Assembly: GCF_003762835.1 (NCBI RefSeq) | Contig: NZ_RJWA01000006.1 | Location: 124,001-188,000 of the forward strand | Source: Micromonospora sp. HM5-17 | GTDB lineage: Bacteria; Actinomycetota; Actinomycetes; Mycobacteriales; Micromonosporaceae | Length of the DNA: 64,000 bases | Reading direction: 5' to 3' | Shown: piece after piece, positions 1 to 64,000 of the stretch | Layout of the letters: each line of letters opens with the position of its first letter | Position numbering within the stretch: the stretch's first letter is position 1 | The notes under the pieces: model-generated | Database searches by the model: none | Told to the model about the DNA's origin: nothing | Seen by the model: the letters and a program-made list of their open reading frames with translations, nothing else | Position numbers and translations under genes: made by a program

Positions 1-205
1 GCTCAACTTCCTCCGCCGCTCGGTCGCCGAGTACCGGCAGACCATCGTGATGGTCACCCACGACCCGGTCGCCGCCTCCTACGCCGACCGGGTCGTCTTC
101 CTCGCCGACGGCCAGATCGTCTCCGAGCTGGTCGAGCCGACCCCGGACACCGTGCTGGACACCATGAAGAAGCTCGACAGCCTCACCTCCGAGGCAGGTC
201 AGTGA
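1..205 (+). CDS. ABC transporter ATP-binding protein (C-terminal part, cut by window edge)
   Basis: Only the last 67 codons are present. They contain the ABC switch (H-loop) region VMVTHDP at about residues 17-23 of the fragment, followed by the usual strand and turn (YADRVVFLADGQIV). The MacB/LolD family uses this ATPase to power FtsX-type permeases. The TGA at 203-205 overlaps the ATG of the next gene by one base, so the two are translationally coupled and form one transporter. The Walker motifs lie upstream of the window. The substrate cannot be told. Confidence 0.9.
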   Translation, partial: LNFLRRSVAEYRQTIVMVTHDPVAASYADRVVFLADGQIVSELVEPTPDTVLDTMKKLDSLTSEAGQ

Positions 206-2757
206 TGCTGCGCACCACTCTGAAGAGTCTCCTCGCCCGCAAACTCCGGCTGGTCCTCTCCGGGCTGGCCGTCGTGCTCGGCGTCATGTTCGTCTCCGGC
301 GCCTTCGTTCTGACCGACACCCTCAGCCGGTCCTTCGACAGCCTGTTCAGCGACGCGTACGCCACCACCGACGTCGGGGTGAGCGCCAAGCCGAAGATCG
401 ACGTGGCCGAGTTGGAGGGCGAAGCGGTCCCCACCCCGTTCCCGGCCGCCACCCTCGATCGGGTCCGGGCGGTGCCCGGGGTGGCCGCGGCCACCGGAAG
501 CGTCACCGCCGACGGCGCCCAGGTGATCGGCAGCAACGGAAAGGTGTTGACCTCCTTCGGCCCACCGCAGATCGGTCTCAACTGGACCGGGGAGAACGAG
601 CTCGTCCAGCTCCGCACGGGGCGCGGCCCGACCGCCGACACCGAGGTGACGATCAACCAGGCCGTGGCCACGGCGGCGAAGCTCAGCGTCGGTGACCGCG
701 TCGCGGTGCTGACTCCGCACCGGCCCAAGCAGGAGTTCACCGTCGTCGGCATCTTCGGCTACAGCGGCAACCGGGACAGCCTCGGGGGCGTCCAGGAGGT
801 GGCGTTCACCGAACGGGTCGCGCAGGAGTCGATGGTCGGCCAGACCGGGGTCTACACGCAGATCTCGGTGAAGGCCGCCGACGGCGTCGACCCGGCGGTG
901 CTGCGGGACCGGGTGGCGGCGGCGCTCGGCGACGACTACGTGGTGAAGACCGGCGAACAGCTCTCCGCCGACGCCGCGGCCGGATTCGACGAGGCGCTCG
1001 GCTTCTTCAACAACATCCTGCTGGGCTTCGCCGGCGTGGCGCTCTTCGTCGGCGTCTTCCTGATCCTGAACACCTTCTCGATCATCGTCGCCCAGCGCAC
1101 CCGAGAACTGGCCCTGCTGCGGGCCATCGGGGCCGGACGCAGCCAGGTGATCGGGTCGGTGCTGACCGAGGCCGTGGTGATCGGCCTGATCGCCTCGGGG
1201 CTCGGGCTGGCCGCCGGCATCGGCGTCGGCGCCCTGCTGGCGTACGCCTTCGGACAGTTCGCCGGCGGCCTGCAACTGGCCGGCATCGGCGTACCGGTCA
1301 GTGCCGTGGTCAGCTCGTTCGTCGTCGGTCTGTTCGTCACCGTCGTCGCGGCGGTGCTGCCGGCGCTGCGGGCCGCCCGCATCCCCCCGGTGGCCGCGAT
1401 GCAGGACGTGGCGACGCCCGACCGGCCGCTGACCAGGATCACCACCGCCGGGGCGCTGGTCGCCGCGCTTGGCGGCGCCCTGCTGGCGCTGGGGCTGAGC
1501 GGCAACGCCGGCGACAACACACTGTGGACGGTGCTCGGCGGCGTGCTGCTGACGTTCATCGGGGTCGCGCTGCTGACCCCGATGATCAGCCGCCCGGTGG
1601 TCTCCCTCCTCGGCCGGCTGTTCGCCTGGTCCGTGCCGGGCAAGCTGGGCCGGCTCAACTCGGGCCGCAACCCGCGCCGTACCGCCATCACCGCCGCCGC
1701 CCTGATGGTCGGGATCGCCCTGGTCACCGGCGTGACCGTGATCCTGGACTCGGCCAAGAGCAGCGTCACGGCGCTGGCCGACGACACCATCCAGGCCGAA
1801 CTCGTCATCTCCGGGGCCCAGACCGGACCCCGGATACCGAGCTTCGAGCCGTCCGTGCTCGAGCGGGCCGCCGAGGTGCCCGGCGTGGCGACGGTCGCCG
1901 GGGTGTACGCCGATCAGGCGCAGATCGGAGGCAAGCGGACCTGGGTCCAGGCGACCAACGACGTCGCCGCGCTCCGGGAGATCTTCAAGGTCACCCCGAG
2001 CGCCGGCACCATCGACACACTCGGCCCGCAGCAGCTGTTGGTCGACTCGGATACCGCCGCGGAGCACGGACTGTCGGTCGGGGACACCGTGCCGGTGCAG
2101 CTGTCCCGCGGAGACGCGCGGACCTACACGGTGACCGGGATCTACGCCGAGTCCGACCTGTTCGGCGGGTTCGTGCTGCCGGTCGCGGCAACGGCCGACT
2201 TCGCACAGCCGAAACCGGTGCAGGCGTACCTGAAGCTCGCCCCGGGCGCCACCGTGGACCAGGTGATGCCGCAGATCGAGGCGCTGCTCGCGGACAGCCC
2301 CACCGTGTCGGTCGCCAACCGGGCCGAGTTCATCGAGCAGCAGACCAGCCAGTTCGACCAGCTCCTGATGATGATCCAGATCCTGCTCGCGCTGGCGATC
2401 GTGATCGCCGTACTCGGGATCGTCAACACCCTGGCGCTGTCGGTGCTGGAGCGGACCCGGGAACTGGGGCTGCTCCGGGCCATCGGGCTGCGTCGGGCCC
2501 AGACCATGCGGATGATCACGGTCGAGGCGGTGGTGATCTCGGTCTTCGGCGCGCTGCTCGGCGTGCTGGTCGGCACCGGACTCGGGGCGGCGGTGGTCCG
2601 CGCCCTGCGCGAGGAGGGCATCACCGACCTGGTGCTGCCGTGGACGGACATGGCCGTCTTCCTCGGCCTGGCGGCCGTGGTCGGAGTCGTCGCGGCGGTG
2701 CTGCCGGCGATCCGCGCCGCCCGACTCAACGTCCTCAATGCCATCGCACACGAGTAG
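205..2757 (+). CDS. FtsX-family ABC transporter permease
   Basis: This 850-residue membrane protein has the duplicated MacB/FtsX layout: an N-terminal membrane segment (residues about 15-38), a long extracytoplasmic domain, a block of three membrane helices (about 270-400), a central pair of helices, a second N-like helix (about 490-510), another outside domain and a final three-helix block (about 715-845). Both helix blocks carry the RTRELALLRAIGA or RTRELGLLRAIGL motif that couples to the ATPase. The start is taken as ATG 205, one base into the stop of the ATPase gene; a GTG lies directly before it. It probably exports a lipid, peptide or antibiotic, or acts on the cell envelope. The substrate is not visible. 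Confidence 0.92.
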   Translation: MLRTTLKSLLARKLRLVLSGLAVVLGVMFVSGAFVLTDTLSRSFDSLFSDAYATTDVGVSAKPKIDVAELEGEAVPTPFPAATLDRVRAVPGVAAATGSVTADGAQVIGSNGKVLTSFGPPQIGLNWTGENELVQLRTGRGPTADTEVTINQAVATAAKLSVGDRVAVLTPHRPKQEFTVVGIFGYSGNRDSLGGVQEVAFTERVAQESMVGQTGVYTQISVKAADGVDPAVLRDRVAAALGDDYVVKTGEQLSADAAAGFDEALGFFNNILLGFAGVALFVGVFLILNTFSIIVAQRTRELALLRAIGAGRSQVIGSVLTEAVVIGLIASGLGLAAGIGVGALLAYAFGQFAGGLQLAGIGVPVSAVVSSFVVGLFVTVVAAVLPALRAARIPPVAAMQDVATPDRPLTRITTAGALVAALGGALLALGLSGNAGDNTLWTVLGGVLLTFIGVALLTPMISRPVVSLLGRLFAWSVPGKLGRLNSGRNPRRTAITAAALMVGIALVTGVTVILDSAKSSVTALADDTIQAELVISGAQTGPRIPSFEPSVLERAAEVPGVATVAGVYADQAQIGGKRTWVQATNDVAALREIFKVTPSAGTIDTLGPQQLLVDSDTAAEHGLSVGDTVPVQLSRGDARTYTVTGIYAESDLFGGFVLPVAATADFAQPKPVQAYLKLAPGATVDQVMPQIEALLADSPTVSVANRAEFIEQQTSQFDQLLMMIQILLALAIVIAVLGIVNTLALSVLERTRELGLLRAIGLRRAQTMRMITVEAVVISVFGALLGVLVGTGLGAAVVRALREEGITDLVLPWTDMAVFLGLAAVVGVVAAVLPAIRAARLNVLNAIAHE

Positions 2758-2944
2758 CCCGCCCGTGGCGTGGGGGTAGCCACGGGTCGGTGCGGGGCGG
2801 CGTCCGCCGGAGACGCCGCCCCGCTGCCGTCCCGGCTCCGGCGCCCGCCACCCGGCGGAGCCACAGACCCGCCCCGGAGGTCGGGGAGACCCGGCGGCGG
2901 CACCGGGACGCGCGGTGGTCGGGGCGCCGCCGCGGTGGGCGCGG

Positions 2945-3622
2945 TCAGCGCGGCAGATCGAGCGGGGTCAGCAGGGTTCCCAGCAGCTCTAGGTCCACCC
3001 CCACCAGGCTCTCCAGCACGTGCACGCCCTCCGCCGGGTCGATCGGCAGCAGGCTCGGCACCCCGAGGACGGCGGCCCCCGCGGCCAGCGCGCTCGCCAC
3101 GCCGGCCGGCGAGTCCTCGATCGCCACGCACCGCTCCACCGGTACGTCCAGCAGCCGCGCCGCGGTCAGGTAGGGCGTCGGATCCGGCTTGTTCGCCGGC
3201 ACCTCGTCACCGCAGACCACGACGTCGAAGCTGTCCCGCCCCAGCGTCTCCAACGCCACCTCGACCAGCCTGCGACGGCTCGAGGTGACCAGCGCGGTCG
3301 GAATCGGTACCGCGCGAACCGCCTCCAGCAGGGCCAGGGCCCCGGGACGCCAGCGCAGCTCGGTGAGGAACAGCTCGGCCACCCGGTTCTCCAGCCACTC
3401 CGCGCTGGCCGCCGGATCCCGCCACGGCTGGCCGAGATCCGTGTGCAGGATCTCCATCGAGACGGCCATGTTGGTCCCGACCATGGCGAGCCGGGCCGAC
3501 TCGGAGAGCGTCCCCCCGTAGTGCGCGGCGAGTTCCTGCAACCCGATCTCCCACAGCCGCTCACTGTCCACCAGGGTGCCGTCCATGTCGAAGAGCACGG
3601 CGGCGGGATACTGGCCGTTCAG
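2945..3622 (-). CDS. HAD-superfamily hydrolase (beta-phosphoglucomutase/phosphatase-like)
   Basis: The N terminus carries HAD motif I, FDMDGTLVDS, with the nucleophile Asp and the acid/base Asp two residues later. Motif II is TSSRR in the LVTSSRRRLVEVALETLG stretch, and motif III/IV is KPDPTPYL followed by AIEDSPAGVASALAAG. This is the subfamily I phosphatase and phosphoglucomutase fold with an inserted helical cap. The start is uncertain. A GGGAGG Shine-Dalgarno sits just before CTG 3622, which puts motif I about ten residues in as in relatives. In-frame GTGs at 3721 and 3745 would add a non-conserved extension and have poor ribosome sites. Substrate unknown. Confidence 0.85.
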   Translation of the reverse strand: MNGQYPAAVLFDMDGTLVDSERLWEIGLQELAAHYGGTLSESARLAMVGTNMAVSMEILHTDLGQPWRDPAASAEWLENRVAELFLTELRWRPGALALLEAVRAVPIPTALVTSSRRRLVEVALETLGRDSFDVVVCGDEVPANKPDPTPYLTAARLLDVPVERCVAIEDSPAGVASALAAGAAVLGVPSLLPIDPAEGVHVLESLVGVDLELLGTLLTPLDLPR

Positions 3623-3807
3623 GACGCCTCCCAGACGCAGGCGGTACGGGTATGGCCCGATCCTGCCAACCCCGGCCGGCCGCGCCCCGGCGTCGACCGC
3701 CAACTGTGGTGGACACCTCACTTTCGGGCCCGGTGCGCCCGCCACCGACGTACCGACCCGGAAACGCCGCCGAGGCCACGGTCACAGGTCGGCCGCCGGG
3801 GCCGCGG

Positions 3808-4557
3808 TCACAGGTCACAGGCGTCGAGAGACTTCTGGAAGCCGCCGAAGAAGGCCGAGGCCCGCTGCTCGGCGGTGCCGTGCGCGTCCTCGGCGAACCA
3901 CGGCTGGCCCGGCTCGTCGGCGACCGCCTGCAGCCCCTCGCGCAACTCGTCCAGGTCCCCGTCGTCCAGAATCAGCGCGCCGGACCGCACCGAGTCGCCG
4001 AGGTACGCCCCGGCCATGCAGTCGGCCTGGAGTTCCTGCTGGATCGTGTAGTCGTACCGGATGCCGAGCCGGACCTGGATGCCGTGCGCGTACTCGTGGC
4101 CGAGCAGGTAGTACAGGAACGCGTCACCGATCTTCCGAAACGCGGCCACCGCCCACATGACGTCGTACGCGATGAAGTCGCCCCGGGAGCAGTAGACGGC
4201 GTTGTTCCGGGGCAGCCCCGTCCCCGCGCAGGCGACCTCGCCCTCCCTCCGGTACGCGGTGACGTTCCGGATCGGCCGAAACGACTCCCCCAACGCCGCG
4301 AACTGTTCGGCCCAGTACCGTTCGGCGAGCCGGACCGCGCCGACGATGTCCCGCTCGAACTCCTCCACCGACATGGTGCCGTCGGCCCCGGCGTCGGCTG
4401 CCTCCGCCCCGGTCACCGGCGCCGAGGCGGTCGGTGGCGGCGGAGCCTCCGGCCCGGCAGTCCGCCCGCGGGGACCGACGAAGCAGCCGCCGCCGATGAG
4501 CACGGCCAGAACCAGCCCGACCAGACACCACCGGTCGGTACGACGCGACGGACGCAT
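3808..4557 (-). CDS. Neutral zinc metallopeptidase, predicted lipoprotein (YpfJ-like)
   Basis: The 249-residue product begins with basic residues, a hydrophobic stretch and a lipobox-like LIGGGC (Cys at about 25), so it is probably a lipoprotein exported to the outer face of the membrane. The metal site is HEYAH at residues 154-158 (HExxH), with the downstream QELQADCMAG segment typical of this family providing the third ligand region. A Pro/Ala-rich linker follows the lipobox. The start ATG 4557 has an excellent GGGGAGG ribosome site six bases upstream. Family members are predicted proteases of unknown substrate. It stands alone between the HAD gene and metH. Confidence 0.82.
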   Translation of the reverse strand: MRPSRRTDRWCLVGLVLAVLIGGGCFVGPRGRTAGPEAPPPPTASAPVTGAEAADAGADGTMSVEEFERDIVGAVRLAERYWAEQFAALGESFRPIRNVTAYRREGEVACAGTGLPRNNAVYCSRGDFIAYDVMWAVAAFRKIGDAFLYYLLGHEYAHGIQVRLGIRYDYTIQQELQADCMAGAYLGDSVRSGALILDDGDLDELREGLQAVADEPGQPWFAEDAHGTAEQRASAFFGGFQKSLDACDL

Positions 4558-4783
4558 TCGATCCTCCCCAGCTTGCCGGCGGACACCGGCACCCGTATGG
4601 CGGCGGCCGGGCGCGACCACGCGCGGCGGGCGCCGACACCTGGCACCAAGTATCCGCACCGCCGCCAACCCGCCCGGCGGCGCAGGGCGGGCGCGACCAG
4701 CACACCGCCGCGGCCGTACCCGGACAGCTCCGGGTACGGCCCGGGGACGCGGGCCCGGGTTACCGGGCGGCGAGACGGGCACG

Positions 4784-7700
4784 TTACCGGGCGGTGAAGT
4801 AGGCGGCCTCGGGGTGGTGCACCACGATGGCGTCGGTCGCCTGCTCCGGCTCCAGCTGGAACTCCTCCGACAGCCGTACCCCGATCCTCCCCGCGTCGAG
4901 CAGCGCCACGACCTTCGCCCGGTCCGCCAGCTCGGGGCAGGCCGGATACCCGAACGCGTACCGGCAACCCCGGTAGTCGGTACGGAGCAGTCCGGTCAGC
5001 TCCGCCGGGTCGGCGTCGCCGACGGTACCGCCGCTCGGCAGCGCCAGCTCGGCCCGGATCCGCCGGTGCCAGTACTCGGCCAGCGCCTCGGTGAGCTGCA
5101 CCGACAGTCCGTGCACCTCCAGGTAGTCGCGGTAGGAGTTCGCGGCGAAGAGCTTCGCGGCGTACTCGCCGACCGGCTGGCCGACGGTGACGAGCTGCAG
5201 GGCGACCACGTCCAGCTCGTCGCCCCGGGGGCGGAAGAAGTCGGCCAGGCAGAGCCGCCGCTCCCGGCGCTGCCGGGGAAAGGTGAAGCGGGCCCGCTCC
5301 ACGACACCGTCGGGGTCCAACACCACCAGGTCGTTTCCCTCGGAGTAGGCCGGGAAGTAGCCGTACACCACCGCCGCCTCCAGGACCCGGTCGGCGGCGA
5401 GCCGGTCCAGCCAGTACCGCAGCCGGGGTCGACCCTCCGTCTCCACCAGTTCCTCGTACGTCGGACCCGAGCCGTCCCGCGACCCGCGCAGGCCCCACTG
5501 GCCGAGGAACGTCGCTCGCTCGTCCAGCAGCGCCGCGTACTCGGCCAGTGGGACGCCCCGGACCACCCGGGTGCCGAAGAACGGCGGAACCGGCACCTCC
5601 ACGTCGGTGGCCACGTCGGAGCGGACGGAGGTGTCGGTGAGCGGGGGCAGCGCCTCGGCCACCGCGGCCCGGGTACGGTCCCGGCGTGCCCGCCGCGCCG
5701 CCAGTACCGCCTGTCGGTCGGCGTCGACCACCGGAGGGCCACCACGCTTCGCCGCCATCAGCCGGTCCATCAGGGCCAGCCCCTCGAAGGCGTCCCGGGC
5801 GTAGTACACCTGGCCCGGGTACCGGGCCCGCAGGTCGTCCTCGACGTACCCGCGGGTCAGGGCGGCGCCGCCGAGCAGCACCGGCCACCGGTCGGCGACG
5901 CCCCGGGTCGCCATCTCGGCGAGGTTCTCCCGCATCACCACCGTGCTCTTCACGAGCAGCCCGGACATCCCGATCGCGTCCGCGTCGTGCTCCTCCGCCG
6001 CGCGCAGGATGGCGTCGATCGGCTGCTTGATCCCGAGGTTGACCACCTCGTAGCCGTTGTTGGTCAGGATGATGTCGACGAGGTTCTTGCCGATGTCGTG
6101 CACGTCCCCCTTGACGGTGGCGAGGACGATCCGGCCCTTGCCGCCGCCGTCCGCCCTCTCCATGTGCGGTTCGAGATGGGCGACCGCGGCCTTCATCACC
6201 TCCGCCGACTGGAGTACGAACGGCAGCTGCATCCGACCGGCCCCGAAGAGGTCGCCGACCACCCTCATCCCGTCCAGCAGCAGGTCGTTGATGATCGACA
6301 GGGCGGAACGGGCGCCCAGGGCCGCGTCCAGGTCAGCCTCGAGGCCACCGCGCTCGCCGTCGACGATCCGCCGCTTCAGGCGCTCGTCCAGCGGCAGCGC
6401 GGCCAGTTCCTCGGCCCGGCCGGACCGCGCGGTGGCGGCGTCCATCCCCGCAAAGAGCGCGATGAACCGCTCAACGGGGTCGTGGCCCGGCCGACGCCGG
6501 TCGTAGACCAGGTCGAGCGCGGCCTCCCGCTGCTCGTCCGGGATCCGCGACATCGGCAGGATCTTGCTGGCGTGCACGATGGCACTGGTCAGTCCCGCCT
6601 GGACACACTCGTGCAGGAAGACCGAGTTGAGCACCTGCCGGGCGGCGGGGTTCAGCCCGAACGAGACGTTCGAGATCCCCAGGATGAAGTTGACCCCGGG
6701 ATACCGGCGCCGCACCTCCCGGATCGCCTCGATCGTCTCGACGGCGTCCCGCCGGGTCTCCTCCTGGCCGGTGGCGACCGGAAACGTCAGGCAGTCGACG
6801 AGGATGTCCTCACGGCGCATCCCCCACCGGCCGGTGAGGTCGTCGATCAGCCGGCTGGCGACCCGGACCTTCCACTCCGCCGTCCGGGCCTGGCCCTCCT
6901 CGTCGATGGTCAGCGCGACCACCGCGGCGCCGTGCTCGGCGACCAGCGACATCACCCGGGCGTACCGGGAGTCGGGGCCGTCGCCGTCCTCGAAGTTGAC
7001 CGAGTTGACCACGCAGCGGCCGCCGAGCAGTTCCAGCCCCGCCTCGAGCACCGCCGGCTCGGTCGAGTCCAGCACGATCGGCAGGGTGGAGGCGGTGGCG
7101 AACCGGCCGGCGAGTTCCCGCATGTCGCGTACGCCGTCGCGGCCGACGTAGTCGACACAGAGGTCGAGCAGGTGTGAACCGTCCCGGGCCTGGTCCCGGG
7201 CCAGCTCGACGCAGGCCTGCCAGTCCTGCGCCAGCATCGCCTCCCGGAAGGCCCGGGAGCCGTTGGCGTTGGTCCGCTCCCCCACGAGCAGTACGCTGGC
7301 GTCCTGGGCGAACGGCACCGCGTGGTAGAGGCTCGACGCCCCCGGCTCCGGCTCCGGCGAGCGGGCCACCGGGGCCACGCCGCCCAGCCGCTCCGCCACG
7401 GCCCGGATGTGCTGCGGCGTCGTACCGCAGCAGCCGCCCACCAGGGTGAGCCCGTACTCGGCGACGAACCGCTCCAGCGCGTCGGCCAGCTCGGTCGGGG
7501 TCAGCGGGTAGCGGGCACCGTCGGCGGTCAGCTCGGGCAGCCCGGCGTTGGGCATCACCGACAGCGGCACGCGGGCGTGTCGGGACAGGTACCGCAGGTG
7601 CTCGGTCATCTCCGCGGGACCGGTCGCGCAGTTCAGCCCGACGAGGTCGACGCCGAGCGGCTCCAGGGCGGTCAACGCGGCCCCGATCTCGGTGCCGAGC

Positions 7701-8296
7701 AGCATGGTGCCGGTGGTCTCGACGGTGACGTGGCAGATCAGCGGCACGTCCCGGCCGGCCTCGGCCGCCGCCCGCCGGGCACCGGCCACCGCCGCCCTGA
7801 CCTGGAGCAGGTCCTGGCAGGTCTCGACGATCAGGGCGTCGACCCCGCCGGCCAGCAGCCCGGCGGCAGCACACCGGTACGCCTCGCGCAGTTCCCGGTA
7901 CGTCACGTGCCCCAGGGTCGGCAGCTTCGTCCCCGGGCCGATCGCGCCGAGGACGTAGCGCGGACGCTCCGGGGTGGCGAACGCGTCGGCGGCCTGCCGG
8001 GCCACCCGCGCCCCGGCCTCGGCCAGCTCGGCGATCCGGTCCTCGATTCCGTACTCCCGTAGCGCCGAGAGGTTGGCGCCGAACGTGTTCGTCTCCACGC
8101 AGTCCGCGCCGGCGGCCAGGTACGCGTCGTGGATCCCCCGGACGACGTCCGGACGGGTGACGTTGAGGATCTCGTTACACCCCTCGTGGCCCGCGAAGTC
8201 GTCCAGGGTGAGGTCGGCCGCCTGCAGCATCGTGCCCATCGCGCCGTCGGCGACGAGGACCCGGTCGGCGAGTGCGTCCAGTAACGGGATCGGCAC
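4784..8296 (-). CDS. metH: Cobalamin-dependent methionine synthase
   Basis: The enzyme transfers the methyl group of 5-methyltetrahydrofolate to homocysteine through methylcobalamin in the cytoplasm. All four modules are visible in 1170 residues. The homocysteine domain (1 to about 320) has zinc-ligand cysteines in GLNCATGP (about 222) and GGCCGTTP (about 287-288). The folate domain (about 330-600) follows, then the cap and the cobalamin domain with the signature DVHDIG (His733). The AdoMet reactivation domain (about 860-1170) ends with YRFGYP-like and FFTAR segments. GTG 8296 is chosen because MPIPLLDALADRVLVADGAMG matches the family N terminus; 26 further in-frame codons upstream look non-conserved. 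No cobalamin riboswitch was recognised upstream. Confidence 0.97.
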   Translation of the reverse strand: MPIPLLDALADRVLVADGAMGTMLQAADLTLDDFAGHEGCNEILNVTRPDVVRGIHDAYLAAGADCVETNTFGANLSALREYGIEDRIAELAEAGARVARQAADAFATPERPRYVLGAIGPGTKLPTLGHVTYRELREAYRCAAAGLLAGGVDALIVETCQDLLQVRAAVAGARRAAAEAGRDVPLICHVTVETTGTMLLGTEIGAALTALEPLGVDLVGLNCATGPAEMTEHLRYLSRHARVPLSVMPNAGLPELTADGARYPLTPTELADALERFVAEYGLTLVGGCCGTTPQHIRAVAERLGGVAPVARSPEPEPGASSLYHAVPFAQDASVLLVGERTNANGSRAFREAMLAQDWQACVELARDQARDGSHLLDLCVDYVGRDGVRDMRELAGRFATASTLPIVLDSTEPAVLEAGLELLGGRCVVNSVNFEDGDGPDSRYARVMSLVAEHGAAVVALTIDEEGQARTAEWKVRVASRLIDDLTGRWGMRREDILVDCLTFPVATGQEETRRDAVETIEAIREVRRRYPGVNFILGISNVSFGLNPAARQVLNSVFLHECVQAGLTSAIVHASKILPMSRIPDEQREAALDLVYDRRRPGHDPVERFIALFAGMDAATARSGRAEELAALPLDERLKRRIVDGERGGLEADLDAALGARSALSIINDLLLDGMRVVGDLFGAGRMQLPFVLQSAEVMKAAVAHLEPHMERADGGGKGRIVLATVKGDVHDIGKNLVDIILTNNGYEVVNLGIKQPIDAILRAAEEHDADAIGMSGLLVKSTVVMRENLAEMATRGVADRWPVLLGGAALTRGYVEDDLRARYPGQVYYARDAFEGLALMDRLMAAKRGGPPVVDADRQAVLAARRARRDRTRAAVAEALPPLTDTSVRSDVATDVEVPVPPFFGTRVVRGVPLAEYAALLDERATFLGQWGLRGSRDGSGPTYEELVETEGRPRLRYWLDRLAADRVLEAAVVYGYFPAYSEGNDLVVLDPDGVVERARFTFPRQRRERRLCLADFFRPRGDELDVVALQLVTVGQPVGEYAAKLFAANSYRDYLEVHGLSVQLTEALAEYWHRRIRAELALPSGGTVGDADPAELTGLLRTDYRGCRYAFGYPACPELADRAKVVALLDAGRIGVRLSEEFQLEPEQATDAIVVHHPEAAYFTAR

Positions 8297-8598
8297 GATT
8301 CTCAGGCTAGTTTGCGACAGGGTCGGTAACCGAGAGTAGGCACACCGTGCCGCAAGGTGTACTCTGGGCGACAATCACCCGGTGTGTCCCCGACCGTCGG
8401 GATCCGGGCCGACGGAGCTGCCCCGGTGTGCCGCCGGCGGCCGGCCGGCGCGGCCAGCGGGCCGGTCCCGGATCCGGGACGTAGGCTGACGGACGTGAGG
8501 GACAACAGGGACGGCAGCACCAGGAACCCCGGGGGGACCACCGCACGGCAGGACCACGCCCGGCGGTCCGGCGACGCGACGTATGCGGGGGGTAGGGC
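8297..8598. other. Divergent intergenic region between metH and the PAC2 gene
   Basis: This 302-base spacer must hold the promoters of both neighbours. I see no conserved riboswitch fold, RNA gene or convincing open frame here. Overlapping short frames on both strands have no ribosome sites or recognisable sequence. Confidence 0.5.
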
Positions 8599-9468
8599 GT
8601 GACCGAGTTCGACGGCTTGCCCGTACTACGCTCGCCGGTCGCGGTAGCGGCCTTCGAGGGCTGGAACGACGCGGCGGACGCCTCGACGGCGGCGGTGGAG
8701 CACCTCGAGCAGGTCTGGCAGGCCCGCCAGGTCGCCGCGCTGGATCCGGAGGACTTCTACGACTTCCAGGTGAGCCGGCCGACGATCACGATGTCCGACG
8801 GCGAGACCCGCCGGATCGAGTGGCCGACGACGCGGTTCATGGTGGCGCGGCCGCCCGGCACCGACCGGGACGTGGTGCTGATCCGGGGCATCGAGCCGAG
8901 CATGCGGTGGCGGACCTTCTGCGAGCAGGTGCTGGAGGTGTGCCACAGCCTGGAGGTCGACCGGATCGTCCTGCTCGGCGCGCTTCTGGCCGACGTGCCG
9001 TACACCCGACCGCTGCCGATCAGCGGCAGCGCCTCGGACAAGGACGCGGCCCAGCGCTACCAGCTCACCCCGACCCGCTACGACGGTCCGACCGGCATCG
9101 TGGGGGTGCTACACGAGGCGGCCACCCGGGCCGAGGTCGAGGCCGTCTCGTTCTGGGTCCACGTGCCGCACTACGCGAACAACCCCCCGTGTCCCAAGGC
9201 GACCCTCGCCCTCCTGCACCGGGTCGAGGAGGTGCTCGACCTGCCGGTGCCGATGGCGGACCTGGCGGAGGAGGCCGCCGAGTGGGAGCAGCGGGTCCGG
9301 GCCGCCGCCGAGCAGGACGCCGAGCTCGGCGAGTACGTCCGCGAGCTGGAGGAACGGGTCGGTGACGCGGGTATCCAGCCGCTGACCGGCGACGAGATCG
9401 CCCAAGAGTTCGAGAAGTATCTGCGCCGCCGGGGCGGCTCCGCCGGGCCCACCGCCGGCTCCTGGTGA
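8599..9468 (+). CDS. PAC2 family protein (proteasome-assembly-chaperone-like fold)
   Basis: The 289-residue product starts at GTG 8599 behind a G-rich ribosome site. The N-terminal block (VAAFEGWNDAADASTAAVEHL) and the central ILIRGIEPSMRWRTF and LGALLADVPYTRPLP segments are typical of the actinobacterial PAC2 family. These proteins share the fold of eukaryotic proteasome assembly chaperones; in mycobacteria and streptomycetes their exact role is not settled. The C-terminal third is acidic and helical. The gene is monocistronic and is followed directly by a strong terminator. Confidence 0.88.
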   Translation: MTEFDGLPVLRSPVAVAAFEGWNDAADASTAAVEHLEQVWQARQVAALDPEDFYDFQVSRPTITMSDGETRRIEWPTTRFMVARPPGTDRDVVLIRGIEPSMRWRTFCEQVLEVCHSLEVDRIVLLGALLADVPYTRPLPISGSASDKDAAQRYQLTPTRYDGPTGIVGVLHEAATRAEVEAVSFWVHVPHYANNPPCPKATLALLHRVEEVLDLPVPMADLAEEAAEWEQRVRAAAEQDAELGEYVRELEERVGDAGIQPLTGDEIAQEFEKYLRRRGGSAGPTAGSW

Positions 9469-9476
9469 CACCACCA

Positions 9477-9524
9477 CCCCGTCCGCCGGCGCGGTTCGGC
9501 TGTCGCCGGCGGACGGGGTTTTTG
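9477..9524 (+). terminator. Rho-independent terminator after the PAC2 gene
   Basis: A perfect 15-base-pair stem (left arm 9477-9491, right arm 9504-9518, both starting or ending in CCCCGTCC/GGACGGGG) closes a 12-base loop and is followed by a run of five T. Confidence 0.93.
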
Positions 9525-9559
9525 TTGCCGGCTGTCGGGCTGGTCACTGCGCGTACTGC

Positions 9560-9694
9560 ATCCTAGGAACCTAGCTGTAAGAAAAGAACGCGACCGTGAC
9601 CATGGTGCGGCACGCGCCGTCACCGGCGACGATCCGAGAGGCGGCGTGGCGCGGTGTTCCAGATCGCGACGCCTCTATCATCCTAGGAGCCTAC
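9560..9694. promoter_or_regulatory. Paired CTAGG-type palindromes, candidate operators of the GntR gene
   Basis: The 14-mer ATCCTAGGARCCTA occurs twice, at 9560-9573 and 9680-9693. The core of each is an inverted repeat: CTAGG-AA-CCTAG (9563-9574) and TAGG-AG-CCTA (9684-9693). The two are 120 bases apart, and the second is 22 bases before the GntR start codon. Autoregulation by the GntR protein, possibly with looping, is the simplest reading. Confidence 0.6.
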
Positions 9695-9715
9695 GTCGAG
9701 AAAGGAGTGTCCCTC

Positions 9716-10507
9716 GTGCAGATCAATCCGGGTGCCGCCGAGTTTCCGCACCGGCAGATCGCCGATCAGCTCCGAGCCAGGGTGCGCGCCGGCGACTGGG
9801 CGCCGGGGGAACGGCTCCCCTCCATCCCGGCCATCGCCGAGATGTTCGGCGTGGCCAAGCAGACCGTGCAGCGGGCGATCGACCAGCTCCGGGTCGAGGG
9901 CGTCTTGATCACCAAGCCCGGCTCCGGCACGTACGTCCGCGGCACCCGGCGACGGCTGAACCGGCTCTCCCGCGGACGGTACGGCGGACACCGGGGCTAC
10001 CACGCGGACCTCGCGGCCCGGTACCGGCAACAGCTGGTCCAGGTCGGCCGCGCCCCGGCGCCGCCCGAGGTCGCCGACGCGTTCGGGGTACGCGACGGCA
10101 CCGAGCTGATCGTCCGGCGGCACCTGGTCCGCACCGAGGACGCTCCGGTCGAGGTGGGCGCCTCCTGGTTCCGGGTCTCCGACGCCGCCGGCACCAGCCT
10201 GGAACGGATGGAGGCGTTCGGGCGCCCGCTCTACCAGGAGGCGGAGGAGGCGATCGGACGCCGCTACGTCTCCGCCACCGACCAGATCAGCGCCCGGCAG
10301 CCGACCCGGGAGGAGGCGGAACTCCTGCAGATCCGGCCGGACACCCCGGTGCTGCACCTGCTACACGTGGCCTACGACGCCCAGCACCGGCCGATCGAGG
10401 TGGCCCAGGCGACCTGGCCCGGCCCGATGACGACGCTCACCGAGCGGTACCAGGTGCCGGCGCCGACGCCGGACCCGGATCCCGATCCGGGACTCGTGCT
10501 CGGCTGA
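9716..10507 (+). CDS. GntR-family transcriptional regulator with UTRA domain
   Basis: The 263-residue protein has an N-terminal winged helix (residues about 10-75, with LPSIPAIAEMFGVAKQTVQRAIDQLR as the recognition helix and GSGTYVRG as the wing tip). A UTRA effector-binding domain (about 100-250) follows, as in the HutC subfamily. GTG 9716 is chosen because AAAGGAG lies eight bases upstream; the frame is open 40 codons further but that stretch runs through the operator palindromes. It probably represses itself through the paired CTAGG sites. The ligand and regulon are not evident. No adjacent target operon is seen on this strand. Confidence 0.88.
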   Translation: MQINPGAAEFPHRQIADQLRARVRAGDWAPGERLPSIPAIAEMFGVAKQTVQRAIDQLRVEGVLITKPGSGTYVRGTRRRLNRLSRGRYGGHRGYHADLAARYRQQLVQVGRAPAPPEVADAFGVRDGTELIVRRHLVRTEDAPVEVGASWFRVSDAAGTSLERMEAFGRPLYQEAEEAIGRRYVSATDQISARQPTREEAELLQIRPDTPVLHLLHVAYDAQHRPIEVAQATWPGPMTTLTERYQVPAPTPDPDPDPGLVLG

Positions 10508-10595
10508 CCACCGGGCGAACGGCCGGCGCGAATGGCCCATTCGACCGATGCGAGCGCGCGATCGGGAGGGCCGGCGCGACGCCCGCCCGCCGCGT

Positions 10596-11834
10596 CTACA
10601 GCCGGACCCCGAGCAGGGCGTCCACGGTGGCGGCCAGCAGCCGGGGACCGTCCGGGTCGCGGCCCGCCCCGGCCAGGGTGGCGTCGACCCAACGGTCGAT
10701 CAGGGCCAGCGCACCCGGGGTGTCGAGATCGTCGGCGAGCCGCTCGCGTACCCCGGCCAGCAGCTCGGCCCCGGCGGCGCCCTGCGGCGCCGCCGCCGCC
10801 TCCCGCCAGCGCGCCAGCCGCTGCGTGCCGGCCTTGAGCACGTCGTCGGTCCACTCGCGGTCGCTGCGGTAGTGGCCGGAGAGCAGCCCCAGCCGCACCG
10901 CCATCGGGTCCACCCCGTCGGCGCGCAACCGGCTGACGAAGACCAGGTTGCCCAGGGACTTGGACATCTTCTCCCCGTCCAGGCCGATCATGCCGGCGTG
11001 TACGTAGTGTCCGGCGAACGGCGCCATCCCGGTCAGTCGCTCCGCATGCGCAGCCGAACACTCGTGGTGCGGGAAGAGCAGGTCGTTGCCGCCGCCCTGA
11101 ACGTCGATCCGGTACCCGAGGAGATTCAGCGCGATCACCGCGCACTCGATGTGCCACCCCGGACGGCCGGGGCCGAGCGACCCGCCCGGCCAGGACGGTT
11201 CGCCGTCCCGCGCCCCACGCCAGAGCAGCGGGTCCAGCGGGTCCCGCTTGCCGGCCCGCTCCGGGTCGCCACCCCGCTCCGCGAAGAGCGCCAGCATCTC
11301 CTCCCGGGACAGGTTGGACTCGTAGCCGAACCGCGGGGCCGCGGCGATGTCGAAGTAGACGTCGCCGCTCCCGTCGTCGAGGCGGTACGCCGCGCCGTCG
11401 TCCAGCAGCGTTCGGACCTTCTCGGCGATCGCCGGAATCGACTCGACGGCGCCCACGTAGTACGTCGGTGGGATGATCCGCAGCGCCTCCATGTCCTCCC
11501 GGAACAGCGCCGTCTCCCGCATGGCGAGCACCTTCCAGTCCTCGCCGTCCCGGGCCGCCCGCTCCAGCAGCGGATCGTCGATGTCGGTGACGTTCTGTAC
11601 GTAGCTCACCGGGTGGCCGGCGTCCCGCCAGACCCGCTGGACGAGGTCAAACGTGATCATCGTCGCCGCGTGCCCCAGGTGGGTCGCGTCGTACGGGGTG
11701 ATCCCGCAGACGTACATCGTCGCCGTGCCGGAGGGACGGGTCGGATGGACGGCGCGACGCGCCGAGTCGTACAAGGAGAGCGGCAACCCGTTGCCCGGCA
11801 ACCGAGGGATCTCGTGCCCCACCCAGGATTCCAT
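10596..11834 (-). CDS. mshC: Mycothiol ligase MshC (Cys:GlcN-Ins ligase)
   Basis: MshC joins L-cysteine to GlcN-inositol in mycothiol synthesis and derives from cysteinyl-tRNA synthetase. The 412-residue product has the family start MESW, the zinc and HIGH-like region ([25 protein letters not shown], residues about 40-65) and the KMSKS-type loop EKMSKSLGN. Its length is that of MshC and not of CysS, which is longer and carries an anticodon-binding domain. ATG 11834 matches the family. A GTG lies three codons upstream. It is the last gene of a leftward group with the SCO1664-like and DUF3090 genes, an order conserved in actinobacteria. Confidence 0.96.
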
Positions 11835-12011
11835 GGTCACCACCCTAGCCAGCCGGGAGGAGTGGATCTCGCGGCTGGGTGGGTCGAGTGATCGGACCGA
11901 CAGCGGCTCCCGGGCCGCCGGACGCCCGCCGTGACGGGTAGCGCCCGGCAGCCCGGACGGGTGGTCTCCGGCGTGGGTGGGACCGGCCCGACCGAGGCGA
12001 CCCGGGGACGG

Positions 12012-12830
12012 TCAGATCGGCGGCCAGGGGATCGCCGGCCAGTCGTCCGAGGGCACCGGGAAGCGGTTGGTCTCCAGGAGCCGGGCCACCCGCCGGGCGG
12101 TCGCGGCGACCTCCGCGGTGGTCAGGTGTTCGGCCAGGGTCTCCCCGAGCGGGCCGGCGAGTGCCGCGGCCAGCCCCGCCAGCATCTCCCGGGCGTCCGG
12201 AGGCAGCGGGCGGCGCGACCAGCCCCAGAGCACCGTCCGCAGCTTGTCCTCCACGTGGAAACAGACCCCGTGGTCGACGCCGTAGATCCGGTCGTCCGGG
12301 CCGTACAGCACGTGGCCACCCTTGCGGTCGGCGTTGTTGAGCACCGCGTCGAGCACCGCGAGCCGGGCCAGCCGCGGATCGTCGGCGTGGGCGAGCGCGT
12401 ACGGTGCGCCGTCGTCGTCGCGCGCCGCGGCCACCGGGAACCACCGGGGCGGGAGGCTGCCGGCGGGCACGAACCCGACCAGCGGCTCGGCGTGCTCCGG
12501 CTCGTCGATCCAGAGCTGACAGGCGCCCGGGCCGAGCGGGCCGTCCCGCAGCACGGTCGGCGGGACGAGATCCCACCCGCTGGCGTGCGACACCAGATAG
12601 GCCGCGACCTCGCGGTCGGCGAGGGTGCCGTCCGGGAAGTCCCAGAGGGGCCGCTCCCCGCGGATCGGCTTGTAGACGCAGCGCGCCGTGACGCCGTCCA
12701 GGGACAGGAACGCCCGCAGGGTGGTGTTCGAGGCGTCGACGAGCCGCCCCTCCACCTCCAGTTCGCCGGAGCGCAGGAGGCGCAGCGCGTCACTCTCGTC
12801 CAGCACGGGCCGCAGCTCGGACGAGGTCAC
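12012..12830 (-). CDS. SCO1664-family protein (kinase-like fold)
   Basis: The 272-residue protein belongs to a conserved actinobacterial family normally encoded next to mshC. The segment AVLDAVLNNADRKGGHVLYG (about residues 175-195) and YGVDHGVCFH resemble the catalytic loop (D-x4-N-x-D-R-K-x-G-H) and metal-binding motif of phosphatidylinositol-3/4-kinase-like and HipA-like folds. An ATP-dependent activity is therefore plausible but has not been shown. The start is GTG 12830, only 31 bases after the stop of the DUF3090 gene, so both are probably cotranscribed. Confidence 0.85.
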   Translation of the reverse strand: MTSSELRPVLDESDALRLLRSGELEVEGRLVDASNTTLRAFLSLDGVTARCVYKPIRGERPLWDFPDGTLADREVAAYLVSHASGWDLVPPTVLRDGPLGPGACQLWIDEPEHAEPLVGFVPAGSLPPRWFPVAAARDDDGAPYALAHADDPRLARLAVLDAVLNNADRKGGHVLYGPDDRIYGVDHGVCFHVEDKLRTVLWGWSRRPLPPDAREMLAGLAAALAGPLGETLAEHLTTAEVAATARRVARLLETNRFPVPSDDWPAIPWPPI

Positions 12831-12861
12831 CGGGACGACCCCGGGCCGGGGTGCGGACCGC

Positions 12862-13434
12862 TCACCGGTGGTAGCCGTTGTGACGCGGACAGAGGTGCCC
12901 GGTCGGGTCGAGCGGCTGGCCGCAGAGCGGGCAGGGCGGGCGGCCGGCGGCCACCACGCGCCGGGCCCGATCGATGAACTCCCGGGCCGCCTGCGGGGTG
13001 AGCCGGACCCGCAGCCGGTCGAGGTCGTCGCCCGGCTCGTCCTCGCTCCCGGCCCCCTCCGCGCCGCCCATCTCGACCTCCGCCTCCGTCTCGCCGGCGG
13101 CGATAGCCTCGATCACCACCGTGGCGGTGTCGACGTCGAAGGCCAGCCCCAGGGTGCCGACCCGAAACTCCTCGTCGACCGGTGTCTCGAGCGGCTCGTT
13201 GTCCGGGCTGGTCTGCGGCGAGTCGGGCAGCTCGATCCCGAACCGACGGTGCGCCTCGGTCAGCAGCTCCTCGAGCTTCTCGGCGAGCAGCGACACCTGG
13301 ACCTTCTCCAGGGAGACGCTGACCAGGCGCCCGCCACCGCGTGCCTGGAGAAAGAACGTCCGGTCGCCCGGCGGCCCCACGGTCCCGGCGACGAACCGCT
13401 CGGGCGGCTCGAATGCGTGCACCTGGTGGGTCAT
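12862..13434 (-). CDS. DUF3090 family protein
   Basis: The 190-residue protein starts MTHQVHAFEPPERFVAGTVG, which is the family N terminus, at ATG 13434. A zinc-ribbon-like tail CPLCGQPLDPTGHLCPRH closes the protein, with the first pair CxxC and the second set C-P-R-H. Middle segments are rich in acidic residues. The function of the family is unknown. The gene stands in the conserved block phosphomutase-like, DUF3090, SCO1664-like, mshC, which suggests a shared role but does not prove one. Confidence 0.9.
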   Translation of the reverse strand: MTHQVHAFEPPERFVAGTVGPPGDRTFFLQARGGGRLVSVSLEKVQVSLLAEKLEELLTEAHRRFGIELPDSPQTSPDNEPLETPVDEEFRVGTLGLAFDVDTATVVIEAIAAGETEAEVEMGGAEGAGSEDEPGDDLDRLRVRLTPQAAREFIDRARRVVAAGRPPCPLCGQPLDPTGHLCPRHNGYHR

Positions 13435-13612
13435 ACCCACGACCCTATCCGGCCCGGTACCACGCCGTGCAGCCCACCGACCCGAATCAGCGGACGGCCC
13501 GCCGCCGCGCGGGGCGGTCCACCCGGCGCACGGTACCGGCCGGTGGCCGCGGCCGGGCCACAGGCGCCCGAGGGGGCGCCGCGACGCGGGCGACCCGGGT
13601 CCCGCCCGGGTG

Positions 13613-14395
13613 TCACCGCCGGGCATCCGCCGCCGGGGCCGAGTCAGCCCGGTCCACGGCCTGCGCCGGGGCGGTGACCGCCTCGGTCCCCGCGCTGACC
13701 GCGCCCACCCCACCACCGACCGGGGCGTCGGAGTCGGCCGCCCGGACCGCCCGGCGCCGCCGGGACCGCTTCGGCGGCACCAGTCCGGCCAGGTCGCCGC
13801 CGGTGTCGTTGAGCCGTAGCAGGAACGGCCGCACCGGGGTGTACCGGATCCCGGTCACCGAACCCGGGTCGACCACGATCCGCTGGAACAGGTCCAGGTG
13901 TACGCCGAGCGCGTCCGCGACGATGGCCTTGATCACATCTCCGTGGCTGCACGCCAGCCAGATCGCATCCGGGCCGTGCTCGGCGGTGATCCGGGCGTCC
14001 CACCGTCGGACCGTCGCGACGGCCCGGGCCGCCATCGCCGCCATCGACTCGCCGTCGGGAAAGACCGCCGCGCTCGGGTGCTGCTGGACGACCTGCCACA
14101 GTGGATCCTTGGCCAGCTTCTTCAACGGCTGGCCCTGCCAGCCACCGTAGTCACACTCGACCAACCCGTCCTCGACCACCGGCGTCGCGTCCGGGAGTGC
14201 CAGGTCCAGCGTCTGGCGGCACCGGATCAGCGGACTGGTGACCACCGCGGCCAACGGCAGCGCGCGAAGCCGCGCCCCCACCGCGACCGCCTGTGCCCGG
14301 CCGGTCTCGTCCAGTTCGACGGGCTGGCGCCCGGCCAGGCCGCCGTCGGCGTTCGCCGTGGTCCGGCCGTGCCGGAGGAGCAGAAGGGTTGCCAC
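13613..14395 (-). CDS. Histidine-phosphatase (phosphoglycerate-mutase-like) family protein
   Basis: The N-terminal LLLLRHGRTTAN carries the catalytic RHG motif (His9) used by histidine phosphatases. The second conserved block, AIWLACSHGDVIKAIVADALG, gives the second active-site His. The first 225 residues form the enzyme; the last 35 are basic and low in complexity (KRSRRRRAVRA then Ala/Val-rich). It matches the actinobacterial MSMEG_4193-type group annotated as putative phosphomutases. Whether it is a mutase or a phosphatase cannot be said. It is the first gene of the DUF3090 and mshC block. Confidence 0.88.
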   Translation of the reverse strand: MATLLLLRHGRTTANADGGLAGRQPVELDETGRAQAVAVGARLRALPLAAVVTSPLIRCRQTLDLALPDATPVVEDGLVECDYGGWQGQPLKKLAKDPLWQVVQQHPSAAVFPDGESMAAMAARAVATVRRWDARITAEHGPDAIWLACSHGDVIKAIVADALGVHLDLFQRIVVDPGSVTGIRYTPVRPFLLRLNDTGGDLAGLVPPKRSRRRRAVRAADSDAPVGGGVGAVSAGTEAVTAPAQAVDRADSAPAADARR

Positions 14396-14467
14396 GAACC
14401 CACCCTACGGCGCCCGGGGGCCAGGGGCGGGCCGCCTCCGGCCCGCCACGCTGGCCCGCACCCCGGT

Positions 14468-15301
14468 TCAGGTCGCCGAGATGGTTCCCGTGCTGAGCAG
14501 CGCCAGGACCAGGCTGCCGAGCGCCACCCGGTAGAGGACGAAGACGTACAGGCTGTGGTGCGCGACATAGCGCAGCAGCCAGGCGATGCTGGCGTAGCCG
14601 AGGCCGAAGGCGATCAGCGTGGCCACGACCATCTGTGCCGGCGTCGGGATGGAGCCGCCACCACTGGTGTCAAAGACGTCCGGAATGCTGAACACCCCGG
14701 ACATCACCACCGCCGGGATGGCCAGGAGGAAGGAGTACCGGGCCGCGGCCTCCCGGGTGAGGTTGAGGAAGAGTCCCGCGGTCAGCGTGCCGCCGGACCG
14801 GGACACCCCCGGAATCAGCGCCATCGCCTGGGCGAAGCCCATGATGATGCCGTCGCGCAGCGTGAAGTGCTCGATCCGTCGGGTCTGCCGGCCCCAGTAC
14901 TCGGCGAAGGCCAGTACGAACGCGAAGACGATCAAGGTGGTGGCGACCAGCCAGAGGTTACGGGCGGCGGTACGGATCTGGTCCTTGAAGAGGAAGCCGA
15001 AGACCCCGATCGGAATCGAGCCGACGATGACGTACCACGCCATCCGGTAGTCGAGGCTCGACCGGACCGACGGGTCCCAGATCCCGACCAGCCAGGTCCG
15101 GGTGATCCGCCAGATGTCCTTGGCGAAGTAGAGCAGCACGGCGGCCTCGGTACCAAGCTGGGTGACCGCGGTGAAGGACGCACCGGCGTCCTGTTCGAAG
15201 AAGATCGCCGAGGTGATCCGCAGATGGCCCGACGAACTCACCGGAAGAAACTCGGTGAGGCCCTGGACGATTCCCAGGACGATCGCCTCGATCCAGCTCA
15301 C
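14468..15301 (-). CDS. uppP: Undecaprenyl-diphosphatase
   Basis: UppP (BacA) removes a phosphate from undecaprenyl diphosphate so that the lipid carrier for peptidoglycan can be reused. It confers bacitracin tolerance. The 277-residue polytopic membrane protein starts [27 protein letters not shown], the defining (E/Q)[14 protein letters not shown] motif (residues about 14-27). The second signature [16 protein letters not shown] lies at about 165-180. Seven or eight hydrophobic segments are visible. Confidence 0.96.
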
Positions 15302-15374
15302 CCTCGCACCTCACTCCGCAGCACGGCCTGCCCTTCGCTCGATCCCATCGACGGCCCCGGAGGGCCATCCCACG

Positions 15375-16427
15375 TCATTCGCCCACCCCGGCGCGCTCCA
15401 GCGCGGCCACACAGGCGCGCAGCGTCCGGATCCCGCTCTCCACGTCCGCCACGAAGAGGCTGACCGAGAGGGTGGTCACCCCGGCCGCGGCGTACTCGCG
15501 CATCCGGTCGGCGATCCGGTCCACCGGCCCGAGCAGCGACGTCCGGTCGATGAACTCGAACGGCACCGCCGCCGCGGCGTCGCGATGGCGCTTCGCGAGG
15601 TAGAGATCCTGCACCTCGCGGGCCGCGTCCCCGTAGCCCATCCGGATGGCGAGCTGGTTGTAGAAGTTCTGCTCCCGGCTTCCCATGCCGCCGACGTAGA
15701 GCGCCGCGTACCAGCGGACCAGGTCGGCGCAGGCGGCGACGTCGTCGCCGAGGACCACGGGTACGGTCGGCACGACGTCGAACCCGGAGAGGTCCTTGCC
15801 GGCCCGGGCGCGCCCGGCGGCGACGGAGGCGAGCTGCTCCGCCGCAAAGTCCGGCGCGTAGAAGACCGCCAGCCAGCCGTCGGCGATCTCGCCGGCGAGT
15901 TCCAGGTTCCGCGGCCCCACCGCGGCCAGGTAGAGCGGGATTCGTTCGCGGGGCGGGTGGAAGCCGAGCCGGAGCGCCTTGCCCGGGCCGCCGGGCAGCG
16001 GGAGTTGGTAGTGCGCGCCGTCGTACCGCACCGGCTTGCGGGCCAGCGCGAGTCGGACGATGTCGACGTACTCGCGGGTCCGGGCGAGCGGGCGGGCGAA
16101 CCGCACCCCGTGCCAGCCCTCGGAGACCTGCGGGCCGGAGACGCCGAGGCCGAGCCGGAACCGGCCGCCCGAGATCGCGTCGAGGGTCGCCGCCGTCATC
16201 GCCGTCGCCGCCGGGCTGCGCGCCGGGATCTGCATCACGGCCGAGCCAAGGTCGATCCGCTCGGTCTGGCCCGCCAGCCAGGCCAGCACGCTGGGCGAAT
16301 CCGAGCCGTACGCCTCGGCGGCCCAGACCACCGAGAAGCCGAGCCGGTCCGCCTCCCGGGCGAGGGCCAGATGGTCGGCCGGGGTACTCCACGGCGTCTG
16401 GTAGCCAAGGCTGAGCCCGAGTCGCAC
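15375..16427 (-). CDS. LLM-class F420-dependent oxidoreductase
   Basis: The 350-residue protein has the luciferase-like monooxygenase TIM-barrel pattern: RLGLSLGYQTPW at the start, FSVVWAAEAYG, RIDLGSAVMQIPARSP, and LGVSGPQVSEGWHG. This combination is typical of F420-dependent members in actinobacteria. GTG 16427 is preferred because GGGGGAGACGGAG precedes it. The frame is open 46 codons further upstream without a good site. The substrate is unknown. It is followed on the same strand by uppP after 73 bases. Confidence 0.87.
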   Translation of the reverse strand: MRLGLSLGYQTPWSTPADHLALAREADRLGFSVVWAAEAYGSDSPSVLAWLAGQTERIDLGSAVMQIPARSPAATAMTAATLDAISGGRFRLGLGVSGPQVSEGWHGVRFARPLARTREYVDIVRLALARKPVRYDGAHYQLPLPGGPGKALRLGFHPPRERIPLYLAAVGPRNLELAGEIADGWLAVFYAPDFAAEQLASVAAGRARAGKDLSGFDVVPTVPVVLGDDVAACADLVRWYAALYVGGMGSREQNFYNQLAIRMGYGDAAREVQDLYLAKRHRDAAAAVPFEFIDRTSLLGPVDRIADRMREYAAAGVTTLSVSLFVADVESGIRTLRACVAALERAGVGE

Positions 16428-16781
16428 TGCTCCGTCTCCCCCTGTCGTCGCGAGTCGCATCAGGGTACGCAATCCGCTCGGCGGGCCGACGACCGGTGGG
16501 GGCACCGCGCCGATCCGGCTCGTCAGGACGGTCGGCGGCCCCCGGCGGCCGGACGGTCGGGGCACGGCGGCGCCACCGAGCCGGACGGTCGGGCGACGGA
16601 TGGCTGGGCCGGAGGGGCCGGGAACGCGGAACCGCGCGGCCCGCGAACCGCCGCACCGGGAGTCGACCCGGGAGCGGTGATGTCCGTAGCGTGCCCGGAC
16701 GTCGGGTTTGTGGCGCGGCGCGCACCGGCAATAGCGGGAGCGAGGATATCCGGGCGACCAGGTTCTGAATAGAGTTCAACC
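16428..16781. other. Divergent intergenic region with a GGACGGTCGG short repeat
   Basis: No gene is recognised in these 354 bases between two divergent oxidoreductases. The decamer GGACGGTCGG occurs three times within about 75 bases (near 16525, 16552 and 16584). The stretch just before the aldo/keto reductase start is more AT-rich than its surroundings and probably holds its promoter. Confidence 0.4.
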
Positions 16782-17753
16782 ATGCAACAGCGGCCGCTCG
16801 GCCGAAGCGGGCTGGCGGTCTCCCGGCTCGCTCTCGGCACCATGACCTGGGGTCGGGACACCGACGCGGACGACGCTGCCGCACAACTGAAGAGTTACCT
16901 GGACGCGGGGGGCAATCTTATCGACACCGCCGACGTCTACAGCGACGGGGACGCGGAGGCGGTCATCGGCTCGCTCCTCGGCACGCTGGTGCCCCGCGAC
17001 GACGTGCTGATCTCCACCAAGGCCGGGCTCCGGCCGGGCTCCCCGCGACGCCGTGACGGTTCCCGGGCACACCTGCTGCGTACGCTGGACGCCTCACTAC
17101 GCCGGCTCGGCACCGAATACGTCGACCTGTGGCAGGTGCACGGCTACGACCCCGCCACCCCCCTGGAGGAGACCCTGGCGGCGCTGGACTACGCGGTGAC
17201 CAGCGGGCGGGTCCGCTACGTCGGTGTGTCGAACTTCTCCGGTTGGCAGACCGCGCAGGCGGCCACCTGGCAGGCCGCGTTCCCCGGCCGGGCCCCGGTG
17301 GTCGCGGTCCAGGTCGAGTACTCGCTCCTGGAGCGCGGCATCGAGCGGGAGGTGCTGCCCGCCTGCCTGAGCCTGGGGCTCGGGATCCTGCCGTGGTCCC
17401 CGCTCGGCCGTGGGGTGCTGACCGGGAAGTACCGGCACGGCCGCCCGGCCGACTCGCGGGCCGCCTCCCCGCACTTCGAACGCTTCGTCGCCCGGTACCT
17501 GGAGCCCCGCTGCTCCAGCATCGTGGAGGCGGTCGCCACCGCCGCGAACGGACTGGGCGTCTCACCGCTGGAGGTGGCCCTCGCCTGGGTCCGGGACCGT
17601 CCCGGCGTGGTCGCCCCGATCCTCGGGGCCCGGACCGTCGGGCAACTGGTCGGTGCCCTCCGGGTCGAGCGGATGACGCTGCCGGAGGAGATCGCCCGGG
17701 CCCTCGACGATGTCTCCGCCACGCCGCTCGGCTATCCGGAGCGGGACGGCTGA
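16782..17753 (+). CDS. Aldo/keto reductase
   Basis: The 323-residue protein starts with MQQRPLGRSGLAVSRLALGTMTWG, and the catalytic tetrad is visible: Asp and Tyr in LIDTADVYSDG, Lys in VLISTKAG, and His in LWQVHGYD. The cofactor-binding IILGAR-like motif near the C terminus reads VAPILGARTVGQL. It is an NADPH-dependent carbonyl reductase of the AKR11/12 type. The physiological substrate cannot be told from sequence. It is monocistronic or loosely linked to the DUF5703 gene 106 bases downstream. Confidence 0.9.
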   Translation: MQQRPLGRSGLAVSRLALGTMTWGRDTDADDAAAQLKSYLDAGGNLIDTADVYSDGDAEAVIGSLLGTLVPRDDVLISTKAGLRPGSPRRRDGSRAHLLRTLDASLRRLGTEYVDLWQVHGYDPATPLEETLAALDYAVTSGRVRYVGVSNFSGWQTAQAATWQAAFPGRAPVVAVQVEYSLLERGIEREVLPACLSLGLGILPWSPLGRGVLTGKYRHGRPADSRAASPHFERFVARYLEPRCSSIVEAVATAANGLGVSPLEVALAWVRDRPGVVAPILGARTVGQLVGALRVERMTLPEEIARALDDVSATPLGYPERDG

Positions 17754-17859
17754 GTCGGACGCGGACGGCCCCCGCGGGGTGATCGGTCCGGAGCCGGCAG
17801 CCGAGGTCACGCCCGTGAAGGACTGGTGTCGCTCCATCGGGGTCGGCAGGATAGAGGAC

Positions 17860-18051
17860 ATGGACTACGAATACGCGCCGTTACGGTTACCGCCGAATGT
17901 CGACCGTGTGACCGCGACGGCGCAGCTGGCGGTCCAGGCCGAGTTCTCCGGGTGGGAACTGGCCCGGGTCCGCCTCTACCGGGACGGCACCCGCCAGGTG
18001 GTGTTGCGGCGCCGGGTGATCGACCGGCCCCAGCCCGGCCTGTCGTACTGA
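17860..18051 (+). CDS. DUF5703 family small protein
   Basis: This 63-residue protein begins MDYEYAPLRLPPNVDR at ATG 17860, behind ATAGAGGAC. The conserved block is FSGWELARVRLYRDGTRQVVLRRRVI, a short beta-sheet-like segment typical of DUF5703 in actinobacteria. Its function is unknown. An upstream extension of the frame is not conserved. Codon use is like that of its neighbours. Confidence 0.82.
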   Translation: MDYEYAPLRLPPNVDRVTATAQLAVQAEFSGWELARVRLYRDGTRQVVLRRRVIDRPQPGLSY

Positions 18052-18144
18052 CGCCGGTCGGGACACCGCTGCGGCCCCACCGGTCCCGTGCCGTGCCCGG
18101 TCCCGCGATGACGGGGCCGGGCAGGCGCGAGCCGGGCGCCGGTC

Positions 18145-18813
18145 CTACCGGGCCTGTTCGATCTCCTCCTCGGCGTCCGACAGGAACGGGTGCTCGTCCA
18201 GCCGGCCGACGAGGCGGTCGTCCGGCCCCGGGGCAAACGGGCCGCTGCTGTCCTCGTCATCGAAGGACTCCAGGTCGAGCGGCACCGCCACCTCGCTGAC
18301 CATCACCACACCGTCGAGCGGCTCCAGTTCGGGAACGTCCAGGGCACTGAGCGACCCGTCGCCGGCCTGGAGCAGCTCCAGCACCGCCTCGCCGACGCCC
18401 TCGACCGGCGCCGACTCCTCGTCCTCGGGCACGCCGGCCCGGCGCGCCGCCTGGGCCGCCCGGAGCAGCGCCGCCACGCTCGGCACCCGGTAGTCGCGGC
18501 GCTGGCGTACCGAGAGGACCATCGGGTGCGGGTCGCTCGGCTCCCCGCCGTCGCCCCCGCCGGGCCCGGCGCCGAAGCGCTCGTCCGCCTCGTCGGGATC
18601 GATCGCCTCGACGTCCCAGGGCGTCACCTCCCCGAAGGCGTCGAGCAGGAGTTCGTCGTACTCGAACGACGCGTTGTTGAGCTCGACGTACGCCTGCCAG
18701 ACCGCGTCGTCGTCGATCCGGCCGTTGGCGGCCCGGACCGCGGCGAGGTGTGCCCGGGCGGTCTCGATGACCCGCTCCAGGGCGGCGTCCAGCTCGGCGT
18801 GCTGGTCGGTCAT
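18145..18813 (-). CDS. Conserved actinobacterial hypothetical protein, acidic
   Basis: The 222-residue soluble protein is strongly acidic. The N-terminal half is helical (ALERVIETARAHLAAVRAANGRIDDDAVWQAYVELNNASFEYDELLLDAFGEVTPWDVE), and a short conserved VLSVRQRRDYRVPS segment lies at about 105-118. The C terminus is low in complexity and rich in Glu, Asp and Pro. I do not recognise a functional domain. The start ATG 18813 is supported by the helix pattern. It is divergently placed from nothing obvious and is 134 bases before the M20 peptidase gene on the same strand. Confidence 0.7.
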   Translation of the reverse strand: MTDQHAELDAALERVIETARAHLAAVRAANGRIDDDAVWQAYVELNNASFEYDELLLDAFGEVTPWDVEAIDPDEADERFGAGPGGGDGGEPSDPHPMVLSVRQRRDYRVPSVAALLRAAQAARRAGVPEDEESAPVEGVGEAVLELLQAGDGSLSALDVPELEPLDGVVMVSEVAVPLDLESFDDEDSSGPFAPGPDDRLVGRLDEHPFLSDAEEEIEQAR

Positions 18814-18947
18814 GGTGTGGTCTGTCCCTTCAGTACGACGTCGACGGCGCCGGGACCGCCGGGCGGCGGGAACCGACGCAGCCGGAGAAACGTGGCTGGG
18901 CGGTGGCTGGGCGGACCGGAAGGACCGGAGGAGACAGGTCGGCCGGG

Positions 18948-20288
18948 TCAGCTCTGGCGCAGGAACCGGTCGAGCACCCGCACGCCGAACTGTAGCCCCT
19001 CGACCGGCACCCGCTCGTCAATGCCATGGAACAACGCGGAAAAGTTCAGGTCCGCCGGCAGCCGCAGCGGGGCGAACCCGAAGCAGCGGATGCCGAGCCG
19101 GTGGAACGCCTTCGCGTCGGTGCCGCCGGAGAGCATGTACGGCACCGCCCGGGCGCCCGGATCCTCGGCCCGCAGCGCCGCCGCCATCGCGTCCACCAGG
19201 GCGCCGTCGAACCCGGTCTCGAGGGCCGGCTGTCGGTGGATGTACTCGATCTCGATGTCCGGACCGACCACCTCGCGCAGCTCGGCGAGGAACAGCTCCG
19301 ACTGGCCGGGGAGGCTTCGGCAGTCGATGGTGGCGCTGGCCCGCCCGGGGATCACGTTGTCCTTGTAGCCCGCGGCGAGCCGGGTCGGGTTGGCGGTGTT
19401 CCGGATGGTCGCCCCGATGATGTTGGCGATCGGACCGAGCTTGGCAATCGCCGCCTCCGGGTCGTCCGGGTCGAGTTCGATGCCGAGCGCCGCGGAGACC
19501 TCCTCGAGGAAGGCGCGCACGGTCGGGGTCACCACGACCGGGAACCGGTGCCGGCCGACCCGGGCGACCGCCTCGGCCAGCGCGGTGACGGCGTTGTCGT
19601 CGTGCACCATCGAGCCGTGCCCGGGACGGCCCCGGGCGTGCAGCCGCAGCCACTCGAGGCCCTTCTCCGCCGTCTCGATCAGGTAGAACCGGAGGTCGTC
19701 GTTGACCGAGAAGGAGAAGCCACCGACCTCGCCGATCGCCTCCGTGCAGCCCTCCAGCAGCTCGGGGTGCCGGTCGACCAGGAAGTGCGCGCCGTACTCC
19801 CCGCCGGCCTCCTCATCGGCGGTGAAGGCCAGGACCAGGTCACGCGGGGGACGGACGCCGCGACGCTGCCAGTCCCGAACAACCGCCAGCACCATCGCGT
19901 CGAAGTCCTTCATGTCGATGGCGCCACGGCCCCAGAGGTAGCCGTCCCGGATCTCCCCGGAGAACGGGTGCACCGACCACTCGCTGGCGTCCGCCGGCAC
20001 CACGTCCAGGTGACCGTGGACCAGCAGGGCGCCTCGGCTCGGATCGGTGCCGGGGATCCGGGCGACCAGACTGGTCCGGCCGGGCGCCGACTCCCGCAGC
20101 TGCGCCTCGACGCCGACCTCGGCGAGCTTCTCCGCGACGTACTCCGCGGCGGCCCGCTCGCCGACCGCGGTCGCGGTGTCCCCGGTGTTGCTGGTGTCGA
20201 TCCGGAGCAGGTCCCGGCAGAGCGAGACGACCTCGTCGGTGGCGCTCGGATACGCCGGCGCGGAGTGGCTACTCATGGGCTTCTTCAT
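18948..20288 (-). CDS. M20-family metallopeptidase (ArgE/DapE/CPG2-like)
   Basis: This 446-residue cytoplasmic enzyme hydrolyses peptide or amide bonds with a two-metal centre. Visible ligands are VHGHLDVVPA (first His and catalytic Asp), WGRGAIDMKDF (bridging Asp), FTADEEAGGEYG (catalytic Glu and metal Glu), and a final SGGTDAKAFH (His). Length and order fit the M20A/M25/M40 group. ATG 20288 follows a GGTGGACTGG stretch; an in-frame ATG four codons later is possible. The substrate is unknown. It is divergent from the hemerythrin-like gene. Confidence 0.92.
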   Translation of the reverse strand: MKKPMSSHSAPAYPSATDEVVSLCRDLLRIDTSNTGDTATAVGERAAAEYVAEKLAEVGVEAQLRESAPGRTSLVARIPGTDPSRGALLVHGHLDVVPADASEWSVHPFSGEIRDGYLWGRGAIDMKDFDAMVLAVVRDWQRRGVRPPRDLVLAFTADEEAGGEYGAHFLVDRHPELLEGCTEAIGEVGGFSFSVNDDLRFYLIETAEKGLEWLRLHARGRPGHGSMVHDDNAVTALAEAVARVGRHRFPVVVTPTVRAFLEEVSAALGIELDPDDPEAAIAKLGPIANIIGATIRNTANPTRLAAGYKDNVIPGRASATIDCRSLPGQSELFLAELREVVGPDIEIEYIHRQPALETGFDGALVDAMAAALRAEDPGARAVPYMLSGGTDAKAFHRLGIRCFGFAPLRLPADLNFSALFHGIDERVPVEGLQFGVRVLDRFLRQS

Positions 20289-20436
20289 ACCAGTCCACCC
20301 AGGCCCACCGTCCGCCCCACCCGCTGTCGGGTTTTCCGCCGGAGGGTTCTGGGGTACCTGCGACCTGTCCGGTGAACCACCTCCGTCGATCCCGCCGGAG
20401 GTGCCGGGTCGGGGATCCGCCGCGAGGAGGGCAACC

Positions 20437-21075
20437 ATGACCGTACCGCTACCCCCACTGCCACCGATCGGCGACGACGAGGACTACCGGCCCGGTGGCC
20501 GGAGCATGGTGGACCTGCTCGCCGAGGAGCACGACCGGATCGCCGCGCTCCGCGCCCTACTGACCGCCGACGGTCCGCCCGAGCGGCGTGGTGAGGTCGC
20601 GGAGGTGCTGACCGCCACCCTGGCCCGGCACCTGTCCGGCGAGGAGCAGTACCTCTACCCGGCCGTCCGGGCCCTGCTGCCCGACGGCGACGCGCTGGCC
20701 GACCGGGAACTCGCGGCGGACACCGCGCTGCTGCGTACGCTCCGGGAACTCGCCGGGACCGGACCGGCCGAGCAGCGGTTCACCCGGCTCGCCGCCGAGG
20801 TCGCCGACCGGCTACGGCGGCACGCGGAGACCGCCTCGACGGTGATCTTTCCGGGGCTGCGGGCGACCGTCGACGAGGCCGACCTGATCCGGCTGGGCAA
20901 CCGGGTGGAGGTCGCCGAGGAGGCGGCGCCGACCCGCCCGCACCCGGACTCGCCAACGACGCCGCCGTGGAACCGGCTGGTCGAGCCGGCCCTCGGCGTG
21001 GTCGACAAGGTTCGGGACGCGGTGACCGGCCGGCCGACGTACGTCGAGGACCTGACCCCGCCGCCGCACGGCTGA
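20437..21075 (+). CDS. Hemerythrin HHE-domain protein
   Basis: The 212-residue product has an up-down helical bundle with the metal-ligand pattern of HHE proteins: EEHDRIAALRALL (about 29-41), LTATLARHLSGEEQYLYPAVRALLP with H-x3-E-x-Y (about 60-84), and RLRRHAETASTVIFPGL with H-x4-E-like spacing (about 130-148). These proteins bind a di-iron centre for oxygen, nitric oxide or redox sensing. A proline-rich linker and a C-terminal tail (TYVEDLTPPPHG) are not part of the domain. ATG 20437 has GAGGAGGG upstream. Confidence 0.83.
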   Translation: MTVPLPPLPPIGDDEDYRPGGRSMVDLLAEEHDRIAALRALLTADGPPERRGEVAEVLTATLARHLSGEEQYLYPAVRALLPDGDALADRELAADTALLRTLRELAGTGPAEQRFTRLAAEVADRLRRHAETASTVIFPGLRATVDEADLIRLGNRVEVAEEAAPTRPHPDSPTTPPWNRLVEPALGVVDKVRDAVTGRPTYVEDLTPPPHG

Positions 21076-21242
21076 CCCGGCGCGCGGGCGATGCCCACCC
21101 GGTCCCGACGCCGTGCCACGTGGCGGTGGGATGTCATGATCCCCGGCGAGGGATCCCGGTACGCGGCCGGCGCTGGTGCCGCCGGGACGGCGCACCGGGG
21201 AGCGGGACGGGTCCGGGCACGAGGCGGACGGGAGGACTGACG

Positions 21243-21917
21243 GTGCGCAAAGCGGTGGTGGTTCGGGGCGGCTGGGAGGGCCACGTCCCGGTGGAGGCGA
21301 CCGAGCTGTTCATTCCGTTCCTACGGGAGCACGGGTTCGCGGTCGAGGTCCACGACGACCTGGACGTCTACACCGACCGGGTGCGGATGGCCGCCGCGGA
21401 CCTCGTCGTGCAGTGCTGGTCGATCGGGACCATCACCGACGAGCAGGCCGCCGGGCTGATCGCGGCGGTCCGCGCCGGGACCGGCTTCGCCGGCTGGCAC
21501 GGCGGGATCGTCGGCGCGTTCCACCACAACGCCTACCACCAGCTCACCGGCGGGGTCTTCGTGCACCATCCGCCCGGGTTCGTCGACCACGACCTGACGG
21601 TCCTGCCGGGCCGAGCCGACCATCCGGTGGTCCGGGGCATCGGCACGGTCCGGCTGCACACCGAGAAGTACTGGGTGTTGACGGACCCCCTCAACGACGT
21701 ACTGGCGACGGTGACGTTCGACCCGGAGCCGGAGCGGGACACCGCGGCGGCGACGCCCTGGCACCGTTCGGTCACCCTGCCGGCGGTCTGGACCCGGCAG
21801 TGGGGCGCGGGACGAGTCTTCGTCTCGACGGTCGGACACAAACTCGACGACCTGACGCTTCCGCCGATCCGGACGATCACCGAACGCGGCCTGCTCTGGG
21901 CCGCTCGGCAGCGCTAG
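21243..21917 (+). CDS. ThuA-like domain protein
   Basis: The 224-residue protein has the class-I glutamine-amidotransferase-like fold of ThuA proteins: KAVVVRGGWEGHVPVEATELF at the N terminus, AADLVVQCWSIGTITDEQAAGL, and the FAGWHGGIVGAFHHNAYHQLTGGVF core (about residues 79-103). The related trehalose-utilisation and sugar-dehydrogenase partner proteins suggest a role in sugar metabolism, but no sugar operon is adjacent. GTG 21243 has GGAGG eight bases upstream. The LysR gene follows after 94 bases and may control it. Confidence 0.85.
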   Translation: MRKAVVVRGGWEGHVPVEATELFIPFLREHGFAVEVHDDLDVYTDRVRMAAADLVVQCWSIGTITDEQAAGLIAAVRAGTGFAGWHGGIVGAFHHNAYHQLTGGVFVHHPPGFVDHDLTVLPGRADHPVVRGIGTVRLHTEKYWVLTDPLNDVLATVTFDPEPERDTAAATPWHRSVTLPAVWTRQWGAGRVFVSTVGHKLDDLTLPPIRTITERGLLWAARQR

Positions 21918-22011
21918 GTGTCCGTTCGGTCGCAGTTTGCGTTTTCCTTGGGGGATCTTTCGTTGTCCAAAGGTCTTCCCGAGAATCCCGTCCTGGTCCT
22001 ACCGTCACGCT

Positions 22012-22983
22012 ATGAATCTGGAGCTGCGCCACCTCAAGGTGGTCTGCGCGATCGCGGAGACGGGCAGCGTGACCAAGGCAGCCTCGGCCCTGGGGCTGGC
22101 GCAGCCCGCGCTCACCGCACAGCTCCAGCGCATCGAGCGCACGCTCGGCGGTCCGCTCTTCGAGCGGGACCGCCGGGGCGCCCGACCCACCGCGCTGGGC
22201 GAGTTGGTGTTGGCCCGGGCCCGGGTCCTGCTCCCGGCGATGAAAGGGCTGCAGGACGAGGCCGCCCGGCTGGCCGGTACCGGTACGGCGATGACCCGGT
22301 TCCGGCTCGGCGGGGTGAACAGCCCGATCCTCGGCGGGCTGGTCCACCGGCTCGCCGCCGACCAGCCACACGCACAGATCAGCACGTACGCCTCCTGGTC
22401 GGTCGACGAGCTGGCCCAGATGGTGCTCGGCGGCCGGCTCGACTACGTCCTCTCCGGAGTCTGCGGCGACGCGACGCCGTCGGCCGAGTTCGGCCTGACC
22501 TGGCGGGCGGTGGCGGTGGACGCCGTCTTCGTGCTGCTGCCGGAGACGCACCCGCTCGCCGGGCAGGACGAGGTGCCACTGGCCGCGTTGAGCGAGGAAC
22601 GCTGGGCGGCGGCGCCCGGTGACGGATGCTTCGAGAGCTGCTTCATCGCGGCCTGTGCCCGGGCGGGGTTCACGCCCCGCAAGATCTACGAGACCGACAT
22701 CCGCAGCTGCATCGATCTGGTGGAGGCGGGCGAGGCGGTCGCGCTCGCCCAGGCGACGTTCCGGCCGGTGCCCGGGTTGGTGACGCGTCCGCTGGCCAAC
22801 ACGCCGCTGCGCTGGCGGCTGGTGCTCGGCTGGCACCCGGACGCCCCGGCGGCGGCGGTCGCCGACCGGGTCCTCGGACACGCCATCTCCGCCTACACCG
22901 ACTCGTTGTCCCGCACCCCGCACTACCTCGCCTGGCTGGCCCGCAACCCCAGCTTCGGCGCGCAGGACCTGGCCGCGGCCTGA
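22012..22983 (+). CDS. LysR-family transcriptional regulator
   Basis: The 323-residue protein begins with the LysR helix-turn-helix (residues 1-60: LRHLKVVCAIAETGSVTKAASALGLAQPALTAQLQRIERTLGGPLFERDRRG). A periplasmic-binding-like effector domain follows. The ATG at 22012 is right at the family start, and the 25 extra codons upstream are not conserved. The 94 bases before it are unusually AT-rich and contain TTTGCGTTTTCC, so the operator and promoter are probably there. The likely target is itself or the ThuA-like gene. No divergent partner is present. Confidence 0.9.
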   Translation: MNLELRHLKVVCAIAETGSVTKAASALGLAQPALTAQLQRIERTLGGPLFERDRRGARPTALGELVLARARVLLPAMKGLQDEAARLAGTGTAMTRFRLGGVNSPILGGLVHRLAADQPHAQISTYASWSVDELAQMVLGGRLDYVLSGVCGDATPSAEFGLTWRAVAVDAVFVLLPETHPLAGQDEVPLAALSEERWAAAPGDGCFESCFIAACARAGFTPRKIYETDIRSCIDLVEAGEAVALAQATFRPVPGLVTRPLANTPLRWRLVLGWHPDAPAAAVADRVLGHAISAYTDSLSRTPHYLAWLARNPSFGAQDLAAA

Positions 22984-23686
22984 CCCCGCCACCGGCGCCG
23001 ACGGTCCGCCACGGTCCGCGGCCGGACCCGGTCAGCCGGTCAGGAGCGCGCCACCACGCACCGGCCCCCGGTCACGCGTCGGCTCCGCGGACGGTATGAG
23101 TTAGGCGGTATATACCTCGCTCGGCTCCGGGGCGCTACCGTGGCGGTGCCCTGCCCGATCCAGCGTCCCGGGCGCTGCCCGGAGCTGACCCCCGGTCCGG
23201 CGGGGCGCCGACCACCGTGCACCGGCCGGTTCCGGGCCGGGCGGTGCACGGCCTGCCTCGCGTACCGCCCCCGTTCCCGGTGGCCCGGTGGCACCCCGGG
23301 CCACCGGCGGCGGCCCACTCCGGCGGGGCGTCGCCTCGTCCGATGTGGACGTCGTCGCACCGGACGCGCGACGGGAGCCGCCGGGTGTGCGTGGCCAGCG
23401 GCTCGGTGTGCGTGGCCAGCGGCTCCTGGCCCGGCGGCGGACGAGACGGTCAGCGACGCCGGCACCGCTTTCGCCTCACCCCGCGGGGTGCGTGTCCCCT
23501 CTCGGCCCGCGGGGCGCGCGGGGTGCCGTCACCGGTTCGACGCCACCGGCCGGTACGCGGCCGCCGCCCCGACCGGCACCGGTTCCGGGGTGCCGGCCCG
23601 GGCGCGACCGCCGTGGAGTACCGGCCGTGCCGGGCCGGTACGGCACACCCGGTGCGAACGGGCCGCCAGCGGGTACCGGTACCGGC
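22984..23686. other. Long intergenic region with a 21-bp tandem repeat and a palindrome
   Basis: I find no credible gene in these 703 bases. The stretch holds two perfect or near-perfect tandem copies of a 21-base unit starting GTGTGCGTGGCCAGC (23385-23405 and 23406-23426). It also holds an isolated AT-rich palindrome GGTATATACC (23107-23116) that could be an operator or a -10 region. Overlapping open frames on both strands look like GC-rich noise. Confidence 0.45.
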
Positions 23687-23923
23687 ATGACCGACCTGAT
23701 TCCACCCGAGGACGACCGCGAGACCGTACGCCGGATCGCCGCCGCCCACACCACCGCCTCCCGGGACGTCGAGGCGTTCCTGCGCCGACTCCCTGCCCTA
23801 CCGACGCCCGAGGACGTCGCCGAGTACGCCGCTCTGCTGGCCCGGGAGGAGGCGATCCGGGTCGAGCGCAGCGACGCGGCCACCGCGGCCGGGCTGACCG
23901 TTCCCACCGTCGGCGGGGAGTGA
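23687..23923 (+). CDS. Small hypothetical protein
   Basis: A 78-residue acidic helical protein beginning MTDLIPPEDDRETVRRIAAAH. No domain is recognised. Third-position GC is high and the composition is protein-like (regular spacing of Glu, Arg and Ala), which sets it apart from the noise frames upstream. The ribosome site is poor (GGTACCGGC before ATG), so it may be leaderless or not expressed. Confidence 0.5.
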   Translation: MTDLIPPEDDRETVRRIAAAHTTASRDVEAFLRRLPALPTPEDVAEYAALLAREEAIRVERSDAATAAGLTVPTVGGE

Positions 23924-24002
23924 CCGCCGGTCCGGCGGCGTACCGCGGGCGCCGCCGGTGACGCCGCGGGCCCGTCGGCCGGCGCCCGCCGACGGGCCCG
24001 GG

Positions 24003-24353
24003 CTACCGCTCGAGCAGCGGGTCGTGGCCGAGATCCAGCAGGGCGTGCCGCCACTCCTGGTCTCCGGTGCCGTCCGGGGGGCGCTCGTCGAGCAGGCCCT
24101 GCACCTCGGCGATGGTCTCCCGCATGACCTGGATGTCGCCCTCGGTGAGGTCCACCTTGCGTTTCCGCAACACCGCGAGGATGCTGCGGCCGGGCTGGGG
24201 CAGCCCGAGATCCGGGTCCGCGCCGAAGACCTCCTCGCCGGATCCCCGGGTCAGCAACCAGTCCCGGAGCCGCTCCGAGGTGACGTTGACGCAGCTGTGG
24301 AAGTCCTCCCAGAGTTGGTCCAACTCGGGGTCGACGCGTTGCTTGCGTACCAT
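24003..24353 (-). CDS. DUF3140 family protein
   Basis: The 116-residue protein has the family pattern: LWEDFHSCVNVTSERLRDWLLTRGS near the start, GRSILAVLRKRKVDLTEGDIQVMRETIAEVQGLLDERPP in the middle, and EWRHALLDLGHDPL at the end. The family is found in actinobacteria and some other soil bacteria, and its role is unknown; a DNA-binding role has been suggested from its basic RKRK segment, which is inference. Its ATG 24353 overlaps the TGA of the small upstream gene by one base, so they are coupled. Confidence 0.88.
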   Translation of the reverse strand: MVRKQRVDPELDQLWEDFHSCVNVTSERLRDWLLTRGSGEEVFGADPDLGLPQPGRSILAVLRKRKVDLTEGDIQVMRETIAEVQGLLDERPPDGTGDQEWRHALLDLGHDPLLER

Positions 24354-24544
24354 CAGGGCTCCTCCCCGGCCCCGGCCGGACCGTCCTCACCCCGGTCACC
24401 CGCGGCGCCGCCCGACCCGGCCGCCCGGTCCGGCCGCGCCGCCGGCGGGCGGGGCACCAGGTTCGGCGTACGCCGTACCTCGCGGGGGGTGAGCACGGCA
24501 TCGGTCTTGGCGCTCTTCTCGCGGTTCTCCTCAGGCTGACTCAC
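24353..24544 (-). CDS. Small basic, Pro/Ala-rich protein coupled to DUF3140
   Basis: A 63-residue protein starting VSQPEENREKSAKTDAVLTP at GTG 24544, behind a very strong GAGGAGGAG ribosome site. The stretch REVRRTPNLVPRPP is basic and likely unstructured, and the remainder is low-complexity Gly/Ala. The stop overlaps the DUF3140 start. A pairing of a short basic partner with DUF3140 is what the sequence shows. Its function is unknown. Confidence 0.65.
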   Translation of the reverse strand: MSQPEENREKSAKTDAVLTPREVRRTPNLVPRPPAARPDRAAGSGGAAGDRGEDGPAGAGEEP

Positions 24545-24696
24545 GTCGCTTCTCCTCCTCTGCCCGTCGCCCGGGCACCCGATCCCCCGCCACCGGGGCG
24601 CCACCCCACCCGACGGCTACCGGACCGGCCCCGACCCGGCAGGCCACCGGGACCCGGGCACACCCGGCAGCTCACCGGCGCGCACCATTTGGCAGC

Positions 24697-27261
24697 TCAC
24701 CGGCCTGCGGAGAGGGCGGCCGGGCTCCGTCCGCTCGACCGCTCCCCCTCGGACACCTCGAACGTCAACTCGTCGTCGCGGGCGCCGACCGTGACGTGCT
24801 GCCCCGGCGCGAGCGTGCCGTCGAGCAGCATCCGGGAGAGCCGGGTGTCGACCTCCCGCTGGATCGTCCGGCGCAGCGGTCGGGCGCCGAACTGCGGCTC
24901 GTAGCCGTGCCGGGCGATCCAGTCCACCCCGTCGGTGGTGATCTCGACGCCGATGTCCTGGGCCCGAAGCCGTCGGCGCGTCTCCTCCAGCAACAGCTCG
25001 GTGATCTGCCGCAGCTGCTCGCTCTCCAGTCGGCGGAAGATGATCACCTCGTCGATCCGGTTGAGGAACTCTGGCCGGAACTGCTCCTGCAGGCGGCGCA
25101 TCAGCCGGTCCCGCAACTCGGCGTTCTCCTGGTCTGCCCCGGTCGCGGCCCCGCCACCGAAGCCGATGCTGCGCTGGGTGCCGGTGATCAGCTCCGAACC
25201 CAGGTTGCTCGTCATGATCAGCACGGTGTTCCGGAAGTTCACCGTCCGCCCCTGGCTGTCGGTGAGCCGGCCGTCGTCGAGGACCTGCAGGAGGATGTTG
25301 AAGACGTCCGGGTGGGCCTTCTCGATCTCGTCGAGCAGCACCACCGCGTACGGCCGGCGCCGCACCGCCTCGGTCAGCTGACCCGCCTCCTCGTACCCGA
25401 CGTACCCGGGCGGGGCACCCACCAACCGACTCACGGTGTGCCGCTCCTGGAACTCGCTCATGTCCAGCCGGACCATCCGGTCCTGCTCCCCGAAGAGCGC
25501 CTCGGCCAACGCCCGGGCCAGCTCCGTCTTGCCCACCCCGGTCGGGCCGAGGAAGAGGAAGCTCCCCATCGGCCGGTCCGGATCGGCCAACCCCGTCCGG
25601 GAGCGCCGGACCGCCTCGGCGACCGCGGTCACCGCGGCGTCCTGGCCGATCACCCGCTCGTGCAGGTGGCCCTCCAGGCGCAGCAGCCGGTCCCGTTCCT
25701 CCTCGGTGAGCTGGCTGACCGGGATCCCGGTCGCCCGGGAGACCACCTCGGCGATCTCGTGCGGCCCCACCTCCGGCACCGCCGGCTGACCGCCGTCGCC
25801 GCGGGCGGCCTCGAGGCGCTCCTTGAGCTCGTGGCAGCGGTCGCGCAGTTCGGAGGCGCGCTCGTACTGCTCGTCGGCGACCGCCTGGTCCTTGTCCCGC
25901 TTCACCTCCTCCAGTTCCCGTTCCAGTTCCCGTACGTCGCCGGCGGGGGTCCGGGTGCGCAGCCGCACCCGCGCGCCCGCCTGGTCGAGCAGGTCGATCG
26001 CCTTGTCCGGCAGGAACCGGTCGGTGACGTACCGGTCGGAGAGCTCGGCCGCGGCGACGAGCGCCTCGTCGGTGAACCGCACCTGGTGGTGGGCCTCGTA
26101 CCGGTCCCGCAGCCCGCGCAGGATCTCCACCGTGTCGTCGATGGTGGGTTCCGGCACCAGCACCGGCTGGAACCGCCGCGCCAGCGCGGCGTCCTTCTCG
26201 ATGTGGCGCCGGTACTCGTTCAGGGTGGTCGCGCCGATCACCCGCATGTCGCCGCGGGCCAGCGCCGGCTTGAGCATGTTGCTCGCGTCCATCCCGCCCT
26301 CGGCGCCGGCACCGCCCGCGCCGACCAAGGTGTGCAGTTCGTCGAGGAAAATGATCAGCTCGTCGCCGTGTGCCCGGATCTCGTCGATGACCTTCTTCAG
26401 CCGCTCCTCGAAGTCGCCCCGGTAGCGGGTCCCGGCGACCAGCCCGGCCAGGTCCAACTGGACCACCCGCTTGCCGATCAGGGTCTGCGGGACGTCCCCG
26501 TCGGCGATCCGCTCGGCGAGCCCCTCGACGATGGCGGTCTTCCCGACCCCGGCCTCGCCGATCAGCACGGGGTTGTTCTTGGTACGCCGGGAGAGGATCT
26601 CCACCGCCTGCTCGATCTCGTCGCCCCGCCCGATCACCGGGTCGATCTCGTCCGCCCGGGCCAGGTCGGTGAGGTCCTGCCCGTACTGGTCGAGGGTCGG
26701 GGTGCCCCGGTCGGGGCGCCCGACGACTCCGCCGCTCACACTCGCGGCCTGGAGCGACTGGGGCTGGATCCGGCCAGCGGCGAGCATCCGCCCGGCCGGC
26801 GACTCGGGGTTGAGCGGGAGCGCCATCAGGATGTGCTCGGGGCCGATGTACGTGGCGCCCATGGCCCGGGAGAGCTGGTGGGCGTCGAGCAGTGCCCGCT
26901 TCGCCGCCGGGGTGAGCGAGATGTTCGACGGGACCTGGCCGTGCCGGGCCGGACGCTGCACCCGCTGCTCGCCGCCGAGGGCGCCGAGCAGCGCGTCCGG
27001 GTCGGCGCCGGCCCGGCCGAGCAGGTCCCGCAGCGGCTCACGTTGCAGGGCCGCCCAGAGCAGGTGGTCGGTGTCCAGGTCGCTGCTGTTCGCCTGCGCC
27101 GCCCGGCGGGCCGCGTCGGCGAGCATCTCCCGGGCGTCCGCGGTCATCAGCCGGGTGATGTCCACCCGCTGACCCTGCCGGCGGCTCTCCCCGCGCCCGA
27201 AGTACCGGGCCAGGAACTCGTCCCACGGGTCAACGCCGAAGTCGCCGGGTCCCTGCGTCAT
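24697..27261 (-). CDS. ClpC-like AAA+ ATPase, ATP-binding subunit of Clp protease
   Basis: The 854-residue HSP100 unfoldase has a short extra N terminus ([22 protein letters not shown]), a double Clp-N repeat domain (about 40-185), the first AAA+ module with Walker A GEAGVGKT (about 235-242) and Walker B IIFLDELH, a UVR-type coiled coil (about 452-482, [19 protein letters not shown]), and the second AAA+ module with GPTGVGKT (about 571-578) and [11 protein letters not shown]. The UVR segment marks it as ClpC rather than ClpB. An IGF loop (RSIGFGGG) could contact ClpP. A GGAGGGGGAC ribosome site precedes ATG 27261. No HAIR or CIRCE element was recognised. It may be a paralogue of the main clpC. 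Confidence 0.93.
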
Positions 27262-27615
27262 CTCTCGTCCCCCTCCCGGGCGCCTCGCAACGGGCGCGGG
27301 CACTGGCGCTGTCTGGCCTACCCGGCCGCAGGCCCGACAAACGTGCCGTAACCGCAACCGGAGCGGGGCCCGTCGGGGGCTAATCGGCCCTGGTCGGGCG
27401 GGTCCGGCGTATCGGGACGAGGGCGCCGTCCGGGCGCGCGACGACCCGTCGGGAGCCGGCCCTACAGGTCGGGCCGGGCCCCGGGAGAGGCCATGCCGGG
27501 CTCGGCGCGACGGTGGCGGCCCCGGACGAGCCGGCCGCCGGCGGTGCGAGACGAGCCGGCCGTCGGTACGGAGCGGCGGCGTGCCAGGCCATCGCGCCGG
27601 TGGCAGGCTGGACGG
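27262..27615. other. Divergent intergenic region upstream of the ClpC-like gene
   Basis: These 354 bases separate the Clp ATPase and the NYN-domain gene. No gene, RNA or known heat-shock operator (HAIR, CIRCE, CtsR-type repeat) was recognised. It presumably holds both promoters. Confidence 0.45.
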
Positions 27616-28035
27616 ATGGAGCCTGAGCCGCTGCTGGTTGTCGACGCCGCCAACGTCGTGGGGTCGGTGCCGGACGGCTGGTGGCGCGACCGGGTCGGCG
27701 CGACGACCCGGCTGCGCGACCGGCTGGCGCCACTGCGCCGGCACGGCCTGCCGGGGCTGCCCCCGCCGGTCGAGGTCGTGCTGGTGGTCGAGGGGGCGGC
27801 CCGACAGGTCGCGGCCAGCGCGGAGGTCCGGGTCGTCGCCGCCGAGTCGTCCGGCGACGACGCGATCGTGGCGCTGGTCCGGACCGAGGCGACCGCCCGG
27901 AGCTGCGTGGTGGTCACCGCGGACCGGGAGTTGCGCTCCCGGGTGGCGGCGCTCGGCGTCGAGGTACGCGGCCCCCGGTGGCTGACACCCGGTCAGGGAA
28001 ACCAACCCACCGGGAGCCAACTGTCGGAGATCTGA
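27616..28035 (+). CDS. NYN/PIN-like domain protein
   Basis: The 139-residue protein opens with LLVVDAANVVGSVPDGWWRDR, where the first Asp and the Asn are the typical metal-site residues of NYN nucleases, and continues with SSGDDAIVALV (acidic pair) and VVVTADRELRSRVAALGVEVRGPRWL (acidic ligand and last strand). NYN proteins are metal-dependent RNases in RNA processing or decay; in databases such short actinobacterial forms are also called NTP pyrophosphohydrolase. RNase activity is inference from the fold. Confidence 0.78.
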   Translation: MEPEPLLVVDAANVVGSVPDGWWRDRVGATTRLRDRLAPLRRHGLPGLPPPVEVVLVVEGAARQVAASAEVRVVAAESSGDDAIVALVRTEATARSCVVVTADRELRSRVAALGVEVRGPRWLTPGQGNQPTGSQLSEI

Positions 28036-28117
28036 CGAAGTAGCCAGACGATCACGGAAAGTAGCAGGTTGGCCGAGCTGCGACGATCTTGTCGGTCCGG
28101 CGCCGATCCGGACACCG

Positions 28118-28132
28118 GGGCGGTAACCGCCC
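28118..28132. promoter_or_regulatory. Palindrome in front of the four-gene FtsK operon
   Basis: GGGCGGTAACCGCCC is a perfect inverted repeat around one central base. It lies 69 bases before the first gene of the operon, upstream of an AT-rich stretch (GATAAGCTCTAATAAGAG) that could hold the -10 box. A repressor operator is plausible. Confidence 0.45.
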
Positions 28133-28201
28133 AGGGGTGCACCGAAGGGCCGCGGGGATAAGCTCTAATAAGAGCCCTCCCCGCCCCCAGGAGGTTTCGT
28201 C

Positions 28202-28462
28202 GTGGCGAGCGTCGCCGAGCTGAAGGCAGCCATCGATGCCGCACTCCAACAGATCGGCGATGGCCAGGCCGCGGTCCAGGCCGCCAGCGAGAAACTCGCT
28301 GAGGCGCAGCAGACCCTGGCCGGCGCGTTGGAGGGCAGCGGGCACGCCACCGTCGAGGCCGCCCAGGCGTCGCTCTCCCAGGCCGCGCAGGAACTCGAGG
28401 AGTGCCTCGCCGCCACGCTCGCCGCGGTCGAACAGGCCCAGCTCTACGTCTCGACGCTCTGA
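28202..28462 (+). CDS. Small Ala/Gln-rich helical protein, first gene of FtsK operon
   Basis: An 86-residue all-helical protein (VAELKAAIDAALQQIGDGQAAVQAASEKLAEAQQTLAGAL) made of two amphipathic helices separated by EGSGHATVEAAQ, which gives a helical hairpin. The size and shape recall WXG100 (Esx) proteins, but the WXG turn is missing and the turn reads GSGH. GTG 28202 follows AGGAGG at an ideal spacing. Five bases separate its stop from the next gene. I infer that it may be the substrate or a structural partner of the operon's ATPase. No family name is recognised. Confidence 0.75.
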   Translation: MASVAELKAAIDAALQQIGDGQAAVQAASEKLAEAQQTLAGALEGSGHATVEAAQASLSQAAQELEECLAATLAAVEQAQLYVSTL

Positions 28463-28467
28463 TCCGG

Positions 28468-29331
28468 ATGTCCATCATCGAGGAACTCGGCGCCCGGATC
28501 CGGGCCGCCTCCGACGACCTGCCGGTCGGGCTCGTGGTGGAGGCGCTCGACCGGCTCAAGCTCGCCTCCGACCGGCTGCGCTGGGTCCGGCAGGAGTCCG
28601 TCGACCCGATGGGCGTACCGGAACTCTCCGCCGCCACCGAGCACGCCGAGGCCGCCGGCCACGCCCTGCGGCTGGCCCAGGAGCAGCTCGCGACGTACCT
28701 GGCGGCAATCGGGCTGGGCCGGGACGGCGCCCCGGTCAGACGGCCGGAGGCACCGGCGCCGGACCAGCCGGAGCCCTCGGGGGACGCCGGCGTCGCCCCG
28801 CGCCGAGTCACCGCCGGCCCCGGGGGACGCTGGTGGTCCGTCCGGGTCGCCGAGCTGTTCGACCACCGCGATGCTCCCGCCGTCGAGCCGAACCGGGAGA
28901 TCACCGACGCGGAGGAGCTACTGCGCCGGGTGACCCACGGCGTCCGCTCCGGTGACCGGAGCCGGCTGCAGACCGAGCTGCGCGCCGTCGACGCCAACGT
29001 CGGACTCGGGCTCGCCTCGGTCGCCCCGCCGGTGCTACGGGACCTGGCGACGGAACTCCTCGGCCACCCACCCCGGGCGGCGGACCTGCCCCGGCTCCGT
29101 CGCGAGGTCGGCGGGCGGGTCAACGACCTCCTGCCCAACCTGCCCCCCGCGGTGCTCGACACGCTGCTGAGCCGGGTCTGCCGGATGCCTCCGCCGAAGA
29201 ACCCGGCGGAGCAGCCACACCCCGCCGACCCGGCGGTCGCCGCCGGTATCGTCACCGGGCTGCTCATGCAGCGGCTCGGCGTCGACCAGCGTCCGGTCAC
29301 CGCCCGCACCCCCCGGGACACCCATGCCTGA
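28468..29331 (+). CDS. Hypothetical protein of the FtsK operon
   Basis: The 287-residue protein has a helical N terminus (MSIIEELGARIRAASDDLPVGLVVEALDRLKLASDRLRWV), a proline-rich linker (about 88-115), a short aromatic segment GGRWWSVRVAELFDH, and a helical C-terminal half with VNDLLPNLPPAVLDTLLSRV. There is no membrane segment or signal peptide, so it is cytoplasmic. I do not recognise the family. It overlaps the ATPase gene by eight bases, which implies a fixed stoichiometric partnership with it. Confidence 0.72.
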   Translation: MSIIEELGARIRAASDDLPVGLVVEALDRLKLASDRLRWVRQESVDPMGVPELSAATEHAEAAGHALRLAQEQLATYLAAIGLGRDGAPVRRPEAPAPDQPEPSGDAGVAPRRVTAGPGGRWWSVRVAELFDHRDAPAVEPNREITDAEELLRRVTHGVRSGDRSRLQTELRAVDANVGLGLASVAPPVLRDLATELLGHPPRAADLPRLRREVGGRVNDLLPNLPPAVLDTLLSRVCRMPPPKNPAEQPHPADPAVAAGIVTGLLMQRLGVDQRPVTARTPRDTHA

Positions 29332-32176
29332 CCTCCGGACCCAGCTCGTCACCCGGGTCCGCGACGTGTTGTCGCACGCCCTGGGGTCCGCGCGGACCCG
29401 ACTCGCCACGGCCCGGGCGGAGCGGGACGCCGCCGTGGCCCGCCTCCACCGGACCCGTGAGGCCGCCACCCGGATACCGGTGCGGGTCGGCGCGGAGCGC
29501 GACCGCCGCCTCGCCGAGCTGACCGACCGGTACGCCGCCCAGCTCACCCGCCTCGCCGAGCAGGCGGCCAGGGCGGCGGCCTGTGAGGCGCCCGGAGCCG
29601 CCGGGGCAGAGTGGCCCGGCTGGCAGCCGACCCCGGTGGTTCGGGGTGAGCGCCCCGGGGCGCTGCGGATCGGGACGGTGCGGGTCGCCGACGGCCCGCC
29701 GGTGCCGGCCCTGGTGCCGCTCCTTGACGCCGGTCACGTCCACCTCTCGGGTCCCGACCGGGCCGGCTGCGACGCCGTCGTCGCCACCCTGCTGCTGCGC
29801 GCGCTCGGCCGGGCCAACCCCGGGGCGATCCGACTGGTCGGTTACGACCCCGACCACCTCGGCGGCGGGCTCGCCGGGTTCGCCCCGCTCTCCACCGCGG
29901 GGCTGCTGACCTTCGTCGGCCCCGGCGGCCTGGCCCGGCTCCTCGACGACCTCGTCGACCAGATCCGTCGGATCAACGAGACGGTCCTGGCCGGCGAGTA
30001 CCGCTCGCTGCGGGAGCTGGCGACGGCGACCGGTCGGCGCCCCGAGCCGTGGCGGATCGCGGTGCTGCTCGGCGGTGAGGAGCTGTCCCGACACGAACGC
30101 AGCCAGCTCGACCGGGTGGTCCGCACCGGGGCGGCCTGCGGCGTGCACCTGGTGGTCCGGGGAATCGACCTGCCGGACGAGCCGGTCGTACGCCGGGTGG
30201 CGGTGGGCGCCGACGAGACCCACCTGGACTCGTGCCCGGGCCTGCCCGTCCGGCTCGACCCGCCACCCCCGCCGGGACTGGTCACCGAGACCAGCCGGGA
30301 GATCGCCGCCCGGGTCAACGCCGGTCCTCCGCCGACCCCGTTCACCGACCTGCTCCCGCCCCCGGACGAGATGTGGCGGGAGGACTCGGCGCACGGCCTG
30401 ACCGCGCCAATCGGCGACGGACCGCAGGGCCGACCGGTGCTGCTGACCCTCGGCGACTACCCGCCGCACGCGTTGATCGGCGGCCCCTCCGGCACCGGCA
30501 AGACAAACCTGATCTTCGCCTGGATCGGTTCGCTCGCCGCTCGCTACTCCCCCGCCGAACTGGAGTTCTACCTGCTCGACTTCAAGGAGGGAGTGTCGTT
30601 CGCCCGGTTCGCCCAGGGCCGGCGGGACCCGAGCTGGCTGCCACACATGCGACTGGTCGGCATCAACGTCAACACCGACCGCGAGTTCGGCCTCGCCCTG
30701 TTGCGCTTCCTCGCCGAGGAGCTGCGCCGCCGGGCGGACGCCGCCAAGCGGCACGAGGTCACCAAGCTCTCCGAGCTGCGGGCGGTGGACCCCGAGGGAC
30801 GCTGGCCGCGCATCGTCGCCGTGGTGGACGAGTTCCAGATGCTGCTCGCCGGCCGCGACGCGCTCGCCCGGGAGGCCGCCGACCTCCTGGAGGACCTGGC
30901 CCGACGCGGCCGTTCCCAGGGCATCCACCTGGTGCTCGCCTCCCAGGACGTCCGGGGCATCGAGGCGCTGTGGGGCCGCCCGGCCCTGGTCGCCCAGTTC
31001 ACCCTCCGGATCGCGATGCCCAAGGCGCTGCGCATCCTGGCGGAACGCAACGACGCCGCACAGACCCTGCCCCGGCACCACGCGGTGATCAACGCGGAGT
31101 CGGGCATGCCGGAGGGCAACCAGGTGGCCCGGATCCCCGCGGCCAGCGACTGGGCGACCTGGAGCGATCTCCAGCACCGGCTCTGGCGGATGCGTCCGCC
31201 CGACGCCGCGCCGGCCCGGCTCTTCGACGGCGACGCGATACCCCGGCTGGACGAGGCGCCCGACTTCGTCGCGCTGCGGCCACTCGGCACGAGCGGGGGT
31301 GAGCACGTCGGAGGTGATCCGGCCGGTCCGGGGGACCCGGTCCGTCCCGAGGCCACCGACCCGGAGCGCGCGGCCGGCGGCCCGAACGGGGCGGGGGACG
31401 GGACGAAGACCCGGACCACGTCGGGCGGAGCGAACGGGGTCGCCGGACCCGAGCGGACCGGCGGCGCCCGCGGGCCGGTGGCGCTGCTCGGCGAGATCAT
31501 CGACGTACAGGCGCGATCGGCGGGGATGCGGTTGCCCCGGGCCCCGGGGCGGAACCTCGCGGTGCTCGGCACCGGCGTGGACGAGGCGTGCGCGGTGCTG
31601 GACGCCGCGGCCCGCTCGCTCCGGCGCCAGCACCGGCCCGGCACCGCCCGGTTCTCCATCGCCTGTCTCGATCCGGACGCGGACAGCGCCGCCCGGTCGC
31701 TCTACGAGGCGCTCGGCGACGACGCCGCCTGGTACGACGAGGAGGACATCGCGGACCTGATGGCCGAGACGGCGGAAGGGCTGGGTCGGGGAACCGCCCC
31801 CGGCGAGCCGCACTACCTGCTGCTCTACGCGGTCGACGCCGCGGCCGGGCACCTGGCCGCCACGGTGGGGCGGCGCAGCGGACTGGATCACCTGCGGTAC
31901 GTGCTACACAACGGCCCGGAGCGGCGTACCCACACCTTCGCCTGGTGGCGGGGGGTGGCCCGGATGCGGGCCGACCTCGGCGGGCCGGCGGCCCGAACCG
32001 ACCAGATCGGGGCCTGGGTCGCCCTCGACGTACAGGGCGCGGAGCTCACCACCTCCCTGTACCCGGCCGCGGGCAGCGGCCCCGACTGGTATCCCCGGCC
32101 CTGGCGGGGCCTCTTCTTCGACCGCTCGGTCCACCGCACCGGCCAGGTGATCATCCCGTATGGGCCGGCGCGATGA
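29324..32176 (+). CDS. FtsK/SpoIIIE-family ATPase with a second degenerate P-loop domain
   Basis: The 950-residue protein starts with a coiled coil (about 15-90) and no membrane segments. The first motor domain has Walker A GPSGTGKTN (about 387-395) and Walker B VAVVDEFQML (about 499-508), and the VLASQD sensor segment follows. After an acidic low-complexity linker (about 665-720), a second domain begins with NLAVLGTGVDEA (about 743-754) in the place of Walker A but without the Lys-Thr pair. A working motor plus degenerate repeats is the arrangement of EccC, the type VII secretion ATPase, and not of the chromosome translocase FtsK, which has N-terminal membrane helices and a gamma domain. It could move protein or DNA. 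Neighbours do not include other ESX components. Confidence 0.85.
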   Translation: MPDLRTQLVTRVRDVLSHALGSARTRLATARAERDAAVARLHRTREAATRIPVRVGAERDRRLAELTDRYAAQLTRLAEQAARAAACEAPGAAGAEWPGWQPTPVVRGERPGALRIGTVRVADGPPVPALVPLLDAGHVHLSGPDRAGCDAVVATLLLRALGRANPGAIRLVGYDPDHLGGGLAGFAPLSTAGLLTFVGPGGLARLLDDLVDQIRRINETVLAGEYRSLRELATATGRRPEPWRIAVLLGGEELSRHERSQLDRVVRTGAACGVHLVVRGIDLPDEPVVRRVAVGADETHLDSCPGLPVRLDPPPPPGLVTETSREIAARVNAGPPPTPFTDLLPPPDEMWREDSAHGLTAPIGDGPQGRPVLLTLGDYPPHALIGGPSGTGKTNLIFAWIGSLAARYSPAELEFYLLDFKEGVSFARFAQGRRDPSWLPHMRLVGINVNTDREFGLALLRFLAEELRRRADAAKRHEVTKLSELRAVDPEGRWPRIVAVVDEFQMLLAGRDALAREAADLLEDLARRGRSQGIHLVLASQDVRGIEALWGRPALVAQFTLRIAMPKALRILAERNDAAQTLPRHHAVINAESGMPEGNQVARIPAASDWATWSDLQHRLWRMRPPDAAPARLFDGDAIPRLDEAPDFVALRPLGTSGGEHVGGDPAGPGDPVRPEATDPERAAGGPNGAGDGTKTRTTSGGANGVAGPERTGGARGPVALLGEIIDVQARSAGMRLPRAPGRNLAVLGTGVDEACAVLDAAARSLRRQHRPGTARFSIACLDPDADSAARSLYEALGDDAAWYDEEDIADLMAETAEGLGRGTAPGEPHYLLLYAVDAAAGHLAATVGRRSGLDHLRYVLHNGPERRTHTFAWWRGVARMRADLGGPAARTDQIGAWVALDVQGAELTTSLYPAAGSGPDWYPRPWRGLFFDRSVHRTGQVIIPYGPAR

Positions 32177-32841
32177 GCGCGTATCCGGAACCGGTCGAGT
32201 CGTACAGCCGGTTGATCCGGCAGCTGGCCGAGGTGACCGCACGGGCCGCCGCCGAGCGCGCCGAGGCGGACAGCTGGTACGAACGGCAGTGCGCCGCCGC
32301 CGAGCGCGCCGTACGCGACGCCGAGCAGGCGCTGCGGCGTGCCGAAGCCGAGGTCGCGGCGGCCCAGGAGGAGGTTGACGCCACCGAGACCGAGGTGCTG
32401 CATCTCTGGGCGACCCTCCGCAGCCACCTGGGGTCGTCGGGCCGGCGCTTCGGCGAGCCCCCGGTGCCGCGGGCCGGGGTCGCCGGCGACACCGAGGCGC
32501 TGCTGGACGCGGCCCGGGAACTGCTGGAACGTGCCCGGACCCCGGGCGAGCTGCCGGGGACGACGCGCCCGCTGCTGGCGCTGTTCGGGCTGCTCGGCGC
32601 GGCCGGCGCGTACCTGCTCGGGCTCGCCGCCCGGGCTCTCGGCAGCCGGTACGGCGGCGACCTGGCGGTCGGGATGCCGGTGCTGGGGCTCCTGGTGGCC
32701 CTGCTCGGACCCGTCGTCGGCCTGGTGCCGGCCAAGGTCCTCGCCGAACGCCGGCACGCCAGCCTCGACCTGCGGGCCGGACTGGTCGTCGTCGCCGCCG
32801 GGATCGTCACCACGGGTACGCTCTTCACCCTGTTGCGGTGA
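32173..32841 (+). CDS. Coiled-coil membrane protein of the FtsK operon
   Basis: The 222-residue protein has a long N-terminal coiled coil (about 10-85, RAAAERAEADSWYERQCAAAERAVRDAEQALRRAEAEVAAAQEEV) and three C-terminal hydrophobic segments (about 128-150, 158-180, 195-220). It starts at ATG 32173 inside an ATGA overlap with the ATPase stop. It is the only membrane protein of the operon and so probably anchors the soluble ATPase to the membrane. No family is recognised. Confidence 0.75.
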   Translation: MSAYPEPVESYSRLIRQLAEVTARAAAERAEADSWYERQCAAAERAVRDAEQALRRAEAEVAAAQEEVDATETEVLHLWATLRSHLGSSGRRFGEPPVPRAGVAGDTEALLDAARELLERARTPGELPGTTRPLLALFGLLGAAGAYLLGLAARALGSRYGGDLAVGMPVLGLLVALLGPVVGLVPAKVLAERRHASLDLRAGLVVVAAGIVTTGTLFTLLR

Positions 32842-32876
32842 GGCTCGCTCGTGGTTGGGGTTGGCTGTCGCGACAC

Positions 32877-32902
32877 GTCGCGCCCCGCCCGACGGGCGCG
32901 AC
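32877..32902 (+). terminator. Hairpin after the FtsK operon
   Basis: Inverted arms GTCGCGCCC (32877-32885) and GGGCGCGAC (32894-32902) form a nine-pair stem with an eight-base loop. There is no T-run, as is common in actinomycetes. It lies between convergent genes. Confidence 0.5.
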
Positions 32903-33010
32903 GGCCGGGCGCGGCACGCGAAGGCCGCCCCGCCGCACCCGCCGGCCGGTGGGCGCGGCGGCCGATCACGCCGCACCTGCGGCCGGCGGGACGCACCGGT
33001 GGGGCACGTG

Positions 33011-34357
33011 TCACGCCGGGACCGCCACCGCCTCACGCAGCAGCCGGCGGGCCAGCACGACCCGGTCGGTGTCGTCGTCGAGCGCCGGCAGATCGCCGAC
33101 CCGGATCACCCCGCCGGAGAGGACGGCCCGGAGCGCCGGGGCGCACCGCGCCGGAAAACTGATCCGGCGGTCGAAGAGCACCAGGCTGACCCGCTCCGGC
33201 GCACTCGCCCCGGTCGCCGGATCGGGCCGGAGCTGCCAGCGGAGCCCGGCCCGCGGCGCCAGCCGGGTGTCGGGATCGACCCGGGCGATCGCCGCCGCCT
33301 GCGCCAGCGGCCGGATCGGGGCCGGTCGGGCGGCCGGCCAGGCACGGGCCCGGAGCCGCTCGGCCACGGCCGCCGGATCAACCCGGAGCAGCCAATCCCG
33401 GAGCGCCTCGACGGTCTCGGTCAGCTCCGGCTCCACCTGGTCGGGATCGGCGACGTCGATCCCGAACGGTAGTCCGGCGCGGAGTCGCCGGTCCTCGGCG
33501 GCCAGGTCGAGCAGCGCCTCGACCATCGTGTACCGGGTCAGTGCCCGGACCCCGACGGTGAGATGCAGGCTCGCCTCGTCGCGGGCCTGGGCGCTGTGCA
33601 GCCAGCCGCGGGGTAGATAGAGCGCGTCGCCGGGGGCCAGGACCACGTCGAGCGCGGGCGGGCCGTCGGCCACCGCGGCCACCTCGTCGGCGCGGCCGCC
33701 CCACGGCTGCCGTTCCAGCGGGTCGGGCAGGACCGGCTCGTGGATCCGCCAGTGCTTGTGCCCGTCGACCTGGAGCACGAAGACGTCGTGGGTGTCGTAG
33801 TGGGTGGCGAACCCCTGGTTGCCCGGCGGCGTGAGGTAGGCGTTGACCTGGAGCGGTTGACCCAGGGTCAGGCTCAGCTCGCGGGCGAAGTCGACCAGGG
33901 GCGGCCAGGTCCGGTGCAGCCCCTGGAGCACCAGGGTGGCCCCGTCGGCGTACAGCGCGAGAACCCGCTCGTCGAGCACCTGGTCGCCGATCTCCGCCCC
34001 CGCCCCGCCACCGCCGGTGTACCGGTCGGCTGGCAGTACCTGACCGTCCCGGGCCACCCGCAGGAACGGCGTACGCAGGCCACGTCGACTGAGCAGGTCG
34101 TCGGCGTCGGCGGGGGCGAGCAGGTCGGTGAAGCCGTCGGGGTTCGGCAGGTCGACGGCCCGGGACAGCAGCGGGGCGCGTCCCCAGTAGGCGGCGGCGA
34201 ACTTCCCCGGCTCAACGGCGACGCAGCGGCCCAGGGCCGCCGGCACCGGCCGCCCGGTGCCGGGGCGACGCTGCCGTCCGTCGTCGCCGGCCCCCGTCCC
34301 GGGCGGCCGCCGACCCGGCTGTCCGGCGGCCGCCACCCGTCGGTCGTCACGGTCCAT
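33011..34357 (-). CDS. JmjC-like cupin hydroxylase, Fe(II)/2-oxoglutarate type
   Basis: The 448-residue enzyme carries the iron triad of ribosomal oxygenases: THYDTHD gives His186 and Asp188, and YLPRGWLHSAQ gives His254. LYADGATLVLQGLHRTWPPLVDF and VNAYLTPPGNQGFATHYD are typical of YcfD/ROXA-like and Cupin_4 proteins, which hydroxylate a side chain in a protein (Arg of L16 in the E. coli enzyme). A C-terminal winged-helix-like part (about 290-440) follows. Its ATG overlaps the TAA of a short repeat-rich gene (TAATG), so the two are coupled. The context makes that repeat peptide the leading candidate for its substrate. Confidence 0.85.
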   Translation of the reverse strand: MDRDDRRVAAAGQPGRRPPGTGAGDDGRQRRPGTGRPVPAALGRCVAVEPGKFAAAYWGRAPLLSRAVDLPNPDGFTDLLAPADADDLLSRRGLRTPFLRVARDGQVLPADRYTGGGGAGAEIGDQVLDERVLALYADGATLVLQGLHRTWPPLVDFARELSLTLGQPLQVNAYLTPPGNQGFATHYDTHDVFVLQVDGHKHWRIHEPVLPDPLERQPWGGRADEVAAVADGPPALDVVLAPGDALYLPRGWLHSAQARDEASLHLTVGVRALTRYTMVEALLDLAAEDRRLRAGLPFGIDVADPDQVEPELTETVEALRDWLLRVDPAAVAERLRARAWPAARPAPIRPLAQAAAIARVDPDTRLAPRAGLRWQLRPDPATGASAPERVSLVLFDRRISFPARCAPALRAVLSGGVIRVGDLPALDDDTDRVVLARRLLREAVAVPA

Positions 34358-34662
34358 TACCGGGCGGCGCTGTCGGCGCCGCCGTCCTGCTGGCCCGGGG
34401 TGGCCCCGGCGTCGTACGGACCCTCGGCGCTCCCGTCCGCGCCCCCGTCGTGCTGGCCCGGGGTCGCACCACCGTCGGCCGGACCCTCGGCGCTCCCGTC
34501 CGCGCCGCCATCGTGCTGGCCCGGGGTGGCCCCGGCGTCGTACGGACCCTCGGCGCTCCCGTCCGCGCCCCCGTCTCGGCCCATCGGGTTGGCGCCCCCG
34601 TCGGCCGGGCCCTCCCCGCCACCGCCGCCCGAGGTCCGGATGTCGTCGTCGTCGAGTCTCAT
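34357..34662 (-). CDS. Asp/Gly-rich repeat peptide, candidate modified-peptide precursor
   Basis: The 101-residue product begins MRLDDDDIRTSGGGGG at ATG 34662, with GAGGGAGC as ribosome site. It then has repeats of a 21-residue unit, DGGADGSAEGPYDAGATPGQ followed by H, in which Tyr alternates with Ala and the final residue is His or Gln. The full repeats are three at DNA level plus degenerate ends. It has no Cys, Lys, Trp or Phe, is very acidic, and has neither signal peptide nor membrane segment. It is translationally coupled to a JmjC-like hydroxylase. A leader (the first ~15 residues) followed by repeated cores is the layout of many peptide natural-product precursors. That role is inference. 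Confidence 0.75.
   Translation of the reverse strand: MRLDDDDIRTSGGGGGEGPADGGANPMGRDGGADGSAEGPYDAGATPGQHDGGADGSAEGPADGGATPGQHDGGADGSAEGPYDAGATPGQQDGGADSAAR
34388..34576. repeat. Three tandem 63-bp repeats inside the peptide gene
   Basis: The sequence TGCTGGCCCGGGGT recurs at 34388, 34451 and 34514 with a constant 63-base period (21 codons). Copies one and three are nearly identical; copy two differs mainly at the GPYDAG/GPADGG codons. Recent duplication or gene conversion explains the near identity. Confidence 0.9.
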
Positions 34663-34978
34663 CGCTGCTCCCTCGCCGTCACGCGCTCCGGCCTGCCGGC
34701 CGGGCGTCGCCAGCCGTGGTACCCGGCGGCCGATCACCTCTAACCCGGCAAACCGCCCCGCTGGCACCCCGACCCGGGCAGTACGGGCCAACCCGCGCCG
34801 CCCCGGTCGGATCGGGGAGCGCCGACCGAGGACGGGCCAGGAAAACCTACCGGAAGAATTCCGATAGTTTCGGGGTTGGGATGGCGACAGGGCTCATCGT
34901 GGGCCAGGTGGCGGTCGATCCCACGGCTCAGGTACGGAGCCCACGACGCCCGGCCACCGGCGGGCGCGTCGGCGACGA
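34663..34978. other. Intergenic region with a CGGAA-N3-TTCCG palindrome
   Basis: No gene is seen in these 316 bases. A perfect inverted repeat CGGAAGAATTCCG lies at 34851-34863, close to AT-rich TTCCGATAGTTTCGG. A nearly identical palindrome lies before the GH43 gene at 36147-36159, so both may be bound by the LacI protein encoded between them. Confidence 0.5.
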
Positions 34979-36001
34979 TCAGCGGCGTGGGTACGGCGCC
35001 GAGCTGTCCCGGACGACCAGGTCGGTGGCGAGCTCGACGCGCGGCGTGTCCACCGGCTCGCCCTGGGCCAGCCGGAGCACGGTCCGAGCCGCGAGGAGGC
35101 CCATCTCGGCCAGCGGCTGCCGCACCGTCGTGAGCGGGGGCGAGGCCCAGCGCGCCTCCGGGAGGTCGTCGAAGCCGACCACGCTCACGTCGTCGGGGAC
35201 CCGCAGTCCGCGCCGGCGGACCGCCTCGTACGCCCCGAAGGCCATCTGGTCGCTGGAGGCGAAGATCGCGGTCGGTGGCTCGTCGAGGTCCAGCAGGGCG
35301 CTACCGCCCGAAAAGCCGGACTCGTGATAGAAATCACCGGGAACGATCAGCTCGTCACGGAGCGGGATGCCGGCGGCGTCCAGGGCCGCCCGGTAGCCGT
35401 CGAGGCGGGCCCGGCTGCAGAGCAGTCGGGGTGGCCCGGCGATGAACCCGATCCGCCGGTGCCCCAGCGAGAGCAGGTGCTCGGTGGCGCGCAGCCCGCC
35501 CGCCCAGTTGGTGGCGCCGATGGTGGGGATGTCCAGGCTCGGTACGCCGGCGGGATCCACGAGGACCATCGGCACGTTCAGCCGGCGAAGCTCGGCGTGC
35601 ACCGGCGGGGCGAGGTCGCTGGCGACCAGGATCACCCCGTCGGTCGCCCGGGTTCGGAGGTTCTGCAACCACTGCCGCGTCGAGGTGGAGCGCCGGTGGA
35701 TCGCCGAGACGACGGTGCCGACCCCGGAGGCGTGCGCCACGTCCTCCACGCCACGGATGATCTCCACCGCCCAGGGGCTGTCCAGGTCGTTGAAGATGAG
35801 GTCGATGAGGCTGGCACCGGCACGCGGTCGGGTCGCCCGGCGCCGGTAGCCGTGCCGGCGCAGCAGCTCCTCCACCCGCTCCCGGGTCTGCGGCGCCACG
35901 TCGTTACGGCCGTTGAGCACCCGGGAGACCGTCGGCACCGACACGCCCGCCTCCTGGGCGATGGCGGTGATGGTGATCCTTCGTCCTTCGTCGACCGTCA
36001 C
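34979..36001 (-). CDS. LacI-family transcriptional repressor
   Basis: The 340-residue regulator starts with the LacI headpiece (ITITAIAQEAGVSVPTVSRVLNGRNDVAPQTRERVEELLRRHGYRRR, about 8-55). A sugar-binding periplasmic-type domain follows, ending in the canonical VVGFDDLPEARWASPPLTTVRQP segment. GTG 36001 has AAAGGAG seven bases upstream. The frame extends further up but through the operator CGAAACTCTTTCG. The divergent GH43 gene and its palindromes mark it as a repressor of a pentose or xylan-derived sugar gene, relieved by a sugar. Confidence 0.93.
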   Translation of the reverse strand: MTVDEGRRITITAIAQEAGVSVPTVSRVLNGRNDVAPQTRERVEELLRRHGYRRRATRPRAGASLIDLIFNDLDSPWAVEIIRGVEDVAHASGVGTVVSAIHRRSTSTRQWLQNLRTRATDGVILVASDLAPPVHAELRRLNVPMVLVDPAGVPSLDIPTIGATNWAGGLRATEHLLSLGHRRIGFIAGPPRLLCSRARLDGYRAALDAAGIPLRDELIVPGDFYHESGFSGGSALLDLDEPPTAIFASSDQMAFGAYEAVRRRGLRVPDDVSVVGFDDLPEARWASPPLTTVRQPLAEMGLLAARTVLRLAQGEPVDTPRVELATDLVVRDSSAPYPRR

Positions 36002-36036
36002 GAGGCAGCTCCTTTGTTGAGGCTCCAGCCTACGAC

Positions 36037-36049
36037 CGAAACTCTTTCG
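36037..36049. promoter_or_regulatory. LacI-type operator CGAAA-CTC-TTTCG
   Basis: The perfect palindrome CGAAACTCTTTCG is 36 bases upstream of the LacI start. The CGAAA-N3-TTTCG shape is that of operators of actinobacterial LacI regulators of xylan and related sugars. Autorepression is likely. Confidence 0.65.
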
Positions 36050-36146
36050 AGGCTGCACCGGCTTCCGCACCGCGCCTTCCCCGTATTTTGCCGCAACCAC
36101 AGGGTTGACTGTCCGCAGCGGGGGCCATAGCGTTCCGATCCAGTTA

Positions 36147-36159
36147 CGGAATTATTCCG
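36147..36159. promoter_or_regulatory. Palindrome CGGAA-TTA-TTCCG before the GH43 gene
   Basis: A perfect 13-base inverted repeat in an AT-rich patch (TTACGGAATTATTCCGGAAGG) between the LacI and GH43 genes. The same arms with another centre occur at 34851-34863. Candidate second operator or promoter region. Confidence 0.55.
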
Positions 36160-36186
36160 GAAGGTTTTCGTCGGAGAGGACCGGCA

Positions 36187-36312
36187 ATGAAGCTGACCCG
36201 CCCCGTCACGACGACGATCCTCCGCACCGCGTCCGGCGGGAACCCCAGCCTCCACCCGGCGGCCACCGCCGCGCCCCGGCCCCGACACCACGGTCACCGG
36301 GACGACCGGTAG
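36187..36312 (+). CDS. Short open frame, possible remnant of a deleted gene
   Basis: ATG 36187 has a GAGAGGAC ribosome site and sits right behind the regulated promoter region. It encodes 41 residues (MKLTRPVTTTILRTASGGNP then a basic His/Arg-rich end). In comparable LacI-regulated loci the first gene is often a sugar-transport gene, so this may be the start of a gene whose body was lost. It may also be a short leader. Low certainty. Confidence 0.3.
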   Translation: MKLTRPVTTTILRTASGGNPSLHPAATAAPRPRHHGHRDDR

Positions 36313-36343
36313 CCCGGCCTCCGACCGACGAGGCCGACGACCG

Positions 36344-37870
36344 ATGCGGACCTTCGCCAACCCGGTCCTCCCCGGCTGCCACCCGGATCCGAGCGTGTGC
36401 CGGGTCGGCGACGACTACTACCTGGTCTGTTCGAGCTTCGAGTACTTTCCCGGAGTCCCGATCTTCCACAGTCGGGATCTGGTCTCGTGGCGCCAGATCG
36501 GCAACGTGCTCGACCGGCCCAGTCAACTGCGGCTGCCGCCCAGCACGCCCTCCTCGGGCGGCATCTACGCCCCGACCCTGCGGCACCACGCCGGCCGATT
36601 CTGGCTGATCACCACGAACATCCCGCACGGCGGCACCCTGCTGGTAACCGCCGACGACCCGGCCGGTCCCTGGTCGGAGCCGGTCCACCTGCCGGAGGTG
36701 ACCGGCATCGACCCCGATCTCGCCTGGGACGACGACGGCGTCTGCTGGTGCACCACCGCCGGCATCGACCAGTACCGTATCGATCCGGTCACCGGGACGG
36801 TGCTGAGCCCGGCCAAACGGATCTGGTCCGGCACCCCGGGCGTGCAGTACCCGGAGGCACCGCACCTCTACCGGATCGGCGACACCTGGTACCTGCTGAT
36901 CGCCGAGGGCGGCACCGAGCGCGGCCACGGCGTCTCGATCGCCCGCGGCCCGGCCCCGGACGGCCCGTTCGAACCCTGCCCGGCCAATCCCATCCTCAGT
37001 CACCGCAGCACCGACCACCCCATCCAGAACACCGGGCACGGCGACCTGGTCCAGGCCGGGGACGGCTCGTGGTGGCTGGTCTTCCTCGGCGTACGTCCCC
37101 GCGGCGGCACCCCGGGATGGCACGTGCTGGGACGGGAGACCTTCCTCGCCCCGGTCACCTGGGTGGACGGCTGGCCCGTCGTCGGCCCGGTCGACCCGGT
37201 GATGCGGGCCCCGGAGCTGCCCCCGGCACCGGTCGGTGGCGTGCCGGCGCGGGACGACTTCGACAGCACGACGCTGCACCCGTGCTGGATCTCGCTACGA
37301 TCCCGTCCGCCGGAGGACGTCTCCCTCACCGAGCGCCCCGGCTGGTTGACGCTGCGGGCCCGGGGCGCCTCCCTCGACGACCCGACCGTCACCTTCGCCG
37401 GGCGTCGGCAGGACCAGCACGACCTCCGGGTACGTGCCCTGGTCGACGCCGCCCAGGGCCGGGGCGGGCTCGCGGTCCGCCTCGACGAACAGCACCACTA
37501 CGCGGTGGAGCTGGGTGACGGCGAGGTCTGCGTACGGGCCCGGATCGGTCCGCTGGCCCAGCGCCTGGCCACCCGGCCACTCTCCGGACCGGCGGTGCTC
37601 CGCGTCGAGACCTGGGCGTCGGGGCCGGGCATGGACCACCCTCGGCAGGAACCGGACGTGGTCCGGCTGGGCTTTGAGACCGACAGCGGGGAGTTCGTCG
37701 CGCTCGCCGAGCTCGACGGCCGCTACCTCTCCACCGAGGTCGCCGGCGGCTTCACCGGCCGGGTCATCGGCTGCTACGCCGCCGAGGGTGCGGTGCAGAT
37801 CGACTGGTTCGACTACCGCGCCCTCTCCCTGGATCGACTCGCCATCGCCACCGACCTGGTCGACGCCTGA
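36344..37870 (+). CDS. GH43 glycoside hydrolase (beta-xylosidase/arabinofuranosidase-like)
   Basis: The 508-residue enzyme has a five-bladed propeller with the three GH43 acids: Asp15 in PGCHPDPS (base), Asp123 or Asp125 in TGIDPDLAWDDDG (pKa modulator), and Glu171 in VQYPEAPHLY (proton donor). The second half (about 295-505) is a jelly-roll accessory domain, as in the GH43 subfamily 11 xylosidases. No signal peptide is present, so it acts on oligosaccharides in the cytoplasm. The start at 36344 matches the family (RTFANPVLPG). It is divergent from and probably repressed by the LacI protein. Confidence 0.93.
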   Translation: MRTFANPVLPGCHPDPSVCRVGDDYYLVCSSFEYFPGVPIFHSRDLVSWRQIGNVLDRPSQLRLPPSTPSSGGIYAPTLRHHAGRFWLITTNIPHGGTLLVTADDPAGPWSEPVHLPEVTGIDPDLAWDDDGVCWCTTAGIDQYRIDPVTGTVLSPAKRIWSGTPGVQYPEAPHLYRIGDTWYLLIAEGGTERGHGVSIARGPAPDGPFEPCPANPILSHRSTDHPIQNTGHGDLVQAGDGSWWLVFLGVRPRGGTPGWHVLGRETFLAPVTWVDGWPVVGPVDPVMRAPELPPAPVGGVPARDDFDSTTLHPCWISLRSRPPEDVSLTERPGWLTLRARGASLDDPTVTFAGRRQDQHDLRVRALVDAAQGRGGLAVRLDEQHHYAVELGDGEVCVRARIGPLAQRLATRPLSGPAVLRVETWASGPGMDHPRQEPDVVRLGFETDSGEFVALAELDGRYLSTEVAGGFTGRVIGCYAAEGAVQIDWFDYRALSLDRLAIATDLVDA

Positions 37871-37949
37871 CGGTGGGCGCATCCCGACGTCCGGCGCGGG
37901 GCGCCCGCGCCGGACGGGGATCGGGCGTCCGGGCCCGCGGTGGGGCGGA

Positions 37950-38402
37950 TCAGCGGGCGAACGTGCCGACCATGTTCCCGCTGGCGAGTTGTAACCGTTC
38001 GACGGCGGCGTGGACGTCCGACACCTGGGGCGTGGCCGGCAGCTCCAACGGCCGGTTCACCGCGTAGAGCCGGAAGAAGTACCGGTGCGGGTCGTCGTTC
38101 ACCGGCGGGTGGGGCCCCGCCCAGCCCTGCGTGCCGAAGCCGTTGACCCAGGCCCGGCCGCCCGGTGGCGTCTCGCCCTCGGCCACGCCGCCGGAATCCG
38201 CGTCGATCCCGGTGACCAGCCAGTGCAGGAAGGGGGTGGGTCCGGCGTCCCGGTCCTCCACCAGGAGGACGAGTTCCGTCGCCGACTCGGGGACCCCGGA
38301 CCACTCCAGCGGAGGCGAGATGTTGCCGCCGGCCCGGGAGAACCGGTCCGGCAGCCGGTCGTGGTCGTTGAAGGCGACGCTGCGCAGCGTGATTCCGGCC
38401 AT
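37950..38402 (-). CDS. YbhB/YbcL-type phosphatidylethanolamine-binding protein
   Basis: The 150-residue PEBP-like protein starts MAGITLRSVAFNDHDRLPDRFSRAGGNISPPLEWSGVPESA. The ligand-site features are visible: SPPLEW, LVLLVEDRDAG (the DPD-like motif), FLHWLVTGI, and YFFRLYAVNRPLELP. The family members bind anionic ligands; their function in bacteria is not known. It is the only gene in its transcript. Confidence 0.92.
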   Translation of the reverse strand: MAGITLRSVAFNDHDRLPDRFSRAGGNISPPLEWSGVPESATELVLLVEDRDAGPTPFLHWLVTGIDADSGGVAEGETPPGGRAWVNGFGTQGWAGPHPPVNDDPHRYFFRLYAVNRPLELPATPQVSDVHAAVERLQLASGNMVGTFAR

Positions 38403-38528
38403 GACGTCGTTCCCTCCCGGATACGGTGTCGCGCCACGCGCGGAGGCCGCCGCCGGCGACGCCTCGGGCGGCGACGCTGTCTGGGTACCCGGCTACCCGG
38501 TGTCCCGGTCGGCGAAACCGACCGGCGA

Positions 38529-38993
38529 TCAGCGGCGCCGAAGGCGACAGCGGATGGTCCGGCCCCAGGGCCGCCCGGTGCCGGCGGCCCGTCCGAGCAG
38601 GTCGTCAAGGACCAGCGTCAAGCCGGCGCCGAGGAGCCAGACGTCCTTCGCGAGCCCCGATCCCTGCTGGGTCGGCCGGGGCCCGCCCGGCTCCCGCATC
38701 CCGGGGGTCGCCCAGTAGAGCCGGATCAGCCCTCCGCTGAACCCGACCAGGCCGAGCCCCGCCAGCGCGGACGGAACGACCGGTACCAGCAGAGCGGCCC
38801 CGAGGGCGATCTCGGCACCGGCGAGCGCCGTGGCGAAGACGCCGGGTCGGATGCCCCGCAGCGGGGGGATCGCCCCGGCGGCCATCCCGTGCAGCTCCCC
38901 GGCGGCCGTCTCCGCGATGCCCACCTTTGACAGTCCGGAATTCAGGACGTAGGCGCCGATCGCGACGCGCAGCGGGAGATGGGACAGGTTCAT
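38529..38993 (-). CDS. DoxX-family membrane protein
   Basis: A 154-residue protein with four hydrophobic segments (about 7-25, 48-72, 73-95 and 115-135). The start MNLSHLPLRVAIGAYVLNSGLSKV is typical of DoxX-like proteins. ATG 38993 has GGAGGCACC upstream. The family includes quinone-linked oxidoreductase subunits, but most members are uncharacterised. It is placed between the PEBP and SDR genes, all leftward. Confidence 0.82.
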   Translation of the reverse strand: MNLSHLPLRVAIGAYVLNSGLSKVGIAETAAGELHGMAAGAIPPLRGIRPGVFATALAGAEIALGAALLVPVVPSALAGLGLVGFSGGLIRLYWATPGMREPGGPRPTQQGSGLAKDVWLLGAGLTLVLDDLLGRAAGTGRPWGRTIRCRLRRR

Positions 38994-39133
38994 GGGTGCC
39001 TCCGCTCTGCCGGGTCGCTGTCGGTGCCGGCTACCCGGTGCGCCCGGAGACACACCAGAGAGCACGGGGCGCCGTCCGGTTCGCCGGCTCCGAGCGCACC
39101 GGCCGACGGCACCGGGCCGGGCTCGGCCGCCGG

Positions 39134-39934
39134 TCAGGGCACGATGGCGTCGACGTAGCCGCCGTCGACGCGCACCGCCGCCCCGGTCGTGGCCGAGGCG
39201 AGCGGGGAGGCCAGGTAGACAACCAGGTTAGCGATCTCGACCGGCTCGATGAGCCGCTGGATCAGGGACTGTGGCCGGTGCACCCGCATGAACTCACGCT
39301 GCGCCTCCGCCCACGGCAGGTTCCGGTCCACCAACTGGTAGACAAACTCCTCGACGCCACCGGTGTGGGTGGGGCCGGCGATGACGGCGTTGACCGTGAC
39401 CCCGGTGCCGGCAGCGGCCTTGGCGAAGCCGCGGGAGACGCCGAGCAGGGCGGTCTTCGACACCCCGTAGTGGATCATCTCGGCCGGGATCACCACCGCC
39501 GAGTCGCTGGCGACGTACTGGACGCGGCCCCAGCCCCGCTCCATCATGGCCGGCAGGTAGGCGCGGGTCAGCCGGACCGCAGCCAGCACGTTGACCTCGA
39601 AGTAGCGGCGCCACTCGGCGTCGTCGATCTTTAGGGCTGGCTGGGCGCCGAAGATGCCGAGGTTGTTCACCAGGATGTCCACCGTGGGTAGGAGTGCGAG
39701 CGCCTGCTCCGCGCCCTCGGCCGTGGCGACGTCGGCAGCGACCTCGACAACCTCGGCGCCGGGTACCTCGTCCCGGAGCGCGGCGGCCGCCGCGCGAACA
39801 CGGTCAGGGGTACGCCCGTTCACCGCCACCCGCGCGCCGGCTCGGGCGAGCTGGGTCGCGATGGCGGCCCCGATGCCCTGGGTCGAGCCGGTCACCAGCG
39901 CCGTCCGTCCGGTCAGGTCGATGCTCACGCTCAT
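39134..39934 (-). CDS. SDR-family oxidoreductase
   Basis: The 266-residue classical short-chain dehydrogenase has the NAD(P) motif TGSTQGIG (residues 15-22), NNLG (about 91-94), and the catalytic Ser-Tyr-Lys seen as VASDSAVVIPAEMIHYGVSKTALLG (Tyr-x3-Lys). The arginine in NGRTPDR at the end of the second strand suggests NADP use. A run of G precedes ATG 39934. Substrate unknown. Confidence 0.93.
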   Translation of the reverse strand: MSVSIDLTGRTALVTGSTQGIGAAIATQLARAGARVAVNGRTPDRVRAAAAALRDEVPGAEVVEVAADVATAEGAEQALALLPTVDILVNNLGIFGAQPALKIDDAEWRRYFEVNVLAAVRLTRAYLPAMMERGWGRVQYVASDSAVVIPAEMIHYGVSKTALLGVSRGFAKAAAGTGVTVNAVIAGPTHTGGVEEFVYQLVDRNLPWAEAQREFMRVHRPQSLIQRLIEPVEIANLVVYLASPLASATTGAAVRVDGGYVDAIVP

Positions 39935-40424
39935 CCGGATCCCCCCGTTTTGACACGCCCCGGTCCCGACGAGACGGAGACGAAACTACTCCCAAACCTC
40001 CACCGTATCGCCCCACTCGCCGACCCGCGCCGACCGCCGGGGAACAGGGACAAGTAGCGCGGCCATGGTCCACCCGTCACCCGCCTTGGTGCCGGTTGCC
40101 ACCCATCGACCGCCGCGGCACGCCGACCGACGCCCGCCCCGGCCGCGGCGATACCGGATTCGCCGCCGACGCCGGACCCGCCGCGGGCAGGCCGCTTCCG
40201 GTGGTGGTCGCCGGCCGCCCGGACACCGGGGCAACATCGACGACCGTTCGGCTCAGCCGGCCGACCGCCCGGCGATCGACGAGCCGTTGATGATCCACTG
40301 TGCACCGGGCGGGGCTAGGTTCCGGGCGAACGCCCCCTCTCCCTGGCGGATGGACGACGCTCGACGCCCTCCCCCGGCCGGTGCTCGCGCCGTCGCCCCC
40401 GCCCCGCCCCAGCGAGGTGCGACC
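39935..40424. other. Divergent intergenic region upstream of the OFA transporter
   Basis: No gene is recognised in these 490 bases. The frame of the transporter is open to 40065, but the translated stretch is Arg/Pro-rich and non-conserved and the transporter's ribosome site is at 40411. Promoters of the SDR and transporter genes are expected here. Confidence 0.45.
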
Positions 40425-42056
40425 GTGCCACTGCTGTCCGCACTCGATCCCCGACACACCGTCGCCACCCCGGGGTACAGCCGCTGGCTGATCCCGCCAG
40501 CGGCACTCTCGGTGCACCTGTGCATCGGTCAGGCCTATGCCACCAGCGTGTACAAAAACTCCCTGATAGCCCACTTCGACACCAGCCAGACCGCGATCGG
40601 GATCATCTTCAGCATCGCGATCGTGATGCTCGGCCTCTCCGCCGCGGTCGGCGGGACCTGGGTCGAGGCGAACGGCCCCCGCAAGGCCATGTTCGTCTCC
40701 GCCTGCTGCTGGGCCGCCGGTTTCCTGGTCGGTGCCCTCGGCATCGCGACCCGACAGCTCTGGCTGGTCTACCTCGGGTACGGCGTCCTCGGCGGCATCG
40801 GGCTCGGCATCGGGTACATCTCGCCGGTCTCGACGCTCATCAAGTGGTTCCCGGACCGTCCCGGCCTCGCCACCGGCCTGGCCATCATGGGGTTCGGCGG
40901 CGGCGCGATGCTGGCCAGCCCGCTCTCCCGGCAACTGCTCTCGCTCTACGACTCCGGATACGACCCGGCCGACTCCGCCTCGGTCGCCTCGGGCGGGGCG
41001 CTGGTCGGGCTCTTCGTCACCCTCGGTCTGGGCTACTTCGCCATCATGATGTTCGGCGTGGTCAACGTACGGGTCCCGGCACCGGGCTGGCGGCCGGCCG
41101 GCTTCGATCCGGCACGCATGGCCGTCAAGCCGCTGGTCACCACGGCCAACGTCTCGGCCTCGAACGCGATCCGGACCCGGACCTTCTGGCTGCTCTGGAT
41201 CGTGCTGTTCTGCAACGTCACCGCCGGCATCGGCATCCTCGAACAGGCCAGCCCGATGATCCAGGACTTCTTCCGCGCCGACGGGGTCTCGACCGTGGGC
41301 ATCGCGGCGGCCGGCGGCTTCGTGGGACTGCTGTCGCTGTTCAACATGGCCGGCCGGTTCGTCTGGTCGTCCACCTCGGACGTGATCGGCCGCAAGCCCA
41401 TCTACGTGGTCTATCTCGGCGTGGGGATGGTGCTCTACGCGCTCCTCGCGCTGGTCGGCGCCACCGCCACGGCACTGTTCGTGGTGCTCGCCTGCGTCAT
41501 TCTGTCCTTCTACGGCGGTGGGTTCTCCACCATCCCGGCCTATCTGCGGGACATGTTCGGCACCTACCAGGTCGGTGCCATCCACGGCCGGCTACTGACC
41601 GCGTGGTCCGCCGCCGGCATCGCCGGTCCGCTGATCATCAACGGCTTCCTCGACGCCCAGGGCAAGCCGGGCACGCTCACCGCCACCGCGTACCAGCCTG
41701 CCCTGTTCACCATGATCGGCGTCCTGGCGCTCGGCTTCGTGGCGAACCTGCTGGTCCGGCCCGTACCGGAGCGCTTCCACGAACCCCGGGTAGAGGCCGC
41801 CACCGCACCAACCGGCGTCGCACCCGGCGGCGGGGGCGGCGCGAGTCAGACCGGCGCCGGCACCACCGGGAAGGAGACCGGCACCACCGGCAACGGCGCG
41901 ACGGTGGAGCCGGACAGCGCACCGGCGGAGCAGCCGCCCCCGACCGCGCCGGGCCAGGCCGGCCGGCTGTGGACTTCCTGGCTGCTGGTCGCCGTCCTGC
42001 TCGGCTACGGCGTCGGACAGACGGCGATCACGGCGGCGAGGCTCTTCACCGGCTGA
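40425..42056 (+). CDS. OFA-type MFS transporter (oxalate/formate antiporter family) with fused small subunit
   Basis: The 543-residue protein has twelve membrane helices of the MFS fold. PAALSVHLCIGQAYATSVY near the start, and the loop motifs WFPDRPGLATGLAIMGFGGGA and GRFVWSSTSDVIGRKP, mark the oxalate:formate antiporter family. After helix 12 and a Gly/Thr/Pro-rich linker (about 465-510) comes one extra helix, WLLVAVLLGYGVGQTA (about 517-535). In many genomes a similar peptide is a separate gene called MFS transporter small subunit. GTG 40425 has GAGGTG upstream. Substrate is probably a small carboxylate. Confidence 0.87.
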   Translation: MPLLSALDPRHTVATPGYSRWLIPPAALSVHLCIGQAYATSVYKNSLIAHFDTSQTAIGIIFSIAIVMLGLSAAVGGTWVEANGPRKAMFVSACCWAAGFLVGALGIATRQLWLVYLGYGVLGGIGLGIGYISPVSTLIKWFPDRPGLATGLAIMGFGGGAMLASPLSRQLLSLYDSGYDPADSASVASGGALVGLFVTLGLGYFAIMMFGVVNVRVPAPGWRPAGFDPARMAVKPLVTTANVSASNAIRTRTFWLLWIVLFCNVTAGIGILEQASPMIQDFFRADGVSTVGIAAAGGFVGLLSLFNMAGRFVWSSTSDVIGRKPIYVVYLGVGMVLYALLALVGATATALFVVLACVILSFYGGGFSTIPAYLRDMFGTYQVGAIHGRLLTAWSAAGIAGPLIINGFLDAQGKPGTLTATAYQPALFTMIGVLALGFVANLLVRPVPERFHEPRVEAATAPTGVAPGGGGGASQTGAGTTGKETGTTGNGATVEPDSAPAEQPPPTAPGQAGRLWTSWLLVAVLLGYGVGQTAITAARLFTG

Positions 42057-42302
42057 GGCCGGATCGTCCACCCCGCCCACCGGGCCGACCCATCGTGAAA
42101 CATAATCGGTCCGGATTCATCCGCCTGACTGGTTTCTCCGTACCTGTGGTGGGTCGGGCCGCGACACGACACCGTGCGACGGCCCGGCCGGCCACCGCCG
42201 GGCGACGCGGTGGGGCGACACGCGCGCCCCAGCCGTCCGGCCGGGACGGGGTGGTCAGGCAGGGCGTGACGACGGGCGCCGAGGCGGAAGATCGAGGAGC
42301 AC

Positions 42303-43778
42303 ATGGCCCGGACGAGAGAGTTTCAGCGAGCCAGCATCCCGAAGAGCTTCACCAGCCGGGGCAGTACGCCCCGGTCGAAGCCCGCGGTCGTCCTGCTCGT
42401 CGTCTCCGCCCTGACCGCCGCGTGGGCAGTGGCGATGCTGAGCCCGTTCGGCAACCTCATCCACGCGTACATGTTCGTCTTCACCGCCTTCTACGCGGGC
42501 CCGGTCACCCTGGTGTCGCTGAGCCTGACGGTGATGGTCGGACTGGTGGCGACCGACCGCATCGTCCTGCTGATCCGGCACCGGGTGCTGCTCCAGTCCG
42601 CGCACCGGGCGCTCGGCATCATCGCGGTCTTCAGCCTCGCCCTGCACATCCTGACGAAGATCGCCGCCGGCCACATCACCCCGACCACGGTCGTCCTGCC
42701 GTTCGTCAACGGCGCCGACGTCTACGTCGGACTCGGCACCGTCGCGGCGGTGCTCATGGTCTTCGTGCTCTGGACCGGGTTGGCCCGGGCCCGGTTCGCC
42801 GGTGTCGGCAAGCCGTGGCTGTGGCGGGCCCTGCACAGCGTCGCGTACGCCTCCTGGCCGGTCGCGCTGGTGCACGGCCTGATGGCCGGTCGCGCGGCGG
42901 CGACCTGGGTGACCGTGAGTTACGTGCTCTGCGTGGTGATGGTGGTGGTCCTCCTCCTGCTCCGCCTCTCGGTCAGCCTGGGCCGCAAGCGCCAGGAGCA
43001 GGCGCAGACCACCGGCTCAATGGCCCCGGTCGGCCGGCCGGCCAAGCCCGCCACGCCGGCCCGGCGCCGGACCGCCGACGAGATCCGCGCCAGCCGGCGC
43101 GACGCGGGCGGGCGGGGCGACCGGTGGTCGGAGGCGTCGGACCGGGATCTGCCGGTTGGTCGGCGCCGCCGGAACACCCTCGACGACCTGCGCGGCGACA
43201 GGACGGAGCCGGCGATCGACACGTGGGCGCGGGCTGGGGCGCTCGACACCGCGGACTCGCCCCGCCACGCCGACCGGATGACCGAACCCGACGACGAGCG
43301 GGACGCCGACGTCGCGAAGCGGTCCGCCGACGACGGCCCGGAACTGCCGTGGGACAGCCCTCGCCGCTGGTCGCGGGGCCGTTCCGACTGGGGGGACCCG
43401 GACCGGGACGATCCGCAGACCGGGGAGGACGGGGCGGGACGGCGGCCCTGGCGGGACCCGGAGGACGAGCTCACCCCCGTCGGCCGTCGCCGTCGCGACC
43501 CCGACGAGACGGAGGAGCGGAGCGACGGTCGTGTCGGACGGCACAGCCGAAGCAGCGAGGAGGACGACAACGGTGCGGGGTGGGGCCGCGCGGCCCGGTA
43601 CGAACCCAACCTGCTGGCTCGCCGCACCCCCGACGACGATGATGACGACGACACCCCGACCCTGGTCGACCTGGCCGCACGGCGGGCACGCCGGACCCGT
43701 ACCGCCCGTCGCCGCAGGTCGGATGAGGCGGCGGAGGAAGGGGCGTACTGGACCAGCCTGAAGGGGGAGGTCCGATGA
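42303..43778 (+). CDS. Cytochrome b-like (ferric-reductase-like) membrane protein with long charged tail
   Basis: The first 230 residues hold six hydrophobic segments with paired histidines suited to bind haem: QSAHRALGI and LALHILTKI in helices three and four, ALHSVAYA and ALVHGLMAG in later helices. This is the pattern of the ferric-reductase/cytochrome b561-like domain. The remaining 260 residues are strongly charged and disordered (many RRR, DDDD and EE stretches). A GAGGAGC site precedes ATG 42303. The next gene encodes a NuoF-like protein, so the pair probably forms a membrane electron-transfer chain. Confidence 0.82.
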   Translation: MARTREFQRASIPKSFTSRGSTPRSKPAVVLLVVSALTAAWAVAMLSPFGNLIHAYMFVFTAFYAGPVTLVSLSLTVMVGLVATDRIVLLIRHRVLLQSAHRALGIIAVFSLALHILTKIAAGHITPTTVVLPFVNGADVYVGLGTVAAVLMVFVLWTGLARARFAGVGKPWLWRALHSVAYASWPVALVHGLMAGRAAATWVTVSYVLCVVMVVVLLLLRLSVSLGRKRQEQAQTTGSMAPVGRPAKPATPARRRTADEIRASRRDAGGRGDRWSEASDRDLPVGRRRRNTLDDLRGDRTEPAIDTWARAGALDTADSPRHADRMTEPDDERDADVAKRSADDGPELPWDSPRRWSRGRSDWGDPDRDDPQTGEDGAGRRPWRDPEDELTPVGRRRRDPDETEERSDGRVGRHSRSSEEDDNGAGWGRAARYEPNLLARRTPDDDDDDDTPTLVDLAARRARRTRTARRRRSDEAAEEGAYWTSLKGEVR

Positions 43779-43833
43779 GGGCGGGTCCGGGCCGCCACGG
43801 TGGCCCGCAGTACCAAGCCGAAGGTGTGACGCG

Positions 43834-45300
43834 ATGAGTCTGACCGCCGTACCCCCGGTCGCGTGCTTCGGCGAGCCGCGGTTGACCGCCGGGTTCGACG
43901 AGTTCGGCCGGCTGGACCTGACCGCGCACGAGCTGGTGCACGGCCCGGTCAACCCACTCTCGGCGAAGGGCCTGATCCGGCTCGTCGAGGCGATCGAACT
44001 CAAGGGCAAGGGCGGAGCCGGCTTCCCGTTCGCCCGCAAGGTCCGGGCGGTGCTGGAGTCGGCGGACCGGCAGGACCTGCCGACCGTGGTGGTGGTGAAC
44101 GCCACCGAGGGTGAGCCGGGGGCGTGGAAGGACAAGGCCCTGCTCACCCGCGCCCCACACCTGATCCTCGACGGGGCGGCGATCGCCGCCTACGCGCTGG
44201 ACGCCGAGGAGATCGTCATCGGCGTCGCCGACGACGGCATCGGCGAGGCCTCGCTGACCGCCGCGCTGGCCGAGCGCCGGATGCCGGTCCGGACCGGCAT
44301 CGTCACCGTGCCGCACCGGTTCATCTCCGGCGAGGGTGGGGCGCTGGTGCGCGGGATCAACGGCGAGGCGCACATCCCACCGGGGCGCAAGCAGCGCGCC
44401 AGCGACAGCGGCGTCGGAGGGCTGCCCACGCTGCTCTCCAACGCCGAGACGTACGCCCAGCTCGCGATCGCGGCCCGGCTCGGGCCGTACGAGTACAGCA
44501 CGGTCGGGACTCCCGACGAACCCGGTACGGTACTGCTGACCGTGACCGGGGCCGCCGGCCGGCCGGCGGTGGTGGAGTGTCCGACCGGGATCCCGCTGCG
44601 GGACGTGCTGGAACTCTGCGAGGCCCCGGCCGGACCGGGAGTCCTCACCGGCGGCTACCACGGCAAGTGGATCACGGCGGAGGCCGCGGCGACGGCCGAG
44701 GTCTCCCGAGCCGGGTTCGCCAAGGTCGGCGGCACGCTCGGTGCCGGGATCATCATGCCGCTCGGCGCCGACGTCTGCCCGCTCGGCGAGGCCGCGCAGG
44801 TGGTGGCGTACCTGGCCGGCGAGTCGGCCGGCCAGTGTGGGCCGTGCCGGCTGGGCCTGCCGGACCTGGCCCGCTCGCTCGAGCTGATCGTCAGCGGCAG
44901 CGCCCCCGCCGAGGCGGTGCGAGCGGCGGCCGGGGTGGTACGCGGACGCGGGGCGTGCAGCCACCCGGACGGGACGGCCCGGTTCGCCACCTCGGCCCTG
45001 GAGGTGTTTCTCGACGACCTCGAGGCGCACGCCACCCGGGGCGGCTGTGGCAAGCGGGTGAAGGGTGTGCTGGGTCTGCCCTCCCCCGCCGACACGCCGA
45101 CCTCGAAACTGGTGGTGGACTGGTCACGCTGCGACGGGCACGGGCTCTGCGCCCACGTGGTGCCGGAGTTCATTCGGCTGGACGCCAACGGCTTCCCGGC
45201 GTTCCCCTCCACCCCGGTCCCGACGTGGCTGGAGGCGGGCGCCCGTAAGGCGGTTCGGATGTGCCCGGCGCTGGCCCTGCGCCTGACCCCCGTGGAGTAG
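43834..45300 (+). CDS. NuoF-like flavo-iron-sulfur protein fused to a ferredoxin
   Basis: The 488-residue protein starts with the FMN/NAD-binding domain of NuoF (KGKGGAGFPFARK and NATEGEPGAWKDK, about 45-100), an SLBB domain (about 235-300), and the iron-sulfur helix bundle with AGQCGPCRLG (Cys335 and Cys338) and RGACSHPDG. The first Cys of the usual NuoF C-x2-C-x2-C is Ala. The last 65 residues form a ferredoxin with CDGHGLC and a final CP, the His-containing form known from three-iron ferredoxins. It likely passes electrons to or from the cytochrome-b-like protein encoded upstream. The donor is unknown. Confidence 0.85.
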   Translation: MSLTAVPPVACFGEPRLTAGFDEFGRLDLTAHELVHGPVNPLSAKGLIRLVEAIELKGKGGAGFPFARKVRAVLESADRQDLPTVVVVNATEGEPGAWKDKALLTRAPHLILDGAAIAAYALDAEEIVIGVADDGIGEASLTAALAERRMPVRTGIVTVPHRFISGEGGALVRGINGEAHIPPGRKQRASDSGVGGLPTLLSNAETYAQLAIAARLGPYEYSTVGTPDEPGTVLLTVTGAAGRPAVVECPTGIPLRDVLELCEAPAGPGVLTGGYHGKWITAEAAATAEVSRAGFAKVGGTLGAGIIMPLGADVCPLGEAAQVVAYLAGESAGQCGPCRLGLPDLARSLELIVSGSAPAEAVRAAAGVVRGRGACSHPDGTARFATSALEVFLDDLEAHATRGGCGKRVKGVLGLPSPADTPTSKLVVDWSRCDGHGLCAHVVPEFIRLDANGFPAFPSTPVPTWLEAGARKAVRMCPALALRLTPVE

Positions 45301-45426
45301 CCGCGCCGGTCCGACCGGATCGGACGGATCACCACGGCGGTCGGTCCGGCGTTCCTCCGCCTCGGCGGTCGGCGCGCCCGGAACCGCCTGCGGCCGGGCG
45401 TCGCCGGTGGCGGGTATGGTGCCGGA

Positions 45427-45930
45427 GTGACGGAGCAGGAGACCCGGCCCGTGGTGGACATCTACACCGACGGTGCGTGCCGCGGCAATCCCGGTCCAGG
45501 CGGGTGGGGCGCGGTGCTGCGGTACGGCACCCGGGAGAAGGAGATCTACGGCGGCGAGGCCACGGCGACCACCAACAACCGGATGGAGCTGATGGCGGCG
45601 ATCCGGGCGCTGGAGACCCTGACCCGCCCGGCGACGGTACGGCTGCACACCGACAGCACGTACCTGCGGGACGGAATCACCCGATGGCTGCCGACCTGGA
45701 AACGCAACGGCTGGCAGACCGCCGCGAAGACCCCGGTGAAGAACGCGGACCTGTGGCAGCGGCTGGAGGCGGCGGCGAGCCGCCATGAGGTGCACTGGCA
45801 CTGGGTGAAGGGCCACGCCGGGCATTCCGGGAACGAGCGGGCCGACCGGCTCGCGGTACGCGGGCTCCACGAGGCCGCCCCCGCCGCCGGTGGCCGGCTG
45901 GTCCGGCCGCGGCCGGCGCCACCGGGCTGA
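45427..45930 (+). CDS. rnhA: Ribonuclease HI
   Basis: RNase HI cuts the RNA strand of RNA-DNA hybrids. The 167-residue protein shows all four acidic residues: [11 protein letters not shown] (Asp), [10 protein letters not shown] (Glu), LHTDSTYL (Asp) and NERADRLA (Asp), with the basic protrusion [11 protein letters not shown] and the [15 protein letters not shown] loop. GTG 45427 is the start, directly behind GGTGCCGGA. The last 25 residues are a non-conserved Pro/Ala tail. Confidence 0.96.
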
Positions 45931-46064
45931 CCCGCCGTCCGTCGACGCGTCCGGCCCGCCGGTCACCGCGCTGTCGGGGAGGTCCGTCCGGCGGTCCCGC
46001 CCGGCCCGCCGGCACGGGTCCGGGGTGGGACCGCCCGGTCACGGCGCGCCCGACGGGGCGTCGG

Positions 46065-47543
46065 CTACGGGCTGGTACAGGTCAGGGTGGTCGGCGGGTC
46101 GGTGGTGCCGGTGGCGCTGCCGATGAGCCCGAAGGTGGTGGAGCCGTTGGGCGGGAGCGATCCGTTCCAGCTGGCGTTCCGGACGGTCACCGAGGATCCG
46201 CTGACGGTGAGGGTCCCACCCCACAGCTGGTTGATCGTCTGGCCGCTGGGCAGGGTCCACCGTACGGTCCAGCCGTTCAGGGTGGCCGTCGTCGCGTTGC
46301 GTACCGTCACCTCGGCCTGGAACCCGCCCTGCCACTGGTTGACCTGCCGGTAGGTCGCGGTGCAGGGGCCGGAGGCCGGTGGCGTGGTGCCGGGCGGCGT
46401 CGTCGGCGGAAGGGTGGGCTGGGTCGGCGTGGTGGGGCCCGGGGTGGTCGGGGTACCGCCGACCGGCGGGAAGCGCAGCACCCGGTCGTCGGTGGCGGCC
46501 GGGGTGCCCCGACCGTCCCGGTTGCTCGTCGTGACCCAGAGCGAGCCGTCCGGGGCCCGCTCGACCGTGCGGAGCCGGCCGTAGGTGCCGACCAGCGCGG
46601 CCACCGGCGTACCGGCGCCGCCGTTGCCGGTCAGCGGCACCGTCCAGAGCCGGGTCCCCCGCAGGGCGGCGACGAAGAGGACGTTGCCGTCGATGGCGGC
46701 CCCGCTCGGCGACGCCTCGGCCGTGGTCCAGGTGACGATCGGGTCGCGGAACCGCGGATCGTTGCCGCGACCCTCCACGGTCGGCCAGCCGTAGTTGCCG
46801 CCGGGCACGATCTGGTTGACCTCGTCCCAGCTGTTCTGCCCGAACTCGGTGGCGTAGAGCCGGCCCTGGGCGTCCCAGGCGAGTCCCTGGACGTTCCGGT
46901 GACCGAGGCTGTAGACGAGGGAGCCGGGAATCGGGTTGTCGGCCGGGACCGAGCCGTCGGGGCGCATCCGGAGGATCTTGCCGTTGAGGCTCTGCGTGTT
47001 CTGCGAGTTGGCGGTCTGGCCCGCGTCGCCGACGCCGGCGTAGAGCATCCCGTCCGGGCCGAACGCGATCCGGCCGCCGTCGTGGAAGCTGGCCCGGGCC
47101 AGCCCGGTGAGGATCGGCGTCTGGGTCTGCGGCGCGTCGAGCCGGAACCGGACGATCCGGTTGTCGCTGGCCGAGGTGAAGTAGGCGTAGACGTAGCCGT
47201 CCTGGGCGTACGTCGGCGAGACCGCGAGGCCGAGCAGGCCGGCCTCACCACCGGCCGAGACCCCCGAGATGGTCGCGACCTGCTGCGGGCTCTGTCCGGG
47301 GCGGAGGCGGAGCACCCGGGCGCTGTTCCGCTCGGCGACCAGCGCGCTGCCATCGGGCAGGAAGGCGAGCCCCCACGGGGTCTGCAGGTTGGTGGCGACG
47401 GTCTCCGGACGGCTGAAATCGAACTCCCCGGCGGCCAGCACCGACACCTCTCCGGGCCGGGGAGCCACCCCGGCCGTGGCGAAGCCGGCGCCGCTCAACC
47501 CGACGGCCAGGGCCGCTCCCGTGACGAGAAGGCGGCTCCGCAT
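46065..47543 (-). CDS. Secreted PQQ-dependent sugar dehydrogenase-like protein with CBM2
   Basis: The 492-residue protein has a signal peptide (MRSRLLVTGAALAVGLSGAGFATA), a six-bladed propeller of the soluble glucose/aldose dehydrogenase family (about 40-350: TPWGLAFLPDGSALVAERN, SFHDGGRIAFGPDGMLYAGVGDAG, YSLGHRNVQGLAWDA, EFGQNSWDEVNQI), a Thr/Pro linker (about 350-385) and a type 2 cellulose-binding module (CTATYRQVNQWQGGFQAEVTVRN to the end, with the terminal Cys pair). It is presumably an oxidase partner for extracellular polysaccharide breakdown. GGAGGTG precedes ATG 47543. Confidence 0.9.
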   Translation of the reverse strand: MRSRLLVTGAALAVGLSGAGFATAGVAPRPGEVSVLAAGEFDFSRPETVATNLQTPWGLAFLPDGSALVAERNSARVLRLRPGQSPQQVATISGVSAGGEAGLLGLAVSPTYAQDGYVYAYFTSASDNRIVRFRLDAPQTQTPILTGLARASFHDGGRIAFGPDGMLYAGVGDAGQTANSQNTQSLNGKILRMRPDGSVPADNPIPGSLVYSLGHRNVQGLAWDAQGRLYATEFGQNSWDEVNQIVPGGNYGWPTVEGRGNDPRFRDPIVTWTTAEASPSGAAIDGNVLFVAALRGTRLWTVPLTGNGGAGTPVAALVGTYGRLRTVERAPDGSLWVTTSNRDGRGTPAATDDRVLRFPPVGGTPTTPGPTTPTQPTLPPTTPPGTTPPASGPCTATYRQVNQWQGGFQAEVTVRNATTATLNGWTVRWTLPSGQTINQLWGGTLTVSGSSVTVRNASWNGSLPPNGSTTFGLIGSATGTTDPPTTLTCTSP

Positions 47544-48297
47544 GCCACACCTCCAGACCGGCCGGCCCCCGAACCGGAACCGGCCACGCATCCATGACAC
47601 GCCATGATAGTGATGAACATCAATGTATCACGGATGCGTTCGGATCCGTCCCCGTCCGCCGGGCGGGCGGGCCGGTCCCCGCCCGGCCGACCCGCCCGCG
47701 TCCTCGGCGGCGTCCGCGCGCCCTCCCACGCCGGGCGACCGCGTGTCGGGACTGCCGGCCCGGACCCGGACACCCCCTGCCCTGATCCGGGCCGGCCCCC
47801 ACCGCCCGGGTCCCGCCGGAGCGTCCCGGGACGACCCGACTCGGCTCCCCCGGCGTCCGCCACGGTCGTCGCCGCCCACGGGACGGCGTCGACGCGGGAC
47901 CGTTTTCGCGCCGAAGATGATCGTCATCTCCGGCGGACCCACCGGGGATGCCGTGCTGCCGCTGGCTCCCCTGCCCGTCGGGCCCCACGGCGTCCCGCCC
48001 CACCCGTGTTTTCGGACCGGCACCGGGCCGGGTGGGACGCGAGGGGTCCGCAAACTTTCGGTGTCTGCCCGATAATTCAACGCGATGCGGCGCACGCTAC
48101 GACGCCACGAAGGATACGGTCAAGGCCCTCGCCCGGACGAAGCCTTGCGGGCCAACTTCGGCACCAATAACCTCTCGACGCGGGCCGGATTTTCCGGAAA
48201 CATGTCGGAAGTACGCTCGCCACCTGACCGTCCGCCTGCCACAACGACGTGCGTCGGCGCCGGAAGGGGCCCAGAAACCAGCGACAGGAGGCTGCTC
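47544..48297. other. Long divergent region between the CBM2 dehydrogenase and GH3 genes
   Basis: No gene is recognised in these 754 bases. An AT-rich patch at 47602-47630 includes the inverted repeat TGATGAACATCA (47611-47622) and probably holds the dehydrogenase promoter. On the other side an AT-rich patch with GCAAACTTTCGG (48050-48061) and the perfect palindrome TTTCCGGAAA (48191-48200) precede the GH3 gene. The latter resemble the LacI-type sites of the GH43 locus. Confidence 0.5.
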
Positions 48298-50859
48298 GTG
48301 AGCAGCAACCGCAAGGCCGCCGACACTCGGTCGACCACCGAGGTTGGTCGGCGTGAGGTCACCCCGGGTTCCGACGCGGGTCCGCAGGACGGGCCGGCCG
48401 TCGCCCCGGCCGACGACGCCGCGGGCGGTCGTGTCCCCTTCCCCGACACCACGCTGCCGAACGCCACCCCGGCGGACCAGGCCCTGCCGGCCTGGCGGGA
48501 CCGGCGCCTGCCCGCGGCGCGCCGGGTCGAGGACCTGCTCGCCCGGTTGTCGCTGGAGGAGAAGGTCGCCCAGTTGTACGGGGTCTGGATCGGCGGCAAC
48601 TCGACCGGTGACGACCTGGCCCCGCACCAGCACGAGATGGTCGGCACGGCACCGGACTGGCGCGACCTGATCAGCGCCGGCCTCGGGCAGCTCACCCGCC
48701 CCTTCGGCACGGCGCCGGTCGATCCGACCGAGGGCGCCCGCGCCCTGGCCCGGAGGCAGGAGGAGATCGTCGCCGCCAACCGGTTCGGCATCCCCGCGAT
48801 CGCCCACGAGGAGTGCCTGACCGGCTTCATGACCTGGAAGGCGACCGTCTATCCCACGCCGCTCGCCTGGGGGGCGACGTTCGACCCGGACCTGGTGGAA
48901 CGGATGGCGGCCCAGATCGGCACCGCGCTGCGCCGGGTCGGCGTACACCAGGGACTCGCCCCGGTGCTCGACGTGATCCGGGACCCGCGCTGGGGACGCA
49001 CCGAGGAGTCGATCGGCGAGGATCCGTACCTCGTCGCGACGCTCGGCACCGCGTACGTCCGCGGCCTGCAGTCGGCCGGCGTGATCGCCACCCTGAAGCA
49101 CTTCGTTGGATACTCCGCCTCCCGGGCCGGCCGCAACTTCGGCCCGGTGGCGGTCGGGGCCCGGGAACTCGCCGACGTGCTGCTGCCGCCGTTCGAGATG
49201 GCGCTGCGGGACGGCAACGCCGGCTCCGTGATGCACGCCTACACCGAGATCGACGGCCTGCCGCCGGCCGCCGATCCGGCCCTGCTCACCGACCTGTTAC
49301 GCACGCGGTGGGGGTTCTCCGGCACCGTCGTCGCCGACTACTTCGGCATCAGCTTCCTCACGCGGCTGCACAGCGTCGCCGCCGATCTGACCGAGGCCGC
49401 GGCGCTGGCGCTCACGGCCGGCGTGGACGTCGAGCTGCCGGCGGCGCACTGCTACGGCGCCCCGCTGGTCGCCGCGGTCCGCGCCGGTATGGTCCCGGAG
49501 GCCCTGGTCGACCGGGCCGCCGCGCGGGTGCTCCGACAGAAGTGCGAGCTGGGCCTGCTCGACCCGGACTGGTCGCCGCTACCGCCCGCCCTCACCGAGC
49601 CGGCTGACCGGCACAACGGCGGCGGGCCGGGTGACGAGATCCGCATCGACCTCGACCCGCCCGCCAACCGGGCGCTGGCCCGGGAGCTGGCCGAGGAGTC
49701 GGTGGTGCTGCTGGCCAACTCGGGTGCGCTGCCGCTGCGGCCCGATTCCCGGATCGCCCTGGTCGGGCCGCTCGCCGACAGTGTCACCGGCATGCTCGGC
49801 TGCTACACCTTCCCAAGCCACGTCGGGAGCCAGCACCCCGACCTGCCGGCCGGGGTCGAGATCCCCACCCTGCTCGACGCGCTCCGGGCCGAGCTGCCGA
49901 CGACGCCGATCACCCACGCGGTCGGGGGAACGGTCGACGGCGACGAGGCGGAGTCGGACGCCGCCATCGCCGCGGCGGTGGCGGCCGCCCGGGACGCCGA
50001 CGTCTGCGTCGCGGTGCTCGGCGACCGGGCCGGCCTGTTCGGCAACGGCACGTCCGGCGAGGGATCGGACGCCCCCGACCTGCGCCTGCCCGGGCCCCAG
50101 TCCGCCCTGCTGTCGGCGCTGCTCGACACCGGCACCCCGGTCATCCTGGTGCTGCTGACCGGGCGGCCGTACGCGCTCGGCCACGTGGCCCACCGGCTGG
50201 CCGCGATCGTCCAGGCGTTCTTCCCCGGCGAGGAGGGCGGTCCGGCCGTGGCCCGGGTGCTCACTGGTCGGGTCTGCCCGTCCGGCCGACTACCGGTGAG
50301 CGTGCCGCGCGACCCCGGCGGCCAGCCGAGCACCTACCTGACCCCGGCGCTGGGCCAGCGTACCGAGGTCAGCAACGTCGACCCGACACCGCTCTTCCCG
50401 TTCGGCCACGGCCTGTCGTACACGGAGTTCGTCTGGCCGGAGGTCCGGGTGAACGGCGTGGTCCCGGCGGTCGACGCCCCGGTCGAGCTGCCGACCGACG
50501 GCGAGCTGACCCTTTCGGTCACGGTACGCAACGTCGGGGACCGGGCCGGCACCGACGTGGTGCAGCTCTACCTGCACGACCCGGTGGCCCAGGTGACCCG
50601 CCCCGTGGTCCGGCTGATCGGCTACGCCCGGGTGCCGGTCGGTCCGGGACAGACCCGGCGGGTGGACTTCCGGGTTCACGCCGACCTCGCCGCGTTCACC
50701 GGCCGGCACGGGCACCGGGTCGTCGAGCCGGGCGACCTGGAGCTTCGGCTCTCCGCCTCCAGCGCCGACCACCGGCACACCGTCCCGGTCCGGCTCGTCG
50801 GCGCGGAGCGCCGGGTGGACCATCGGCGCCGACTCGCCTCCGAGGTGACGCTGCACTGA
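48298..50859 (+). CDS. GH3 beta-glycosidase (beta-xylosidase/beta-glucosidase)
   Basis: The 853-residue enzyme has the GH3 barrel (about 75-380; RRVEDLLARLSLEEKVAQL, KHFVGYSASRAGRNFGP and the nucleophile Asp347 in GTVVADYFGI), the alpha/beta sandwich with the acid/base region (about 440-640), and a C-terminal fibronectin-III-like domain (VRNVGDRAGTDVVQLYLHD). A non-conserved 60-residue N terminus is hydrophilic, so there is no signal peptide and the enzyme acts inside the cell. GTG 48298 has AGGAGG six bases upstream. It could complete what the GH43 enzyme starts on xylan-derived oligosaccharides. Confidence 0.93.
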   Translation: MSSNRKAADTRSTTEVGRREVTPGSDAGPQDGPAVAPADDAAGGRVPFPDTTLPNATPADQALPAWRDRRLPAARRVEDLLARLSLEEKVAQLYGVWIGGNSTGDDLAPHQHEMVGTAPDWRDLISAGLGQLTRPFGTAPVDPTEGARALARRQEEIVAANRFGIPAIAHEECLTGFMTWKATVYPTPLAWGATFDPDLVERMAAQIGTALRRVGVHQGLAPVLDVIRDPRWGRTEESIGEDPYLVATLGTAYVRGLQSAGVIATLKHFVGYSASRAGRNFGPVAVGARELADVLLPPFEMALRDGNAGSVMHAYTEIDGLPPAADPALLTDLLRTRWGFSGTVVADYFGISFLTRLHSVAADLTEAAALALTAGVDVELPAAHCYGAPLVAAVRAGMVPEALVDRAAARVLRQKCELGLLDPDWSPLPPALTEPADRHNGGGPGDEIRIDLDPPANRALARELAEESVVLLANSGALPLRPDSRIALVGPLADSVTGMLGCYTFPSHVGSQHPDLPAGVEIPTLLDALRAELPTTPITHAVGGTVDGDEAESDAAIAAAVAAARDADVCVAVLGDRAGLFGNGTSGEGSDAPDLRLPGPQSALLSALLDTGTPVILVLLTGRPYALGHVAHRLAAIVQAFFPGEEGGPAVARVLTGRVCPSGRLPVSVPRDPGGQPSTYLTPALGQRTEVSNVDPTPLFPFGHGLSYTEFVWPEVRVNGVVPAVDAPVELPTDGELTLSVTVRNVGDRAGTDVVQLYLHDPVAQVTRPVVRLIGYARVPVGPGQTRRVDFRVHADLAAFTGRHGHRVVEPGDLELRLSASSADHRHTVPVRLVGAERRVDHRRRLASEVTLH

Positions 50860-50943
50860 CCCGACGTGCCAGGCCGACCAGCCGACCCCGCCGGGCCACC
50901 CCGGCACATCGTGACCGTGACCGTGGCCGGGCCCGTCCCCCGG

Positions 50944-51372
50944 TCATGGCATGATCTTGATGAGGTCCTTCGGCATGCTGGACTTGACGTCGTCCCACTC
51001 GCCCTCGGTGACGTGCCGCCGCAGCGCGTTCAGCACGGTGTTCACCACCGTCGCCGGCCCGCCCTCGACGTCGAACGGGAAACCGGCCCGGACCTCGTAG
51101 AGGAACTCCTCACGGTTCAGTTTGATCGGCACCACGCTCGGGTCCCAACCGTCGAAGTAGATGCCCCGGACCAGAATCGGAAGCTGCGCCGCGAAGTGCG
51201 CGCTCTCCTGCACCGGAAGCCGGTCGCGGAGCAGGTGCAGGACGGTCCGCAACGCCGCGTACGACTGGTTACGGCGCTCCTTCGGCCAGCCGTACGCCTG
51301 CTCGATCTCCTTCAGGATGATGTTGGTCTTCTCTATCGACGATTCGATGGCCGAGTACGTGTTGTTCGGCAC
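50944..51372 (-). CDS. DUF2267 family protein
   Basis: The 142-residue helical protein shows the family pattern: AYGWPKERRNQSYAALRTVLHLLRDRLPVQESAHFAAQLPILVRGIYFDGWDPS. This is a helical repeat often encoded near stress or CBS genes and of unknown function. GTG 51372 has GGGGGAGC upstream. It is the last intact host gene before the integrated element. Confidence 0.93.
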   Translation of the reverse strand: MPNNTYSAIESSIEKTNIILKEIEQAYGWPKERRNQSYAALRTVLHLLRDRLPVQESAHFAAQLPILVRGIYFDGWDPSVVPIKLNREEFLYEVRAGFPFDVEGGPATVVNTVLNALRRHVTEGEWDDVKSSMPKDLIKIMP

Positions 51373-51573
51373 GACTGCTCCCCCGTCCCGTCTGGCGGCC
51401 GGTGATGACGTTCCATCGCCCGGCACGCTCCCGTGACCACGCCTCCGGAGACGTCACCCGGATGCGCCTCCTACTCCACACCCTCGCCATGCTCGCCCCC
51501 TGACGGGTGACTCCTGCTCACCCGGGCCGGGTGAATCGACACCCGGACGCGGCCACGCCGTGGGCGGACGCGA

Positions 51574-51690
51574 TCACCGACCGGCGCGGCCGTCCCGGCG
51601 CGCCCCGGTCGCCTCGTCGCGGAGCAGCTCGGTCAACCGCTCGGCGTTGCGCTGGGCGTAGTCCCGATGACAGTTGTTTGTCCGATACCT
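51574..51690 (-). pseudogene. 3' fragment of a host gene cut by the integrated element
   Basis: On the minus strand an open frame ends at the TGA 51574-51576 and reads NCHRDYAQRNAERLTELLRD before a basic end. Its composition is that of the C-terminal helix of a real protein. Upstream of about 51665 the same frame enters sequence with more AT and no protein-like pattern. The 5' part is not in the window and should lie beyond the right end of the element. I do not recognise the protein family. The exact crossover cannot be placed without the other end. Confidence 0.5.
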
Positions 51691-51754
51691 GAGCGCTGTG
51701 CGATGTGGTGTTTGAGCAGGCTGCCGAGAAGCAGACCCCGCAGGTTTATCAGAA

Positions 51755-52171
51755 CTACGAAGAGCGCGACTCCGCCCAGTGACCGCGGCGGCGGAACGGC
51801 ACCACCGTCGGCCCCAGCTCGACCGTATCGTCCGCGTCGGGGTCTGTCCTGGAGTCGCCGCCGCCCCACCACGTCTGTTCTTCCAGTTCCTCCACCCGCC
51901 GGGTCAACTCGTCGATCTCGGCCTGCTGCGCTGCACGATCCTCGGCCTGGCAGGCCCGGAAGTGTCGGATGATCAGCCACGCGGCGTACGCTCCGGCGGC
52001 CGACAGCAGCACCGCGAGGGCCGCGAGGAGCGCGAAGTCAAGCGTCCGGCCGAGCCGCGCGCCGCCGATGAGGGTGATGGTGTGCACGGCGAGCGGGCTA
52101 AACCCGGCGGCGATGAGAATGCCGAGGCTGATGTAGGCGGCCGGCCCTGGCCGCTTGGGGGTGGAGCTCAT
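51755..52171 (-). CDS. Small two-helix membrane protein with coiled coil
   Basis: The 138-residue protein has two hydrophobic segments (about 12-37 and 45-68) and then a coiled coil (ACQAEDRAAQQAEIDELTRRVEELEEQ, about 72-99), ending in an acidic tail. ATG 52171 begins MSSTPKRPGPAAYISLGILIAAG. There is no known family. This is the first gene of the element from the left. Similar small membrane proteins lie beside superinfection, lysis or transfer genes in actinomycete elements, but no function is implied by the sequence. Confidence 0.65.
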   Translation of the reverse strand: MSSTPKRPGPAAYISLGILIAAGFSPLAVHTITLIGGARLGRTLDFALLAALAVLLSAAGAYAAWLIIRHFRACQAEDRAAQQAEIDELTRRVEELEEQTWWGGGDSRTDPDADDTVELGPTVVPFRRRGHWAESRSS

Positions 52172-52302
52172 ACGGGGTCACTCCTGATCTCTGGCGGGGA
52201 GGGTGAGATCGGAGGTTGGGCTGGCAACAACCTCCCCCGGGGTGCCGGTGGTTAGGGCATGCCCGGTCGGGGCCGCGCTGGCGGGTGCGCGGCCGGTTCA
52301 GA

Positions 52303-52584
52303 TCAGCCGGGCCAGGGTAGCGGCGGGGTGGGCCCGGGACCGGGCTGATTGTGGGGGTCATTGGCCCAGTCCCGGGCCTCGGTGCCGAGACGCGGTCGGG
52401 AGGGATCAGCTCCGGCGTCTCGGCCGTCACAGGGCGCCATGTCGGCAGGGATGGTGCCGGCCTCCACCAGCTCGGAGAGGCGCCCTCCCCGGCTGCTCCC
52501 CAGCGCGGTCTCGATCAGCGCCGTGTCATCGGACCAGGCGGCCAACGTACGCCCCTGAATCGGGGCGGTGCGACGCTGCACCAT
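52303..52584 (-). CDS. Small hypothetical protein of the element
   Basis: A 93-residue soluble protein starting MVQRRTAPIQGRTLAAWSDDTALIETALGSSRGGRL, with a Pro-rich disordered second half. ATG 52584 (or GTG 52587) follows GGGGGGAGGG. AT-rich sequence with a likely promoter lies directly upstream. No family is recognised. Confidence 0.55.
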   Translation of the reverse strand: MVQRRTAPIQGRTLAAWSDDTALIETALGSSRGGRLSELVEAGTIPADMAPCDGRDAGADPSRPRLGTEARDWANDPHNQPGPGPTPPLPWPG

Positions 52585-52666
52585 CACGCTGCCCTCCCCC
52601 CACGATGGCGCGTGGAATTTCTATGGCGAAGATACACAGAGATTAATCGGCAGGTCATGGCCGTAG

Positions 52667-52680
52667 GGCGGATCGATCCG
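52667..52680. promoter_or_regulatory. Perfect 14-bp palindrome between the small gene and the GntR gene
   Basis: GCGGATCGATCCGC is self-complementary. It lies 83 bases upstream of the 52584 start, in the only AT-rich stretch nearby, and just after the stop of the GntR gene. It could be an operator for the small gene or part of a terminator. Confidence 0.4.
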
Positions 52681-52751
52681 CTTGGTCGACAGTAGATCCT
52701 CCCTTAGGACAGATGTTCGGGGACCGGCGTCATAACCGGGCCGGTCGTACG

Positions 52752-53513
52752 TCACCGGCCGACCGGCCAGCGGTACCTGATCTCGTGTCGGTGTCCGGCT
52801 TTGATGAGTATCAGAGCCTCCACCGGCCGACCCGACGCGGCGATCGACACCCGGAACGTTCTCAGGATCGGCACCTCGACCGGCAGCTCCAGTGCCACGA
52901 ACTCTTCCGGTGTCGGCGGCCGAGTGCTTAACACGTCCTCGAAGGAGACCGGCTCCAGCCCCATGTCGGCCAGCACCGCCGGCGAGCCGCCCCGGATTCG
53001 TCGCCGCTCGGCCAGCGGGGTGCCGCGGGCCAGGTCGACCGGGTAGTAGGAGTGCACCAGCTCGACCGGCGCGTCGTCGAGACTGAGGATCTGCGTGCGG
53101 CGCACCACCGGCGCGCCGGGCTCGACCCCGAACGCCCAGGCCACCTGGGCGGGTGCCGGCACCTCGCCGACGCCGAGGAGCCGCGAGGCGCCGCGCTGAC
53201 CGTGGTCGGCTGCGGCGGTGATCCAGGTGTACGGCTGGCCGGGCTCGGCGGGCCGGGCGTAGTCGACAGGGGTGATGGTCTGCTGCTGGGTGGGGCGCAC
53301 GTAGACGCCCTTGCCGACGCGACCTTCGACGTAGCCCTCCTGCTTGAGGATGGCGACCGCGTTCTGGATCGTCGCGCCGGGCGCCTCGTACCGGGCAGCC
53401 AGGTGGGCGGTGGAGGGCAGTCGCGAGCCGGGCGGCAGGTCGCCGGCCATGATGTCGGCGCGCAGCTCGGCCGCGATCTGCTGGCTCCGCGGTCGCGGAT
53501 CACGGATGGGCAT
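52752..53513 (-). CDS. GntR-family regulator with UTRA domain (element repressor)
   Basis: The 253-residue protein has a winged helix (about 8-75: QIAAELRADIMAGDLPPGSRLPSTAHLAARYEAPGATIQNAVAILKQEGYVEG) and a UTRA ligand domain (about 95-245). GntR-UTRA proteins such as KorSA repress transfer genes in actinomycete elements. Two bases separate its start from the stop of the UTRA-only gene, so they are one operon. It is divergent from the DUF2637 gene, whose control region carries two CCTTRCTGCCT repeats. Confidence 0.88.
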   Translation of the reverse strand: MPIRDPRPRSQQIAAELRADIMAGDLPPGSRLPSTAHLAARYEAPGATIQNAVAILKQEGYVEGRVGKGVYVRPTQQQTITPVDYARPAEPGQPYTWITAAADHGQRGASRLLGVGEVPAPAQVAWAFGVEPGAPVVRRTQILSLDDAPVELVHSYYPVDLARGTPLAERRRIRGGSPAVLADMGLEPVSFEDVLSTRPPTPEEFVALELPVEVPILRTFRVSIAASGRPVEALILIKAGHRHEIRYRWPVGR

Positions 53514-53515
53514 CG

Positions 53516-54061
53516 TCAGCCGTCCTGTCGGATGTAGGTGAGCTGCCGGCCCTGGGCGCGCATGACCATGACGGTGTACTCGTACGGCCGGCCGGTGGCG
53601 TCGTAGATCGTGCGGGCGAGGACCAGGACCGGGTCGCTGTCGGCGAGGTGGAGCATGTCGCGCTGGTCCTCGTCGAGTACGTCCGCGGCCGCCGCGGCGG
53701 TGATGTCCTCGCGGACGGTGGCCGGCCGGTAGCCGAGCTCGGCGAGCAGGGTGACGGCGCCGCCTCGGATCTTCCGCCGCTTGGCCAGTGGCGTGCCTGC
53801 GGCGATGGCTGCCGGCCAGTACGAGGTGACGATCTCGACGGGCTGGTCGTCGGCGAGGATGAGCCGCATCCGGATCACGACCTCGGCGTGGGCGGGTAGC
53901 CCGAGGGCGTCGGTGACGTTGTTGGTGCCGAGCATGACGCCGACGTCGAGCAGCTGCTGGGTGCCGCGCTGGCCGGACTGGGCGGCGTCGGCGGCCCACG
54001 TGTCGCCCTGACCGGGTGTCAGGTACCTGTTCGAGGTGCTGGTCCACCTCTGGCTGTCCAT
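53516..54061 (-). CDS. UTRA-only protein, GntR relative without DNA-binding domain
   Basis: The 181-residue protein begins MDSQRWTSTSNRYLTPGQGDTW and goes directly into the UTRA fold (QLLDVGVMLGTNNVTDALGLPAHAEVVIRMRLILADDQPVEIVTSYWPAAIAAGTPLAKRRKIRGG...). The winged helix expected before it is absent. ATG 54061 has a good GAGGGAGC site, so this is not simply a misread start. It can sense a ligand or dimerise with the full-length GntR next to it, and so may adjust that repressor. That is inference. Confidence 0.8.
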   Translation of the reverse strand: MDSQRWTSTSNRYLTPGQGDTWAADAAQSGQRGTQQLLDVGVMLGTNNVTDALGLPAHAEVVIRMRLILADDQPVEIVTSYWPAAIAAGTPLAKRRKIRGGAVTLLAELGYRPATVREDITAAAAADVLDEDQRDMLHLADSDPVLVLARTIYDATGRPYEYTVMVMRAQGRQLTYIRQDG

Positions 54062-54093
54062 GTCAGCTCCCTCGGTCGCGGCCTGTCTGCTGA

Positions 54094-54164
54094 CCTTACT
54101 GCCTGATCGGTTCGGTGCCCGGCGTGCGGACAGATATGAGCGTACATCAACCTTGCTGCCTCAT
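54094..54164. promoter_or_regulatory. Divergent control region with two direct CCTTRCTGCCTNAT repeats
   Basis: CCTTACTGCCTGAT (54094-54107) and CCTTGCTGCCTCAT (54151-54164) differ at two positions and are 57 bases apart in the same orientation. They flank the promoter space between the UTRA gene and the DUF2637 gene, so they are likely binding sites of the GntR repressor. Confidence 0.6.
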
Positions 54165-54188
54165 TCATAAAGCGGTACGGTGGTCGAC

Positions 54189-55199
54189 ATGACTCAGCAG
54201 ACCACCCAGACCCCCGGACCGGACCGGGACAGCCAGACCCCCCGGACTTGGTGGCAGCGGTTCACCGCCGGACTGCCGACCGGACTGTCCCTGGCGCTGA
54301 TCGGACTGGTCTGGCTCGCCGGGGCGGTCTGGTCGTTCGAGGAGCAGTCCCTGTTCGCACAGTCCAGGGGGTTCCGGACCCCCGAGCTGCTGCCGCTGGT
54401 CCTCGACGGGATGGCGGTCGCGATGGCCGCCGTCGCGTACGCCGCCAGTCTGGACGCCCGTCCGGCGGTCTTCGCCCGACTCGGTACCGCGCTGGCGATC
54501 CTGTGCAGCGCCGCCAGCAACGGGACCTGGGCGTGGGCCCGCTCTGGCGGCGATGTCGAGACGATCACCCTGGCCGCCGGTGTGCCGGTCGTCGCCGCGA
54601 TCGCGTTCGAGGTGCTGCTCAGCGAGGTACGCCGCCAGGTGCTGCGCCGCCGCGGCCAGCCGGGACCCGTCGCCATCACGTACCCCCGCCTGGTACGCCT
54701 GGTGCTGGCGCCCTGGTCAACGATCACCGTGTGGCGCCGCGAGGTGCTGCGGGTGACGGACCCGGCCCGCGCGTTCCAGACTCCCGCCGGGCCGGACCAG
54801 CCGCGTCGGACCCCTCCGACCCCGCCGCGGCCGGCGGTGGAGCCGACCAGTCCGGCGGACCGTCCGGCGATCGAGGCGACACCGCACCAGACCCCCGTAC
54901 CGGACCCGGCACCAGACCCCCGGGCGGACCTCGTCCCGGTGGTCCGTCAGACCTCCGCCCGCCGGCCGGTGGCGGTCCGCCCGCCCGTGCCCACGGCGGT
55001 GGTCCGGCTGGACCGGACCGGGAACAAGGACAGGGCCGACCTGGCGGCGCTGCGCCGGTGGCAGGCCCGCAACGGCGGCCAGACCCCCAGCATCAGCCAG
55101 ACCCAGCAGATCGTTGGCGGCGGCCGGTCCCGGGCCGTGCGGCTGCGGGGTCTGCTGACCGCCGACCAGACCACCGACCCCGACCGCGCCGCGGTCTGA
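54189..55199 (+). CDS. DUF2637 membrane protein with DNA-binding-like tail
   Basis: The 336-residue protein has four hydrophobic segments in the first 165 residues (LSLALIGLVWLAGAVWSF, LLPLVLDGMAVAMAAVAYAAS, LGTALAILCSAASNGTWAWA and AGVPVVAAIAFEVLLSEV), the DUF2637 pattern of actinomycete plasmids and integrative elements. A Pro-rich linker and a basic helical tail (ADLAALRRWQARNGGQTPSISQTQQIVGGGRSRAVRL, about 285-322) resembling a helix-turn-helix follow. No ribosome site precedes ATG 54189, so it may be leaderless. It opens the transfer gene row. Its role is not known. Confidence 0.82.
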   Translation: MTQQTTQTPGPDRDSQTPRTWWQRFTAGLPTGLSLALIGLVWLAGAVWSFEEQSLFAQSRGFRTPELLPLVLDGMAVAMAAVAYAASLDARPAVFARLGTALAILCSAASNGTWAWARSGGDVETITLAAGVPVVAAIAFEVLLSEVRRQVLRRRGQPGPVAITYPRLVRLVLAPWSTITVWRREVLRVTDPARAFQTPAGPDQPRRTPPTPPRPAVEPTSPADRPAIEATPHQTPVPDPAPDPRADLVPVVRQTSARRPVAVRPPVPTAVVRLDRTGNKDRADLAALRRWQARNGGQTPSISQTQQIVGGGRSRAVRLRGLLTADQTTDPDRAAV

Positions 55200-55210
55200 A
55201 AGGAGTACCG

Positions 55211-55441
55211 ATGCTGCCCCGACTCCGCACCCGTATCACCCACGCCGGGATGGTCGGCGACCTGGTCGGCCTGGCGGTCGCCGCCGACCAGATCGACCGC
55301 CAGGCCGACCACCTGGACGCGTCCCGCCTAGCCCGGGCCACGTCCGCCCTGCCGCCGACGGAGACGCTGCGGGCGGTCGCCGCCGGCTGGCGGCACCGGG
55401 CCGAGGAGACGGGGGCCGACCTGGCCACCAACCAGTCCTGA
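55211..55441 (+). CDS. Small hypothetical protein of the transfer region
   Basis: A 76-residue soluble helical protein (MLPRLRTRITHAGMVGDLVGLAVAADQID) with a perfect AAAGGAG site six bases before ATG 55211. It follows the DUF2637 gene after 11 bases. No family is recognised. Confidence 0.72.
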   Translation: MLPRLRTRITHAGMVGDLVGLAVAADQIDRQADHLDASRLARATSALPPTETLRAVAAGWRHRAEETGADLATNQS

Positions 55442-55454
55442 CCAGCCCAAAGTC

Positions 55455-55496
55455 GCGGGGCGCGGCAGACCTACCAAGCCAAGCGCCGCGCCCCGC
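55455..55496 (+). terminator. Intra-operon hairpin
   Basis: Arms GCGGGGCGCGGC (55455-55466) and GCCGCGCCCCGC (55485-55496) form a 12-pair stem with an 18-base loop, between the 76-aa gene and the next. There is no T-run. It may be a partial terminator or attenuator that sets the ratio of gene products. Confidence 0.55.
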
Positions 55497-55522
55497 CCGA
55501 TCCCCCCGGAAGGAGAGGAACC

Positions 55523-55792
55523 GTGACCACCCTGTACCACACCCCGCCGGTCGACGACGACATCGACCTGGCCCTCGACGACCCGGTCGAGCACACCGAC
55601 CCGCCGGCCAACCGGTGGACGGCCGTCGTGCACGGCCTGCTCGCCACCCTGCCCATCCCGGTCACGGGCGCGATCATCAGCGAGACCGTCGGCCCGGACT
55701 GGCTGACCTGGCTGCTGGCTGGCCTGGGCATCCTCGTCGTCGCCGCGTGCGTGGCGGCGCTGGTCGCCGAGCGGCGGGAGATGCTCCGGTGA
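55523..55792 (+). CDS. Small two-helix membrane protein (Spd-like)
   Basis: An 89-residue protein with an acidic N terminus and two hydrophobic segments (VVHGLLATLPIPVTGAIIS and LTWLLAGLGILVVAACVAALVA). GTG 55523 follows AAGGAGAGG. Its stop overlaps the next GTG by four bases. Small membrane proteins in a row in front of a TraB-like gene are the Spd (spread) genes of Streptomyces elements. The assignment is by position and shape only. Confidence 0.72.
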   Translation: MTTLYHTPPVDDDIDLALDDPVEHTDPPANRWTAVVHGLLATLPIPVTGAIISETVGPDWLTWLLAGLGILVVAACVAALVAERREMLR

Positions 55793-56061
55793 AGCAGCGG
55801 ACCCTGAACACGCGCGGCAACATCGCGCTCGGCGCGTCCGGCGCGGTCGGCCTGTTCGTCGGCACCGGTGCCGTCGCCGGCGGCTGGTCGGCCATCCACA
55901 CGTGGCTGTCCGTCACGCTCGGTATCCTCGCCGGCGCCGCGGTGGTCTGCTACACGCTGGCCGGTCGCCCGCGGCGGCAGGTGAGTGTCGGGGGTGACTC
56001 ACCCCAGGTGACTCACCCCGCTGTAGAGTCGTCTGCCACCCCCTCTGAGGTGCGGCGATGA
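55789..56061 (+). CDS. Small membrane protein with VTHP repeats at the end (Spd-like)
   Basis: A 90-residue protein starting VKQRTLNTRGNIALGASGAVGLFVG at a GTGA overlap, with two hydrophobic segments. The C terminus SVGGDSPQVTHPAVESSATPSE is encoded by the first two copies of the GGTGACTCACCCC dyad, so the DNA signal imposes the residues. The ATGA overlap with the next gene shows tight coupling. Confidence 0.72.
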   Translation: MKQRTLNTRGNIALGASGAVGLFVGTGAVAGGWSAIHTWLSVTLGILAGAAVVCYTLAGRPRRQVSVGGDSPQVTHPAVESSATPSEVRR

Positions 56062-56102
56062 CGGCCGACGAGCAGGTGACTCACCCCGAGGTGACTCACC
56101 CC
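55993..56102. repeat. Four GGTGACTCACCCC dyad repeats in two pairs
   Basis: Copies lie at 55993-56005, 56007-56019, 56075-56087 and 56090-56102. The core GGTGA-C-TCACC is self-complementary. Pair spacing is 14 and 15 bases, and the pairs are about 82 bases apart. They lie inside the coding sequence of two adjacent Spd-like genes, 1.2 kb before the FtsK/TraB-like gene. Possible roles are a translocase recognition locus (clt) or an operator cluster. Confidence 0.7.
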
Positions 56103-56921
56103 GACACGATCACCAAGGTGGCCCAGGACCGGCCCACGAAGGCCAGCGGCGAGACATCTCGCCCGCGCACGGTCCGTAACCGCATCAAGATGCCGCCGCC
56201 GAAGACGCTCGCGGCCGTGGCGCTCGTGGTGGCCGCGGTTGAGCTGCTGATCTGGCAAGTCGGCGGCCCGGTGTGGGGAATCGTGATCCACGCCGTCCTG
56301 CTCGTCGTCGTCTTCGGGCCCACCGCGGTGCTGCTCATCATCGCGTGGAGGAAGGCCCGGGCCGCCCGCCGCGGGGCTGCCGGGGTTACTAGGCAGACGA
56401 CGACCACCACCCGGACCGGCCGGGGACCGCTGGGCAAGCTGTTCGGCCGCGGCCGCGACCGTGGCAGGTCCGGCAACGGTACCGGGCAAACCCGGCCGGG
56501 TTTGTTGTCCCGGCTGTTCCCTGGCCGGCCGCCAGCAGCAGCGGTAGGAATCCGTTTGGGCGGCTGTTCGCCCCGACCAGCGGCCGGGGCCGGTCGCCGA
56601 AGGGCGGCTCCGCCCCGGCCAGCAGCCGGGGCCGCCAGCACGGCACTCCGTCCGCCGCCCGGGCGTCCAGTAGCAAGCCGGGCAAGAAGAAGCCGTCGAT
56701 CTGGGACGACTTCCTGCGTGGCCTGCGCGGGGGCCAGCCGGCCCGGGCGGACAAGCGCAAGCCGTCACCCGGCCCGACGGCCGCGACGTACAAGGCCGAG
56801 GACAACACCAAGGACGAGAAGGCCGCCACGACCGACGAGCTGGTCAAGGAGGCCGTCAAGAAGGCAGCCGACGCCGCCGAGGAGAAGAACGCGACGCCGG
56901 CAGTACCCAGCCCACGCATAG
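56058..56921 (+). CDS. Membrane protein read in frame 0 up to a likely -1 frameshift
   Basis: ATG 56058 starts MTADEQVTHPEVTHPDTITK, with VTHP encoded by the dyad repeats. Two hydrophobic segments (TLAAVALVVAAVELLIWQVG and IVIHAVLLVVVFGPTAVLLIIAW) and basic GR-rich repeats (GPLGKLFGRGRDRGRSG, GLLSRLFPGR) follow. From about 56510 frame 0 becomes Arg/Pro noise, while the -1 frame continues as NPFGRLFAPTSGRG, KKKPSIWDDFLRGLRGG and a helical AVKKAADAAEEK. The real product therefore most likely changes frame at GGGTTTG and runs to the gene at 56930 or through it to 57292. Confidence 0.7.
   Translation: MTADEQVTHPEVTHPDTITKVAQDRPTKASGETSRPRTVRNRIKMPPPKTLAAVALVVAAVELLIWQVGGPVWGIVIHAVLLVVVFGPTAVLLIIAWRKARAARRGAAGVTRQTTTTTRTGRGPLGKLFGRGRDRGRSGNGTGQTRPGLLSRLFPGRPPAAAVGIRLGGCSPRPAAGAGRRRAAPPRPAAGAASTALRPPPGRPVASRARRSRRSGTTSCVACAGASRPGRTSASRHPARRPRRTRPRTTPRTRRPPRPTSWSRRPSRRQPTPPRRRTRRRQYPAHA
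56498..56504 (+). other. Slippery heptamer GGGTTTG for -1 frameshift
   Basis: In frame 0 the bases divide as CCG-GGT-TTG, so the heptamer is G-GGT-TTG, the canonical X-XXY-YYZ form. The A-site and P-site tRNAs can re-pair with GGG and TTT. A G/C-rich dyad AAACCCGGCCGGGTTT (56488-56503) overlaps it. Downstream GCCGCC (from about 56529) can pair with GGCGGC (from about 56570) to form a stalling stem. The -1 frame is open from 56393 to 57292. Confidence 0.65.
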
Positions 56922-56929
56922 GAGGAGCA

Positions 56930-57292
56930 ATGGGAGACATGAACCGCGTCCGCGCCGCCGCCAGCGAGCTGGCCGCCGCGCTCCGCGACTACGACCCCGA
57001 GTCGATGCACCACCTGGTCCGCGACATCCCGGGCCTGGGCGACGCTCTCGCGGACGTCGCCGCCGGCGTGCGGCAGATGGCCAGCCGCGCCGAGTCCGAG
57101 TGGCCCGTCGCCGCCCCGGTCGCCGAGGCGCTGCGGTCCGTCGCCGACGACATCCGCGCCGGCGCGGGCACCGCCGAAGAGGCCCGGGCGACCCTGCACA
57201 GGGAGAACGAGGTCGACATCGAGCGGGGGGTCGCGCCGCGGCACGGGTCGCGGGACATCGAGGCCAAGTGGGACGTCCGCGGCGCCGAGTGA
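56930..57292 (+). CDS. Helical protein, separately started or the end of the frameshift product
   Basis: ATG 56930 has AGGAGGAGC directly upstream. It encodes a 120-residue helical domain (MNRVRAAASELAAALRDYDPESMHHLVRDIPGLGDALADVAAGVRQMASRAESEWPV...). The same frame is open upstream into the -1 frame of the preceding gene, so the domain could be made both as a free protein and as the C-terminal part of the frameshift product. No family is recognised. It is 21 bases before the translocase gene. Confidence 0.72.
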   Translation: MGDMNRVRAAASELAAALRDYDPESMHHLVRDIPGLGDALADVAAGVRQMASRAESEWPVAAPVAEALRSVADDIRAGAGTAEEARATLHRENEVDIERGVAPRHGSRDIEAKWDVRGAE

Positions 57293-57313
57293 CGAGGTAA
57301 GGAGGTAGACGCG

Positions 57314-59389
57314 ATGGACGGTCGGGGATCGTGGGAGAGCCTCGCGGGTGGCGTCATCGCCACCGTCGGGCCGCTGGTGGCGGCCGGTGTCGGGCAGGCG
57401 GTCGACGTGCCGGCGTGGGCGCCTGCGGTCCCCGCCGCTGGCATCGTCGCCGGCATGGCGGTCAGGGACTGGATCACCGCCCGGCCGTGGTCGGAGCGGG
57501 TGTTCCGACTCGCCGCGGGCCTCGCGGCTGGCGGGTGGGCGGTCTGGTCGACGGTGACCGGGCCGTGGCAGGTCGCCAACCTGGTCGTCGGCGGGGCGCT
57601 GGCCGGGGCCGGCTGGCTGGTCGCGCCAGCGTTCACCGGCGGCGAGGATGAGCGCACGGTGACCGCTCCGGCGGCGCAGGCCAAGGTGTCTCAGCCGGTC
57701 GGTCGCCGAGCGCAGTGGAAGGCGCTCATCGAGCGAATCTGCCGGGTGCAGCCGATCACCATCACCGCCGACATCGACTGGCCCACCGGCACCGGATTCA
57801 CGTTGCACGTCGAGTTCGCGCCCGGCTCGGGTGACACGTGGACGGCGATCCGCGACAACGCGGTCCGGCTCGCCGGCGCTGCCCAGCCCCGCCTACCCCG
57901 AGGCTGCATGATCAGCGTCGAGGAGGGCGATCTGCAGGGTACGGCGGTGGTGCGGGTCCCGACCGTGTACGCGCTCGCCGAGGATGTGCCGCAACCGGAC
58001 GACACGTCTCCGCTGTCGATCTGGGATGACCTGCCGATCGGGGTGAACGAGGACACCACCGTAGCCACCGTGAATCTGCGGCAGGCGTCAGCGTTGATCG
58101 CTGGCCGCCGCGGCGGCGGCAAGAGCAACGCACTCAAGGTGCTGGTGGGCCAGTTGTTGCGCTGCCGGGACACTGTCGTCTGGATCGCCGACCTCAACGG
58201 CGGCGGTCTCGCGGTTCCGTTCATGCTGCCGTACGCCGAAGGGGAGGTTGTCACCCCGCCGATCGACTGGGTGGCGGCGAGCGCCGAAGAGGTGGTGCTG
58301 ATGGCCCGGGTCGCCGCCACCATCGCCGCCGACCGCAAGGCGAGGTACGCGGCGCTGACCGCGCGGGCCGGCGGCGACCTGCTGCCGGTCACCCGGGACC
58401 TGCCGCAGATCACGATCGTGGTCGACGAGTCGGCCGAGGTGGAGGATGACCCGGCGGCCCGGGCGGCGATGGACGCGCTGCGTAAGGTCCAGAGAATTGG
58501 GCGCGCGGAGGCCGTGAACATTGTTTTCTCGGCGCTGCGGGCCACGATGGACACGATCCCGGTCAGCGTGCGAAAGCAGGCGGCACTCAAGTTGTGTGGC
58601 CCGGTAGAGGACGACACCGAACTCGAATACATGCTGCCCGGCTCCCGGGTCCGCAGCGCCGACCTCGTACACCCCGGAACCTTCTTCCTCCGTCGCGGCG
58701 ACGGTGGCGCGGCCGTGCGCCAGATCAAGGTGTACAGGACGCTTCCGGACCAGATCCGACGCCTGGTCGTGGCCACCGGCGGGCAGCGCGCCCAGCTGGA
58801 CCCGGCCGGCCAGCACGTGGGCGGCCGGACATACGCGGAGCGGTGGCAGCGGTTGCAGCCGTGGCTGGACCAGCTGGCCGGCCGCCCGTCGGCCGCGCCG
58901 GAGCCGGCGGACGCTGTCAGCGTGCCCGCCTACGGCCGTCCGGACGTGATCGCCGCGATCCACGACGCCGGCCGGCTGGACCGGGCGGTTGCGGCCGAGC
59001 AGCAGGTGCAGGCTCAGCCCGAGGACCGGCCGCTGTCGCGGGAGGAGCGGGACGAGCGCCGCCGCCGGGCGCGGGAGGGTTTGCGGCGGGCGGCGGCACG
59101 CGCCGAGATGGAGTCCATGCCGAAAGACCAGCTGGACACTGTGTTCGAGGCCCTCGTCGCCGACCTACGGCCGTCGTCCGGTGGCCAGGACGGCGCGGGG
59201 TGGCGGCCGGAGCTGCTGATCGACCTCGCCCGGGAGTCCGGGCCGGAGGGTATCGGCCCGACGGAGATGCAGCGGGTGCTCGGCTCGCGCGGGGTCGAGG
59301 TCAGCATGAAGACCGTGAACAAGTGGGTGGCCAAGTTCGTTCAGGAAGGCAAGCTGCGGAAGCTGGACGGCGGCCGGTACAAGGCCTAG
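57314..59389 (+). CDS. FtsK/TraB-type DNA translocase of the element
   Basis: The 691-residue ATPase has two or three N-terminal hydrophobic segments (about 10-55 and 60-105), a motor domain with Walker A GRRGGGKSN (about 260-268) and Walker B ITIVVDESAEV (about 364-374), and a C-terminal winged helix (GIGPTEMQRVLGSRGVEVSMKTVNKWVAKFVQEGKL, about 645-680). TraB proteins of Streptomyces plasmids move double-stranded DNA to the recipient mycelium and read short repeats with such a winged helix. A perfect AAGGAGGT precedes ATG 57314. A bidirectional terminator follows. Confidence 0.88.
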   Translation: MDGRGSWESLAGGVIATVGPLVAAGVGQAVDVPAWAPAVPAAGIVAGMAVRDWITARPWSERVFRLAAGLAAGGWAVWSTVTGPWQVANLVVGGALAGAGWLVAPAFTGGEDERTVTAPAAQAKVSQPVGRRAQWKALIERICRVQPITITADIDWPTGTGFTLHVEFAPGSGDTWTAIRDNAVRLAGAAQPRLPRGCMISVEEGDLQGTAVVRVPTVYALAEDVPQPDDTSPLSIWDDLPIGVNEDTTVATVNLRQASALIAGRRGGGKSNALKVLVGQLLRCRDTVVWIADLNGGGLAVPFMLPYAEGEVVTPPIDWVAASAEEVVLMARVAATIAADRKARYAALTARAGGDLLPVTRDLPQITIVVDESAEVEDDPAARAAMDALRKVQRIGRAEAVNIVFSALRATMDTIPVSVRKQAALKLCGPVEDDTELEYMLPGSRVRSADLVHPGTFFLRRGDGGAAVRQIKVYRTLPDQIRRLVVATGGQRAQLDPAGQHVGGRTYAERWQRLQPWLDQLAGRPSAAPEPADAVSVPAYGRPDVIAAIHDAGRLDRAVAAEQQVQAQPEDRPLSREERDERRRRAREGLRRAAARAEMESMPKDQLDTVFEALVADLRPSSGGQDGAGWRPELLIDLARESGPEGIGPTEMQRVLGSRGVEVSMKTVNKWVAKFVQEGKLRKLDGGRYKA

Positions 59390-59392
59390 CAA

Positions 59393-59439
59393 CACGTAGA
59401 AGGGGCCCGGACCGTGCTGGTCCGGGCCCCTTCTACGTG
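59393..59439. terminator. Bidirectional terminator between convergent genes
   Basis: A perfect 21-base-pair stem (59393-59413 with 59419-59439, beginning CACGTAGAAGGGGCC) with a five-base loop. The outer pairs supply A-rich and T-containing flanks for both directions. It separates the translocase gene from the leftward small gene. Confidence 0.93.
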
Positions 59440-59446
59440 TCCGAGG

Positions 59447-59710
59447 TCAGAACTTGTCGTCGCCGTCGTGGACGATCGCGCGGGCCCGCGCGGCGAGCCG
59501 CGACCGGGCAGCCTCCTCGGTGGCGGCCTGCTCGACGATGGCGAGAATCTCCTTGTAGGTGGCGCCCCGGCCGACCGCTGTCTGGACGGCGACCGCGAGC
59601 CGGCGCAGGCCCTCGTTGTGGTCGGCGCGGGTACGGCCGACGCGGCCCGGGTCGGCGAGCGCCTCGGCGACGTCAGCGGCCCGCGGCCGCGGCGTTTCGA
59701 TCGTCATCAC
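59447..59710 (-). CDS. Small helical protein of the element
   Basis: An 87-residue basic helical protein (RAADVAEALADPGRVGRTRADHNEGLRRLAVAVQTAVGRGATYKEILAIVEQAATEEAARSRL). GTG 59710 or ATG 59707 may start it. It lies 33 bases behind the winged-helix gene on the same strand and is probably cotranscribed. GATYKEILAIVEQAATEEAA looks like a short DNA-binding helix pair. No family is recognised. Confidence 0.65.
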   Translation of the reverse strand: MMTIETPRPRAADVAEALADPGRVGRTRADHNEGLRRLAVAVQTAVGRGATYKEILAIVEQAATEEAARSRLAARARAIVHDGDDKF

Positions 59711-59743
59711 GCGCTCTACTGTCCCACATGACTGCTACGTGTG

Positions 59744-59956
59744 CTACCGCCGACGCACGTAGTACCCGCCGCGGGGGACGCTCTCCAGCAGCCCGGCCAC
59801 CGCCAGCCGGTACGTCGCGTTCCGGATCGTCTGCTCCGACACCCCGTACGCAACGGCGAGCTCGCGTCGAGACGGCAGCCGGACGCCGGGCGGGTACTCG
59901 CCGGACCGGATCCGCGCGGTGAGGTCGTCCATGACGCGCTGCGTCTTCGTGGGCAC
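59744..59956 (-). CDS. Stand-alone winged-helix GntR DNA-binding domain
   Basis: Only 70 residues, forming a complete GntR winged helix (MDDLTARIRSGEYPPGVRLPSRRELAVAYGVSEQTIRNATYRLAVAGLLESVPRGGYYVRRR) without any ligand domain. GTG 59956 has AAGGAG nine bases upstream. Together with the UTRA-only protein at 53516-54061 the element carries both halves of a GntR as separate proteins. A palindrome CTGGGTATACCCAG 82 bases upstream is a plausible binding site. Confidence 0.82.
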   Translation of the reverse strand: MPTKTQRVMDDLTARIRSGEYPPGVRLPSRRELAVAYGVSEQTIRNATYRLAVAGLLESVPRGGYYVRRR

Positions 59957-60327
59957 GGTGGTGGGCTCCTTGGCGGGATGCCCGTCACCTCACCATGCCG
60001 ATCATCGGAGCGCCATCATTCCCGCACGGCGGGTTGACTGGGTATACCCAGACGGGCAGGATGAGCCCGTGACCTGCTCCTTGGCGGGATGTCGGGTCAC
60101 CGGTGACGGGGCGGCAGGCTGGTGACCAGGCCACCCTGTCACCACCCGGTCCGGGCCGTCGACTTTCGCAGAGGGGCAGCCCGGACCGGGAATCACACCC
60201 CTCGTCATGACCGCGGCGCTCCGTGACTAGTCTCCGGGGCGCCGCGTGCTATCCGCCGGACGGGTACCGTACTGGGCCGATCGGCGGACGGCGATCACTT
60301 GACGTCGACCGATAACGTGACCGGCCG
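59957..60327. promoter_or_regulatory. Control region with a promoter-overlapping palindrome and a 16-bp direct repeat
   Basis: A perfect 14-base palindrome CTGGGTATACCCAG (60038-60051) overlaps TTGACT (60034-60039), a good -35, with CAGGAT (60057-60062) at 17-base spacing as -10 for the plus strand. GCTCCTTGGCGGGATG occurs at 59965-59980 and 60076-60091. The first copy holds the ribosome site of the winged-helix gene on the other strand. I see no convincing gene in the rest. Confidence 0.5.
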
Positions 60328-60423
60328 ATGCACTTCGGGCTTCGCCTTCCCGTTGTCGCGGTCTGGGCAGCGGCGATCCTCGCGATGGTCGGGCTGTGCG
60401 CAGAGCCGGCGGCCATCACCTGA
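60328..60423 (+). CDS. Possible 31-residue membrane peptide
   Basis: ATG 60328 opens MHFGLRLPVVAVWAAAILAM followed by VGLCAEPAAIT and TGA. One hydrophobic helix is visible. No Shine-Dalgarno is seen. It lies just before the small HTH gene. It may be a chance frame. Confidence 0.3.
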   Translation: MHFGLRLPVVAVWAAAILAMVGLCAEPAAIT

Positions 60424-60452
60424 CCATCCGCGCCGGGCGGTGAGAGGAGAGC

Positions 60453-60677
60453 ATGATGGCCGGCAGGGAACTCAAGGCGGCGCTGGGGCGTCAGCTCGCG
60501 GCGAGCTGGGCCCGGCGCGGGTTCCTGCCTGAGGAGGCTGAGCCGTTGATCGCCGACGGCGTGACCCCCGCCACCGTGCGGGAGATGGAGCAGTACGCCG
60601 AGGAGAGCGAGGCCGAGATAGCCCGGTCGGCGGGGATCAGCGAGTCGACCGTCCGCGCCTGGGCCAGCGAGAGGTGA
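60453..60677 (+). CDS. Small HTH-like protein of the element
   Basis: A 74-residue protein beginning MMAGRELKAALGRQLAASWARRGFL at ATG 60453, with GAGAGGAG upstream. The last third, EIARSAGISESTVRAWASER, matches a helix-turn-helix recognition pair (AGISESTVRAW). It could be a small regulator or an excisionase-like protein. It is followed by two hairpins and a gene-free region. Confidence 0.7.
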   Translation: MMAGRELKAALGRQLAASWARRGFLPEEAEPLIADGVTPATVREMEQYAEESEAEIARSAGISESTVRAWASER

Positions 60678-60730
60678 CCGGCGCCGTCCCGAGACGGGGC
60701 TAGCGCCTCGGGACGGGCCGTGCCACGACG

Positions 60731-60768
60731 AAGCGGCCCCGGCCTCCACGCGGAGGCCGGGGCCGCTT
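60731..60768. terminator. Strong 17-pair hairpin
   Basis: AAGCGGCCCCGGCCTCC (60731-60747) pairs with GGAGGCCGGGGCCGCTT (60752-60768) over a four-base loop. It can stop the plus-strand transcript of the HTH gene and, on the minus strand, ends directly behind the two CRISPR-repeat-like units. A weaker hairpin with arms CGTCCCGAG and CTCGGGACG lies at 60685-60715. Confidence 0.85.
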
Positions 60769-60845
60769 GCTTCAGCCCCGCATGGCGGGGATCACGGGAA
60801 TCCGAGCGTGTGGCATGGATCATCCCCACATGCGTGGGGACCTAC
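60769..60845 (-). CRISPR. Two type I-E CRISPR repeat-like units with a 21-nt gap
   Basis: Read on the minus strand, unit A (60845-60817, 29 nt) begins GTAGGTCCCCACGCATG and ends GTGGGGATGATCC. Its six-pair stem CCCCAC/GTGGGG, GCAT loop and ATGATCC tail match the actinobacterial type I-E repeat consensus, with a compensated base pair. Unit B (60795-60769, 27 nt) begins GTGATCCCCGCCATG and ends CGGGGCTGAAGC, close to the same consensus with one base missing. The gap is 21 nt, not the 32-33 of a working array. A terminator follows directly, a candidate -10 box precedes. No cas gene is near. An RNA anti-CRISPR, a tiny array, or a decayed one are the options. Confidence 0.6.
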
Positions 60846-60856
60846 GCGTGGCACTG

Positions 60857-60862
60857 ACGGTA
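60857..60862 (-). promoter_or_regulatory. Candidate -10 box for the repeat-like RNA
   Basis: On the minus strand TGTGCTACCGT contains TACCGT, a common actinobacterial -10, preceded by TG-N2. The expected start of transcription is about 60850, five bases before the first repeat-like unit. The -35 region is weak. An RNA of about 120 nt would end at the hairpin at 60768-60731. Confidence 0.4.
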
Positions 60863-60907
60863 GCACAGGATCGACCGTGATCGGCACCCCGCGACCCCCC
60901 GACACGC

Positions 60908-60946
60908 TGTAGACAGGTCTACATCAGTACTGTAGACTGGTCTACA
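60908..60946 (+). promoter_or_regulatory. Double operator with embedded promoter and leaderless start
   Basis: TGTAGACAGGTCTACA (60908-60923) and TGTAGACTGGTCTACA (60931-60946) are perfect inverted repeats around two central bases, 23 bases apart. TAGACA (60910-60915) is a good -35, TAGACT (60933-60938) a good -10, with exactly 17 bases between. The last base of the second palindrome is the A of ATG 60946, so transcript and translation start together. Confidence 0.75.
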
Positions 60947-61287
60947 TGAGCGAGCGGCAGATCATTCGAGACATCGCCCGGTACAGCGACCACGACGCCC
61001 CGGCTCACCACTGGTCCCTCGTCATCGACGGCGAGACCGTCTCGGAGCTGTGGGTCGACATGGAGACCGGCGAGATCCTTCAGGTGGAGACCCCACGGGA
61101 GCACCAGCGCCGCGGCTACGCCTCCGCCCTGTACCGGCGGGCCGCGAGCGAGATGGCCATCTACCACGCCCCCGAGGCGCACCGCACCCCCGAGGGTGAC
61201 CGCTTCGCCCGCAGCGTCGGCGGCGAGTCCCTTCCCTGCCTGCACGGCTGCTGCGACGACAGCCCGGATTTCGACGACGAGGAGTAG
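60946..61287 (+). CDS. GNAT-like early protein of the element
   Basis: The 113-residue protein has beta-strand-rich WSLVIDGETVSELWVDMETGEILQVETPREHQRRGYASALYRRAASE. The R-R-G-Y-A-S-A-L segment is the acetyl-CoA loop pattern of GNAT enzymes. A Cys pair (LPCLHGCCDD) near the end is extra. Such short GNAT-like proteins are frequent in actinophages, where their role is not known. Expression should be controlled by the double operator and leaderless. It is first in a row of three overlapping or adjacent genes. Confidence 0.75.
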   Translation: MSERQIIRDIARYSDHDAPAHHWSLVIDGETVSELWVDMETGEILQVETPREHQRRGYASALYRRAASEMAIYHAPEAHRTPEGDRFARSVGGESLPCLHGCCDDSPDFDDEE

Positions 61288-61291
61288 CCCG

Positions 61292-61651
61292 ATGGAGCTC
61301 AGCGACGACCTGATGGCCTGGCTCGGCCCGGCCGCCGACGACCTCACCCCCGAGCAGATCGACCGCCTCCACGCCGTGGCGGCGGCCATCGCCGAGCGAT
61401 ACCCGGACCCCGACGAGCAGCCGGAGCGCGACGCCGCCCTCTCCGCGGCCGTGCAGTACCTGCTCGGGGAGACCACGCCCGAGGACGCGGCACGGGCGCT
61501 GATCGACGCGCGGCGGCGGGCGCGGGAGGCCTACGTGGCCGCCGAGCAGATCGCCGTCATGCTGGTCACCGACGGCACCCCGAAGGCGACTGCGGCGCGG
61601 CGAGCCGGCATCGACCGGATGAGCCTGCTCAAGGCGCTGGGCGAGCGATGA
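61292..61651 (+). CDS. Hypothetical helical protein with HTH-like end
   Basis: The 119-residue protein (MELSDDLMAWLGPAADDLTPEQIDRLHAVAAAIAERYPD) is helical. Its last 35 residues (AEQIAVMLVTDGTPKATAARRAGIDRMSLLKALGER) look like a helix-turn-helix. ATG 61292 is four bases after the previous stop. It overlaps the next ATG by four bases. Confidence 0.7.
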   Translation: MELSDDLMAWLGPAADDLTPEQIDRLHAVAAAIAERYPDPDEQPERDAALSAAVQYLLGETTPEDAARALIDARRRAREAYVAAEQIAVMLVTDGTPKATAARRAGIDRMSLLKALGER

Positions 61652-61968
61652 CCGCAGTCGCCACCCTGGCCCACGGCCAGCCGGAGTATGCCGCCCTGCT
61701 GGACCGGATCCGGGCCGACGAGTGGCTGGTCGGCCGGATGTGGGTCGACGCGGAGAGCACCCCGGACGAGCTGGACGTGCCGGGCACGTGGTGGACCGTC
61801 GTGGTGGTCGGCGACGCCCCGGCGGCCTGGTGCGCGGCCCGCCTCGATGGGGACGCGCTCAGGTGCCACAGCAACGACGAAGCGGCCCGGCCCCCATCTC
61901 GGGGACCGGGCCGCTCTGCGTACCGGGGTCAGCGGCGCAGCAGCCGCGCCACCGTCGCCGGGCTGTAG
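61648..61968 (+). CDS. Phage-type hypothetical protein
   Basis: A 106-residue protein (MTAVATLAHGQPEYAALLDRIRADEWLVGRMWVDAESTPDELDVPGTWWTVVVVGDAPAAWCAARLDGD). The first 80 residues look like a short GNAT-like or beta-rich fold. The last 30 are basic and read through the hairpin at 61881-61915, so the natural end may be subject to termination. It overlaps the convergent holin-like gene. Confidence 0.62.
   Translation: MTAVATLAHGQPEYAALLDRIRADEWLVGRMWVDAESTPDELDVPGTWWTVVVVGDAPAAWCAARLDGDALRCHSNDEAARPPSRGPGRSAYRGQRRSSRATVAGL
61881..61915. terminator. Hairpin at the end of the early gene row
   Basis: AGCGGCCCGGCCCC (61881-61894) pairs with GGGGACCGGGCCGCT (61901-61915) with a single bulge. It is preceded by ACGACGA like the hairpin at 60731-60768, so the two look like copies of one terminator type. 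Confidence 0.75.
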
Positions 61969-62165
61969 ACCCGGCGGCGGCCGACCACGGCCACCACGAT
62001 CGGCGCCACCACGGCCACCACGCCGAGGATCGCCGACTGCTGGTCGGCGGACAGCGGTACGCCGAACGCGACCACGAGCGCGATCACGGCGGTCGCGGCG
62101 GCGGTCAGCGACCCGACCGAGAGCAGCGGCTCGGTGCTGTCCGGGTCAGGGGTGTGCTCCTGCAT
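61929..62165 (-). CDS. Holin-like small membrane protein
   Basis: The 78-residue protein has an acidic start (MQEHTPDPDSTEPL), two hydrophobic segments (SLTAAATAVIALVVAFGV and SAILGVVAVVAPIVVAVVG) and a basic end (RRRVYSPATVARLLRR). This is the shape of class II holins. The two genes before it in the same direction (the coiled-coil membrane protein and the endolysin) make a lysis cassette. Confidence 0.75.
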   Translation of the reverse strand: MQEHTPDPDSTEPLLSVGSLTAAATAVIALVVAFGVPLSADQQSAILGVVAVVAPIVVAVVGRRRVYSPATVARLLRR

Positions 62166-62170
62166 CTCTC

Positions 62171-62527
62171 CTACCTCTCCGGCGCCACGGCCTCAGCGAG
62201 CCGGGTCACCTTGTCATGCAGCGACGAACCACTGTTGGGCCTCAGCTCGTGCTCGACCGCAGCGAGGCGGCCGTCGAGGCAGCCGAGCCGCGCGTCCAGG
62301 CCGTCGAGCCGCCCATCGAGCCCGTCGAGGCGGCCCTCGATGGTGCCGATGCGCTCCATCAGCCCCGGCCGGGCTGGCACCCCCGGTCGAGCCGGCTCGC
62401 CCGTGAGGTCGTCCACCATGTGCGCGATGCGGCGCCCCCACCGGAGCGCCCCGCGCCCGATCCACACCACCCCGGCGGCCGCGCCGGTCACCGCCGCCAC
62501 CGCGCCGGCCATGTCGATCGGATCCAC
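62171..62527 (-). CDS. Membrane protein with heptad coiled coil of the lysis cassette
   Basis: A 118-residue protein with one N-terminal hydrophobic segment (IDMAGAVAAVTGAAAGVVWIG) and a coiled coil built of IEGRLDGLDGRLDGLDARLGCLDGRL, in which the seven-residue unit GRLDGLD repeats. It is similar in plan to DUF2746-type actinophage proteins encoded between endolysin and holin. It could be a second holin or a spanin-like regulator. Confidence 0.7.
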   Translation of the reverse strand: MDPIDMAGAVAAVTGAAAGVVWIGRGALRWGRRIAHMVDDLTGEPARPGVPARPGLMERIGTIEGRLDGLDGRLDGLDARLGCLDGRLAAVEHELRPNSGSSLHDKVTRLAEAVAPER

Positions 62528-62530
62528 CGG

Positions 62531-63328
62531 CTACCCCTCGCCCGGCGCGGTGAGCCGACGCAGCAGCTCGGCGACCAGCCGCGAGTAGTCGACCTCACCC
62601 GGCGGCCCGGGCTCACCCCGCGGCCCCTGCGGGCCGGCGGGACCCTGCGGGCCGGCCGGCCCCTGCTTCCCGGCGCCGTTCCGCCTCGCCACCATCTTCA
62701 GCAGCTGCGCGTACGTCGCCGGGGTGACCTCGTTGCCGTCCTTCGCGGCCACCGACCCGGCCGCCTTCCGCATCTCGTAGACGGCCTTGGCCGTCCGTTC
62801 CCCGTACACGCCATCCGGCTTCCCCGGGTCGAATCCGGCCTCGACCAGCGTGTGCTGGAGCGCCAGCACCCGGTCCCCCCGGTCGCCTCGTCTGACTCCG
62901 AGCATGTCGTCTCCTCCTGCCAGCCCCCACGGGCTGGTGTCGTCGTAGCGGCCGGTCGACCGGCCGTCCGGACCGGTGCCGACGCTGACGTGCATGTGCC
63001 GCGTGTGCGGGTTGCTGCCGGTGTAGGTCCGCCACGCCCACCCACTGGACGCGGACGCAATCCGCCGATTCCAGATCACGTACTTGAGCGCCGGGTGCCG
63101 CTGGGTGCGGATGTGCTCGGCGATCCGGTGCATGTCCGCCCCGGCCCCCGGGTCGTGGGTCAGGTCCAGCGCGCACACGACCCGGGACGGGTTCGGGTTG
63201 TGGTCCGACGGCCGGCTGGCGTGCGCGGCGTCGCCGATCGTGCCGTCGCTGGCCCTGCTCCGGCTGGGCGCGATCGCGTCCACCTCGGCGCGCAGCACCT
63301 CGAGGGAGCGGGCGAGCCTCCAGCCCAT
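62531..63328 (-). CDS. VanY-like endolysin with peptidoglycan-binding and collagen-like parts
   Basis: The 265-residue protein has a peptidase M15-type zinc site: RPSDHNPN (His43), CALDLTHD (Asp55) and RHMHVSV (His113). A peptidoglycan-binding-like helical domain (about 142-200; [37 protein letters not shown]) and a short collagen-like run ([19 protein letters not shown], about 226-246) follow. Such D,L-carboxypeptidase or endopeptidase lysins degrade the cell wall at the end of the phage cycle. It is followed by holin-like genes. Confidence 0.87.
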
Positions 63329-63338
63329 CAGGCCCTCC

Positions 63339-63803
63339 TCACGTAGCCGGGGCGACGATGACGATCCGGCGCGAGACCGCGCCGTTGCCGCCGGTCACCC
63401 GCATCGACAACGCCGCGTTGTAGGTCGCGCCCGGGGTGAGCCCGTCGACCAGCAGCGACGCCCCGCACCGGACCTGGTTCGTGCCCGCGTTAGAGATCGC
63501 GATCTGATCCTGCGGGGCGACGATCTCCGCCCCGGAGCCGACCGTGGCGCCGTCACCCACCCGCGGGGCAACCAGAGTCACCATCGAGCTGTTGTCCAAC
63601 TCGGCGGCGTAGTGCAGCAGTACGCGGCCGGTCGTCGGCGCACTGAAGGCGACCCCGCAGACCGTGGAGCCGCCCCACGTGGTGGCGTACGACGTGCCGA
63701 TGACCGCGGACGACACCGACCCGACCGTCCCGTCCTGCCGGTCAGCCACCGTCGGCGGGGTGTCCAGCGCGGACACCACCGACCCGGCCAGCAGATCAGG
63801 CAT
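63339..63803 (-). CDS. Phage structural protein, beta-rich
   Basis: The 154-residue protein (MPDLLAGSVVSALDTPPTVADRQDGTVGSVSSAVIGTSYATTWGGSTVCGVAFSAPTTGRVLLHYAAELDN) is a beta-sandwich rich in Gly, Val and Thr, typical of minor tail or head-fibre proteins of actinophages. ATG 63803 follows GAGGGGGGAG. It lies ten bases before the endolysin gene on the same strand. Confidence 0.75.
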   Translation of the reverse strand: MPDLLAGSVVSALDTPPTVADRQDGTVGSVSSAVIGTSYATTWGGSTVCGVAFSAPTTGRVLLHYAAELDNSSMVTLVAPRVGDGATVGSGAEIVAPQDQIAISNAGTNQVRCGASLLVDGLTPGATYNAALSMRVTGGNGAVSRRIVIVAPAT

Positions 63804-63812
63804 ACTCCCCCC

Positions 63813-64000
63813 TCACAGCGCCCGCCGCGCGGGCTGATAGACGCGTACCGGCGTCCCGGCCGGCCAGGCCCGGGACACGCCGTCGACTGCGCGCTGACTG
63901 ATGGTGATCGTCTGGGTGCTTAGCTGGGTCATGGTGTCCAGATAGACCGACTGCGCACCGGCGACGCCGGTAGCCGTCACCTGCACTCCGATCGCCCGGC
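63813..64000 (-). CDS. Phage protein, cut by the window edge
   Basis: The last 62 codons are present and read ATGVAGAQSVYLDTMTQLST, then ITISQRAVDGVSRAWPAGTPVRVYQPARRAL. It is beta-rich and looks like the end of a tail or minor structural protein. The start lies outside the window. Confidence 0.65.
   Translation of the reverse strand, partial: RAIGVQVTATGVAGAQSVYLDTMTQLSTQTITISQRAVDGVSRAWPAGTPVRVYQPARRAL

Follow-up and report, generated by a model that had tools for sequence, protein, structure and literature searches.

In the 64,000-nucleotide stretch of Micromonospora sp. HM5-17 DNA that was analysed here (the window), the minus strand at 60731..60862 carries, in 5'-to-3' order, the hexamer TACCGT, a 29-nt type I-E repeat-like unit, a 20-nt spacer, a second repeat-like unit of 27 nt, and a 17-bp hairpin (Table 1). 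This element lies between two plus-strand open reading frames (ORFs), 60453-60677 with weak helix-turn-helix matches and 60946-61287 with weak acetyltransferase matches. It is part of a prophage whose stretch within the window, 55211-64000, is identical to the IMG/VR contig IMGVR_UViG_2858908967_000002 (38,578 bases); if that contig starts at 55211, its length would carry it precisely to the integrase stop codon. ORFs of the prophage match PHROGs for terminase, tape measure, and an endolysin-like protein as well as Pfam families for portal and integrase, and cas genes were not found among the ORFs scanned around the element, in agreement with the original prediction. When a phage collection was searched, window 57000-63900 gave no match, and 60600-61000 gave four records with short pieces at 80-90% identity.

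Two further observations concern the immediate neighborhood. The ORF at window 61196-61651 matches PHROG 2311 (HTH DNA-binding protein), and two tandem palindromes, TGTAGAC(A/T)GGTCTACA, lie at window 60907-60950 just before the ORF at 60946, divergent from the RNA unit, where they look like a repressor operator.

Table 1. Positions in the window of the prophage and of the parts of the repeat-like element.
Feature	Position	Strand	Basis or remark
Left part of the prophage carrying the element	55211..64000		Right end inferred at about C48:217,788
Candidate -10 element TACCGT	60857..60862	-	Sequence; not among the promoter-scan calls
First repeat-like unit, psiR1, TAGGTCCCCACGCATGTGGGGATGATCCA	60816..60844	-	Stem CCCCAC/GTGGGG, 6/6 pairs; 8-nt handle ATGATCCA
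Guide (spacer), TGCCACACGCTCGGATTCCC, 20 nt	60796..60815	-	Comparison with the host CreR-like spacer and the cas-leader site
Second repeat-like unit, psiR2, GTGATCCCCGCCATGCGGGGCTGAAGC	60769..60795	-	Nearer to the host CreR-like psiR2 than to array repeats
Terminal GC-rich hairpin, terminator-like	60731-60747 / 60752-60768	-	Perfect 17-bp inverted repeat

Layout of the prophage element and its chance expectation

Type I-E crRNAs carry an 8-nt handle, and when the handle is counted in this way the gap between the two units, originally described as 21 nt long, becomes a 20-nt spacer, with the repeat units spaced 49 nt apart. The tail of the first unit, GTGGGGATGATCC, has a single exact occurrence in the window and shares 12/13 bases with the tail of GTGCTCCCCGCGCACGCGGGGATGATCC, the repeat of the host array on C45; the remaining base belongs to a stem pair in which both partners have changed (A-T for G-C). 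The array handle ATGATCC is kept in this unit and is absent from the CreR-like element of the host that is described below.

Since the promoter scan called no sigma-70-type promoter on the minus strand at the element, TACCGT is a candidate only, and the terminator scan called no terminator at the terminal hairpin, which lacks a T run; the -10 hexamer and the 17-pair terminator of the original prediction are thus present as a sequence and as an inverted repeat, and the scans call neither. When the isolated prophage RNA was folded, the prediction was one long hairpin in which repeat pairs with repeat, and each hairpin alone does form; the long fold could compete with recognition by Cas6e. Rfam returned only matches below the gathering score in window 60400-61100. 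A second GC-rich stretch resembling the terminal hairpin (83% over 45 nt) was observed at window 61871-61915 (locus L004).

By a loose definition of a repeat pair (5/6 stem pairs, TG after the stem, and starts 35-57 nt apart), 102 kb of real sequence held one pair, and at least one pair was present in 27/60 first-order random sequences, so that a loose hairpin pair by itself is not significant. By a strict definition (left stem 6/6 with a.TG..CC tail, a fixed right-hand repeat motif, and a gap of 14-30), the real sequence again held one pair and second-order random sequences held none (0/800), which bears out the proposal that two type I-E repeat-like units lie on the minus strand of the prophage.

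Host CRISPR loci and the seed shared with the cas leader

Contig C45 of the host genome (6.17 Mb in 51 contigs) carries its two type I-E cas loci. Locus A has the order cas3-cse1-cse2-cas7-cas5-cas6 and is followed by a transposase fragment; neither cas1 nor cas2 turned up in the nine ORFs scanned there. Locus B is complete from cas3 to cas2 and adjoins an array. Across the genome, 148 places resemble an I-E repeat (pattern with up to 3 mismatches; the reversed control gave 5), and comparison of the prophage units with the CRISPR repeats of their host therefore came out in favor of the predicted resemblance, given two I-E cas loci, many I-E repeats, and a tail that is nearly the same. In locus A, Pfam Cas3_C falls at the N terminus of the Cse1 ORF (L074:3693-5711, C45) and not on Cas3. 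Elsewhere, a solitary I-E repeat, GTGCTCCCCGCGTACGCGCGGATGATC, lies upstream of an ORF at L081:1038-1064 (C51:71037-71063), with no array neighbors within the 2.2 kb fetched.

From the host arrays fetched, 113 repeat-spacer units were taken, in which the spacer is 32-33 nt long in 110/113 and repeat base 29 is C in 93/113. Because base 29 of the type I-E repeat derives from the PAM, an AAC PAM fits the host arrays. With up to 6 mismatches, host spacers match six places in the 102 kb, all of them within the prophage, and reversed spacers match none. The closest, with 2 mismatches each, are at window 63416 (AAC) and L083:4306 (TAT), another AAC-flanked match lies at L082:3830 (4 mismatches), and 4/6 are flanked by a triplet other than AAC (TAT, TAA, CGT, and ACG); up to 7 mismatches, there are ten matches, one of them outside the prophage. 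Being imperfect, the matches point to targeting of this phage or a relative in the past and need not mean that it is killed now.

CreRs have the shape of degenerate repeats around a shortened spacer, and the best match to the prophage element in a DNA search of the genome, besides itself and its own palindrome, appears from its sequence to be laid out like a CreR. It lies at C45:77854-77911 (79% over 57 nt), upstream of the cas3 gene of locus A, from which it is separated by a 77-aa ORF (L018:8015-8248, C45) with no Pfam family. Its parts are GGATCTCCAATACGGAGATGGACCA / TGCCAAACGCTGGGACGTCA / GTGATCCCCGCTCCCGCGGGGCTGAA, to be compared with GGTCCCCACGCATGTGGGGATGATCCA / TGCCACACGCTCGGATTCCC / GTGATCCCCGCCATGCGGGGCTGAA in the prophage, and the two spacers are the same at positions 1-5, 7-11, and 13-15, so that only positions 6 and 12 differ within 1-15. 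A third copy, AAC/TGCCAGACGCTAGGA, is found at C45:77718 in the presumed cas-A leader; it shares an intergenic region with the host element and precedes it by about 120 bp. An exact match to TGCCANACGCTNGGA occurs at three places only in the 6.17-Mb genome, namely C45:77718 with AAC before it, C45:77866 in the host element, and C48:184801 in the prophage, and all three copies carry mutually different bases at positions 6 and 12. One mismatch adds five further places, all on contigs other than that of the prophage.

Cascade flips out every sixth base of the crRNA and leaves it unpaired (PMC5904413), so that one of these three sequences can be taken as the target and the other two as guides with identical pairing to it. 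The prophage guide matches the cas-leader site at 13/13 pairing positions within 1-15, next to an AAC PAM, and by calculation two differences placed at random would land on both non-pairing positions of the 15 in 1 of 105 cases. The gap, which had been judged too short for a working spacer, in fact bears the seed of the host CreR-like element and of the AAC-flanked cas-leader site; given a good PAM, Cascade can bind with as few as 5 seed pairs, and interference takes more than 18 bp (PMC5904413).

No site like that of the cas-A leader was found at locus B, the promoter scan called no promoter at the host CreR-like element either, and Rfam gave no family at gathering score in L018 or L081. Exact matches to TGCCANACGCTNGGA number 19 in total in 353 other genomes of the family, with no flanking repeats seen, and a DNA search with the CreR region of the host (E 1e-5) matched none of 199 other genomes of that family, which makes the evolution of this region untraceable by DNA. 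A scan of viral contigs with the seed listed at least 120 stretches, most of them presumably due to chance, and one (L126) is this very prophage.

Related pairs in bacterial genomes and viral contigs

CreRs are described as crRNA-like RNAs with partial complementarity to the cas promoter in type I and V-A systems (PMC12737573, PMC13131331), with reports for types I-B, I-E, and V-A (PMC13131331). A scan of bacterial genomes gave at least 120 stretches, and 41 of the 80 taken had short repeat pairs by a stem test. The distance from ATGATCC to TCCCCGC is 25 nt in the prophage element, and the ten cas-adjacent elements compared with it have a gap of 25-26 nt; together with this host they made up 11 loci for a test of native sites, each set against 12 shuffled controls. 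A nearby site scored above all 12 controls at 6/11 loci, with the PAM AAG in Halomonas, Bordetella, and Pluralibacter and AAC in Olsenella, Actinomycetaceae, and this host, and the other 5/11 had no site above the shuffled controls. Position 6 differs in five of the six sites and position 12 in four, which is consistent with no constraint at either position, a pattern that is weak alone because the score ignores both. In three Streptomyces loci whose gap is 19 nt (L406, L521, and L525), a similar site can be seen by eye about 120-140 bp upstream; in the scored search, the L521 site alone ranked first among non-self sites, and L406 and L525 were not singled out. Another set of 12 genomes with short repeat pairs, 9 of them with Cas3, has 10 pairs away from cas and 2 adjoining it (L387 and L391); these two gave no site around cas3 in their own genomes, and no guide of the set scored above 15 shuffled controls in the cas3 neighborhoods fetched.

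Viral contigs carry such pairs as well. A strict pattern with an upper gap bound of 26 found 68 short-spacer I-E pairs in 50 viral contigs (some of them near-duplicates), with a gap of 25 in 35 pairs, 26 in 18, 19 in 6, and another value in 9, and a scan up to gap 30 gave 23 pairs, of which 11 have a gap of 26, 8 have 25, and two are longer (L314 and L316); canonical arrays fall outside the gap range of these scans. Within positions 1-11 of related viral guides, position 6 varies most, in 37/63 pairs versus 4-16 at the other ten positions, and from position 12 onward differences are common throughout (17-35 of 63 pairs), the pairs not being independent in either case. Among further recurrent guides, positions 6 and 12 are variable in the families GATGC.CA.GA and CGTTA.GGGCA.AG, the family AG.CT.AGGGGCG was seen in the viral loci L329, L332, L341, L349, L267, L357, and L364 and in the genome locus L392, and the viral contig stretch L354:520-672 has three consecutive short-spacer units with an identical guide.

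We compared 92 distinct guides, 83 from viral loci and 9 from genome loci not adjoining cas, with 127 genome loci (cas and others) and also with 40 Streptomyces cas loci. Among the matches listed for the 127 loci, the guide of L346, whose contig carries an integrase and a primase, matches the Olsenella cas-promoter site TAGAAAATGTATGGGAT beside cse1 at 15/15 pairing positions with AAC, one pairing position better than the native Olsenella element, and the guide of L251 matches AAC/CTCAACCGCGACGACACC at the conserved start of cas7 (NLNRDDTG) at 15/15 in 14 of the 127 loci. The same guide reaches 15/15 at the cas7 start in 2 of the 40 Streptomyces cas loci, where AAC with at least 13/15 gave 14 matches from 2 guides (13 of them from L251) versus 0-2 in 30 shuffled sets. 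In the 127-locus comparison, shuffled guides also gave 2-10 matches at 14/15 or better per set among the matches listed, and the case for L346 and L251 is therefore made by PAM, location, and recurrence and not by counts alone. Three ORFs of L251 that were tested matched no phage family. By eye, hairpin-forming sequence lies downstream of the second repeat in L346, L251, and L344, as in the prophage element. A 14/15 match of the L344 guide inside cas3 of one Streptomyces locus was taken as chance.

For about 89/92 of the viral or non-cas guides, no cas target was recognized in the sampled loci among the matches listed. Of two guide families common in the viral set, AANGCTTGNTACTT matched 5/121 Streptomyces genomes, none of them at a known cas7, and AANCGTTANGGGCANAG matched 0/121. 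Self-targets near 98 viral or prophage units were not in excess (4/98 at a score of at least 20 versus 35/588 shuffles). Whether CreR-type guide RNAs are a general class among viruses, in which short-spacer I-E pairs aim host Cascade at the leader or coding part of a cas operon and to which the prophage element, L346, and L251 would belong, is in our judgment evenly balanced; if they are, such guides would evolve under a pairing constraint that leaves every sixth position free.

Proposed mechanism, alternatives, and significance

Our observations on sequence, layout, seed match, PAM, uniqueness, and prophage context lead us to propose that the prophage element is probably an RNA anti-CRISPR that acts as a viral mimic of a CreR, loading host Cascade and directing it to the cas leader. 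The prophage would encode a stand-alone small RNA gene (promoter, degenerate I-E repeat, 20-nt guide, degenerate I-E repeat, and hairpin), the transcript would be processed by host Cas6e, and host Cascade would take up the RNA like a crRNA. Over its first 15 nt the guide would then pair, at each of the 13 positions able to do so, with the AAC-flanked site in the leader of cas operon A, the very site that is matched by the CreR-like element of the host, and Cascade would bind there without triggering Cas3, because pairing stops after position 15, and would lower cas transcription. We infer in this way that the RNA is expressed, processed, and loaded into Cascade, that it represses cas, and that the phage benefits, the prophage turning the host's negative feedback on cas to its own use. 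The host CreR may shut itself off; the prophage copy has no target site upstream of it and should thus escape such self-shutoff. Strong repression, however, may need pairing beyond 15 nt (PMC5904413), and since the second, complete I-E locus B has no like site, repressing locus A alone might not disarm the cell.

An RNA anti-CRISPR had been predicted originally, and this holds insofar as repeat mimicry appears to be aimed at the I-E system of the host, whereas the notion of a solitary-repeat decoy gives way to that of a guide. A decoy of the Racr type, whose repeat hairpins would occupy Cas6e and Cas7 while the guide is irrelevant, is unlikely. It would account for repeat mimicry within a prophage whose neighboring ORFs, as scanned, include no cas genes, and for the array handle retained in the first unit but not in the host CreR-like element, and candidate Racrs directed at type I-E have been described (PMC10651486); the guide, however, which a decoy could do without, has kept all 13 pairing positions common to the host element and the cas-leader site. 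A decoy effect may add to that of the guide.

The mimic reading is also preferred over the minimal or decayed array that had been put forward as an alternative. Such a decayed array, or a non-functional copy of the host CreR acquired by recombination, is quite improbable: the 79% identity of the matching halves speaks for a copy, but the stem of the first unit differs in sequence from that of the host psiR1 and still pairs 6/6, the only two changes in guide positions 1-15 are at the non-pairing positions, and the spacer is far from the length seen in 110/113 host units. Even less probable is a CreA-like antitoxin or another Cascade-guided regulator of a gene of the prophage itself. CreA (CreTA, CrePA) is likewise a crRNA-like RNA and represses a toxin gene by partial complementarity to its promoter (PMC12737573), but no target site for the element was found in the prophage, the sole exact seed site besides the two guides is the cas leader, and the five one-mismatch places lie off the prophage contig. 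Chance palindromes in GC-rich DNA have an almost negligible probability, for loosely defined pairs are not rare, but the strict definition yielded none at random and the seed match is a three-way one between guide, host element, and cas-leader site.

The proposed mimic thus stands between known systems. Like a CreR, it consists of two degenerate repeats around a shortened spacer and has limited complementarity to a cas leader next to a PAM, at the same site that the host CreR-like element matches; unlike one, it lies on C48 (184.8 kb) while the cas locus, with the host element in it (C45:77.9 kb), is on C45, and it ends in a strong hairpin of its own outside the leader to be repressed. With Racrs it shares CRISPR-repeat mimicry in a mobile element away from cas and a proposed inhibition of the host system, but a Racr is a solitary repeat unit, whereas this element has two repeats and a targeted guide and is proposed to repress cas transcription rather than to bind as a decoy. 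The Racr study allows for different functions in some predicted Racrs and notes that transcription can be repressed in a Cas-dependent manner through other repeat-like sequences (PMC10651486), which comes close to the idea of a viral CreR mimic without describing one. Its survey of viral repeat units set neighboring full repeats aside as arrays (PMC10651486), and elements like the present one may therefore have been overlooked. Virus-borne mini-CRISPR arrays, which serve against rival viruses (reviewed in PMC11656645), likewise place repeats in a viral genome and would use host Cas proteins, but the prophage element differs from them in its 20-nt guide in place of a full spacer, its degenerate repeats, and its match to the cas leader. 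No description of a phage-encoded CreR mimic was found in the open-access literature searched, a scope outside which most subscription journals and all preprints fall.

If our proposal is correct, the prophage of this Micromonospora strain would represent a new route to disarming CRISPR, in which Cas proteins are guided to silence their own genes by a copied host feedback RNA. This would join the fields of CreR autoregulation and RNA anti-CRISPRs and would predict which viral repeat pairs are guides and which are decoys.
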